From Dictyobacter arantiisoli (GTDB lineage: Bacteria > Chloroflexota > Ktedonobacteria > Ktedonobacterales > Ktedonobacteraceae): 38,289 nucleotides of DNA. The notes under the pieces were generated by a model. It worked only from the letters and a program-made list of their open reading frames with translations, was not told where the DNA came from and made no database searches. Location: contig NZ_BIXY01000070.1 of the NCBI RefSeq assembly GCF_008326305.1, positions 1 to 38,289 on the forward strand, written 5' to 3'. The translations under genes were made by a program, and so were the position numbers. This document shows, piece after piece, positions 1 to 38,289 of this stretch (within the stretch, counting starts at the first letter, position 1; every line of letters begins with the position of its first letter).

Positions 1-2
1 TT

Positions 3-131
3 GTTCATCAACAGTTTAGACCAGGAGGCCATTTTTGCCTAGTCCCTGCAATTCCTGGCTTTGCTTCATTTTATCGTTTGAAGGTTTTTACGGGTTATCC
101 AAAAATCCGGGATGACTCATATTTACACTGA
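3..131 (+). CDS. possible 3' end of an upstream gene (partial)
   Basis: This frame is open from the window edge to a TGA at 129-131, giving 42 residues with protein-like composition (for example the stretch GGHFCLVPAIPGF). The stop lies 38 bp before the purD start, a normal gap for a co-directional neighbour. No family is recognisable from so short a tail. A chance open frame of this length is quite possible, so the call is weak. Confidence 0.25.
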   Translation, partial: VHQQFRPGGHFCLVPAIPGFASFYRLKVFTGYPKIRDDSYLH

Positions 132-169
132 TTTGAGTACCTGACATAGTATTGGAGGAGTATTTTATC

Positions 170-1441
170 ATGCGCGTCTTTGTGATTGGATCAGGAGCGC
201 GTGAGCATGCGCTGGTCTGGAAACTGGCCCAGAGCTCACGAGTTACCAAAATCTATGCCGCCCCGGGCAATCCAGGCATGTCTCCATACGCTGAACGTGT
301 CCAGATCGGGGTGAATCAATTACACGAACTGGCCTCGTTCTCCGAGAAAAATCAGATTGATCTCACCATCGTGGGACCTGAAGCACCTTTGATTGATGGC
401 ATTGTCGATCTTTTTCAACAACGCAACCTGCCAATCTTTGGCGCCAATAAAGCCGGAGCCGCACTGGAGGGCAGTAAAGCCTTCGCGAAAGAGTTGATGA
501 CCAACGCCGCTATCCCAACGGCACAACATCGCACCTTTAGTGACTATAAGCTAGCAAGCACTTATCTGGCAGAACATGGTGCCCCGATTGTGGTGAAGGC
601 CGATGGCAATGCCGCCGGTAAGGGTGCCATTGTCGCGCTGGATATGGAAACTGCGCAAGAAGCCTTGCAACAGATGATGGTGGATCGCATCTTCGGAGCT
701 GCAGGGGATATCGTGGTGCTGGAAGATTATCTGGAAGGCGATGAGATCGGGGCGACCGCGATCTGCAATGGTACCAGCTTCCTGCCGTTCCTCCTCTCGC
801 AGGATCATAAGCGGGCACTGGATAATGATAAAGGACTGAATACAGGCGGCATGGGTGTCTTTACCCCACTCCCATTCGCTGATGCAAGCGTCCAGGAACG
901 CATCTATCAAGAGATTGTACAGGCCACACTCAATGCGCTGAAAAACGCTGGCGTTGCTTTCAAAGGTGTCCTCTACTCCAATGTCATGCTCACCGCACAG
1001 GGACCGATGGTGATCGAGCATAATACTCGCTTTGGAGATCCAGAGACGCAGGCTCAGATGCTACTGCTGAAACAGGATGTCCTGGATGTCCTCGACTTCG
1101 CCAATGGCAAAGAGCTTGATCCAGGGACCCTCTGGCATCCCGGTTCAGCCGTCAGTCTCACCCTGGCCTCGGGAGGCTATCCCGGACCATATCAGTCGGG
1201 CCTGCCGATATCTGGTGTGGATGAGGCGAATAAACTTGATCAGGTGCACGTCTTCCATGCTGGGACTGCGCTGAAGGATGATCAACTGGTGACAGCTGGT
1301 GGACGCGTACTCAGCGTCGTCGCACGTGGCGCAACGCTTCAGGAGGCAGTGGACCGCGTTTATGATGCCACCCGCTATATCTCCTTCCCGGGCATGCACT
1401 ATCGCAAAGATATCGCACACCGGGGATTAGAAAGCAAATAA
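170..1441 (+). CDS. purD: phosphoribosylamine-glycine ligase (GARS)
   Basis: This enzyme joins glycine to 5-phosphoribosylamine using ATP, the second step of de novo purine synthesis, in the cytosol. The 423-residue protein has the usual family length. It shows the N-domain motif GSGAREHAL near residues 7-15, the ATP-grasp segment KADGNAAGKG (family usually KADGLAAGKG) and NTGGMG. The ATG at 170 is chosen because a strong GGAGGAG site lies 9 nt upstream; an in-frame TTG at 152 sits in front of that site and is unlikely. purN follows 85 bp downstream on the same strand, so the two probably share a transcript. Function is certain from family knowledge; operon membership is inferred. Confidence 0.97.
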   Translation: MRVFVIGSGAREHALVWKLAQSSRVTKIYAAPGNPGMSPYAERVQIGVNQLHELASFSEKNQIDLTIVGPEAPLIDGIVDLFQQRNLPIFGANKAGAALEGSKAFAKELMTNAAIPTAQHRTFSDYKLASTYLAEHGAPIVVKADGNAAGKGAIVALDMETAQEALQQMMVDRIFGAAGDIVVLEDYLEGDEIGATAICNGTSFLPFLLSQDHKRALDNDKGLNTGGMGVFTPLPFADASVQERIYQEIVQATLNALKNAGVAFKGVLYSNVMLTAQGPMVIEHNTRFGDPETQAQMLLLKQDVLDVLDFANGKELDPGTLWHPGSAVSLTLASGGYPGPYQSGLPISGVDEANKLDQVHVFHAGTALKDDQLVTAGGRVLSVVARGATLQEAVDRVYDATRYISFPGMHYRKDIAHRGLESK

Positions 1442-1526
1442 GCAGCCGCAGCAGGCAATCAGATAATCAATCAAACAGACATACAAGCACAAACAAGCTT
1501 AAAAACAGACAAGAGGATAATAAGGG

Positions 1527-2192
1527 ATGAGTGGTACTGAGTCAGAGGTAAAGCAGAGTCAATATAATACAGCGGCAAAAAAGCCATTGCGCGTGGCCGT
1601 ACTGATATCGGGGAGCGGTAGCAATTTGCAGGCCCTCATTGATGCCGTAGAAGGACAAGAACTACCAGGGGTAGAGATTGTGCTGGTCATCAGTAACAAA
1701 GCGGATGCCTATGGCCTCCAGCGGGCGCTTCAGCATAAGCTTCCTGCCGCCTATATTCCCTGGAAAAAGAGCCGTGCCGAGGCTGAAGCCAGGATAGCGG
1801 CCATGATACAACTCTTCCAGGCCGATCTGATCGTCCTGGCGGGCTTCATGCGTATCTTGAGTGCCGAATTCATCTCTCAATTTCCTCAACGCATCATCAA
1901 CCTGCATCCCGCCCTGCTGCCAGACGATGGCGGAGACACCTATACTACCAGCGATGGCAGCACCGTACCGGCCCTGCGCGGCCTCAACGTCGTAGAACAG
2001 GCATTGGCTGCCGGTCATAAAGTCACCGGCAGCACCGTCCACTACGTAATCCCAGAAGTGGATGCCGGACCCGTCATCAGACGCGCCGAGATCCTCATCG
2101 AAGCCAGCGACACGGCCGACAGCCTCCACGAAAAGCTCAAAAAACAAGAGCACATCCTGATCGTAGAAGCCGTCCGCCAGCACAACGCATAA
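1527..2192 (+). CDS. purN: phosphoribosylglycinamide formyltransferase
   Basis: This enzyme transfers the formyl group of 10-formyl-THF to GAR, the third purine step and the one after PurD. The formyltransferase fold is visible: the phosphate loop SGSGSNLQALI (residues 28-38), catalytic Asn125 and His127 in INLHPALLP, and Asp179 in the VDAGPVI segment. Two features differ from the usual protein of about 200 residues. There is a 20-residue N-terminal leader, and about 16 polar residues (133-150, rich in D, G, T and S) are inserted straight after HPALLP, where family members normally run directly into a short P-G-L turn. An AGAGGATAATAAGGG region precedes the ATG. It is likely co-transcribed with purD. 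The catalytic residues are intact, so it should be active. Confidence 0.95.
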   Translation: MSGTESEVKQSQYNTAAKKPLRVAVLISGSGSNLQALIDAVEGQELPGVEIVLVISNKADAYGLQRALQHKLPAAYIPWKKSRAEAEARIAAMIQLFQADLIVLAGFMRILSAEFISQFPQRIINLHPALLPDDGGDTYTTSDGSTVPALRGLNVVEQALAAGHKVTGSTVHYVIPEVDAGPVIRRAEILIEASDTADSLHEKLKKQEHILIVEAVRQHNA

Positions 2193-2225
2193 CCATACCT
2201 TCCCTGCCATTTCAGCCCATACCGC

Positions 2226-2300
2226 GAAGGTGGAACGCCACGCCATCCGTAGTGCCACCCGTGAAGGGTGGCACTACGGATGGCGTGGCGTTCCACCTTC
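2226..2300. repeat. perfect 35-bp inverted repeat (dispersed palindrome, copy 1)
   Basis: Two perfect 35-nt arms (2226-2260 and 2266-2300) enclose a 5-nt loop GTGAA. The core CCACCC-GTGAA-GGGTGG (2255-2271) recurs at 4339-4355 and 4430-4446 and in part near 38146-38170, so this is one copy of a family. It lies between convergent genes (purN and the PHP gene), where the RNA hairpin could stop transcription both ways. There is no T-tract. Confidence 0.88.
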
Positions 2301-2320
2301 TCAGTTACATGAAGATAGGA

Positions 2321-3202
2321 CTAATCGGTAACGTGGATGCCGACACGTTCGAGGAAGCGCCGACTGAGGTCGGCGCGGTATTTGATGGGCATGCGTGATG
2401 GAATGTAATGCGAATCAGAGCCGGTAGTACCGAGCAGATCATGCTGCTGTACATATTCAATATACCCCTGGACAGAAGCTGGATTGTGAGAGGGATGATA
2501 GACTTCAATCCCATCCAGCGGCATTTCTGCCCGTACCTGATCCAATAAAGCGGGCTCGTAGAAGGTGAATTCGCGGCCATGCCGACCGGGATGAGCAATC
2601 AGGCAGACGCCGCCGCTGCGATGGACCACATCTATCGTTTCAGCCATATCGGCCCGCACAGAATAGTAACCGGCCTGCGTAATAATCTCGATCCCCTCTT
2701 GCCGCCCCTTGATATAGCCGTGCTCACGTAAGAGCGTCACATTATCAATCGGGAAACGCAACTTGCCGCCATTCGCCGCCAGGATCTCTTCCTGCCGCGG
2801 AAAGCTATAGCCCTGCCGCAGCAATGTCTTATTGACCTCATGGGTATTCTCTAATTGGATACGGACCGTTTTCTTTGTCAGCTCAATCAGATCTTCATTC
2901 TCGGGATCAAAGCCATAGCAGAGCATATCGCCCATACGTCCCAGACCCACGGGACCATTCCAATTTGTACTCATCTCAACCCCGGCCAGCACAGGCAACT
3001 GCTGAGCCGCGCCAAGCTCTTGAATCTCAACGATTTTATCCACACGATCATGATCAGTAATTGCAACCAGATCAAAATGCTCTCCCGCCAGAAAATCGAT
3101 CACCTGCTGAGCAGGCCAATGTCCATCACTATACGTAGTGTGCATATGCAAATCGATAGAAGAGTCGGGTCGTAACGTCAGATTTGTAGTCAGATGAGTC
3201 AA
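2321..3202 (-). CDS. PHP-domain metal-dependent phosphoesterase (RNase AM / YciV-like)
   Basis: The PHP fold builds a three-metal active site that hydrolyses phosphoesters. The closest well-known relatives are the YciV/RNase AM 5'-3' exonucleases and 3',5'-nucleotide bisphosphate phosphatases. Visible metal-binding motifs, in order, are DLHMHTTYSDG near the N-terminus, ITDHD, GVEMS, AHPGRHG, GIEVYHPSH and GSDSHY, so all expected ligands are present. The TTG at 3202 is preferred (293 residues, family-like) because AAAGGAG lies 7 nt upstream; a longer frame reaching 3277 would add 25 residues ahead of that site. An 18-bp palindrome lies 33 bp upstream of the start. The exact substrate cannot be read from sequence. 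Confidence 0.9.
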   Translation of the reverse strand: MTHLTTNLTLRPDSSIDLHMHTTYSDGHWPAQQVIDFLAGEHFDLVAITDHDRVDKIVEIQELGAAQQLPVLAGVEMSTNWNGPVGLGRMGDMLCYGFDPENEDLIELTKKTVRIQLENTHEVNKTLLRQGYSFPRQEEILAANGGKLRFPIDNVTLLREHGYIKGRQEGIEIITQAGYYSVRADMAETIDVVHRSGGVCLIAHPGRHGREFTFYEPALLDQVRAEMPLDGIEVYHPSHNPASVQGYIEYVQQHDLLGTTGSDSHYIPSRMPIKYRADLSRRFLERVGIHVTD

Positions 3203-3234
3203 TGTGCACTCCTTTGAGATAGAACAATCACCAG

Positions 3235-3252
3235 TATCAATACATATTGATA
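3235..3252. promoter_or_regulatory. 18-bp palindrome upstream of the PHP gene (possible operator)
   Basis: TATCAAT-ACAT-ATTGATA is a perfect 7+4+7 dyad in the leader or promoter region of the minus-strand PHP gene. A symmetric AT-rich site here fits a dimeric repressor. No convincing -35/-10 pair could be fixed around it, so its function is inferred. Confidence 0.35.
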
Positions 3253-3317
3253 ATCGTACCACAACAAAGCAGCGCATTATCAGCCATCATTGCGGTAGGC
3301 CCAGAGTGCATGTAAAA

Positions 3318-3539
3318 TCAAAAAGACCAGGCAGATGCAATCATCCAAAATATTATATCTATAATTAATAAAATTGTACTCAATAGCAGACTAATATTGG
3401 ACAGATTTTGTCTGGTGCTACCAATATCTTTTTTCATAAAAAATACTATCAAGCTTATCAAAAAAGATATTACTGGTAAAACAAAAAATAAAGGGAAAAG
3501 TATATTCCATGTTTCTTCGTGATTTTCGTTATTTTTCCT
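3318..3539 (-). CDS. small two-helix membrane ORF without a standard start codon
   Basis: Directly after the DUF554 stop codon, and in the same frame, 73 sense codons run to a TGA at 3318-3320. The peptide looks real. It has a charged lead (NNENHEETW), a hydrophobic helix (ILFPLFFVLPVISFLISLIVFF), a polar KKDIGSTRQN loop and a second hydrophobic helix ending IASAWSF. An AAAGG sequence overlaps the DUF554 stop, but no ATG, GTG or TTG follows it before the first helix; the first possible start is an internal TTG. It could be a decayed gene, a readthrough extension of DUF554, or use a non-canonical start. The DNA is much more AT-rich than its neighbours. Confidence 0.3.
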   Translation of the reverse strand, partial: RKNNENHEETWNILFPLFFVLPVISFLISLIVFFMKKDIGSTRQNLSNISLLLSTILLIIDIIFWMIASAWSF

Positions 3540-4289
3540 TTAATGACCACCCAGGCCAAAATCGATGGGGATGCCGAATATGTTCAGCAGGGCGACAATT
3601 AAGGGCGCAATCAGCAGAGCGGGCAGCATGTTGGCGACTTTGATGCGCTTGATGTCCAGGATGTTGAGCGCCAGCCCAATTAAGATGACGCCACCTACAG
3701 CGGCCAGTTCGATGACGCGTGGCTGCTGAGCCATACTGAGATGAGGATCAGAGACGAGGAGCGGCTTTACCAGTCCGGCCAGCAGCGAGATACCACCCTG
3801 TACAATCAGGATCGTTGCGCCCGCAAATAGGGTTCCAATCCCAAAACTGCTGGCAAAAATGATCGCAGAGAAACCGTCCAGCACAGCCTTGATCGCCAGC
3901 AAACGGAAATCGCCCGTCAGGCCATCGTTGATCGAGCCGAGGATGGTCAGGGGGCCGACACAGAACTGTAAACTGGCGATCACAAAGGCTGCCGTGAAAT
4001 TTTGGGGATTATCGGCTCGGCTAAAACGCTTCTTTAACCAATCGCCGAGCCAGTTAATACCTTTATCGATGTTTATCAATTCTCCGATCACCGACCCGAC
4101 CACCAGGGCCAGCAGCGGGATCAAGGTATTGCGGGTCGCAATCGCTGATGAGACGCCCATCACTACTGTGATCAATCCGATAGACGCAATGACAATCGCT
4201 TTGATACGTTCAGACAAACGCTCGCCAATCAACAGCCCGAAGACCCCACCCACCATCACAGTCGAGAAATTAATCAAAGTGCCAAACAT
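3540..4289 (-). CDS. DUF554 family membrane protein
   Basis: The 249-residue, strongly hydrophobic protein matches the DUF554 family (B. subtilis YdfK-like) in length and opening pattern, MFGTLINFSTVMVGGVFGLLIG. Conserved glycine-rich helices follow (GSVIGELINID, FVIASLQFCVGPLTILGSINDGLTGD, FASSFGIGTLFAG). About seven membrane segments are expected. Family function is unknown; a transport role has been suggested because of the two-fold repeated membrane topology. A GAGGA ribosome site lies upstream of the ATG at 4289. The gene stands alone on its strand, with a possible small membrane ORF running on from its stop codon. Confidence 0.92.
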   Translation of the reverse strand: MFGTLINFSTVMVGGVFGLLIGERLSERIKAIVIASIGLITVVMGVSSAIATRNTLIPLLALVVGSVIGELINIDKGINWLGDWLKKRFSRADNPQNFTAAFVIASLQFCVGPLTILGSINDGLTGDFRLLAIKAVLDGFSAIIFASSFGIGTLFAGATILIVQGGISLLAGLVKPLLVSDPHLSMAQQPRVIELAAVGGVILIGLALNILDIKRIKVANMLPALLIAPLIVALLNIFGIPIDFGLGGH

Positions 4290-4329
4290 GCAAAAAATCC
4301 TCTATCTTTATTGCAGAATGCCGATCCAT

Positions 4330-4455
4330 CCGTAGGGGCCACCCTTCACGGGTGGAGGCCAACGATCCTCTCGCACCCGGTTCTCATCTCCCTGCAGGCG
4401 CGTCTTCGGGGTGAGATGGGCGCTTCTCTCCACCCGTGAAGGGTGGCACCTACAA
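4330..4455. repeat. dispersed palindrome, inverted pair (copies 2 and 3)
   Basis: Two copies of the palindrome CCACCCTTCACGGGTGG (4339-4355, and reversed at 4430-4446) face each other about 75 bp apart. They share a 20-nt stretch and a CGTAGG/TGTAGG flank. Between them lies a GC-rich segment with a weak CATCTC/GAGATG pairing. The layout resembles REP or BIME units. It accounts for most of the 423-bp gene-free stretch between DUF554 and pcrA; the rest holds only the possible pcrA promoter. Confidence 0.8.
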
Positions 4456-4605
4456 AGGGTTTGTCTCCACCCATACAGGTTCTCGGTTTGCAATTAATCA
4501 TAGCACATCAGACCAGTGGAGCTTCTCGGTATGCCTGAAAGGATGGTATCTAAAGGAAATAGTCCCTGGTTAGCTACTCCATATTCCGTGGTTTACAGCC
4601 ATCTG

Positions 4606-4614
4606 TGATACAAT
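4606..4614 (+). promoter_or_regulatory. extended -10 element, candidate pcrA promoter
   Basis: TGATACAAT fits TGn-TACAAT, an extended -10 that can work without a strong -35. The expected start of transcription is near 4621, giving a leader of about 90 nt to the pcrA ATG. The same TACAAT hexamer occurs in several other promoters of this window. Confidence 0.38.
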
Positions 4615-4712
4615 AGCGACGATCTACCACAATCAGTCAAGAGAGTTTTTTTGCAACCAATAGCCACGCCACGGCGAGCTATTTCCGATATTCCACGCTA
4701 TGGAGGGTGAAG

Positions 4713-7169
4713 ATGCTGGAACAACATGGTCTATTAGCGGGCCTCAATCAGCCGCAACAAGAGGCAGTAACAACTACAGAGGGCCCGGTCCTGATTCTGG
4801 CCGGACCGGGGAGCGGTAAAACACGTGTCATCACCCATCGTATCGCTTATCTCGTACAGCATGAGCATATTTCGCCCTGGCGCATTATGGCCGTGACCTT
4901 CACCAATAAGGCGGCCCGCGAGATGCGCGACCGCATGGAAACGCTGGTCGGCATCAACGAGTCCAAAGAGATGATGGTTGGTACCTTCCATGCGATCTGC
5001 GCCCGTGTCCTCCGCTCCGAAGCGGACCATCTCGCCCCGATGGGTCTTTCGCGCTCCTTTGTGATTATGGATACCGATGATCAACAGACTCTGATCAAGC
5101 AAGCGATCAAAGAGCTGAATCTGGATGAGAAGCAGTATCGCCCCTATGCAATGCAATCCATGATCTCGCAGGCCAAGAATAACATGCAGAATCCTGATCA
5201 GATGGCGGAGCAGGCCAATAAGTATGTTGAAGAGGTGGCGGCCCGCATCTATAAGGTTTATCAGAAAACGATGCGCAAGAATAATAGCGTCGATTTCGAT
5301 GATCTGATCATGCTTACCGAGCAGTTATGGCGGCGCGAACCCGAAGTCCTGAAACATTATCAGCGGCGCTGGCATTATCTGCATGTGGATGAGTTCCAGG
5401 ATTGTAATTTGCCACAGTATAAGCTGATCCGCCTGCTGGGCTACGGAACGGATAGCGAACATGAGGGCAAGGGCAATGTCTGTGTGGTTGGTGATGATGA
5501 TCAGATGATCTATACATGGCGCGGAGCCAGTGCGGAGAACGTCTTACGCTTTGAGCGCGACTTTCCTGAGACACGCATTATCTTGCTGGAACAAAATTAT
5601 CGCTCGACCCAGAATATCCTGGATGCCGCACAGGGTGTGGTGAAACGCAACACACTGCGCAAAAACAAAAAACTCTGGACCGAACAGGGTATCGGCGAAA
5701 AGATCACTGTGCATGAAGCTTATAATGAAGAGCAAGAAGGACTCTATACAGCCCAGGAAATCTCACGCCTGCTGGCGCGAGGCGAGATCGAGCGACGCAG
5801 CGATGTCGCCGTTATGTATCGCACCAACGCCCAATCCCGCGCCCTTGAAGAGCAATTCCTGCGCATGAATATTCCCTATAAGGTGATCGGCAGCCGCAAG
5901 TTTTATGATCGCAAAGAAATTAAGGATATGCTCGCATATATGCGCCTGCTTGCTAATCCTAACGATGATTTGAGCTTACGGCGTGTCATCAATGTACCTA
6001 ATCGCAAGATTGGGCCCAAGACGCTTGGCGAACTGCAACAGTGGGCCGATATGCGTAGCAGTTCGCTCTACGCAGCCCTGAACACTATCGAAGATCATCC
6101 AACGCTTGGGAAGGCCGCCAAAAGCGCACTGGCATCGTTCCATAAGCTGATTACCGATCTCAGTGGGGCCATCGATGAACTGCATCTGCCCGAACTATTG
6201 GATCGCATTGCCGAGCGCAGCGGTTATGGTCCCGAGTTACGCGCTGCCTCCGAAAATGAGGGACTGGATCGTTGGGGGAACGTGCTTGAATTGCGCCGCG
6301 TAGCCGAGGATTATGGAGAGATCGAGACGCGTACCGCCATGGAACTCTTCCTGGAGAATGTGGCCCTGGTGGGCGGAGCCGATACTGTACAATCAGGCGA
6401 AGATGGTACGCTGATGTCTGAGGAAAACACCGATGCCGTCACCCTGATTACCTTGCATGCAGCCAAAGGACTCGAATATCCCGTTGTGTTTATCGTCGGC
6501 ATGGATGAAGGTTCATTGCCACATTCTCGCTCGGTCGACAAGCCTGAACAGGTCGAGGAAGAACGGCGCCTGGCCTATGTCGGTTTCACGCGTGCCATGA
6601 AGCGCCTCTATCTGGTCCGCGCCCGCCGCCGCTCCGTCTTCGGCGAAACGCGCTATACCGAACCATCGCGTTTCCTGGAGGATATAGATAAAAGGTTGAT
6701 TGGTAAAAAAGGTGGTCAATCAACCCAGAATACCCAGAAGAGCTATGGAAGCAGCACAGGATATAACATGGGTCGCGGCAATAGTACATATGCGCGTCCA
6801 CAGGAAAACTGGGAAGATGACTTCAATCAGGACCCCTATGGAGAGACAGGTGGTCGCGTATTCGGACGTGGTAGTGGAACCGCCAGAACATCCTCACCAT
6901 CTCATGACTATACCAGCCTGCCATCCGCGCCCCGGAACCGTAACCTCCAACCAACCGCCAGTAGTTTTACGCGACCGGAACCAGGCAAACAGGCCCCCAG
7001 AGTGCAACGCTTTAAACCAGGCGAGCGCGTACGTCATAGCAGCTTTGGAGACGGTATCATTCTCAAAAGCGAAATGGAACAGGGAACCGAATTTGTGGAA
7101 GTCCAGTTCCCCGGCAAAACCGGCAAAAAACGCCTCAGCCTCGATTTCGCCCGCCTGGAAAAAATATAG
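4713..7169 (+). CDS. pcrA: ATP-dependent 3'-5' DNA helicase, PcrA/UvrD type
   Basis: This SF1A helicase unwinds DNA in nucleotide-excision and mismatch repair and clears replication and transcription blocks. All helicase motifs are visible in the 818-residue protein: Walker A GPGSGKT (31-37), TFTNKAAREM, GTFHAICARVLR, Walker B/motif II DEFQD, motif III VGDDDQMIYTWRGA, LEQNYRST, TLHAAKGLEYPVVF and the motif VI region EERRLAYVGFTRA. A low-complexity linker leads to the C-terminal Tudor-like domain (GERVRHSSFGDG onward) that binds RNA polymerase in PcrA. Small departures are DEFQDCN for the usual DEYQDTN and DDDQMIYTW for DDDQSIYGW. The ATG at 4713 has GGAGGG 6 nt upstream; a GTG at 4707 touches that site and is rejected. 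Confidence 0.97.
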   Translation: MLEQHGLLAGLNQPQQEAVTTTEGPVLILAGPGSGKTRVITHRIAYLVQHEHISPWRIMAVTFTNKAAREMRDRMETLVGINESKEMMVGTFHAICARVLRSEADHLAPMGLSRSFVIMDTDDQQTLIKQAIKELNLDEKQYRPYAMQSMISQAKNNMQNPDQMAEQANKYVEEVAARIYKVYQKTMRKNNSVDFDDLIMLTEQLWRREPEVLKHYQRRWHYLHVDEFQDCNLPQYKLIRLLGYGTDSEHEGKGNVCVVGDDDQMIYTWRGASAENVLRFERDFPETRIILLEQNYRSTQNILDAAQGVVKRNTLRKNKKLWTEQGIGEKITVHEAYNEEQEGLYTAQEISRLLARGEIERRSDVAVMYRTNAQSRALEEQFLRMNIPYKVIGSRKFYDRKEIKDMLAYMRLLANPNDDLSLRRVINVPNRKIGPKTLGELQQWADMRSSSLYAALNTIEDHPTLGKAAKSALASFHKLITDLSGAIDELHLPELLDRIAERSGYGPELRAASENEGLDRWGNVLELRRVAEDYGEIETRTAMELFLENVALVGGADTVQSGEDGTLMSEENTDAVTLITLHAAKGLEYPVVFIVGMDEGSLPHSRSVDKPEQVEEERRLAYVGFTRAMKRLYLVRARRRSVFGETRYTEPSRFLEDIDKRLIGKKGGQSTQNTQKSYGSSTGYNMGRGNSTYARPQENWEDDFNQDPYGETGGRVFGRGSGTARTSSPSHDYTSLPSAPRNRNLQPTASSFTRPEPGKQAPRVQRFKPGERVRHSSFGDGIILKSEMEQGTEFVEVQFPGKTGKKRLSLDFARLEKI

Positions 7170-7242
7170 ACCACTCTCATGAGGTGCGGGGTTACTGGCC
7201 TACGATCTACAATCGGAGATTTGAAAGGATGGGGGTGATACG

Positions 7243-8439
7243 ATGCAAGAGTCACAGGAGAAGCCTGAGCAAACTTCTATTTTGCATGGAAACCGTGATC
7301 TGGCAGTTTTATATGCTATCGCGGGATATCTGAATCGTCAGGTGGATGTCCATGAGGCGTTACAAGAAGTATTGGTGCATGTGACTGATCTGCTCGGCTT
7401 GCGTACTAGCTGGGTCTGGCTCTTCGACGCCAGAGGAGAACCAATCGTCGCCGCCTCTCAGCATCTCCCTCCTTATCTTGCCGACCATCCCGAACGTATG
7501 TGTGGTACCTGCGCCTGCCTGGATACGTTTATGGAAGGGAATATGGAAGGGGCCTCGAATATTAATGTGTTGCGTTGTAGCCGTCTCAAAAATGCTGAGC
7601 GCGATAGCGATCCCAGCGCACTTGGACTACGCTTCCATTCCAGCGTCCCGATCTATGCCGGTACGACATTGCTCGGCGTTATGAATGTGGCAAGCGAGGA
7701 TTGGCGCGAACTACGCCTGGAAGAACTACAATTACTACATATTATTAGCGATCAGATTGGTCTCGCCTTGCAACGCGCCCGCCTCTCAGCCGAACATACG
7801 CAGGCAGCCACGCGATTAGCAACTACCGAAGAGCGTAACCGTCTGGCACGCGAAATCCACGATACCATGGCTCAGGGACTGGCCGCAGTAGCCCTGCAAT
7901 TGGAAACAGCCGATGCCCTGCTCGTCACACGTCCTGAGCGGGCGCATGACGCCATTCAACGCGCCCTCAAACTGACCCGTCATAATCTTGAAGAGGCGCG
8001 CCGCTCTGTAATGGATCTACGCTCGGCCCCTTTACAGGATCGTACCTTGCCGGATGCGCTGGCGGTCCTGGCTACCGCTGATCCAGCTCATGAGATACAC
8101 TATAATTACCAACCCCGACAGAGATTTCCAGCGCTACCAGCACGCATAGAAGCAGGACTCTATCGTATCGCACAGGAGGCACTCAGCAATGCCTACCAGC
8201 ACGCTCAAGCCCGGCAGATCGAAATAAAACTAGAGGCTGAAGAGCAATGGATTAACTTAACCGTGCGGGACGATGGAATTGGCTTTAATGTTGAAGAGGC
8301 AACGCAGCAGAACGGCTCCGCCAGCGGCCACTTCGGGCTGACAGGTATGGGGGAACGCGTACACATCCTGGGAGGCAATATGTGCCTGCTCAGTGAGCCA
8401 GGAAACGGCACCTACATCCAAATATCGATACCCTATTAG
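7243..8439 (+). CDS. GAF-domain sensor histidine kinase (NarL/AirS-like) with a cysteine cluster
   Basis: The 398-residue soluble kinase has an N-terminal GAF domain (about 25-180), a HisKA_3 dimerisation domain with phospho-acceptor His206 in LAREIHDTMAQG, and a HATPase_c domain (N box QEALSNAYQHA, VRDDGIGF, GLTGMGERV). The GAF domain carries C87-x2-C90-x-C92-x19-C112, a spacing suited to an Fe-S cluster or thiol switch; GAF kinases of the AirS/YhcY type are known redox or oxygen sensors. No membrane segment is present, so it senses an internal signal. GGATGGGGGTG precedes the ATG. The response regulator gene follows after 84 bp and is the obvious partner. The Fe-S role is inference. Confidence 0.93.
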   Translation: MQESQEKPEQTSILHGNRDLAVLYAIAGYLNRQVDVHEALQEVLVHVTDLLGLRTSWVWLFDARGEPIVAASQHLPPYLADHPERMCGTCACLDTFMEGNMEGASNINVLRCSRLKNAERDSDPSALGLRFHSSVPIYAGTTLLGVMNVASEDWRELRLEELQLLHIISDQIGLALQRARLSAEHTQAATRLATTEERNRLAREIHDTMAQGLAAVALQLETADALLVTRPERAHDAIQRALKLTRHNLEEARRSVMDLRSAPLQDRTLPDALAVLATADPAHEIHYNYQPRQRFPALPARIEAGLYRIAQEALSNAYQHAQARQIEIKLEAEEQWINLTVRDDGIGFNVEEATQQNGSASGHFGLTGMGERVHILGGNMCLLSEPGNGTYIQISIPY

Positions 8440-8523
8440 GAAACGAAATAGCAGAAATAGATTTTATACACTATACTATGCACAAACAGCTCTATTCAAA
8501 ACGCCAGAGAAAGGCACAACACC

Positions 8524-9189
8524 ATGATCCGTATCGTGCTCGCAGATGATCATCCTATTGTACGGGAAGGACTCCATGCCCTGCTGGAGACACAGCCAGA
8601 CTTCGAAGTAATCGCTGAATGTGCCACTGGCGAAGAGGCTTTGCGTACCGTGATCCAACGCCAACCAGACATCTTGTTACTCGATCTGGAGATGCCAGTC
8701 ATTGATGGCGTCGAGACAACACGCCAGATCCAACAGCTCACTCAACATCCCCGCATTATCATCTTCACCGCCTTTGACGATGACGAACGCATTATACATG
8801 CCCTCCAGGCCGGGGCGGATGGCTATTTGCTGAAAGAAGCGCCACGTGAAGAAATATTCAAAGCACTGCGTATCACCATGGAAGGTGGCTCGATTCTCCA
8901 ACCGATAGTCGCCACCAAACTCTTGCGTCATGTGGGACAACAGCGCAAAATTCCCACTCAGAGTACGCCCCCTCCTACCCCAATCGAAGAACTCACTGAG
9001 CGCGAGTTGGAAGTACTGCATCTACTGGCACAAGGCATGCCCAATAAAGAAATCGCCTCACACCTGATCATCAGCGAACGCACAGCCAAATTTCACGTCA
9101 GCTCAATCATGAGCAAACTGGGGGCCACCAACCGCACAGAAGCCGTCTCCCTCGCCGCCCAAAACGGCCTCATCAGGCTGCGTGCCTAA
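8524..9189 (+). CDS. NarL/FixJ-family response regulator
   Basis: The receiver domain has Asp8/Asp9, phospho-acceptor Asp54 in LLLDLEMP, Thr82 and Lys104, all the residues needed for phosphotransfer. A linker of about 25 residues leads to a LuxR-type helix-turn-helix (LTERELEVLHLLAQGMPNKEIASHL...ERTAKFHVSSIMSKL). At 221 residues it is standard size. It sits directly behind the cysteine-cluster kinase and is almost certainly its partner. The downstream redox module is a plausible target, and a 21-bp palindrome upstream of the next gene is a candidate binding site. Confidence 0.95.
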   Translation: MIRIVLADDHPIVREGLHALLETQPDFEVIAECATGEEALRTVIQRQPDILLLDLEMPVIDGVETTRQIQQLTQHPRIIIFTAFDDDERIIHALQAGADGYLLKEAPREEIFKALRITMEGGSILQPIVATKLLRHVGQQRKIPTQSTPPPTPIEELTERELEVLHLLAQGMPNKEIASHLIISERTAKFHVSSIMSKLGATNRTEAVSLAAQNGLIRLRA

Positions 9190-9397
9190 AAAAAACCTCG
9201 CTTATCACACCTTCCCTTATTTTTTCGCCTGGCATCTCATTTATACAATACAAAAGAAAAGAAACTACAACCAGGTTATAAGAAATATAGGCTAATTTTC
9301 GCCTGAATTCGAGAAGAGCGAAACAGCCTGATATACAATACCATATAGTAACCAGCAATTAGGAAAAGTAAATCTTCTTGCCCTTCGACAAGGGATT

Positions 9398-9418
9398 ATT
9401 TGTATCTGCCATACAAAT
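9398..9418. promoter_or_regulatory. 21-bp palindrome ATTTGTAT-N5-ATACAAAT
   Basis: This perfect 8-bp dyad with a 5-bp spacer lies 38 bp before the small secreted protein gene and just after a CCCTT-CGAC-AAGGG hairpin (9381-9394). NarL-family regulators bind inverted heptamers, so this may be the operator of the adjacent two-component system. That link is inference; only the symmetry is seen. Confidence 0.4.
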
Positions 9419-9456
9419 CATTCCATCCGTTGGAAGATAGGATAGGACAGTTGAAC

Positions 9457-9786
9457 ATGGGTATATCACGCTCAACAGCCTTTATCACAGTAGCGCTACT
9501 CATCGCCCTTATCGCACTATTCTCTATAGGTATTGTCAATAGTGTGGGAACGGCAGTAACTCATGGCCCGAATACCGAACATACCTCTGGCACTATCATG
9601 AGTATGAATACCGATGGCAGTTTTGTATTAAAAACAGCGACAGGCGCTCTGACGCATTTCCAATGTAATGAACGATGTGTGACTGCACAATCGCATATGC
9701 AACGGCATATCAATGAGCATGCTCACACTGATGTGTATTACATGCGCACTGCCGATGGCACAATGATTGCTGTAGACGTAGATTAA
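9457..9786 (+). CDS. small anchored or secreted protein, possibly OB-like
   Basis: The 109-residue protein begins with an N-terminal hydrophobic segment (FITVALLIALIALFSIGIV). The short extracytoplasmic domain opens SGTIMSMNTDGSFVLKTATG, a pattern seen in small beta-barrel (DUF5666-like) domains. Two cysteines are close together (CNERC). The ATG at 9457 has an AGGA stretch about 9 nt upstream; a longer frame from a TTG at 9400 would overlap the palindrome and is not favoured. It lies between the response regulator and the redox module on the same strand, and may be exported with a redox or metal role. Function is not known. Confidence 0.65.
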   Translation: MGISRSTAFITVALLIALIALFSIGIVNSVGTAVTHGPNTEHTSGTIMSMNTDGSFVLKTATGALTHFQCNERCVTAQSHMQRHINEHAHTDVYYMRTADGTMIAVDVD

Positions 9787-9832
9787 AGGAGAAGACGCGA
9801 GCCCATTCTTTGACGCATTTTAGCCACCTACT

Positions 9833-11737
9833 ATGCAGATGGTGCTTAAAATGCTTAAGCGTTTTCATCATATGTCGTCAGGATGTGAGATTGTGATCAA
9901 CGAGCCGAATAAACAACTAGTACCCCACCAATATAAGAGTAATTCATCTCTTGACCATGCAGATATCGTCATTATCGGCAATGGAATTGCAGGTCTCACC
10001 GCCGCTGTAGAAGCACGTCACATCTCCCCAGACAAGCGGATTGTAATTGTAACCAGTCAGATCCATCCGACTATCAATACGCCGGCCCTGAAACAGTTCG
10101 CGATTGGGAAGTTGACACGAGAGCAATTGCTGGCATACCCGGCTGGCACAGAACGCGCAGAGAGAATCCATGTAGTCCATTCGCATGTCACCGAGATTCA
10201 CGCTCAGAGCAAATATATTACCCTGAGTGGCAATCGTGGGTTTGGCTATAATAGCCTGCTCATCGCCACGGGAAGCAATCCTCAGGGTCTACCGGAACAG
10301 ACACCGGGGCGCAATTTCGATGGCGTACTGACACTGCATCGCTTGCAAGATTATCTGGATCTGCGCAGACGACTGGGAGAATTAGAAGAAGCAGTGGTGG
10401 TGGGCGGTGGCGTCCATGCGATTGAGACGGTCATGGGCCTCCTTTATTGGGGTATTCGCGTCCATTGGTTGATCCGCGGCAAAACATTTATGGGACGTAT
10501 GCTGGATGAAGCAGCGTCTGAGATCGTACTGAACAATGTGCGCAAAGCGGGGGCGATCATTCACCTGCAAACCGAGATTGCTGGCATTGTTGGACGTGTA
10601 GGAGCCGTAGCAGGCGTCATCACCAACCATCAGGAAATGATCCCTTGCCAAATGGTACTCACCTGTACAGGAACACAGGCCGCGACCGCACTGGCAAAAT
10701 CCTGTAGTGTTCCGATGCTGTTCAAAAATGGGATTATGGTTGACGACAAACTGCGCACCAGCGTACGCGATATCTATGCCGCCGGTGACGTGGCCGCCCT
10801 GAAAAATCCTCAAACTGGTAGCTATGAGCCGAGAGCGCAATGGTATGCCGCCGTTGCCCAGGGACGTATCGCTGGCTCCATGATGGTGGGAAATAAGGAG
10901 CTGGCGCAGCAGATTTTCGGCGTCCACTGGCATGCAACCCATCTGGGAGAACTATCGATGCTGACGGTAGGTGAACCACTCAGTAACAATCCACGTATCG
11001 AAAGCTATACCGATACCAGCCAGGGAGGCTATCGGCGGCTGGCAGTGTTCGATGATCGGCTCGTCGGCTATCTGGCACTTGGCGCGGCACAGCCTGACAG
11101 CCTGGCGATCAAACGCATCATCGATGAAGGCACACCTGTTCGCAGCGTGCTCAAGTCCTTACTCAAGGGTAATTTCGATGCTCGTTCCTATCTTTCACGC
11201 CAGCGCTCGCATAGCACCAGAAATCTGCTCACGCAACAGCTTCCCAATCTCATTAAACGTGAAGAGCGACCGGCAACGGCTGTTCAGCGTATGCCTACCA
11301 CCGATGAAATGAACTCATACAGGATACCACGGCAAACTGATCCCCTGGCGCTACCACGGCCTACGACGCCCGTCCAACCGTCCACCCCGACCTTCCGGCA
11401 GACGGGACCACTAGGACAATACATACCAGAACAGCCCTCACGCATCGTGGATACCCCCATTCTACCGGACGATGACTTTAATCCATTTACTGGTAGCCTG
11501 CCAGAAGTCGAGCTGAATGTCACCGAAAGATCGGTGCGACGGAACAGCATCGAAAACTGGGGAAATAGTCCAGTTACCCCGACATATAATCCACCACTGC
11601 AAAATTATGCTCGGGATAACGTATTGGCAGCTTCGGATAAGAAGCAGTTGCACTACAAGTTATGGTCATATATCGATCCAGCACTAGATGCTCAAGATAA
11701 CGTCGTGCCCAATATTCAAGAGGGGGACATATTCTAG
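9833..11737 (+). CDS. FAD/NAD(P)-dependent oxidoreductase with a long disordered tail
   Basis: The protein is a two-dinucleotide-fold flavoprotein of the NirB/rubredoxin-reductase type. It shows an FAD-binding GNGIAG (49-54), ATG at about 145-147, an NAD(P)-binding VVVGGGVHAIE (188-198) and a second FAD motif YAAGDV (315-320). There is no CxxC, so it is not a disulfide reductase. After about residue 460 a Pro/Thr/Arg-rich tail of some 170 residues, seemingly disordered, may tether partners. The Fe-S gene starts on the base after its stop codon, so the two are translationally coupled. The ribosome site for the ATG at 9833 is weak; ATGs at 9839 and 9851 are alternatives. It probably passes electrons between NAD(P)H and the Fe-S protein. 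Confidence 0.9.
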   Translation: MQMVLKMLKRFHHMSSGCEIVINEPNKQLVPHQYKSNSSLDHADIVIIGNGIAGLTAAVEARHISPDKRIVIVTSQIHPTINTPALKQFAIGKLTREQLLAYPAGTERAERIHVVHSHVTEIHAQSKYITLSGNRGFGYNSLLIATGSNPQGLPEQTPGRNFDGVLTLHRLQDYLDLRRRLGELEEAVVVGGGVHAIETVMGLLYWGIRVHWLIRGKTFMGRMLDEAASEIVLNNVRKAGAIIHLQTEIAGIVGRVGAVAGVITNHQEMIPCQMVLTCTGTQAATALAKSCSVPMLFKNGIMVDDKLRTSVRDIYAAGDVAALKNPQTGSYEPRAQWYAAVAQGRIAGSMMVGNKELAQQIFGVHWHATHLGELSMLTVGEPLSNNPRIESYTDTSQGGYRRLAVFDDRLVGYLALGAAQPDSLAIKRIIDEGTPVRSVLKSLLKGNFDARSYLSRQRSHSTRNLLTQQLPNLIKREERPATAVQRMPTTDEMNSYRIPRQTDPLALPRPTTPVQPSTPTFRQTGPLGQYIPEQPSRIVDTPILPDDDFNPFTGSLPEVELNVTERSVRRNSIENWGNSPVTPTYNPPLQNYARDNVLAASDKKQLHYKLWSYIDPALDAQDNVVPNIQEGDIF

Positions 11738-12046
11738 ATGTTGAGATTACTGAAACCAAATGCCATCATCCTGCATAAAACCAGGCCGCAGGTTGGTCAG
11801 GAAATCCAGGCCTGCATTGGCTGTAACGAATGTATCCTGGCCTGTCCGGCGGTGGCCGAGCCAATCACGATTGATATGCTGAACCGCGAAACGATCAGTG
11901 GACCAATATCTGAACCGGTAGCACGTTTCGCACGTGCCTGCTATCAGTGCGGCGCCTGCGTCTCTCCTTGCCCGGTTGGACTGCATCGTGATGCTATGAT
12001 GCTATGGCTAAAAGTGAGACTCTTGAGCATGGTTGAGGAGGAATAA
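11738..12046 (+). CDS. 2x[4Fe-4S] ferredoxin-like / HdrC-like subunit
   Basis: The 102-residue protein carries two complete cluster motifs, CIGCNECILACP and CYQCGACVSPCP, both C-x2-C-x2-C-x3-CP. The spacing between them resembles HdrC and the Fe-S subunits of glycolate oxidase or succinate dehydrogenase-like enzymes. Its ATG abuts the stop of the flavoprotein gene and a GAGGGGG site lies just upstream, so the subunits are likely made in equal amounts. It is the natural electron bridge between the flavoprotein and the downstream membrane cytochrome. Confidence 0.93.
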   Translation: MLRLLKPNAIILHKTRPQVGQEIQACIGCNECILACPAVAEPITIDMLNRETISGPISEPVARFARACYQCGACVSPCPVGLHRDAMMLWLKVRLLSMVEEE

Positions 12047-12090
12047 GTAGTGGAAGTTACGTTGTATCTGTACAGTGGAGATAAAAGTGC

Positions 12091-13047
12091 ATGAAGAGAA
12101 TGAATGATAAAAAAGGGTATCCCTGGTTCTTTCTGGATATGGGGCGTCCCCTGACCAGGACGTGGACGACCACGCTACTTATCTGTATGCTCGCCATCAT
12201 CAGCTTTATCATCTACAACCGCGTAGGAACAGACCTCTCGCCCGACAGTCCCGCAGGCTATACCTATGCGATTGTAGGAACCATCTTCATGCTGCTGGCG
12301 ACCTTTGGCTATACACGTATTCGACGCACCCGGCAACGCAAGATAGGCCAGTTAAATAACTCTCTGAACTGGCACATCTGCTTTGGTACGGCAGCTATCG
12401 TGATCCTCTTGATTCATTCCTTTGGAAACTTCAATCCACGCTCAGGCACCTATGCGCTCTATGGCATGATCGCCCTGGTGATCAGCGGCTTTATCGGACG
12501 TATCATCGACCGGCTGGTACCACGCCAGATCACCAAAGAGGTCCGCAAGGCTCTCACCGAGCAAGGTGACGACCGCATAGAGAATATCTCACGCAACGTG
12601 CAGGATATTGTTGCATACAATACGCAAAATTTACGTGCCTTCAAGACTGATGCTGCCCCTGGTCCAGCAGGATTACCACAGACCAGGCTGGTCGCCTCCA
12701 ATCCCACCAGCCTGGGAGGCTCCACGCTCCCCAGTTCATGGGATATCGCCTATCTCACACTGGATGAGACACCCCAGGAAGTCAGCCGCAACAATCAACA
12801 ATATCGTTTTGTCCCGGATCGCAAAAGCTCTCTGGCCAGACCCGGAGCACTGGTGCCGGGCTACAACCAGCAAATTGAAGAGCTTCAACTGGTGCAGCAT
12901 GCCTTACAACGCGAACAATATTACCGGGCCTTGATCCGCTACTGGCGCATCTTCCATGTGCTACTGGTTCTCACCACGATTGGTCTCACCATCTGGCATC
13001 TCGTCTATGCCGGACAACTCTTGTTACCAGTACTTTTCCACCATTAA
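12091..13047 (+). CDS. five-helix membrane protein with two H-x13-H pairs, probable diheme cytochrome b
   Basis: Hydrophobic segments lie at about residues 26-43, 57-76, 93-112, 121-140 and 285-308. Helix 3 holds His95 and His109 and helix 5 holds His289 and His303. Both pairs are spaced H-x13-H, the pattern by which cytochrome b and NADPH-oxidase/ferric-reductase proteins hold two stacked b hemes. A cytoplasmic loop of about 140 residues separates helices 4 and 5. The gene follows the Fe-S gene by 44 bp, with GTGGAG upstream. It probably takes electrons from (or gives them to) the Fe-S subunit and exchanges them with quinone or an outside acceptor. No named family was recognised, so heme binding is inference from spacing. 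Confidence 0.82.
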   Translation: MKRMNDKKGYPWFFLDMGRPLTRTWTTTLLICMLAIISFIIYNRVGTDLSPDSPAGYTYAIVGTIFMLLATFGYTRIRRTRQRKIGQLNNSLNWHICFGTAAIVILLIHSFGNFNPRSGTYALYGMIALVISGFIGRIIDRLVPRQITKEVRKALTEQGDDRIENISRNVQDIVAYNTQNLRAFKTDAAPGPAGLPQTRLVASNPTSLGGSTLPSSWDIAYLTLDETPQEVSRNNQQYRFVPDRKSSLARPGALVPGYNQQIEELQLVQHALQREQYYRALIRYWRIFHVLLVLTTIGLTIWHLVYAGQLLLPVLFHH

Positions 13048-13309
13048 TCCCAACAAAAAGAATACGCTCATAAGGAAGCCATCAGAGATTCACAGCCACC
13101 CAAAGGATACGCTTACTGCCGTTACGCCAACACCTGATGCCTTCCTTATCTTTTAATCTTTTACATCCCCATAACCAGCTCAAGACCATCACATCCCGAA
13201 GCCTTCTCGCGTCCCTCAACCCGGCAAATAGCGATACAATGAATCATGCACAACCGAAAAATGCACTTGCACGTATTACATACGTAGCGATTAGCAGGAG
13301 GAAAATTTT

Positions 13310-13702
13310 ATGCTACAGCGTTCAACCCAACAACCTTATCCCCAGGAGCAACTATCCAGGCGCTTCGCACATCCAAAACGCAGGGATGTCATTTTCCATG
13401 GCGTAAAGACTGCCAGATTAGTCAAAGATCTGCTCTTCGATCCTCGGGTTCCTGTGATCAGGAAGCTGCTCTTCATGGGCTCTATCGCGGCCTTTGTCGT
13501 CGTCTTATTCTTTCCTGACCTCATCAACGAAGCCATCATGAGTACCGTGTTACCGGTTATCGGCACTATCCTGGGGGTTCCAATAGATGCGGGCTTTGAT
13601 TGGTTGGCCTTCGTCCTGATTGGCGTGAGCTTATTGCGCTTCTTTCCAGCCAATATTGTCTCGGAGCATTATAGAAGAATTTTTGATAAAGATTTAATGT
13701 AG
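13310..13702 (+). CDS. small membrane protein (DUF1232/YkvA-like?)
   Basis: The 130-residue protein has a basic N-terminus and two hydrophobic stretches (about 58-80 and 85-112). The DPRVPVIRKLLFMGSIAAFVV region recalls DUF1232/YkvA proteins, but the match is only partial. A perfect AGGAGG lies 8 nt before the ATG, so it is surely translated. It follows the redox module after 262 bp, with a TACAAT hexamer at 13235-13240 that may belong to its own promoter. Function is unknown. Confidence 0.75.
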   Translation: MLQRSTQQPYPQEQLSRRFAHPKRRDVIFHGVKTARLVKDLLFDPRVPVIRKLLFMGSIAAFVVVLFFPDLINEAIMSTVLPVIGTILGVPIDAGFDWLAFVLIGVSLLRFFPANIVSEHYRRIFDKDLM

Positions 13703-14018
13703 ATCGTTTTTAGGAGAAGATTAGCCTTCATTCCATTTTCCCCGGCACCAGGGATGCAAACAAAAGTCACACATCTTTTATAAATGTGGCTTGAGAGGTT
13801 CTGGGGGCAGCTTTTGATACCTCAAGCATCCCCTCTTTATTTCTCCGTCTTTCCGGGTGCTAGTGGAAGAGGGAACTTGCGAGGACTGTCATGCCCCCGG
13901 CATGCCTGCCATCGCGCTCCGTCTGGGGCTGCCACCCCTGCACCCCGCTTTCACCCTAAAGGGTACGTATGCAAATAGATACAAATCGATACATGCCGCA
14001 ATCGTCAGCGCGAACAGA
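13703..14018. other. gene-free stretch with degenerate GC-rich repeat
   Basis: No gene was found here. The segment around 13925-13975 (ggggctgcc-acccctgcacccc, then caccctaaaggg) resembles the repeat at 26019-26048 (ggggactgcggtcccctgcacccc). It looks like a decayed copy of a dispersed element. A weak CACAT/ATGTG hairpin (13770-13788) lies nearer the upstream gene. The stretch separates convergent genes. Confidence 0.4.
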
Positions 14019-14951
14019 TCAGTTTATCGGTGCGGTCAACTTATCGGTGTTGCTGTTGTAAGGCCGGAAAGACTGATGTTTAACATCATTGATAAAGACT
14101 GAAACCTCATCCTGGTTGGTTGTGTGAACGTGTATGATCATATCCGGACTGTTATCGCCATTGAGATCCTTAAAACTCAATGTGATAGGCGCCCGATCAA
14201 CATTGTCGCTGTTCACCAAATTAAAGACATAACTGACCGACTTACTGGCGTCGCCACCCTTAAATTCGATCACAACCGCTTGATGGTTATAATTTATCGC
14301 CGTAAAGCTACTGGGATGGGCGGCACTATCGCCATGACCTACAAGGGCATCGGTATGAGAGGTACGTGGATAGCCATATTTGTAATTGTTGTACTGATCT
14401 GTTCCCCAGACCAGCGCTGAACTTCCCAGCATCCACAACACTAACATGGCGACCATGCCCACGCCAGCAGGCAAGAGCCAGTGTACACGACGCGCCGCTT
14501 TGGGCGTTACTTCCTTGCTACGTGTATTGGGATTTGGATTGCGCACAGGTCGATTGGTGGTAGGGGTCGAGCGGGTAATGTTTTGTACAGGTCGAGTGGT
14601 ATTATTGGGCGAATAGGATGCTGGCGGTGGCAGAGGGATATGAGGCTGCCGGCCAGTATGGCCCGTAGGACGCATTTGCAGCGGTATATCTCTGGTCACG
14701 CCCTGACGTGCAGGTACAGGGGAGCGTACCGGCTGAGAGCCCGTATATCGCTGTGATTGGGTATTATAACGGACACTTGTCGAACGTGAAGGGTTGATCA
14801 TCCCTTCGTCAAAATTATACCCACCGGTAATTGGCGACATATCAACACGGCTATTTGATCGTGTATTTGAATATGAAGTACGGGGATTGTGACTGCCAGT
14901 GTCTGTTCTCATACGCCGTTTTGACGTCGGCTGTTCACCTTCGGCCGCCAT
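14019..14951 (-). CDS. anchored protein with disordered N-terminus and VCBS/FG-GAP-like end
   Basis: The 310-residue protein has three parts. About 155 residues are rich in Arg, Pro, Thr, Ser and Asn and look disordered and cytoplasmic. One membrane helix follows (about 158-182, LLPAGVGMVAMLVLWMLG), then an outside domain. That domain contains DLNGDNSPDM (262-271), a D-x-N-x-D-x3-D calcium loop as in FG-GAP/VCBS or dockerin repeats, suggesting a partial beta-propeller or Ca-binding unit. The ATG at 14951 is preferred because AAAGGA lies 6 nt upstream; a frame extending to 14990 adds 13 residues ahead of that site. A good promoter lies upstream. No function can be assigned. Confidence 0.75.
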   Translation of the reverse strand: MAAEGEQPTSKRRMRTDTGSHNPRTSYSNTRSNSRVDMSPITGGYNFDEGMINPSRSTSVRYNTQSQRYTGSQPVRSPVPARQGVTRDIPLQMRPTGHTGRQPHIPLPPPASYSPNNTTRPVQNITRSTPTTNRPVRNPNPNTRSKEVTPKAARRVHWLLPAGVGMVAMLVLWMLGSSALVWGTDQYNNYKYGYPRTSHTDALVGHGDSAAHPSSFTAINYNHQAVVIEFKGGDASKSVSYVFNLVNSDNVDRAPITLSFKDLNGDNSPDMIIHVHTTNQDEVSVFINDVKHQSFRPYNSNTDKLTAPIN

Positions 14952-15034
14952 GAGTAATCCTTTCTCTTGCTGTATGGCACTTGCCATCAATACAGGAAGA
15001 TAGTACAGCTCTATAGGAAACTGTATCGAAAACT

Positions 15035-15064
15035 ATCATACTACTTGACTGCATGTGGTGTCAA
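15035..15064 (-). promoter_or_regulatory. sigma-70-type promoter for the anchored VCBS-like protein
   Basis: On the minus strand TTGACA (15059-15064) is followed after 18 bp by TATGAT (15035-15040), about 84 bp before the start codon. The -35 hexamer is also one half of a TTGAC-N10-GTCAA dyad, so a regulator may cover it. This promoter and the next lie back to back in the 397-bp gap between the two divergent genes. Confidence 0.5.
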
Positions 15065-15152
15065 ATATCCTCTTTCCTTATATAGGAAAATATTTCGATC
15101 TGCCTCCTATAAAGGATACGAACAACGCACTGTTTGAGAAACAAACTCTTTG

Positions 15153-15158
15153 TATAAT
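15153..15158 (+). promoter_or_regulatory. TATAAT -10 box, candidate promoter of the kinase-LuxR gene
   Basis: A perfect TATAAT hexamer sits about 190 bp before the chosen start. No good -35 lies at 17 bp. Instead GTTTG-AGAAA-CAAAC (a 5-bp dyad, 15132-15146) fills the spacer region, which could mark activator control. A second dyad TTTCCT-N5-AGGAAA lies further upstream near 15072-15088. Confidence 0.3.
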
Positions 15159-15348
15159 TGATAGGTTGCAACTGGCTGGACGCTCATCTTTTTCCAGAAC
15201 GTCATAATCCAATAGCAAGTCCTATTTCATGACACTATTCTTCTTACGAATAGAACTGCAACAAAGTGACAAAAGTATTTCTTTGTTGCCAGAGTATGAT
15301 GAAAATAGAAATATCGCTAGTGATTTCATGCTACTGGAGAAACACATA

Positions 15349-16764
15349 ATGGAGCAAGCAAATAGATCGATTGACGCCTCCTCATCAATATTGCCGACCG
15401 CACCCACCAATAGCACACTGCCTGAAGTCATGTATAGTCTGATGAGCCTGACCAGTCTCACTGATCTCTATGCGTCAGGAGTTGCCACTGGCGGGGAGCT
15501 GGATTATCAGGAGTTGCGCCAACATATTCTGACACACTTGCGGCAGGTTATTCAGGGCCGGGGTGCCTGCCTGCTTCTCTATCATGAAGCCCAACATCAT
15601 TTCATTCCCGTGACCCAGCAAGGAGATAGATTTGCCTGGGGTCTGCTCGCCAATGGCCTGGATGGATGTGAAATCGCTCGCATCGCGCACCAGGGACCGG
15701 TAGCACCACTGGATATACGTCAGATCGAGCAACACACCGTCATACTGGTCACGCTCTATTGTCAGCAAACACTGCTGGGACTGGTAGCTCTGCTCTGCCA
15801 GGGGCATGAGCCTTTATTAGATGCACGGGGCCTCCTGCTCACCTATATGGGTCATGTCGCCAGCCAGATGCTCTACAATCATCATCAGCGTAGCAATGAA
15901 CGCCACCAGTGGCTTGAGCAGGAGCGCAACCGCATCGCCCGCGACCTGCATGATAGCGTTGTACAACAGATCGCCTTCACCTTGTACAAATTAGAATTTA
16001 TTCAACGGCTTCTGGAACAGGATCAAACTCAGGCCGCCACACTTGAAACCAGACGAGCTGCCACATCTCTTGACGAGAGCTTGCAGGAGCTCCGCATCAG
16101 CATCCAGGGTCTACGTCCTTCTCAACTCAGCCAGCAAAGCTTGAGTGATGCGCTCGCTGATCTCTTACGATTCTACCAGAACGCCAATCCTCAACTTATC
16201 ATCCAACAAGACTTGCCGGCGCTCACGCAATTACCCACCCATCTGGAGACACCAATCTTCCGCTTACTCCAAGAAGCGCTGGCAAATATTCACAAACACG
16301 CGCATGCAACAGAAATAAGGTTACATTTGTATCTACAAAACAACCTGTTCGTTATAGAAATAAGAGACAATGGTATTGGAATTACACCGCAACAGTTACA
16401 GGATGTCGAAAAAGCACAATTTCATCCTGCGGCAACGGTCTCCCCCTCATCGCATATGGGACTCCAGACCATGCGCGAACGAGTCCTGGAGGCGGGTGGC
16501 AACTGGCAGATACAGAGCCAGACAGGGAAAGAAACCTGTATTAAAGCTAGCTTCCCTTTGTCCAGCGCCAACAATAACCTGACCGCCAGAGAAAAGGAGA
16601 TTCTGCATTTAATAGTTGAAGGTTTTACCAACCGCGCCATTGCGCAAAAGCTAGCCATCAGTAATGACACAGTAAAAACACATATCCATCATGTTATACA
16701 AAAATTACACGTAAAGGATCGAGCTGAAGCTGCAGTAGCTGCGGTAGCACAAGGATGGATTTAG
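15349..16764 (+). CDS. histidine kinase fused to a LuxR DNA-binding domain, no receiver
   Basis: The 471-residue protein has a GAF-like region (about 45-180), a HisKA_3 domain with phospho-acceptor His201 in IARDLHDSVVQQ, a HATPase_c domain (N box LLQEALANIHKHAH, IRDNGIGI, MGLQTMRERV), and then a full LuxR helix-turn-helix (about 405-471: LTAREKEILHLIVEGFTNRAIAQKL...TVKTHIHHVIQKL). No receiver aspartate domain lies between. Kinases of this class normally phosphorylate a separate LuxR-type regulator; here kinase and DNA reader are one chain. The ATG at 15349 has GGAG 9 nt upstream; an upstream ATG at 15229 gives a 511-residue form with a weak ribosome site. The nearest receiver protein is the orphan regulator ending at 18728. 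Confidence 0.9.
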   Translation: MEQANRSIDASSSILPTAPTNSTLPEVMYSLMSLTSLTDLYASGVATGGELDYQELRQHILTHLRQVIQGRGACLLLYHEAQHHFIPVTQQGDRFAWGLLANGLDGCEIARIAHQGPVAPLDIRQIEQHTVILVTLYCQQTLLGLVALLCQGHEPLLDARGLLLTYMGHVASQMLYNHHQRSNERHQWLEQERNRIARDLHDSVVQQIAFTLYKLEFIQRLLEQDQTQAATLETRRAATSLDESLQELRISIQGLRPSQLSQQSLSDALADLLRFYQNANPQLIIQQDLPALTQLPTHLETPIFRLLQEALANIHKHAHATEIRLHLYLQNNLFVIEIRDNGIGITPQQLQDVEKAQFHPAATVSPSSHMGLQTMRERVLEAGGNWQIQSQTGKETCIKASFPLSSANNNLTAREKEILHLIVEGFTNRAIAQKLAISNDTVKTHIHHVIQKLHVKDRAEAAVAAVAQGWI

Positions 16765-16788
16765 AAAGGTAGAGAAAAGCTATCTCAT

Positions 16789-16887
16789 TATGCACACATT
16801 CTTGACGCTACCATTTGCATTCAGTAGAATGAAAACGCTCTCGAAAAACGGTGTCGTTTTGTAGTAAGCGACAATGTATGCACACAT
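16789..16887. repeat. 11-bp direct repeats TATGCACACAT flanking the promoter
   Basis: Identical copies lie at 16789-16799, directly upstream of the -35, and at 16877-16887 in the leader, 88 bp apart. Paired sites either side of a promoter are typical of repression by looping. The nearby LuxR-domain proteins are candidate readers. Only the repeat itself is seen. Confidence 0.42.
16802..16830 (+). promoter_or_regulatory. promoter TTGACG-N17-TAGAAT for the first GT-C gene
   Basis: TTGACG (16802-16807), a 17-bp spacer and TAGAAT (16825-16830) give a good vegetative promoter, with a leader of about 75 nt to the start at 16912. An 11-bp direct repeat brackets it. Confidence 0.52.
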
Positions 16888-16911
16888 GCGATTAAAACAG
16901 AGGAGGCACCA

Positions 16912-18723
16912 TTGCCAGGTGTTCAATTATTCAAAAAGCGAAGAATGGACTCATATACACTAGGAGCGGCGGCAATTATTCTTTTTGCGGTCGCCCTGCG
17001 CATTCTTCTCGTGGTCATGCACTGGCCGCCCACCAATAGCGATGAAGCAACAATGGCCGCCATGGCTCAGAATATCGCATATCATGGCGAACGCCCCATT
17101 ATGTATTATGGGCAAGACTACATGGGAGTGCTGGAAGCATATCTGGGCGCGTTCTTTTACTTGCTAAGTGGAGGACCATCCATTACCGCCATCCGCATGG
17201 GCGTTATTTTACTGGTGGGATGTTTCTTCATAGCGCTTTATTTCTTCACAAACTTGATTTTCTCAAAGAAGTTAGCCCTGGTGACCCTGGCCTTATTGAG
17301 CATCGGCTCCATCCCTTATTTGACTCGCCAAACCATCGCCACCGGTGGTTCCACGGAAACCCTGCTTTTTGGCACACTCGCCTTCTTGCTGGCAGCCAGA
17401 CTCTCAATCACCTATGATGTGCAGACACCATCTTCCCGGCAGATTATCTGGCGACGGCTGCTCGGTTATCTCTGTTTTGGAATCGTCGTCGGGCTGGGAT
17501 TATGGAGCGATATGGTTTGTGCCCCCTTGCTCGGTATGGCAACGCTCTTGCTAATCTTCTTCTGCTGGCGCGACATACTACGTTGGGGCGGCTGGGTCAT
17601 ATTCCTGCTCGGAGGTTCGATTGGCCTGATACCAACCATTCTCTATTCGTTGCAACCGCATCCTGCCAATCCCAACGCCTCCAATCCACTTTACGTCCTG
17701 TTCGCGATGTTCCTGGCTAAACCAGGCACCCCTGACCAGACAGGATTATGGCATCATATTGTCGAGACGTTCCAGGTCAGTATTCCAACTGCCACCAGCT
17801 TCCCATTCTGTCCCGTGATTGAGTATCCCTTTCTGGGCGACAACACGCCACGTACACTGCAATGCGGCATCATGCAATCCAGCTGGAGTATTGGTTATGT
17901 AGCACTGATTATCATCACAGCCGTAATCGCCATCATCGCCCTGCGCCACTTCCGTCTGCAAGGGAAAGCACTCAACCATACCGAACGGCATCAATATCAG
18001 GTGCGCCAGGTTACACGGCTCACGATGGCACTGACCGCAGTCGGGATTATTGCAGCTTTTACCATTAGCTCAGGCCCCTTTGACCAGCCAGGCTATCATG
18101 CTCGCTATATTATCAGCCTGATCCCTCTCACACCTGCTATTATCGCGCCACTATGGGAAGCCGCCAGCCGGATACAATGGCAGGCCCTCTGGCCTCGTGT
18201 CAGAACCTACGCCAGTCGTGTCATCCTGGCAGCTATCGCAATTATTTTCTTAACAGGCACCTGCATCGCATTCAGCGAGATGCCACAGGCACAAGCAGCG
18301 GATAATCAACGTCTGGATGTAGCCAACCATTTGATCAAGCTAGGCGCAACGCCTCTCTACACAGACTACTGGACCTGTGCCAGCCTGGCATTTGTCAGTA
18401 AAGAAAAAGTTCTCTGTACCGTCACTGATGTCGAGATGGTCAAAGGTAAGCTCACATTAGGGATTAACCATAATCGTGTTGCCAGATACAACTATCCATT
18501 AAGCACCTACATGAATCTCAGGTTAAACGCTTCCTGGATGTGTGAGAAAGATCCTAAAACGACGGTCAAGCAGTATAACTGTCTACCTTTAGTTGAAAAA
18601 TGGTTAAATAGTCCTCAATCAAAGGGACGCTTTACACGCTATGAGTTTGATGGCTATGTGCTCTATATGCTCAAGCCGCAGTTCCGTAAGCCAGTCCCAA
18701 CGATCCCTTATCAATATCCGTAA
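16912..18723 (+). CDS. GT-C fold membrane glycosyltransferase (PMT/ArnT-like), copy 1
   Basis: The 603-residue protein has roughly a dozen membrane helices and an acidic pair Asp44-Glu45 in TNSDEATMA at the first outside loop, the catalytic-base position of GT-C enzymes that use polyprenyl-phosphate sugars. MYYGQDYMGVLEAYL follows in the same loop and is shared with the protein at 33444-35390. The soluble C-terminal part has several cysteines. It likely glycosylates surface polymers or proteins on the outer face of the membrane; donor and acceptor are unknown. The start is TTG with AGGAGG 5 nt upstream; the next ATG (16945) lacks a good site. Its stop lies 4 bp from that of the convergent regulator gene. 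Confidence 0.85.
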   Translation: MPGVQLFKKRRMDSYTLGAAAIILFAVALRILLVVMHWPPTNSDEATMAAMAQNIAYHGERPIMYYGQDYMGVLEAYLGAFFYLLSGGPSITAIRMGVILLVGCFFIALYFFTNLIFSKKLALVTLALLSIGSIPYLTRQTIATGGSTETLLFGTLAFLLAARLSITYDVQTPSSRQIIWRRLLGYLCFGIVVGLGLWSDMVCAPLLGMATLLLIFFCWRDILRWGGWVIFLLGGSIGLIPTILYSLQPHPANPNASNPLYVLFAMFLAKPGTPDQTGLWHHIVETFQVSIPTATSFPFCPVIEYPFLGDNTPRTLQCGIMQSSWSIGYVALIIITAVIAIIALRHFRLQGKALNHTERHQYQVRQVTRLTMALTAVGIIAAFTISSGPFDQPGYHARYIISLIPLTPAIIAPLWEAASRIQWQALWPRVRTYASRVILAAIAIIFLTGTCIAFSEMPQAQAADNQRLDVANHLIKLGATPLYTDYWTCASLAFVSKEKVLCTVTDVEMVKGKLTLGINHNRVARYNYPLSTYMNLRLNASWMCEKDPKTTVKQYNCLPLVEKWLNSPQSKGRFTRYEFDGYVLYMLKPQFRKPVPTIPYQYP

Positions 18724-18727
18724 AGGC

Positions 18728-19558
18728 TTACTCGGTGGCTTCTTCATCGGGTAGCAAGCCCTGTCGCAGAGCGAAAATGGCGACCTGTGTGCGATCACGC
18801 AGGTGCAATTTCTGGAAGATGATAGAGAGATAATTCTTGACGGTCTTTTCAGAATACGCCAGGCGCTCTGCGATTTCTTTATTGCTCATACCAGCCGCCA
18901 GATAGCGAATAATCTCGATCTCTTTCTCCGAAAGCTGAGCTGCATGCTGACCACTATGTGGACTGGTAGGATTAGTCTCTGGCTGTCGGCGCAGTTCGTT
19001 GACCAGTACGCCCGTCAGGGATGGCGAGATTGCCACGCCACCAGCATGTACGGTACGAATACCCTGAGCCACATCACGGGCCGTAGTATTCTTCAACAGA
19101 TAGCCACGCGCCCCATTGCGCATCGCCTCCACAATATATTGATGCTGGCGATGCATCGTCAACATAATTACCGCAACACCGGGAAACTGCTGGACAATCT
19201 GACGGGTAATCGTAATGCCATCTACTACCGGCAAATGGATATCCATCAGGACCACATCGGGCTGTAACTGGCGGATCTGTTCTAAGGCCGTAAAGCCATC
19301 TACGGCCTCTCCCACCACCGTAATATCTTCTTCCAGCGTGAAAAGCTGACTTAATCCTTCACGAATCAAGGCATGGTCATCGACAAGCAACACGCGTACC
19401 TGTGCCGTCGGCTGGGCGGTTGGCATATGTCTGCCATCAGACACGCCAGTAGCCAGGCGTTGCCCCTCTTCAAGCGCTGATACTGGAGTAGGAAGAGCGA
19501 GTGACTCCGTAGCAACAGTTGTACGCAGGCGATGATCATCTGTATTGAGATAACGCAT
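18728..19558 (-). CDS. orphan NarL/FixJ-family response regulator with N-terminal extension
   Basis: After an unusual 50-residue leader comes a complete receiver (Asp60/Asp61, phospho-acceptor Asp106 in VLMDIHLP, Thr134, Lys156) and a LuxR helix-turn-helix (LSEKEIEIIRYLAAGMSNKEIAERL...TVKNYLSIIFQKL). AAGGAG lies 8 nt before the ATG at 19558, which supports the long start. No kinase gene adjoins it; the nearest is the kinase-LuxR fusion 2 kb away on the other strand, a possible partner. It is convergent with the GT-C gene, with 4 bp between stops and no visible terminator. Confidence 0.93.
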   Translation of the reverse strand: MRYLNTDDHRLRTTVATESLALPTPVSALEEGQRLATGVSDGRHMPTAQPTAQVRVLLVDDHALIREGLSQLFTLEEDITVVGEAVDGFTALEQIRQLQPDVVLMDIHLPVVDGITITRQIVQQFPGVAVIMLTMHRQHQYIVEAMRNGARGYLLKNTTARDVAQGIRTVHAGGVAISPSLTGVLVNELRRQPETNPTSPHSGQHAAQLSEKEIEIIRYLAAGMSNKEIAERLAYSEKTVKNYLSIIFQKLHLRDRTQVAIFALRQGLLPDEEATE

Positions 19559-19659
19559 AAAAGGACTCCTTCCAACCAGTAATCAACAAAGTATTTTTAT
19601 CGCATCTTAAAATACCGCCTGAGTGCGGCTCATGGATTGTGTATGCTTCCCTTATGTTC

Positions 19660-19687
19660 AGTATAGACCGTACACAAACAGAAACAA
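19660..19687 (-). promoter_or_regulatory. candidate promoter of the orphan regulator
   Basis: On the minus strand TTGTTT (19682-19687), a 16-bp spacer and TATACT (19660-19665) lie about 100 bp upstream of the ATG. The -10 is good and the -35 is moderate. Confidence 0.35.
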
Positions 19688-19724
19688 GGCTTTGTTTTTT
19701 AAAATATCTAACCAATCGAAAAGA

Positions 19725-20213
19725 TCAGGAAGTTGCGGAATGGGCATGGAAGGTGCTCAATTGTCGGGAGTGCTGACGATCATGAAGTGGAAGCGTATTC
19801 ACAAGTTGAGAGAACTTACGTACTCCCCAGGAGTTTGAGTGGAAGGGACGTTCCCAGGCGCTGGCCGGAAGCTGACTGAGATAGGCAAAGAGTTCATCGC
19901 GACACTGGACCATATCCCTTAGCGCTTCGTCTAGCGAGGGTGCCGGTTGCGCAGAATCTACCAGGACTGGCAGCAGATGCGCAAAGGTGTCGAAAAGAGG
20001 ATTGTCATCCTCCTGTACCCGCCGCAATTGCTGAAGAATCTTGCGGTCAGCATCAATCAGATGCTGCACAACCATCAGAGGAGTGATGCCATCGTCGGTA
20101 AAAGGGCGCAGCAAATCTTCATGGTGAAAAACAGCCAGTTGACTCATAAAGTCAATCCGGGCTGCCACCATTTTACGCCGAACCCTGACGAAAGGAATCT
20201 CTAATGCCGCCAT
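19725..20213 (-). CDS. DinB-superfamily protein
   Basis: The 162-residue, mostly helical protein fits the DinB/YfiT four-helix bundle. A helix carrying VVQHLIDADR supplies the first metal-type histidine, and LHDRQHSRQL near the C-terminus supplies the paired H-x3-H. DELFAYLSQLPASAWERPFHSNSWGVRKF matches the usual stretch before that helix. Family members are metal-dependent and include thiol transferases, but most are uncharacterised. GGGGGAGG lies just before the ATG. parB lies upstream on the same strand with its stop 32 bp away, so co-transcription with parAB is possible. Confidence 0.8.
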   Translation of the reverse strand: MAALEIPFVRVRRKMVAARIDFMSQLAVFHHEDLLRPFTDDGITPLMVVQHLIDADRKILQQLRRVQEDDNPLFDTFAHLLPVLVDSAQPAPSLDEALRDMVQCRDELFAYLSQLPASAWERPFHSNSWGVRKFSQLVNTLPLHDRQHSRQLSTFHAHSATS

Positions 20214-20245
20214 ACAGCCTCCCCCAGGACGTGCTCACCGCCGCG

Positions 20246-21292
20246 CTACTCTTCCGGCTGATTTACCAGACGCCCATACAAGCCATCGAGTTCGTCTTGA
20301 TTATTAAAATGTAGCACCAATGTTCCCTTCCCTTTAGCATTACACTTAAGGTCCACTTTTACCTGCAAGGCGTTGCGGAAATGCGCTTCCAGGCCCGCCA
20401 GTTCGGGTGAGCGCATAGGGGATGCAGAAAGCTGTTCAACCGCCGTGGAGACGCTCTCAGTGGCTTTCATACGCTCCGCTAATTCCTCGGCCTGACGCAC
20501 CGTCAAACGTAAGGAGATAATCTGCTGCATCGCCTTGATCTGATCTTCCTCATTCTCGATACTCAACAGAGTACGCGCGTGCCCCTCGGTAAAGTTCTCA
20601 ACTTGATTGATCAACATATCGCGCACCGCCACGGGTAATTGTAACAGGCGCAACGAATTGGTAATCGTCGTGCGATGCTTGCCAACCTGCTTTGCGACCA
20701 CATCTTGCGTCAGACCAAACTCCTGGGTCAGAGCCTGATAGGCCAGCGCCTCTTCGATAGGATTCAGGTCCGCACGCTGGATATTCTCAATCAAGGCCAT
20801 TTCCAGCATCTGCTGCGGAGTCACATCCTTGATAACTACCGGAACCTGTGTCAGACCGGCCAGCCGAGAAGCACGCCAGCGCCGCTCGCCCGCGATAATC
20901 TGATATAAAGGCACAACCGTGGATGATGTGCCGTTATCAGAAGTTGCAGACGTGGCGGAGGTATTGGTCGCTGAATGTGAGCCAAACCAATCAGGCGCGC
21001 TGGCGCTCGTCTCCGGCAGACTGTCCAGACGTGTTACCACGATGGGTTGAATCAGACCATGCTCTTTAATCGAATCGCTCAACTCGAGGAGCTGAGGATC
21101 ATCCTCACGAAAAATACGCCGTGGCTGACGAGGATTAGGAATAATCGTCTCGATAGAAACCAGGGGCATTGAATCCGTTACCGGCTGTCTGGATTGTTGT
21201 TGGGCCGACATCACATCGGAAGCGCCAGAGATTAAGGCATCTAATCCCCGACCGCCGCGACCGCCGCCCAACCCACCTTTCTGTTTAACCAC
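20246..21292 (-). CDS. parB: chromosome-partitioning protein ParB with a Ser/Thr-rich insert
   Basis: ParB binds parS sites, loads as a CTP-dependent DNA clamp and stimulates ParA. Visible parts are the basic, Gly-rich N-terminus (GGRGGRGLDALIS, typical of chromosomal ParB), box I (IIPNPRQPRR), box II (IIAGERRWRASRLAG), the helix-turn-helix (TQDVVAKQVGKHRTTITNSLRLL) and a C-terminal dimer domain. About 38 low-complexity residues rich in Ser, Thr and Ala (about 89-127) are inserted between GLIQPIVV and YQIIAGERR, where most ParB proteins have a few residues. GTG at 21292 is the preferred start because AGGAGG lies 9 nt upstream; the TTG at 21298 is too close to it. It overlaps the end of parA by 8 bp, so the pair is translationally coupled. 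Confidence 0.96.
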   Translation of the reverse strand: MVKQKGGLGGGRGGRGLDALISGASDVMSAQQQSRQPVTDSMPLVSIETIIPNPRQPRRIFREDDPQLLELSDSIKEHGLIQPIVVTRLDSLPETSASAPDWFGSHSATNTSATSATSDNGTSSTVVPLYQIIAGERRWRASRLAGLTQVPVVIKDVTPQQMLEMALIENIQRADLNPIEEALAYQALTQEFGLTQDVVAKQVGKHRTTITNSLRLLQLPVAVRDMLINQVENFTEGHARTLLSIENEEDQIKAMQQIISLRLTVRQAEELAERMKATESVSTAVEQLSASPMRSPELAGLEAHFRNALQVKVDLKCNAKGKGTLVLHFNNQDELDGLYGRLVNQPEE

Positions 21293-22010
21293 GGGCAATT
21301 ACCTCCTCGGCAAGAGCGCGATACGCCAGACCACCTGGAGAACTGGGATCATAATCCAGGATTGACTGACCATAACTGGGTGCCTCACTTAAACGCACAT
21401 TGCGATTAATAATCGTTTGGAATATCTCTTTCGGAAAGTGATTCTGCACTTCCCGCACGATATCTCCCGCCAGACGTGTACGCGAATCGAACATCGTCAT
21501 CACCACGCCGACCACATAGAGGCTGGGATTTAACTTGGCCTTCACAATATTCACGGTATTCAGCAACTGGCTCAAGCCCTCCAGGGCCAGATATTCGCAC
21601 TGAATAGGGATAATAATGCCATCGGATGCCACAAGAGCATTAATGGTCAAAAGACCCAGCGAGGGTGGGCAATCGATGATCACATAATCACAACGCTCGC
21701 GAATGGGAGCTAGAATTTGTTGTAGCCGATGCTCACGCGCAATCGCCCCCACCAGTTCGATCTCAGCTGCCGCCAGATCGACCGTACAGGGGGCCACAAC
21801 CAGCTCACGCCGCGAGGTAGGCACAATTACATCAAAGATAGAAATTTCTTCATTTTCCTGAACAAGCAAATCATAAATGGTATGTGCGCGCTTGTTGTTC
21901 AGAACGCCAATCCCACTCGAAGCATTGGCCTGTGGGTCCATATCAACAAGCAGTACCCTGCGCCCGGCGGCAGCTAGATACGTAGCAAGGTTGATAGCTG
22001 TGGTGGTCTT
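21285..22010 (-). CDS. parA: ParA ATPase, 3' exon (residues 16-256)
   Basis: ParA is the Walker-type ATPase that moves ParB-parS complexes on the nucleoid. This exon begins with the codon for the P-loop lysine (KTTTAINLATYLAAAGRRVLLVDMDPQANASSGIG) and carries DCPPSLGLLTINAL (Walker B region) and the rest of the fold. The first 15 residues lie at 24524-24568 on the far side of a group II intron. Joined, they restore MSKVFAITNQKGGVG + KTTTAINL and a 256-residue protein of normal length. Read without splicing, the open frame runs back into the intron (to 22247) and gives a nonsense N-terminus with no P-loop. parB follows with an 8-bp overlap. Segregation therefore depends on splicing, unless another parA exists. 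Confidence 0.94.
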   Translation of the reverse strand, partial: KTTTAINLATYLAAAGRRVLLVDMDPQANASSGIGVLNNKRAHTIYDLLVQENEEISIFDVIVPTSRRELVVAPCTVDLAAAEIELVGAIAREHRLQQILAPIRERCDYVIIDCPPSLGLLTINALVASDGIIIPIQCEYLALEGLSQLLNTVNIVKAKLNPSLYVVGVVMTMFDSRTRLAGDIVREVQNHFPKEIFQTIINRNVRLSEAPSYGQSILDYDPSSPGGLAYRALAEEVIARG

Positions 22011-22054
22011 GTAGGGTAGGAACCGTGCGCCTTGATCTATTGCTAGATTAGGTT

Positions 22055-23980
22055 TCATTGAACCCCCCTCCGAACCGGACGTACACCTTTCAATGTATCC
22101 GGCTCTCCAGCCATTCCTAGTTCTGTTGTTTTTGCCTTTACAGCTTTCTTTATGCTTTGTACATTTTGGCCCGCATGGATTGCGTTGTGGCAGGGTATGC
22201 AGACCACCAGGGTGTTCCTGTTCATACTGCACATTGTCAGCTTCCACATTGGAAGTCTGTCGCCTCGTCTAGCATGTTCTTGCTTGATGTCCTTGAGCTT
22301 TCGGATGTGATGAACTTCGTAGCTATCCCTATTGGGTAGTTCTTGTTCACATAACTCACACTTCTTCGCGTTGATTCGTTCAATTATCTGGTGCCTTGCC
22401 GGTAAGCCATTGAATAGAATACCGTTGGCTGCAACCCCCGATAGTGGCTTGTCCTTCTTCTTGATTGAATCATTGAAGTAGGTCATGGTTTTCATACCCT
22501 CTTTTGTTTGATATGTTAAACCAAAGATCCTTCTCGTTCCCGCTTGCTGTTTGAGTTTGACTTCCACACCATATTTACTGATGACTTTGGACATCGAACT
22601 TTTTTCTTTCCGGGCGACCGTTTTCAGTAAACTTTCGTAGTGGTAATACCTGTATCTTCCGATCTTTTTGCTCACGTCAGTTGCCAAACAATAATACTGA
22701 TACAATCCTCTAATTTCTGAATTGTATTGTTGCAACGTGTCTAGAAGCGGTTGATTGATGCGTGCATTATGGTGGGTGGCTTTTCCTCTCACCATAAATG
22801 GCTTCAATTTTTCCGTGATTACATCAGATGGTACGAGTAACTGGATCGTTTCATTGGCTGCCCGTTTTTTGATTCCCAGGGTGTTCTTGGTAAGCTGCGC
22901 ATCTTCCCTGGTTTTGGATATTTCATATCCAAGGAATCGTACTCGTCGGTCGCTAAGGTTGGTGATGACAGTTTTATCCATGTTGAGTTCGAGTTGTAAC
23001 TCTTCTCCCAGGAAATCCCTCATCTTTTTTCTTATGTTTTCCGCCAAGTCCTTGCTTCCAATGATCATGACAACAAAATCGTCTGCATATCTCGTGTATT
23101 TTACTCTGATGTATTCTTTATCAAAGGGATCCCTCGTGTGCAAGGTCCTCATTGATTTGAGGAGATCTCGCGCTCTTTCTCGTTCGCCATTTTTTCTCGC
23201 CAGGAAACGCGCCATGTTTAGGTCCTGGTACGCTTGATTTTTTTTCCTCGTTTTTCCCCTGGTTTCTTGCTGGCAGAGGTTATTCATGAACATATCCAGT
23301 TCATTGAGGTAAATATTGGCGAGTATTGGGCTCACGATTCCCCCTTGGGGCGTTCCTGAGAGCGTTGGATGCTTCTGGCTAAATTCCAGATATCCTGCCT
23401 TCAAGAATTTTTCAATCAAGTTGACGAAGCGTCCATCACTAATTTTCTTTGAGAGGAGTTCGCGGAGCTTCATGTGTGATAGATTCTCAAAGAAACCTTT
23501 GATGTCCCCTTCGACCACCCAATTTGTGCCCTTACACGTTGTCTTGATTTGGGTTAGTGCTGTATGGCAACTCCTCTCAGGCCGAAACCCATGGGAATTG
23601 TCACTAAACACCGGTTCGTATATTGCTTCCAACATGAGTCGTAAGACTTCTTGTACCAGCTTATCTATGAATGAAGGGATACCCAGTGGTCGGAGGCTTC
23701 CATTCTTTTTTGGATTATGGACTCTTCGTACTGGTGTTGGGTAGTAGTTTTCGGTTTTCAACTTCTCGATGGTTTCATGCACTTTAGACATATTGAAACC
23801 ATCGATGGTCTTTCCATCTACTCCCTGTGTCATGTTTCCTTCTTTTCCATAGATGTTGCTGTATGCCAACACATAGAAGTCCGGGTTGAACAGGTTTCTG
23901 TACAGTCTATCGAAAACGTACAAGCTGTTCTGGCTTGACTTTTGAGCTAGCATTGACAGTACTACTTCAGCGTTTTGCAT
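22055..23980 (-). CDS. ltrA: group II intron reverse transcriptase/maturase with HNH endonuclease
   Basis: The 641-residue protein has RT blocks (PLGIPSFIDKLVQE, GFRPERSCHTAL, VVEGDIKGFFENL, LSGTPQGGIVSPILANIYL), catalytic YADD (298-301), a thumb/maturase X domain (about 370-470) and an HNH nuclease zinc site (C541, C544, H557-H558, C594-x2-C597-H598). It helps the intron RNA fold, cuts target DNA and copies the intron into it. The nuclease suggests retrohoming ability, as in chloroplast-like lineages. An AAAGGT site precedes the ATG. Oddly, the frame runs through domain V: the last 17 or so residues (EPDTLKGVRPVR onward) are encoded by catalytic RNA, and the stop lies between domains V and VI. 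No frameshift or stop is seen. Confidence 0.96.
   Translation of the reverse strand: MQNAEVVLSMLAQKSSQNSLYVFDRLYRNLFNPDFYVLAYSNIYGKEGNMTQGVDGKTIDGFNMSKVHETIEKLKTENYYPTPVRRVHNPKKNGSLRPLGIPSFIDKLVQEVLRLMLEAIYEPVFSDNSHGFRPERSCHTALTQIKTTCKGTNWVVEGDIKGFFENLSHMKLRELLSKKISDGRFVNLIEKFLKAGYLEFSQKHPTLSGTPQGGIVSPILANIYLNELDMFMNNLCQQETRGKTRKKNQAYQDLNMARFLARKNGERERARDLLKSMRTLHTRDPFDKEYIRVKYTRYADDFVVMIIGSKDLAENIRKKMRDFLGEELQLELNMDKTVITNLSDRRVRFLGYEISKTREDAQLTKNTLGIKKRAANETIQLLVPSDVITEKLKPFMVRGKATHHNARINQPLLDTLQQYNSEIRGLYQYYCLATDVSKKIGRYRYYHYESLLKTVARKEKSSMSKVISKYGVEVKLKQQAGTRRIFGLTYQTKEGMKTMTYFNDSIKKKDKPLSGVAANGILFNGLPARHQIIERINAKKCELCEQELPNRDSYEVHHIRKLKDIKQEHARRGDRLPMWKLTMCSMNRNTLVVCIPCHNAIHAGQNVQSIKKAVKAKTTELGMAGEPDTLKGVRPVRRGVQ
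22072..22105 (-). ncRNA. group II intron domain V (catalytic hairpin)
   Basis: On the minus strand this 34-nt hairpin begins GAGCCGGATACATTGAAAGG and closes with CGTCCGGTTC. It contains the AGC catalytic triad, a GAAA tetraloop-like turn and the paired 3' arm typical of domain V. It also encodes residues of the maturase C-terminus. Confidence 0.85.
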
Positions 23981-24523
23981 TGCGCATACCTTTGTAAACT
24001 ATCAATTGAATGACCTGCTTCCCTTCGCCATGTGGTAGGTGTTACCTACCTCGGACTACTACGGAAGCTCCGTAGTCATATCAGGTTTTCAGAGCCTACA
24101 CTCATAGCCTTTATGGGGCATCCTGACTTAGACTATCTCCGTTTAGCTTTCACTTTGCACATATGAGTGGTTTAGGTTCCCGTTCGTTTCTTTAACGTAT
24201 CTCCGATACGCTGAAGGGCTTGCTAGAGAGTACAGAAGTCGTAGGTAAATACCTCTGTAAGCTACCCTTGTATCCGCGATGAGTTTGCTTACGGATACCC
24301 CGGCGGGTTAAGGCGAAGAAACTGGGTTTAAAGCAATTCAGCTTTGACCATATCACTCTTGGTCTTGCACCACTATCTTTTTGCAAACTTCGAGATATGG
24401 CGCTTTACTAGCATGCTATGTTCCCTTGCGGTGTTTCCACCTCCGGTAAGCTAGTTAACCATACGGGTTCTCTCTACCCGTAGCTCTTCTCAGAGCAATG
24501 CAAAGTGCGCCTTACGGACGCAC

Positions 24524-24568
24524 TCCCACGCCACCTTTCTGGTTGGTAATTGCAAATACTTTTGACAC
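24524..24568 (-). CDS. parA: ParA ATPase, 5' exon (residues 1-15)
   Basis: This 45-nt exon encodes MSKVFAITNQKGGVG and ends at GGA, the last glycine codon of the Walker A motif; the intron GTGCG follows at once. GTG at 24568 is the only start available, because an in-frame TAG lies four codons upstream. AGGAAAGG is about 14 nt upstream, a rather long spacing. The exon joins 21285-22010 after splicing. It is too short to be found by an ordinary gene finder. Confidence 0.88.
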
Positions 24569-24628
24569 AGTTTGCTACCGTACCTTTCCTCTTCCATGTT
24601 AGAGACCATAAAGCTCCGCTTCAACGCC

Positions 24629-24657
24629 ATTGTAACAAATGTAATAGTGAGAAGCAA
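24629..24657 (-). promoter_or_regulatory. candidate parAB promoter TTGCTT-N17-(TGt)TACAAT
   Basis: On the minus strand TTGCTT (24652-24657) lies 17 bp before TACAAT (24629-24634), and a TGn extension precedes the -10. The predicted RNA starts about 55 nt before the parA GTG. A weaker pair (TTGAAG-N17-TAACAT) lies just downstream. Beyond it, to 25039, no gene was seen, only two inverted repeats. Confidence 0.45.
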
Positions 24658-24829
24658 CTTGAGGTATCGTGATGGCGAGCAATTGTCTGGTTGAACACAT
24701 CATTATTTTAGTTGCTACTTATGCTCTGTCAAACGTCATTAGAAAATAGGCATAATCACAATAACTATAACACAACAGAAAAAAATTCAGGGCGGTCACG
24801 ATGCCAGGGAAAGAGGATGCTCCCATGAT

Positions 24830-24860
24830 GTAGATGGACATAAAAAAGGAGTCCATCTAC
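24830..24860. repeat. 10-bp inverted repeat upstream of parA
   Basis: GTAGATGGAC (24830-24839) and GTCCATCTAC (24851-24860) pair perfectly around an 11-nt A-rich loop. It lies in the 471-bp gap between parA and the next gene and could be a hairpin or a protein site. There is no T-tract after it. Confidence 0.5.
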
Positions 24861-24958
24861 CCCACGCTATTACTCATTCAGATGCATAGAATGTATCTAA
24901 CTCCCCTGGTCCTCACTATCCAGACGCATAAGTTTTCGCGCCCGAGGAGCTCAAAAAA

Positions 24959-25016
24959 GTTTATTCTGTATTGTACAAAAAGTTCTTTGAAAATATTTGT
25001 GCAATACAGAATAAAC
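24959..25016. repeat. 15-bp perfect inverted repeat, extending to 21 bp with one wobble
   Basis: GTTTATTCTGTATTG (24959-24973) pairs with CAATACAGAATAAAC (25002-25016). Pairing continues inward through ACAAA/TTTGT with one G-U step, leaving a loop of 16 nt. It lies 23 bp after the stop of the minus-strand membrane protein gene, so the RNA hairpin could end that transcript. It could also be a very small MITE. Confidence 0.68.
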
Positions 25017-25039
25017 AGGGTGTAGCGCATCAGACCTGC

Positions 25040-25582
25040 CTACAAGGTTACGCGATCACCGCCGGCTGGCATGGTGAAGCGTAAGAAGGGGCTTCCGGCC
25101 AGGCGGGTACAGACAACCGCAATCGTGTAAAATACAAACAAAAACGCGGCGGTGCGCAATTCAATGAGAGCGTATCCGAGAAGGCTGATATGGCTGGCAC
25201 CGGACGCAAACAGACGCAGCAGGACCGGCCCCTGCTGTACATCAAACATGGTTAGAGGTAAGCCGCAAAACAGACTGATCAAGATATCAAAGATCAGACA
25301 GAGCGCGGCCAGGCGCGGTCCTAACCACCAGAAACGCTTACTCATCTTCTCCCGCTTAGTGGATGTGACACGGCGTGTCGCCCACACGGGTGGTAGAATG
25401 TACTGGAATATGATAAAAAGCAGGGGTACCGCGACAAATGTCCAATCGGGAAACACAGCGGGGGTAATTAAAGCACCAAGGCGACCGAGAGCGTACACGA
25501 TCAAGCCTTCGATAATGCCCCGCCGATAGCTTACTTTATTTGATAACATAAAGACAAACCTGTTTTCGTCTTCTGAAGACAT
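25040..25582 (-). CDS. polytopic membrane protein, function unknown
   Basis: The 180-residue protein has about four hydrophobic helices: a GLIVYALGRLGAL region, VAVPLLFIIFQYILPPVW, LAALCLIFDILISLFCGLPL and AAFLFVFYTIAVVC. A basic loop (TRRVTSTKREKMSKRFWW) lies between them. No family was recognised. ATG at 25582 is preferred because the longer frame to 25654 would overlap the FmdB gene by 37 bp. No ribosome site is strong; ATG at 25549 is another option. It sits 35 bp behind the FmdB gene and shares its strand, so the two may be co-transcribed. Confidence 0.62.
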   Translation of the reverse strand: MSSEDENRFVFMLSNKVSYRRGIIEGLIVYALGRLGALITPAVFPDWTFVAVPLLFIIFQYILPPVWATRRVTSTKREKMSKRFWWLGPRLAALCLIFDILISLFCGLPLTMFDVQQGPVLLRLFASGASHISLLGYALIELRTAAFLFVFYTIAVVCTRLAGSPFLRFTMPAGGDRVTL

Positions 25583-25617
25583 GGTAGCAGGAAAAAAAGG
25601 AATAGGATGCACACAAA

Positions 25618-25842
25618 TTAATGACAACCACAAGAGCCGCCACCACAGCCGCAACCACCATCTGAGGAATCGTCGAATGAGTAATCTTCGCTATTCCCAC
25701 GGGGAGCAGCAAACACCGAGAGTAAACGGCGCACTTTCTCACTATGGCATTTCATACATACAATATCGTCAGCGTGTTTATGGTTTACAAGAAGCTCAAA
25801 CTTGGATTTGCAGTCCGGGCAATAATACTCGTACAAGGGCAT
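25618..25842 (-). CDS. FmdB-family zinc-ribbon protein
   Basis: The 74-residue protein opens MPLYEYYCPDCKSKFELLV and has a second pair in IVCMKCHSEKVRRLL. That is the CxxC...CxxC zinc ribbon of the FmdB/regulatory zinc-ribbon family, with a usual length of 60-110 residues. The tail is a Gly/Cys cluster ending GCGCGGGSCGCH, common in this family and probably metal-binding. The ATG at 25842 follows GGAGG by 8 nt; the frame's earlier TTG overlaps that site and is rejected. Its role, often proposed as regulatory, is unproven. Confidence 0.88.
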   Translation of the reverse strand: MPLYEYYCPDCKSKFELLVNHKHADDIVCMKCHSEKVRRLLSVFAAPRGNSEDYSFDDSSDGGCGCGGGSCGCH

Positions 25843-25886
25843 AAAAAGTACCTCCAATCTATAAGAAACGCTCTCTGTTAACTGAT

Positions 25887-25915
25887 ATTGTAGTGTCTGG
25901 CTTTGACTGCGTCAA
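25887..25915 (-). promoter_or_regulatory. promoter TTGACG-N17-TACAAT for the FmdB gene
   Basis: On the minus strand TTGACG (25910-25915), a 17-bp spacer and TACAAT (25887-25892) lie about 45 bp before the ATG. This is one of the best promoters in the window by sequence. Confidence 0.58.
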
Positions 25916-25942
25916 GTTAGCTATAATGAGATCCAGGATTTT

Positions 25943-26048
25943 CCAATTCTCTTTTGCACCGCTTGCGGCGGCAAAAGAGAATTGGAGGAGGAGGAGTTGG
26001 GGACACCCCAAACCCCGGCAGGGGACTGCGGTCCCCTGCACCCCTTGC
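25943..26048. repeat. compound palindromic element between divergent genes
   Basis: A 15-bp perfect inverted repeat (CCAATTCTCTTTTGC 25943-25957 with 25971-25985) encloses a smaller CCGC-TT-GCGG hairpin. An AGG-rich link follows, then a second hairpin CAGGGGAC-TGCG-GTCCCCTG (26019-26038) and CACCCC. A degenerate relative of the second half lies near 13925-13975, so this looks like a dispersed non-coding element. It fills most of the 304-bp gap before ychF. Confidence 0.6.
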
Positions 26049-26146
26049 TTGCACCGTTTGAGGGAGATTTAGAAAGCCTTGCAGTAGGTATGTCCTTGCA
26101 ATGAACATTGGCATAAGAATAGTAGTAGAAGGAAGAAGAAGAGATT

Positions 26147-27322
26147 ATGGCTCTGACTATTGGAATTATTGGATTGCCCCAAAGTGGCAAAACGAGCCTG
26201 TTTAATGCGCTGACGAAGGCTGGCGCGCCGATTAGCGGCTATGCAGCCAGTACGGTGAAGGCAAATATTGGCATGGTACAGGTTCCCGATGCCCGTCTAC
26301 AACCTCTGGCGGATATCTTTCAGCCCAAGAAAACGACACCAACAACGGTTGATTTTGTCGATGTCGCGGGTATGGGGCAGGCCGCCCAGGGCGGTAAGGA
26401 TAAGAAAGAAGGCTTGAACGCGGAATTCCTGGGACATATCCGCAATGCAGATGCGCTGGCGGTGGTGCTGCGTAGCTTTGCCAATGATAATGTGACCCAT
26501 GTCAATGATACGATCGATCCTTTCCGCGATCTGGAGAATTTAAATGCGGAACTGACGATTACGGATCTGGCGAGCGTTGAGCGTCGTCTGGAACGCTCGA
26601 CGCGCTCGGCAAAATCTGGCGATAAGAAGTATCAACAAGAGATTGATATTCTGCGCCGCCTGCAATCCGCCCTTGAGGAGTTTAAGCTGATTAAGGATCT
26701 TGAACTGGGACAGCCCGAACAGGCGCTCTTGAAAGATCTTTTCCTGCTGACAATCAAGCCACGTATGTATGTCTTGAATGTCAGCGAAGGTGCCCTCGGC
26801 GAAGCCAATGAACTGCTGGAAAAGATTGCTGCCGGCGAGGCGGTGGATGAGGCAGGTCTGAGCAATGAGCTAAAGGGAATCGCGAAGGTTGCGCAACGCG
26901 CACGTAGCGAGGGTTCAGAGGTTGCCGCCGTCTCTGCCAGCCTGGAAGCTGAATTATCAGAACTACCCGAAGAGGATGCACAGGAATATCTGGAATCTCT
27001 GGGCTTGCCCAAACTGGGCGCGGATCGAGTTATTCAGGTTGGCTATCGCTTGCTCAATCTGATCACCTTCCTGACTGCAGGTGAAGACGAAGTGCGAGCC
27101 TGGACTGTCACCAAAGGAGCGAAAGCACCAGAGGCCGCAGGAAAAATCCATACCGATCTCGAACGTACCTTTATTCGCGCCGAGGTCATTCACTACAATG
27201 ACTTTATCAAATATGGCTCTTTCGCCGCCGCCAAGGAGAAGGGTGTCTATCGTCTGGAAGGCAAAGAGTATGTCGTAGAGGATGGCGACATCATGCAGAT
27301 CCGCGCTGGTGCGGGCAAATAA
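26147..27322 (+). CDS. ychF: YchF/OLA1-type P-loop nucleotidase
   Basis: YchF proteins are ribosome-associated Obg-family enzymes that prefer ATP to GTP and affect stress responses. Seen here are the G1 loop GLPQSGKTS (9-17), the G3 region VDFVDVAGMGQ, the YchF-type NVSE in place of NKxD (ATP preference), and the C-terminal TGS-like domain (RAWTVTKGAKAPEAAGKIHTDLERTFIRAEV to VVEDGDIMQIR). Departures are PQSGKTS for the usual PNVGKST in G1 and 391 residues against about 363. A purine-rich AGGAAGAAGAAGAGATT leads into the ATG. It is convergent with the hydrolase gene, with a likely shared terminator between. Confidence 0.96.
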   Translation: MALTIGIIGLPQSGKTSLFNALTKAGAPISGYAASTVKANIGMVQVPDARLQPLADIFQPKKTTPTTVDFVDVAGMGQAAQGGKDKKEGLNAEFLGHIRNADALAVVLRSFANDNVTHVNDTIDPFRDLENLNAELTITDLASVERRLERSTRSAKSGDKKYQQEIDILRRLQSALEEFKLIKDLELGQPEQALLKDLFLLTIKPRMYVLNVSEGALGEANELLEKIAAGEAVDEAGLSNELKGIAKVAQRARSEGSEVAAVSASLEAELSELPEEDAQEYLESLGLPKLGADRVIQVGYRLLNLITFLTAGEDEVRAWTVTKGAKAPEAAGKIHTDLERTFIRAEVIHYNDFIKYGSFAAAKEKGVYRLEGKEYVVEDGDIMQIRAGAGK

Positions 27323-27343
27323 TTCACTTAAAAGTGGAATAGC

Positions 27344-27390
27344 AAAGTGGGATAGCAAGGAGCCAATGTAGCTCTTTACTGTCCCGCTTT
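27344..27390. terminator. bidirectional terminator between ychF and the hydrolase gene
   Basis: AAAGTGGGATAG (27344-27355) pairs with CTGTCCCGCTTT (27379-27390) over 12 bp, including two G-U pairs. A nested GAGC/GCTC hairpin fills the loop. The stem starts with A and ends with T residues, so it can act in both directions. It lies between stops at 27322 and 27394. Confidence 0.55.
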
Positions 27391-27393
27391 CGC

Positions 27394-28341
27394 TTATTGT
27401 ACGAAGCGTCGTACGAAGGTATCGACTTGCTGAATATAGGTTACGGAATCGGTAGAATAGGCCGTGCCATGGCCAGCGGCGGGTATAACCAGTAACTCTT
27501 TATATTGTGGGCATTGGTTGTAGAGCCGATGCACCATTTCGGTGGGTACAAAGGTATCTTCCGCACCGTGAATAAAGAGGATGGGCCGCTGTGCATGCTC
27601 CACCTGCTTGAGCGCCGAGGCTTCACTAAAGAAGTATCCTGCTTTCAATTTACAGACCAGGCTGGTCAAATGGACAAAAGGGAAAGGTGGCAGATGATAC
27701 ATGCGTTTTACCTGGTAGGAGAGAATATCCTCCGCGGATGTATAGCCGCAATCGGCAACAACACATTTCACCTGCGGAGGCAGTTGCTCACCACTGGTCA
27801 TCAGAACCGTTGCGCCACCCATCGAGATACCATGTAAAACGATCTGAGCATCCTCGCCGACACGCTGGATCAACAAAGCAATCCATTTTAGATAATCTTT
27901 ACGCTCATGCCAGCCAAAGCCAATATAATTACCTTCACTGATCCCATGACCGCGCGCATCCGGCATCAAAATATTATAGCCAAACTTTTCATGATAAAAA
28001 TGAGCCAGCGAACCCATATTCTCCTTAGCAGTTCCGGTATAGCCGTGGGCTAGAATGACGGTTTTGTTGGTAGGAGAAAGAGCCGGGAGATAATAGCCTT
28101 TGAGCAATAAACCATCATAGGATAGCAATTCAATGATCTCAAAAGACTGGGCATCAACCCAGGCAGGCTCAGCAACGGGAATCTCTGAATCCGTTGTAAT
28201 TTGCGCCAGATCAGGATTATTCATCAGAAATGTTTTGGGTTGTCGAAAAACAGCTACACGATAAAAATAGAAGCTCACTGCCACTAATAGCAGCAGAATG
28301 AGTATAACGAGAATGGCAATGATAATGCCAATGATGGACAT
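27394..28341 (-). CDS. membrane-anchored alpha/beta hydrolase
   Basis: An N-terminal helix (about 3-27, very rich in Ile and Leu) anchors a hydrolase domain. The catalytic triad is readable: nucleophile Ser173 in GISMGG, Asp262 in HGAEDTFVP and His291 in AAGHGTAY. The oxyanion strand VILAHGYTG (95-103) and DARGHGISEG also fit the BAAT/YqkD-like serine hydrolases. The substrate, probably an ester or acyl group, is not predictable. An AGGAG site lies 12 nt upstream of the ATG, slightly far. The gene is transcribed alone and ends at a shared terminator with ychF. Confidence 0.92.
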   Translation of the reverse strand: MSIIGIIIAILVILILLLLVAVSFYFYRVAVFRQPKTFLMNNPDLAQITTDSEIPVAEPAWVDAQSFEIIELLSYDGLLLKGYYLPALSPTNKTVILAHGYTGTAKENMGSLAHFYHEKFGYNILMPDARGHGISEGNYIGFGWHERKDYLKWIALLIQRVGEDAQIVLHGISMGGATVLMTSGEQLPPQVKCVVADCGYTSAEDILSYQVKRMYHLPPFPFVHLTSLVCKLKAGYFFSEASALKQVEHAQRPILFIHGAEDTFVPTEMVHRLYNQCPQYKELLVIPAAGHGTAYSTDSVTYIQQVDTFVRRFVQ

Positions 28342-28641
28342 AGATATGAATCGCTCCTAATTAATGAAACTCGATACGTGCATTATCTATTGTATTCTAA
28401 ACAGACAATACCTGGGATCGAAACAGTCCTATTAGCGTATCCCACGATTTCCGCGCGTGTGCCAAACTCCCAGTATCAGCGGGATCTTGCTGCTCACTTG
28501 CTGGCAGGCGCAGGCGCGCCTGCACCACACACTAAACATTGGTTTGAGCACCATTGGTGCGAAAAATCATGCACAGAGATCGTGGAGAGCATGGGAAACA
28601 AACACATTCTGTGAGTTCCAACGGTGAATTTACGCGCGTAC
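28342..28641. other. gene-free stretch with short palindromes
   Basis: No convincing gene was found; a 78-codon plus-strand frame has odd composition and no ribosome site. Three symmetric elements are present: TATTGT-N11-ACAATA (28388-28410), nearest the hydrolase start, GCAGGCGCGCCTGC (28510-28523), and GCACCA-T-TGGTGC (28548-28560). Any of them may serve transcription ends or regulation; none has a T-tract. Confidence 0.3.
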
Positions 28642-28890
28642 TTAGTCCTCGTATTGCTTGATGAGTTTTTCTACCAGGCCACCAATCTCGTGCCAGAGAT
28701 GATGCTGATAATCCAGCATACGCGATTGATTGAGATCAAATTCGCGGTTGGAGGCATCTTTTTTCGCGTTCTCAGCAAATTGCTGGGATAGGGCGTGGGT
28801 CTTATCTCCTCGCCCATGTAAGTAGATACCAAGATCATTAAGATCCTTAAGCAAGGCATCAAACTTTTCTTCTTTATTCGGATTGGGCAT
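28642..28890 (-). CDS. small soluble protein of unknown function
   Basis: The 82-residue protein is charged and helical, opening MPNPNKEEKFDALLKDLNDLGIYLHGRGDKTHALSQQF and closing HHLWHEIGGLVEKLIKQYED, with several histidines near the end. It has no membrane segment or known motif. A GAGGAG site lies 8 nt before the ATG, and length and composition look like a real cytoplasmic protein. It follows the AhpD-like gene by 69 bp on the same strand, with a hairpin in between. Confidence 0.65.
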   Translation of the reverse strand: MPNPNKEEKFDALLKDLNDLGIYLHGRGDKTHALSQQFAENAKKDASNREFDLNQSRMLDYQHHLWHEIGGLVEKLIKQYED

Positions 28891-28912
28891 AGATAGTCTC
28901 CTCTATCATTTC

Positions 28913-28934
28913 GTGTTCCCTTTAAGGGGGACAC
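28913..28934. terminator. hairpin between the AhpD-like gene and the small protein gene
   Basis: GTGTTCCCTT (28913-28922) pairs with AGGGGGACAC (28925-28934) over 10 bp with two G-U steps and a 2-nt loop. It sits 26 bp after the AhpD-like stop. It has no T-run, so it may be an attenuator or RNA-stability hairpin and not a true terminator. Confidence 0.38.
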
Positions 28935-28959
28935 ACTTAGTAGTAAATCATAGAACAGT

Positions 28960-29466
28960 TTAGTGTTCATCAAGTTTGAGAGCATCGGCGAAACGATTAA
29001 AGAAATTAAACATACCAATTACGGTGGTGAGCTCCACTATTTCGCCATCGTCGAAGTGCGCCTGGAGTTCATCGTATAATTCTTCACTTACATCGCGCGC
29101 GCTCGTGGTCATAATTTCAGCGTAACGTAAGGCTACCAATTCTCGGTCGGTAAACAGCGCTCGATGTTGATCAATATTGAAGAGCGCATCGAGCAATGCT
29201 TCATCAAGTCCCATCTGCCTTGCCAAGGCAGTATGTGCATTCTCTCAGTAGAAGCAGAGGTTTACCTGCGAGACACGAATAGCCAGCAACTCTTTTAATT
29301 GTGACTCGACTGTTCCTGTACGCATGGCGGCCTCGACCAGTTGCATAGATGCTTCCATGATAGCAGGCCGATGTGCCATCGTCTGAAAGAGCGATGTCAT
29401 GGTCGAACTGCCCGTCGTGGCGAATGTTGGTAGTGTAACCGAGTCATCGGGTTGGATGCGCGGCAT
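28960..29466 (-). CDS. AhpD/carboxymuconolactone-decarboxylase-like protein with in-frame UGA (candidate selenoprotein)
   Basis: The whole 507-nt frame encodes one AhpD-like helical protein of 168 residues, apart from a TGA at 29245-29247. Family proteins have an active site C-x-x-C-x3-H used for peroxide reduction. Here the sequence reads C71-F-Y-[UGA74]-E-N-A-H78, so the UGA stands exactly in place of the second cysteine and the histidine is kept. The frame stays intact after it (MGLDEALLDALFN..., REELVALRYAE-like core, EIVELTTVIGMFNFFNRFADAL). A hairpin starts 13 nt past the UGA. The ATG at 29466 has AGGAG upstream. Either selenocysteine is inserted, or one TGC/TGT-to-TGA mutation made a recent pseudogene; the perfect placement favours the former. 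Confidence 0.78.
29212..29235 (-). promoter_or_regulatory. candidate bacterial SECIS hairpin after the UGA
   Basis: In the mRNA, CAT-[A]-CTGCCTT pairs with AAGGCAG-ATG, giving 10 bp with one bulged A and a GGC apical loop (core CTGCCTTGGCAAGGCAG, 29215-29231). The core stem starts 13 nt after the UGA. Bacterial SECIS elements lie at this distance inside the coding region, with a bulge and a G-containing tip read by SelB. Sequence conservation of SECIS is low, so this is suggestive only. Confidence 0.45.
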
Positions 29467-29602
29467 AAATGATCTCCTCGCAGCATAAAAATACAGCAAT
29501 GATTACGTGTCCCTATTGTATGAGAGGATAACTAACCATGCAAGTCAGAGAAACAGGATCTATAGATAAACTCTACTCAAGCCTACCAAAAAAATGAGGG
29601 AA

Positions 29603-29632
29603 TTGACACACTTCAAGGCACATGTTTACAAT
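29603..29632 (+). promoter_or_regulatory. purKE promoter TTGACA-N18-TACAAT
   Basis: TTGACA (29603-29608), an 18-bp spacer and TACAAT (29627-29632) predict transcription from about 29639. That start lies downstream of an in-frame ATG at 29622 and so rules it out as the purK start, supporting the TTG at 29661. Confidence 0.66.
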
Positions 29633-29660
29633 AAGGCAGCATGTAAAGGAGAGCCAGGCA

Positions 29661-30824
29661 TTGAAGAGAGCACACGATAGTCAAGAAGCAGAAGTTATCT
29701 CTACTACCCGCATAGGCATTATCGGGGGTGGACAATTGGGTTTGATGATCAGTGAGGCGGCCCGTAAGATGGGCTTTGCCTCTGTGACCGTCCTTGATCC
29801 AACGCCGCAGTGTCCAGCCGCCAGTGTGGCGGATCAAATTGTTGGCAGTTTGAAAGATCCGGTCGCCCTGCGTCAGCTGGCCGACCGTGCGGATATTTTG
29901 ACCTACGAAATTGAGCATATTAATACAGAGGCGCTGACAGCCTTACAACAGGAGGGCGTGAAGATTTATCCCGCGCCCGATTTGCTGGCGATTATCCAGA
30001 ATAAATTCGTCCAAAAGGAATTTCTGGCCCGGCACAATATTCCTGTTGCCCCATATATGTCTATCGAGACGCCAACCGATATCGAGCAGGCCATCCAGAC
30101 CTGGGGCTATCCCCTGGTTCTGAAGGCGAAGAAGGATGCCTATGATGGACGCGGCAATGCGCGTATCAATGGGCCGGATGATATCGAGGTCGCGCTTGCC
30201 AGGCTGGGTGATCGTGAGTTGTATATCGAGAAGTGTATCGATCTGGACAAAGAGCTGGGCATTATGATTGCACGCAATGAGCGCGGCGAGAGCATGAGCT
30301 TTCCCGTCGTGGAGATGATCCACGAACGTGATATCTGTCTGAGCGTGCTGGCGCCAGCGCCCATTGCGACCTCCTTACAGCAAGAGGCAGAGCGCATCGC
30401 CCTCCACACTATCGATATCCTGCAAGGAATTGGCATCTTTGGCGTCGAGATGTTTTTGGATACAGACGGCAAAATCTGGCTGAACGAGATTGCGCCTCGC
30501 CCGCATAATTCAGGACACTATACCATCGAAGCCTGCCAGACCTCACAATTTGAAGAGCATCTGCGCGCCGTCACCAATCTTACACTAACGCCCACCACCA
30601 TGCTCTATCCCGCATCTGTGATGGAAAATATTCTTGGCGAACGCAATGGGTCCGCCATAGTGCAATGGGCGCATGATTATGATCATGCGCATGTCTTCCC
30701 TCATATCTATGGCAAGCGTGAGACCAAGATTGATCGCAAGATGGGCCATATTACCGTGGTTGGTGACAATCTAAACAGCGTCTACAAGCAAGCAAAGGAG
30801 GCGAGGGCCGAGCTCTCGATTTAA
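29661..30824 (+). CDS. purK: 5-(carboxyamino)imidazole ribonucleotide synthase
   Basis: PurK makes N5-CAIR from AIR, bicarbonate and ATP in purine synthesis. The ATP-grasp protein shows GIIGGGQLGLMISEAARKMG near the N-terminus, the PLVLKAKKDAYDGRGN loop, the metal and ATP residues in FGVEMFLDTDGKIWLNEIAPRPHNSGH and a typical C-terminal domain ending in VVGDNLNSVY. The TTG start has AAAGGAG 9 nt upstream and gives 387 residues, a normal size. The ORF can be read back to an ATG at 29622, but that codon lies within the -10 region of the promoter. purE begins 7 bp after its stop. Confidence 0.96.
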   Translation: MKRAHDSQEAEVISTTRIGIIGGGQLGLMISEAARKMGFASVTVLDPTPQCPAASVADQIVGSLKDPVALRQLADRADILTYEIEHINTEALTALQQEGVKIYPAPDLLAIIQNKFVQKEFLARHNIPVAPYMSIETPTDIEQAIQTWGYPLVLKAKKDAYDGRGNARINGPDDIEVALARLGDRELYIEKCIDLDKELGIMIARNERGESMSFPVVEMIHERDICLSVLAPAPIATSLQQEAERIALHTIDILQGIGIFGVEMFLDTDGKIWLNEIAPRPHNSGHYTIEACQTSQFEEHLRAVTNLTLTPTTMLYPASVMENILGERNGSAIVQWAHDYDHAHVFPHIYGKRETKIDRKMGHITVVGDNLNSVYKQAKEARAELSI

Positions 30825-30831
30825 GCGTACC

Positions 30832-31443
30832 ATGTCAGACGAGCAACAAGCAGTACTCACAGCCGCCAGTCAGGAACATGGCGTACTGGTTTCCGCCGAA
30901 GGGATTGGTCCCGCCGGCAAGGGCACACCCAAAGTCCTGATCACCATGGGCAGCGATTCTGATTTACCGTTGATGATGAAGGCAGTGGATACCCTGCGCT
31001 ATGAATTTAACGTTCCCTGCCTGGTCCAGATCAACTCGGTCCATCGGGACCTGCGTACAGTGGTACAGCATATCGACAATCTGCCAGAATCGATTCAGGT
31101 TGTCATCGCCTGTGCGGGCGGTGCGGCCCATCTGCCCGGCAATATCGCCGATCTGCGGGCGGATCTGCCAGTAATCGGTGTACCCCGTGATCTGGGGGCG
31201 CTCAAAGGTGTCGATGCCTTGCTCTCCATGGTCCAGATGCCCGAAGGCGCGCCCGTCGCCGTGATGGCAATTGGAGATGCAGGAGCCGTCAATGCCGCTA
31301 TTCATGCCGCCAAAGAACTGGCAATTGGCGATCCCAGCATCAAAGAACGCCTGCGTACCTATGCCGAGAAGCGCAAGAATCGCGTTGCCAGCCAGAACAA
31401 GACCCTGGAAACAAAGCTTAGCACATTTACCAAAAAGGCATAA
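30832..31443 (+). CDS. purE: N5-CAIR mutase
   Basis: PurE converts N5-CAIR, the PurK product, to CAIR. Family signatures are MGSDSDLPLM, the catalytic-loop region SVHRDLRTV (more often SAHR) and AGGAAHLPGNIA, followed by the GVPRDLGALKGVDALLSMVQMPEGAPVA core. The 203-residue chain is longer than the usual 160-180: about 30 extra residues precede the fold and a basic tail follows. The ATG lies 7 bp after purK with no strong ribosome site of its own, so translation probably relies on coupling. A strong terminator follows. Confidence 0.96.
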   Translation: MSDEQQAVLTAASQEHGVLVSAEGIGPAGKGTPKVLITMGSDSDLPLMMKAVDTLRYEFNVPCLVQINSVHRDLRTVVQHIDNLPESIQVVIACAGGAAHLPGNIADLRADLPVIGVPRDLGALKGVDALLSMVQMPEGAPVAVMAIGDAGAVNAAIHAAKELAIGDPSIKERLRTYAEKRKNRVASQNKTLETKLSTFTKKA

Positions 31444-31490
31444 ATCCTCAGCGTCTTCATCCTGAGCAGATCTCAGCCTGGACATATAAT

Positions 31491-31528
31491 AAAAAGCCGC
31501 CGAACAGATGTTGTTCCGGTGGCTTTTT
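31491..31528. terminator. bidirectional rho-independent terminator after purKE and the MFS gene
   Basis: AAAAAGCC-g-CCG-AACA (31491 on) pairs with TGTT-CCGG-t-GGCTTTTT (to 31528). The A-run and T-run let it end transcripts from both sides. It lies between convergent stops at 31443 and 31543. Confidence 0.8.
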
Positions 31529-31542
31529 ACTTAGAGCCATCG

Positions 31543-33003
31543 TTAGACGATTTCTACCGGTGCCGACACTTCACCACCCAATGTGTCGCGTGTATTCGAT
31601 GTACGCTGCATGGTCGCAGCAGCATCTTTATCCCGAATGTTCAGCGCAAAGATGACAGCGAGCAGTGTGAGGACAGCAGCCGTTAAGAAGGCGATATGAT
31701 AGGCCGTCAGATTCGGTTGCAGCTTCCCCGCGATCAGTTGCATGATACCAATAGAACTGAGCACAGTACTCAGGATGGCGACGCCCAACGCGGAACCAAT
31801 CTGCTGCACAGTGCCATAGAGCGCTGAGGCATGTCCAGCCTCGCTGGCGGTAATATTGGCATAGGCAGCGGTTGAGGTGGATAGAAAGACCTGAGCCATG
31901 CTGGCACCGGTCAGGAACATCAAGGCGCGCATCAGCCAGAGACTGGTCGTACTCCCCATCAAGCACAATAACGTCATCATAATAGCAGCCATAATAATAC
32001 CGCCAGCCATCAAACGGCGTGGACCGATCACGGGATAGATGCGCGATCCGATCTGAAAACCAACCACCACGCCAATCGCTTCCGGGAAGGTCGTCAGTCC
32101 TGATGTGATAGCGCTTACACCACGTCCCTCCTGCAAGAAGAGAGGAGCGGTATAGAGCAGTCCCAGGAAGCCCGCTCCACTGAGTACCGTCACCAGATTA
32201 CAGTTGCGGAACTGCCGATTGCGCAACAGATGCAGATCAATCATCGGCTCCCTGGTACTCAATTCACAGAAGACAAACACGGCAATCAATACCCCACCAG
32301 CGATCAAACTACTCAGGATTGCTGGTGTGATCCAACCATAATTTGATCCTTCACTTAACGCATACATGAAGAGCGCCAGACCGATACCGGCGAACAGGAA
32401 GCCAGGGAAATCAAAGCCTCTTGAAGATCTTTCGTGCTGCTCGGATAAAAAGATAAGTCCGAAGAGAAGCGTGGCGATGCCAATGGGAAGATTGACATAA
32501 AAAACCCAGTGCCATGACAATTTGTCAACCAGAAGACCACCCAGCACAGGACCGGTCGCGGGAGCAATCACAGTGGGAATATTGAGGATACGCGAAAGCT
32601 GTACCCGTTCTGCTGGCGGAAATGTACGCATCAACATGGTATTGCCAACCGGTGTCAATGCGCCACCAGCGATACCCTGCAAGACGCGAAACGCAATCAA
32701 CATACCCAGGCTATTTGCCAATCCACATAAAGCTGATGCCAGCGTAAAAAGGCACAATGCGCCCAAGAAGATCCGCCTGGTACCCAGGCGATCTCCCAGC
32801 CAACCCGAGACAGGAATAACCACCGCGAGACTTACCAGATAAGAAACGACAATCGTATCCACCGAGGTGCTGGAGATACCAAACTGATGTCCAATCGAAG
32901 GCAAGGCAACATTGACGATCGTACCATCCATGATTGACATAAACATCGCTGCTACAAAGACAATACTAATACTAACTTTAGGATTCATTTGCGGACGCTG
33001 CAT
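31543..33003 (-). CDS. MFS multidrug efflux transporter, DHA2 (EmrB/QacA) family
   Basis: The 486-residue protein has 14 predicted helices, the DHA2 number. Motif D1-like MSIMDGTIVNVALPSIG is at the N-terminus, motif A GWLGDRLGTRRIFL follows helix 2, and motif C-like TVIAPATGPVLGGLLVD is in helix 5, marking a proton-driven antiporter. It exports drugs or toxic organics across the inner membrane. CGGAG lies 8 nt before the ATG. Upstream are a TTGACA-N18-TACAAT promoter and a 28-bp palindrome at the transcription start, so a repressor probably controls it; no regulator gene adjoins. A shared terminator lies downstream. Confidence 0.95.
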   Translation of the reverse strand: MQRPQMNPKVSISIVFVAAMFMSIMDGTIVNVALPSIGHQFGISSTSVDTIVVSYLVSLAVVIPVSGWLGDRLGTRRIFLGALCLFTLASALCGLANSLGMLIAFRVLQGIAGGALTPVGNTMLMRTFPPAERVQLSRILNIPTVIAPATGPVLGGLLVDKLSWHWVFYVNLPIGIATLLFGLIFLSEQHERSSRGFDFPGFLFAGIGLALFMYALSEGSNYGWITPAILSSLIAGGVLIAVFVFCELSTREPMIDLHLLRNRQFRNCNLVTVLSGAGFLGLLYTAPLFLQEGRGVSAITSGLTTFPEAIGVVVGFQIGSRIYPVIGPRRLMAGGIIMAAIMMTLLCLMGSTTSLWLMRALMFLTGASMAQVFLSTSTAAYANITASEAGHASALYGTVQQIGSALGVAILSTVLSSIGIMQLIAGKLQPNLTAYHIAFLTAAVLTLLAVIFALNIRDKDAAATMQRTSNTRDTLGGEVSAPVEIV

Positions 33004-33060
33004 GAAATACTCCGGGAGAAGAGATCAAGAGAAAACGAGTATTAAGAGAAAAATATAAAG

Positions 33061-33088
33061 AAATAGATCTCAAAATTGAGACCTATTT
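33061..33088. promoter_or_regulatory. 28-bp palindromic operator at the MFS transcription start
   Basis: AAATAGATCTCAA-AA-TTGAGACCTATTT has 13-bp arms with one mismatch. It begins about 7 bp after the -10 box on the minus strand, so a bound TetR/MarR-type dimer would block initiation. The remaining gene-free DNA up to 33443 holds a CCCCT-GA-AGGGG hairpin (33202-33213) and the next gene's promoter. Confidence 0.55.
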
Positions 33089-33094
33089 CCAATC

Positions 33095-33124
33095 ATTGTA
33101 GTTTTTCTAGTTCAGAGCTGTCAA
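33095..33124 (-). promoter_or_regulatory. MFS gene promoter TTGACA-N18-TACAAT
   Basis: On the minus strand a perfect TTGACA (33119-33124) is spaced 18 bp from TACAAT (33095-33100). The -35 lies within a second small dyad, AGCTGT-CA-ACAGCT (33116-33129), so there may be two regulatory sites. Confidence 0.66.
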
Positions 33125-33361
33125 CAGCTAAATATGCCAACTCGACACTTACCAATCTTCCTTTTCATAAGTCATTCCCATTTCAGAACAAGAATTCTAT
33201 TCCCCTGAAGGGGTCCTAAAAATTTACTAATGGAGTCAAAATATGCTATTCTAGCTTAGCGATGCTGTTATGAATTTGCATGTAATATATTTAAGATATG
33301 GCATAAAAATTATGTCCTTTGATAAGGTAAAAGAGTCCAAAATTACAGGTTAAAGCGTGGT

Positions 33362-33391
33362 TTGACAAAATTATCCGCCACACCATAGTAC
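33362..33391 (+). promoter_or_regulatory. candidate promoter of the second GT-C gene
   Basis: TTGACA (33362-33367) is perfect; the best -10 at 18 bp is TAGTAC (33386-33391), which is poor. Predicted transcription starts about 45 bp before the chosen ATG. Confidence 0.35.
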
Positions 33392-33443
33392 CGATGATGC
33401 TCGCTTCTCAAAGATGCATAATAACTATAAGGGTGCACAGTAT

Positions 33444-35390
33444 ATGAATACAAATTCTCTTTCACTTGTTGAGACCTCTTCCCGGGAAGAAATTACTTCA
33501 TCTCAAAGAATCTATCAGAAAAATTGGTTTTCATTCCTTCGTTCCCCTTTATGGCTTTGTCTCCTCCTGACTATAGTCGTACGTATATGGCTTGCCTGGC
33601 ATACTCATGGAATGGCAGATGGTGATGAATATCTCGTTGGAATTCAGGCAGAACATATTTTGCAGGGTGAACATCCTATGTACTACTATGGGCAGCCGTA
33701 TATGGGTAGTGTGGAAGCATATCTTGTCGCGCTTGTCTTCAAAGTTATGGGAACTTCCAGCTGGGCCTTACGCGCAACAACTACACTACTCTGCCTGGTG
33801 CTTGTCAGTTTGACATGGCGATTAGCAGGTGCACTGGCTGACGTGGCCAGATTGCCAGCATATGCACGACGCTGGTTTCAGACTGTTGCAGGTCTCTTTG
33901 CTGCATTGCCACCCTTGTATGACACAATCGTAGAAATGCGCACCTGGGGTGGGCATATTGAAATATATATACTTTCGCTCTGGCTGCTACTCTCCGCTGT
34001 TCGTCTTACGCAACGTTGGAAAAAAGGAGCATCCGGACTAGAGATGGGGTTGCGCTGGCTCATCATTGGTTTTATCATCGGTTTTGGTATATATATCTAC
34101 CCAATAATTTCTTATGCTATCCTAACCGCTGTAGTATGGATCGCTGGCTATCTAATGATGAGCATCACACGCACATTTCACCATCTTCCCTTTTCCGATG
34201 AGCCAGCACTTCCAATTACCATACACATACGAAATCTCGCGCTCGTATTGGTCGCAATCCCCGGTGCCCTGCTGGGTTTCTCGCCTTCTCTGTACTACGG
34301 TATAAAACACAACTGGGTTAATATTGCCTATCTGACGGCACCAGGGAGTGATGGAGGGGGCGACGTTGCATTTCATACTGCCTATTCTACCTCTACTATA
34401 TTACAGGGAAGGGCCAGCTATTATATGAACTGCATAAGCCCCCAGGTCATTGGCGGCTCAATGCATACAGAATCAGTGACACATGCCAGCCCTGTTACAT
34501 TTGCAATTCTAATAACGCTTGGCATTGCATGTATCGCTATCGTCGGCCTTTTACTTCTCGCATCGCTAGTAATTAAGCAGCGGCTTTTATGGCAAATACA
34601 AAAAATGTCGGTGTTGCCTTGCATTTTCGCGCTCACAACCATTCTCATCTTTATTTTTAGTAACGCAGTGGGCTATAGCATTTTCAAACCTTGTATACAT
34701 GATGGAGTAGGGCGCTACGCGGCACCAGTGGTACTTGTGCTGCCATTCTTCATGGCGGCGCTCATCACATTCACACGTATGTTAATAGAACAGAGAAGCA
34801 TGCAACAGTCAACATCGAAAATGGCATCCCTAACATCAAATAGTAGTGCTTATATTTATACTGACAGAAAAAAATACTCACCTACCTTCAAGATAGCGCA
34901 GGGCGTACTGGCTGGCTTCGTGCTGTGCTATCTTTGTCTCCAGGGTTACTCATATCTCAAGAGTGATGCCAACTATACGTTCCAATCGTTCAATTGTCTC
35001 CTCGCGCCAGTCAATCCCACTCCAATGATCAATTACATGCAGCAAGAACATATTACACGCGTCTGGTCAACACCTTCCTTTGGAAATGCCATTACCTTCA
35101 AAACAGATGGAAAAATCATTGCGGTCAATCCCCGAACAGTTGCATTTGGAACAATAAATCGTATTCCAGAATACACAACAATCGTCGCGCATGCATCATT
35201 CGTTAGCCTTATTGATCAGGTTCCACATGGTGATCCGACTTCTCTTCTACTTACCTACTTGAATAAAGCCCATGTGAAATATCGTGTGGCTCGCTTTCAA
35301 ACACAACCTGGAAACCAGGATATGCTGGTTGTAACGCCTTTAAGTCGCACACTTACACCAAAGGAGGCGACCCTGGAAAATTATTGTTAG
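33444..35390 (+). CDS. GT-C fold membrane glycosyltransferase, copy 2
   Basis: The 648-residue polytopic protein has an acidic pair Asp61-Glu62 in MADGDEYLVG in the first outside loop, then MYYYGQPYMGSVEAYL, nearly the same block as in the protein at 16912-18723. Later regions differ (VEMRTWGGHIEIYILSLWLLL, a long soluble C-terminus), so the two are distant relatives. It probably moves sugars from a lipid carrier to an outside acceptor. ATG at 33444 has AAGGG 10 nt upstream; an ATG at 33414 would add 10 residues. Codon use is more AT-rich than in most neighbours, possibly indicating transfer. Acceptor unknown. Confidence 0.85.
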   Translation: MNTNSLSLVETSSREEITSSQRIYQKNWFSFLRSPLWLCLLLTIVVRIWLAWHTHGMADGDEYLVGIQAEHILQGEHPMYYYGQPYMGSVEAYLVALVFKVMGTSSWALRATTTLLCLVLVSLTWRLAGALADVARLPAYARRWFQTVAGLFAALPPLYDTIVEMRTWGGHIEIYILSLWLLLSAVRLTQRWKKGASGLEMGLRWLIIGFIIGFGIYIYPIISYAILTAVVWIAGYLMMSITRTFHHLPFSDEPALPITIHIRNLALVLVAIPGALLGFSPSLYYGIKHNWVNIAYLTAPGSDGGGDVAFHTAYSTSTILQGRASYYMNCISPQVIGGSMHTESVTHASPVTFAILITLGIACIAIVGLLLLASLVIKQRLLWQIQKMSVLPCIFALTTILIFIFSNAVGYSIFKPCIHDGVGRYAAPVVLVLPFFMAALITFTRMLIEQRSMQQSTSKMASLTSNSSAYIYTDRKKYSPTFKIAQGVLAGFVLCYLCLQGYSYLKSDANYTFQSFNCLLAPVNPTPMINYMQQEHITRVWSTPSFGNAITFKTDGKIIAVNPRTVAFGTINRIPEYTTIVAHASFVSLIDQVPHGDPTSLLLTYLNKAHVKYRVARFQTQPGNQDMLVVTPLSRTLTPKEATLENYC

Positions 35391-35535
35391 AAAACAACTA
35401 AACTCCTCTGGCGCTCATATCTTTTCAGGTCAAATCCATCTTCGGCGGTGGAGAGAGAAGAAGGAAAGAGCGTCTCTTTAAACTTGCTGTGAAAGTGTGA
35501 TAAAACGTACAGAAAGGGCCTGCACTTTTGTGTTA

Positions 35536-35544
35536 TGCTATATA
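35536..35544 (+). promoter_or_regulatory. extended -10 TGcTATATA before the XRE regulator
   Basis: TGC-TATATA fits an extended -10 and would start RNA near 35551, only about 11 nt before the ATG at 35562. No clear -35 is seen. Confidence 0.3.
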
Positions 35545-35561
35545 AATAGAAAGCAGCATAA

Positions 35562-36659
35562 ATGCAAGGAGCAGGAGATAAAGAGAGAGTGGAGCAGCAA
35601 AAGCCACTAAAAAAGAGGACGTTTCCCGAGCAATTAAAATACCAGCGGGAATTGCGCGGCTGGTCACAGGCCAAGATGGCCGAGGAGATTGGGGCCACAC
35701 CCAATCGTATCAGTTCATGGGAACGAGGCATTGCCCTCCCCGGTGCGTACCTTCGGGAACAGCTTTGTCTACGCCTGGATATGAATGCGCAAGAACTTGG
35801 ATTGTTAGCCATGATTGAAGAGGATCTTTCTGCTGCATCAGAGAGCGTATCGTCTGTACAACAACAGATGTTGGCTCCTCCTATTGATATCCCTGATCCT
35901 TCCGAGGTATCACAGAAACAACTGTCAGATCGCGCCTCTGCATCTCATTCAGTTGGGGTGAAGCGGATAAGCCGATTGCGCGCAATTCTGACAGTTGTTA
36001 TTGTTTTGCTGGTTAGTCTGCTGATTATAGTATGGTCTGGTCCGTTAAATGCCATCTTTAATCCCAATGCGACCAACCCATATCCTCCCCACAGTGGTCA
36101 ACTCATTCTGAACGATACTTTACAAAATCAGAACAACACAGAAAACTGGCAAGAAGGAACCAATAGCCAGCAGGCGAGCTGCATTTTTGAAGCACAGGGA
36201 TATGTGGCTTTTCAGCCACATGCAGGCTATTTTCATGCCTGCATTGCGCAAAAGACAGATTACACAAATTTCACCTATGAGGTAGCGATGACTATCGAGC
36301 AGGGCGAATTCGGAGGGATTATTTTTCGTTCTGAGAATAGCGTTGATAGTCATTACTATATCTTCCGCATCCACACGGATGGTTCGTACTGGCTGTATCG
36401 TTTTGTCGATAGCAATATTGAGCATGCGATACTGTTACAGCATAGCACAACGCAAGTATTCAATACAGGACTCGGAAAAGGCAATGTGATTGCAGTAAGT
36501 GCCCAAAGTAGCACGCTCACCTTCTATATCAACAGGCAGCAAGTCTGCGCGCTCCAGGATGCCGCCTATACACACGGACAAATCGGTGTGTTTGCGGGTT
36601 CACTCGAGCAGGCCCCCTCACAGGCCATTTTTAAAGACGCGAAGGTCTGGACCAGGTAA
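35562..36659 (+). CDS. membrane-tethered XRE-type regulator with extracellular sensor domain
   Basis: Three parts are seen in 365 residues. A cytoplasmic XRE helix-turn-helix (about 22-76: LKYQRELRGWSQAKMAEEI and RISSWERGIALPG) can bind DNA. A linker and one membrane helix (about 139-159) follow. The outside part (160-365) is rich in beta strands and resembles LamG/DUF1080 jelly-roll domains (GGIIFRS...YYIFRIHTDGSYWLYRF, TFYINRQQVCAL), which bind sugars or polymers. It would sense a wall or environmental ligand and act directly on DNA at the membrane. ATG at 35562 has a weak ribosome site; GTG at 35589 with AGGAG 11 nt upstream is an alternative. Tandem repeats follow its stop, before the secreted propeller gene. 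Confidence 0.87.
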   Translation: MQGAGDKERVEQQKPLKKRTFPEQLKYQRELRGWSQAKMAEEIGATPNRISSWERGIALPGAYLREQLCLRLDMNAQELGLLAMIEEDLSAASESVSSVQQQMLAPPIDIPDPSEVSQKQLSDRASASHSVGVKRISRLRAILTVVIVLLVSLLIIVWSGPLNAIFNPNATNPYPPHSGQLILNDTLQNQNNTENWQEGTNSQQASCIFEAQGYVAFQPHAGYFHACIAQKTDYTNFTYEVAMTIEQGEFGGIIFRSENSVDSHYYIFRIHTDGSYWLYRFVDSNIEHAILLQHSTTQVFNTGLGKGNVIAVSAQSSTLTFYINRQQVCALQDAAYTHGQIGVFAGSLEQAPSQAIFKDAKVWTR

Positions 36660-36668
36660 AAAATGAGG

Positions 36669-36701
36669 AAACGATGTGCAAACGATGTAGAAACAGTGTG
36701 G
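36669..36701. repeat. three 11-bp tandem repeats upstream of the propeller gene
   Basis: AAACGATGTGC, AAACGATGTAG and AAACAGTGTGG lie head to tail with an exact 11-bp period, about one helical turn, so a protein could bind all three on one face. They start 10 bp after the XRE regulator stop and end 81 bp before the propeller start, a good place for that regulator's binding site. Function is inferred. Confidence 0.6.
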
Positions 36702-36782
36702 GAATAGAGCCTCCAACCTTTCATACTGCTAACGACGGATGTTATGGAACAGATGTCGAAAGCAAAGAAAGAAGGTTTTCAC

Positions 36783-38126
36783 ATGTCACGTTTTCTCTTA
36801 CGAATCCAACCTATGATCATACTCCTCATTGCGCTCTGCGTGGGAAGCGCCTATGGTTTCTTATTCACCATGCCGGTCGCAGCAGCTACCTTCAACCATA
36901 CCAGCGCGTATGGCACGCCGCAGCCACCACCATTACCCTGTCCGGCGGTAGCGAAACCAGTTATGCCTGTAATGCATACAACAGGAAAACAGCAAACCAT
37001 TGTCTATCGTACAGCCAACAATGTTGATGGTACGCAAGCCTTCCGCATCTACAACACGGTAACAAAGCGTACCACCACGCTGCCACTACCCGCGAAACTA
37101 GCAATAAGCGGAGCAGAGGCCAGGTTATCACCTGACGGGCAATGGCTCCTGTTCCAAAGCAACCAGGATGGTCATACCTCCATCCAAATACTACGTTTGG
37201 ATGGCAAAGATTTGCAGGCCATCTATTGTAGCAATGATCAGATTGATAACGTTTCGCTCTCACCAGATCAAACAGCGCTGGTCTTCAACCTGATACACAA
37301 CAATCAGACGGGACGTGTAACAACAAAACTCATGTTGCTAAACATGCGCACTGGACTTGTCCAGACCGAGGCCGTCAATCCCACACCGGGTTATAGCTAT
37401 GTACCCAGAGAATGGCTCAATAATCACAGTCTCTATATCACTGAAACCGCCATTGATGCCGTACCGGGCACTGCATTTCCCATACAATATCCAACCCCAT
37501 TATATATTCTCAAGGATATCAAAAAAGATGTCAAAGCTCAGGCCAACAATTTACAACAGCTACTCAGCATGGCACAAATACAGACAAAAACCTCAGGCTG
37601 TTTCGATATTGATACCCTGGGCCATCTCACTATAACCAGCGCCTACTCTATCAACAATTATGCTCAATATGCTAAGATGGAGGGTCCCAGTACCCTGACG
37701 CTCCATATGCTCAATGGAAAAGAAAAAACCATTTATACAGATAATACCCGAGCTATTCTCAATGTTCGCTTTGTAACACCAACCACACTACTATTCACAA
37801 CACAAAATATGATCTGGCCTTTGGTACAATCAATTGCAGTTGATCAAATAAAAGTCTTTACCATCAATATAGATGGCACACATCTTCATCAGATCGCTGC
37901 ATTCGCACCCGGTAGTGCAACATTCCTACTATCCGCGGCTACAAACAGCTGGGATACCATCTCTCGCGATGGTTCCCAGTATGCAATCCCTGTCAACCGC
38001 TTTTCTAACGGAATCGAACAGTATATGTATGGTTCTGTGAAAACAGGCACACTCAAGGCATTTGCAACATGGAACATAAACAGCTCTGACTCCCTGTATG
38101 GGTTAGTCGGATGGACAACCATCTAA
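36783..38126 (+). CDS. secreted TolB/WD40-like beta-propeller protein
   Basis: A signal peptide (IILLIALCVGSAYGFLFTMPVAAA, likely cut after AAA) leads to a domain of about 410 residues. Repeated propeller blades are visible: EARLSPDGQWLLFQSNQDG and NVSLSPDQTALVFNL match the TolB/WD40 'SPDG..L.F' blade core, and weaker copies follow. Such domains bind proteins or glycans outside the cell. ATG at 36783 has AAGAAGG 8 nt upstream; an in-frame ATG at 36744 would hide the signal peptide behind 13 charged residues. It lies downstream of the membrane-tethered regulator and may be its target or partner. Ligand unknown. Confidence 0.75.
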   Translation: MSRFLLRIQPMIILLIALCVGSAYGFLFTMPVAAATFNHTSAYGTPQPPPLPCPAVAKPVMPVMHTTGKQQTIVYRTANNVDGTQAFRIYNTVTKRTTTLPLPAKLAISGAEARLSPDGQWLLFQSNQDGHTSIQILRLDGKDLQAIYCSNDQIDNVSLSPDQTALVFNLIHNNQTGRVTTKLMLLNMRTGLVQTEAVNPTPGYSYVPREWLNNHSLYITETAIDAVPGTAFPIQYPTPLYILKDIKKDVKAQANNLQQLLSMAQIQTKTSGCFDIDTLGHLTITSAYSINNYAQYAKMEGPSTLTLHMLNGKEKTIYTDNTRAILNVRFVTPTTLLFTTQNMIWPLVQSIAVDQIKVFTINIDGTHLHQIAAFAPGSATFLLSAATNSWDTISRDGSQYAIPVNRFSNGIEQYMYGSVKTGTLKAFATWNINSSDSLYGLVGWTTI

Positions 38127-38145
38127 TACGATCTTTAACGATTCA

Positions 38146-38170
38146 CCCGTAGGAGCCACCCTTCACGGGC
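38146..38170. repeat. dispersed palindrome, partial copy 4
   Basis: CCCGTAGGAGCCACCC-TTCAC-GGGC repeats the CGTAGG.GCCACCCTTCACGGG core of the elements at 2226-2300 and 4330-4455, but lacks the closing TGG. It lies 20 bp after the propeller stop codon. Confidence 0.55.
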
Positions 38171-38192
38171 AATACCGCTTAAATAACGAGAA

Positions 38193-38254
38193 AAGGAAGT
38201 TTCTTTCTGGCATAATAAAAAAAACGTTACATAGATCCAGAAAGAAAATTCCTT
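38193..38254. repeat. 18-bp inverted repeat near the window end
   Basis: AAGGAAGTTTCTTTCTGG (38193-38210) pairs with CCAGAAAGAAAATTCCTT (38237-38254), with one mismatch, around 26 nt of A-rich DNA. Together with the repeat just upstream it fills the final 160 bp; no gene is visible there. It could be a transcription end or a tiny mobile element. Confidence 0.58.
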
Positions 38255-38289
38255 ATGCCTTTTAGAATAACGTATCTTCCTGATGATGA

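Follow-up and report, generated by a model that had tools for sequence, protein, structure and literature searches.

The UGA codon of an AhpD-like gene

The locus considered here raises the question of whether a lone in-frame UGA, standing at an active-site cysteine position of an AhpD-like gene, is a lesion, a regulated stop or a codon for selenocysteine (Sec). The gene lies in a 38,289-nucleotide stretch of Dictyobacter arantiisoli DNA (contig NZ_BIXY01000070.1), referred to below as the window, where the minus-strand frame runs from ATG (29466–29464) to TAA (28962–28960) with TGA (29247–29245) as its sole interruption (Table 1). Read as Sec, the codon gives a 168-residue product with the active-site motif C71-F-Y-U74-E-N-A-H78. 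A sequence-only reading of the window had described, giving no strand, one TGA in an otherwise intact frame and had placed it exactly at the second cysteine of a C-x-x-C-x3-H site; both points were borne out on the minus strand. The plus-strand reading of 28960–29466 holds several stops and was rejected as a gene.

Table 1. Coordinates of the gene and its predicted elements in the window
Feature	Position	Strand	Evidence
Predicted AhpD-like CxxU selenoprotein gene, 168 codons and TAA stop	28960–29466	-	Open save one TGA; Pfam CMD PF02627, 4.7e-14; 43 orthologues aligned; purifying selection on both sides of TGA
UGA codon predicted to be read as Sec, residue 74, second Cys of C-x-x-C-x3-H	29245–29247	-	TGA in 42/43 orthologues, TGC in 1/43
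Cys71 codon, first Cys of the CxxU pair	29254–29256	-	Invariant, 43/43; matches Cys48 of PA0269
Glu59 codon, predicted proton-relay glutamate	29290–29292	-	12 before the first Cys, the spacing of Glu36 of PA0269; invariant in a 21-row alignment
His78 codon, predicted proton-relay histidine	29233–29235	-	His in 40/43, Gln in 3/43; matches His55 of PA0269
Bacterial SECIS-like hairpin, 7-bp stem and GGC loop	29215–29231	-	Stem 13 nt and loop 20 nt after UGA; pairing, covariation, RNAalifold, covariance model
Probable ribosome-binding site with GAGGAG, upstream of ATG 29464–29466	29473–29482	-	By inspection only

Conservation of the UGA among relatives

A search of 60 related genomes recovered the same in-frame TGA in all genomes of the same genus and family and in the majority of those from the order, the relatives including Dictyobacter aurantiacus, D. 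kobayashii, D. vulcani, Tengunoibacter tsumagoiensis and Ktedonospora formicarum, with 86% identity for the orthologues of the first three; a search of plasmids returned only relatives less than 60% identical. In an alignment of 43 orthologues from the same order (44–86% identical, the window gene included), the column of codon 74 holds TGA in all members except one, which has TGC (locus L058 of genome G031). The TGA-bearing orthologues come from four families and from independent assemblies, several of which consist of a single contig or only a few. Homologues have either a conserved UGA or a Cys in line with codon 74, the latter including homologues in the PDB; the sequence-only reading had proposed looking for Cys here. 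The first cysteine of the motif is invariant, and the histidine is replaced, by Gln, only in three distant f2 orthologues.

Comparison with four genomes of the same genus gave synonymous differences near saturation (pS 0.69–0.86), with pN of 0.08–0.21 before the TGA and 0.08–0.10 after it. The combination of high pS and low pN downstream of the TGA indicates that the frame beyond it is under selection as protein, and the recurrence of TGA at one column in 42 of 43 orthologues, with synonymous sites so nearly saturated within the genus, excludes chance. Divergent purK and purE genes lie near the gene in several relatives, so that those copies are orthologous by position too; in the window the pair (purK, ATP-grasp; purE, AIR carboxylase; 29622–31443, plus strand) adjoins the AhpD-like gene. 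Elsewhere in the window, a 658-residue frame (33414–35390, plus strand) has no Pfam match.

A tree of 68 sequences unites the 43 orthologues in a single group with good support and places the Cys proteins of family f24 on the next branch. The Cys protein L058 falls among the Sec proteins, its position within the group being poorly supported, and is most simply explained as a Sec-to-Cys replacement. Very divergent paralogues are placed unsurely on long branches of the deep tree, and for this reason no count of Cys/Sec changes is claimed outside the main clade.

A covarying hairpin downstream of the UGA

The sequence just after the UGA (CUGCCUU-GGC-AAGGCAG, 29231–29215), which also encodes T-A-L-A-R-Q, can fold into a short hairpin. 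Bacterial SECIS elements are described by a consensus of a 3–9-nt loop with G in its first two positions, an upper stem of 4–16 bp, a loop 16–37 nt from the UGA and a minimum free energy of −7.5 kcal/mol or lower (PMC13188914); the window hairpin falls within every numeric rule, with a 3-nt loop beginning GG, 7 bp, a loop at 20 nt and −10.3 kcal/mol. That energy belongs to the structure predicted by RNAfold, 10 pairs with a bulged A (z −2.07), and, as 8 of 200 shuffles fold as stably, the hairpin is only moderately unusual by energy alone.

It is covariation, not energy, that makes the hairpin convincing. Across 38 distinct sequences, pairing holds in 99.6% of stem cells, and both partners vary in three of the seven pairs (UA/CG, CG/UA and UA/CG); none of 500 shuffles reaches the observed pairing, the two-sided changes or the covariation score, and slid stem registers pair far worse. 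RNAalifold returns the same seven pairs, the GGC loop is invariant in all 42 TGA-bearing genes, and a stem mismatch occurs in one orthologue (L032, G–A at one position). The sequence-only reading had placed a 10-bp bulged hairpin 13 nt after the UGA. RNAfold likewise draws 10 pairs with a bulged A, but relatives do not share the three lowest of these (CAU/AUG): conservation extends to the 7-bp core alone, and it is this stem that starts at 13 nt. The codon on the 3′ arm is AGG, AAG, GGG or GAG (Arg, Lys, Gly or Glu) and fits the 5′ arm each time: at this codon, the protein sequence bends to RNA pairing.

Searched against its own genome, a covariance model of the hairpin (R1) scored the window gene, itself a training sequence, at 57.3 bits and the next match at 17.9 bits, so that no other gene of that genome carries the same hairpin above chance; the SECIS sequence is accordingly particular to this gene and, taken alone, points to no further selenoproteins. 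The 7-bp stem went unreported in an inverted-repeat scan because it is too short for the 9-base seeds used.

Selenocysteine machinery and natural controls

The genome of D. arantiisoli holds a tRNA-Sec that exceeds the Rfam cut-off, at 67.8 bits, and to which ARAGORN assigns a UCA anticodon; selB as a 653-residue frame (370 bits over both stretches, cut-off 242); selA (571 bits); and selD (384 bits). The sequence-only reading had named these genes as ones to look for, and the absence that would have told against it did not materialise. E-values for tRNA-Sec do not discriminate by themselves, a loose search matching all 14 control genomes, and reliance was therefore placed solely on matches above the cut-off, ARAGORN, selA and selB. 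Among the TGA-bearing genomes, selA is present in all save three fragmentary ones (G019, G039 and G044), which have a strong tRNA-Sec, and the four without a strong tRNA-Sec (G007, G030, G035 and G043) have selA and selB.

Several relatives serve as natural controls. In G031, of the same order, TGC replaces TGA and the hairpin is gone (ACCGCGATTGCCCGGCAG), with selA, selB and tRNA-Sec kept; the Cys orthologues of family f24 are likewise without the hairpin, and selA is present there too. Three relatives from the order (G029, G038 and G040) have neither a TGA orthologue nor selA and selB, each absence being weak on its own given that these are draft genomes, 79–92% complete. Paired Sec and Cys orthologues, in which the SECIS is lost with Sec, provide a clean natural test of the reasons for keeping Sec at the second AhpD cysteine. 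Further AhpD-like paralogues, in which an in-frame TGA at the corresponding place makes the motif C-H-Y-U, were observed in G031 itself (L098) and in G030 (L074).

Alternative readings of the UGA

In a single genome, one change of a Cys codon to TGA, be it in a pseudogene or through a sequencing error at a true TGC or TGT codon, would look much like the gene described here. The chance of this is negligible given a TGA common to orthologues of four families in independent assemblies, strong purifying selection on the codons either side of it, and a covarying hairpin that a broken or misread gene would not be expected to keep; the sequence-only reading had named TGC or TGT at this site as evidence against itself, and the sharing among assemblies excludes it. 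A kept in-frame UGA nevertheless leaves the inserted residue unnamed, and a suppressor might insert Trp or Cys at the UGA, or UGA might be a general sense codon. This is highly improbable, as many orthologues of the order use UGA for their terminal stop, homologues have Cys at the aligned site, the genome encodes the complete Sec machinery, and the hairpin accompanies the UGA and is lost with TGC; four other CMD-family genes of the same genome also carry plain Cys codons in CxxC and no internal TGA, which argues against TGA as a general sense codon.

Decoding of Sec is generally inefficient and selenium-dependent, and to that extent the UGA could act mainly as a regulated stop, the chief functional protein then being a 73-residue N-terminal product and read-through by Sec a minor event. 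Protein conservation downstream of the UGA is equal or stronger, however, and a product ending there would lack the second active-site residue together with half of the fold, making such an arrangement very unlikely. The gene is instead predicted, with a probability of about 0.96, to encode an AhpD-like selenoprotein with Sec specified by UGA 74. The selenoprotein interpretation first offered for the locus is in this way supported by the conserved UGA, the covarying hairpin and the Sec machinery, and the in-frame stop, first noticed in one genome, almost certainly is a genuine codon for selenocysteine.

Predicted structure and active site

AlphaFold2, with Cys in place of Sec, gave an all-helical model (pLDDT 81.4, pTM 0.78) whose best match in the PDB is Pseudomonas aeruginosa AhpD PA0269 (2o4d, 2ijc and 7xw1), at 38% identity and an rmsd of 1.9. 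The proton relay of PA0269 comprises Glu36, Cys48, Tyr50, Cys51 and His55 (PMC3141380), and Glu59, Cys71, Tyr73, Sec74 and His78 of the window protein share its spacing exactly, in keeping with the AhpD-like site Glu-x11-Cys-x-(His/Tyr)-Cys-x3-His; the two proteins are alike in fold and in the five relay residues and differ at the second cysteine position, which is Cys in PA0269 and predicted to be Sec in the window protein. In three f2 orthologues (L066, L067 and L076), Gln stands for the relay His and the relay Glu is missing, with C-x-x-U and a SECIS with co-varied pairs kept.

Under the selenoprotein interpretation, SelB carrying Sec-tRNA-Sec would be recruited by the GGC-loop hairpin downstream of the UGA, and decoding of UGA 74 as Sec would yield the full-length, all-helical AhpD-like redox protein (CMD superfamily, peroxidase-related), with the Cys71-x-x-Sec74 pair set in a Glu-Cys-Tyr-Cys-His proton relay. 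Most likely, a Cys–Sec selenenylsulfide would be formed and re-reduced during hydroperoxide reduction or electron transfer to a partner, as in AhpC/AhpD. A role as hydroperoxide reductase or AhpD-type adaptor, with a putative reductant partner, is probable; the activity is inferred from PA0269, itself a weak peroxidase (PMC3141380).

Relation to known AhpD-like selenoproteins

By profile, the product matches Pfam CMD (PF02627) at 52.6 bits (gathering cut-off 23) and the AhpD core model TIGR00778 at 43.8 bits (cut-off 27.8). Against the peroxidase-related enzyme model TIGR01926, it scores 79.0 bits, just under the curated 81.8, and is a close relative of that family, not a formal member. Its best NCBIfam match is NF053654 (GroundWater_YciW, a YciW-related (seleno)protein; E = 2.4e-25, residues 30–165), yet at 89.3 bits against a cut-off of 310 the gene is no member by that model. 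NF041238 (AhpD_rel_CFYUT, Sargasso hypothetical protein 1) shares the C-F-Y-U motif and an AhpD-related domain, and is matched at 52.5 bits against a cut-off of 175; that model spans 357 positions, compared with 168 residues in the window protein.

Selenoproteins of the AhpD-like CxxU type have been reported from the Sargasso Sea (2005), bacterial genomes (2006) and the GOS set (2008), under COG2128/YciW and TIGR01926 (PMC1088965, PMC2398784, PMC9312934, PMC13188914), and a 2026 review lists them with TIGR01926, PF02627 and NF041238. The window gene resembles the Sargasso and GOS proteins in its AhpD/CMD family, in Sec at the second CxxC position, in a SECIS just downstream and in widespread Cys homologues; it differs in falling under the TIGR01926 cut-off and in belonging to a clade in Ktedonobacterales, the comparison with published members being one of descriptions, not sequences. 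A literature search combining Ktedonobacterales with selenocysteine returned nothing, and no paper on the Ktedonobacteria clade was found; one paper uses Ktedonobacter AhpC, merely as a homologue in a figure. The gene therefore belongs to an already recognised kind of selenoprotein, and what appears to be new is the Ktedonobacteria clade below curated cut-offs.

On balance, and somewhat tentatively, these orthologues appear to constitute an order-level clade of AhpD-like selenoproteins that is as yet undescribed, spans Ktedonobacteria and close relatives, and stands apart from curated (seleno)protein families. In this clade the SECIS would govern residue 83 (R, K, G or E, depending on how the stem pairs), and one lineage that keeps the Sec machinery would have exchanged Sec for Cys and lost the SECIS. 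A well-sampled selenoprotein clade (42 genomes) is thereby added in Chloroflexota; as it lies just below curated annotation cut-offs, such genes may be annotated as two fragments or as a pseudogene. A second, distant AhpD-like family with C-E-F-U or C-P-F-U motifs, about 27–30% identical and not found in the window's own genome, was seen in relatives at genus, family and phylum level (L070–L073 and L075, in G008, G025, G001, G003 and G058), where an in-frame TGA is followed by a different downstream hairpin.
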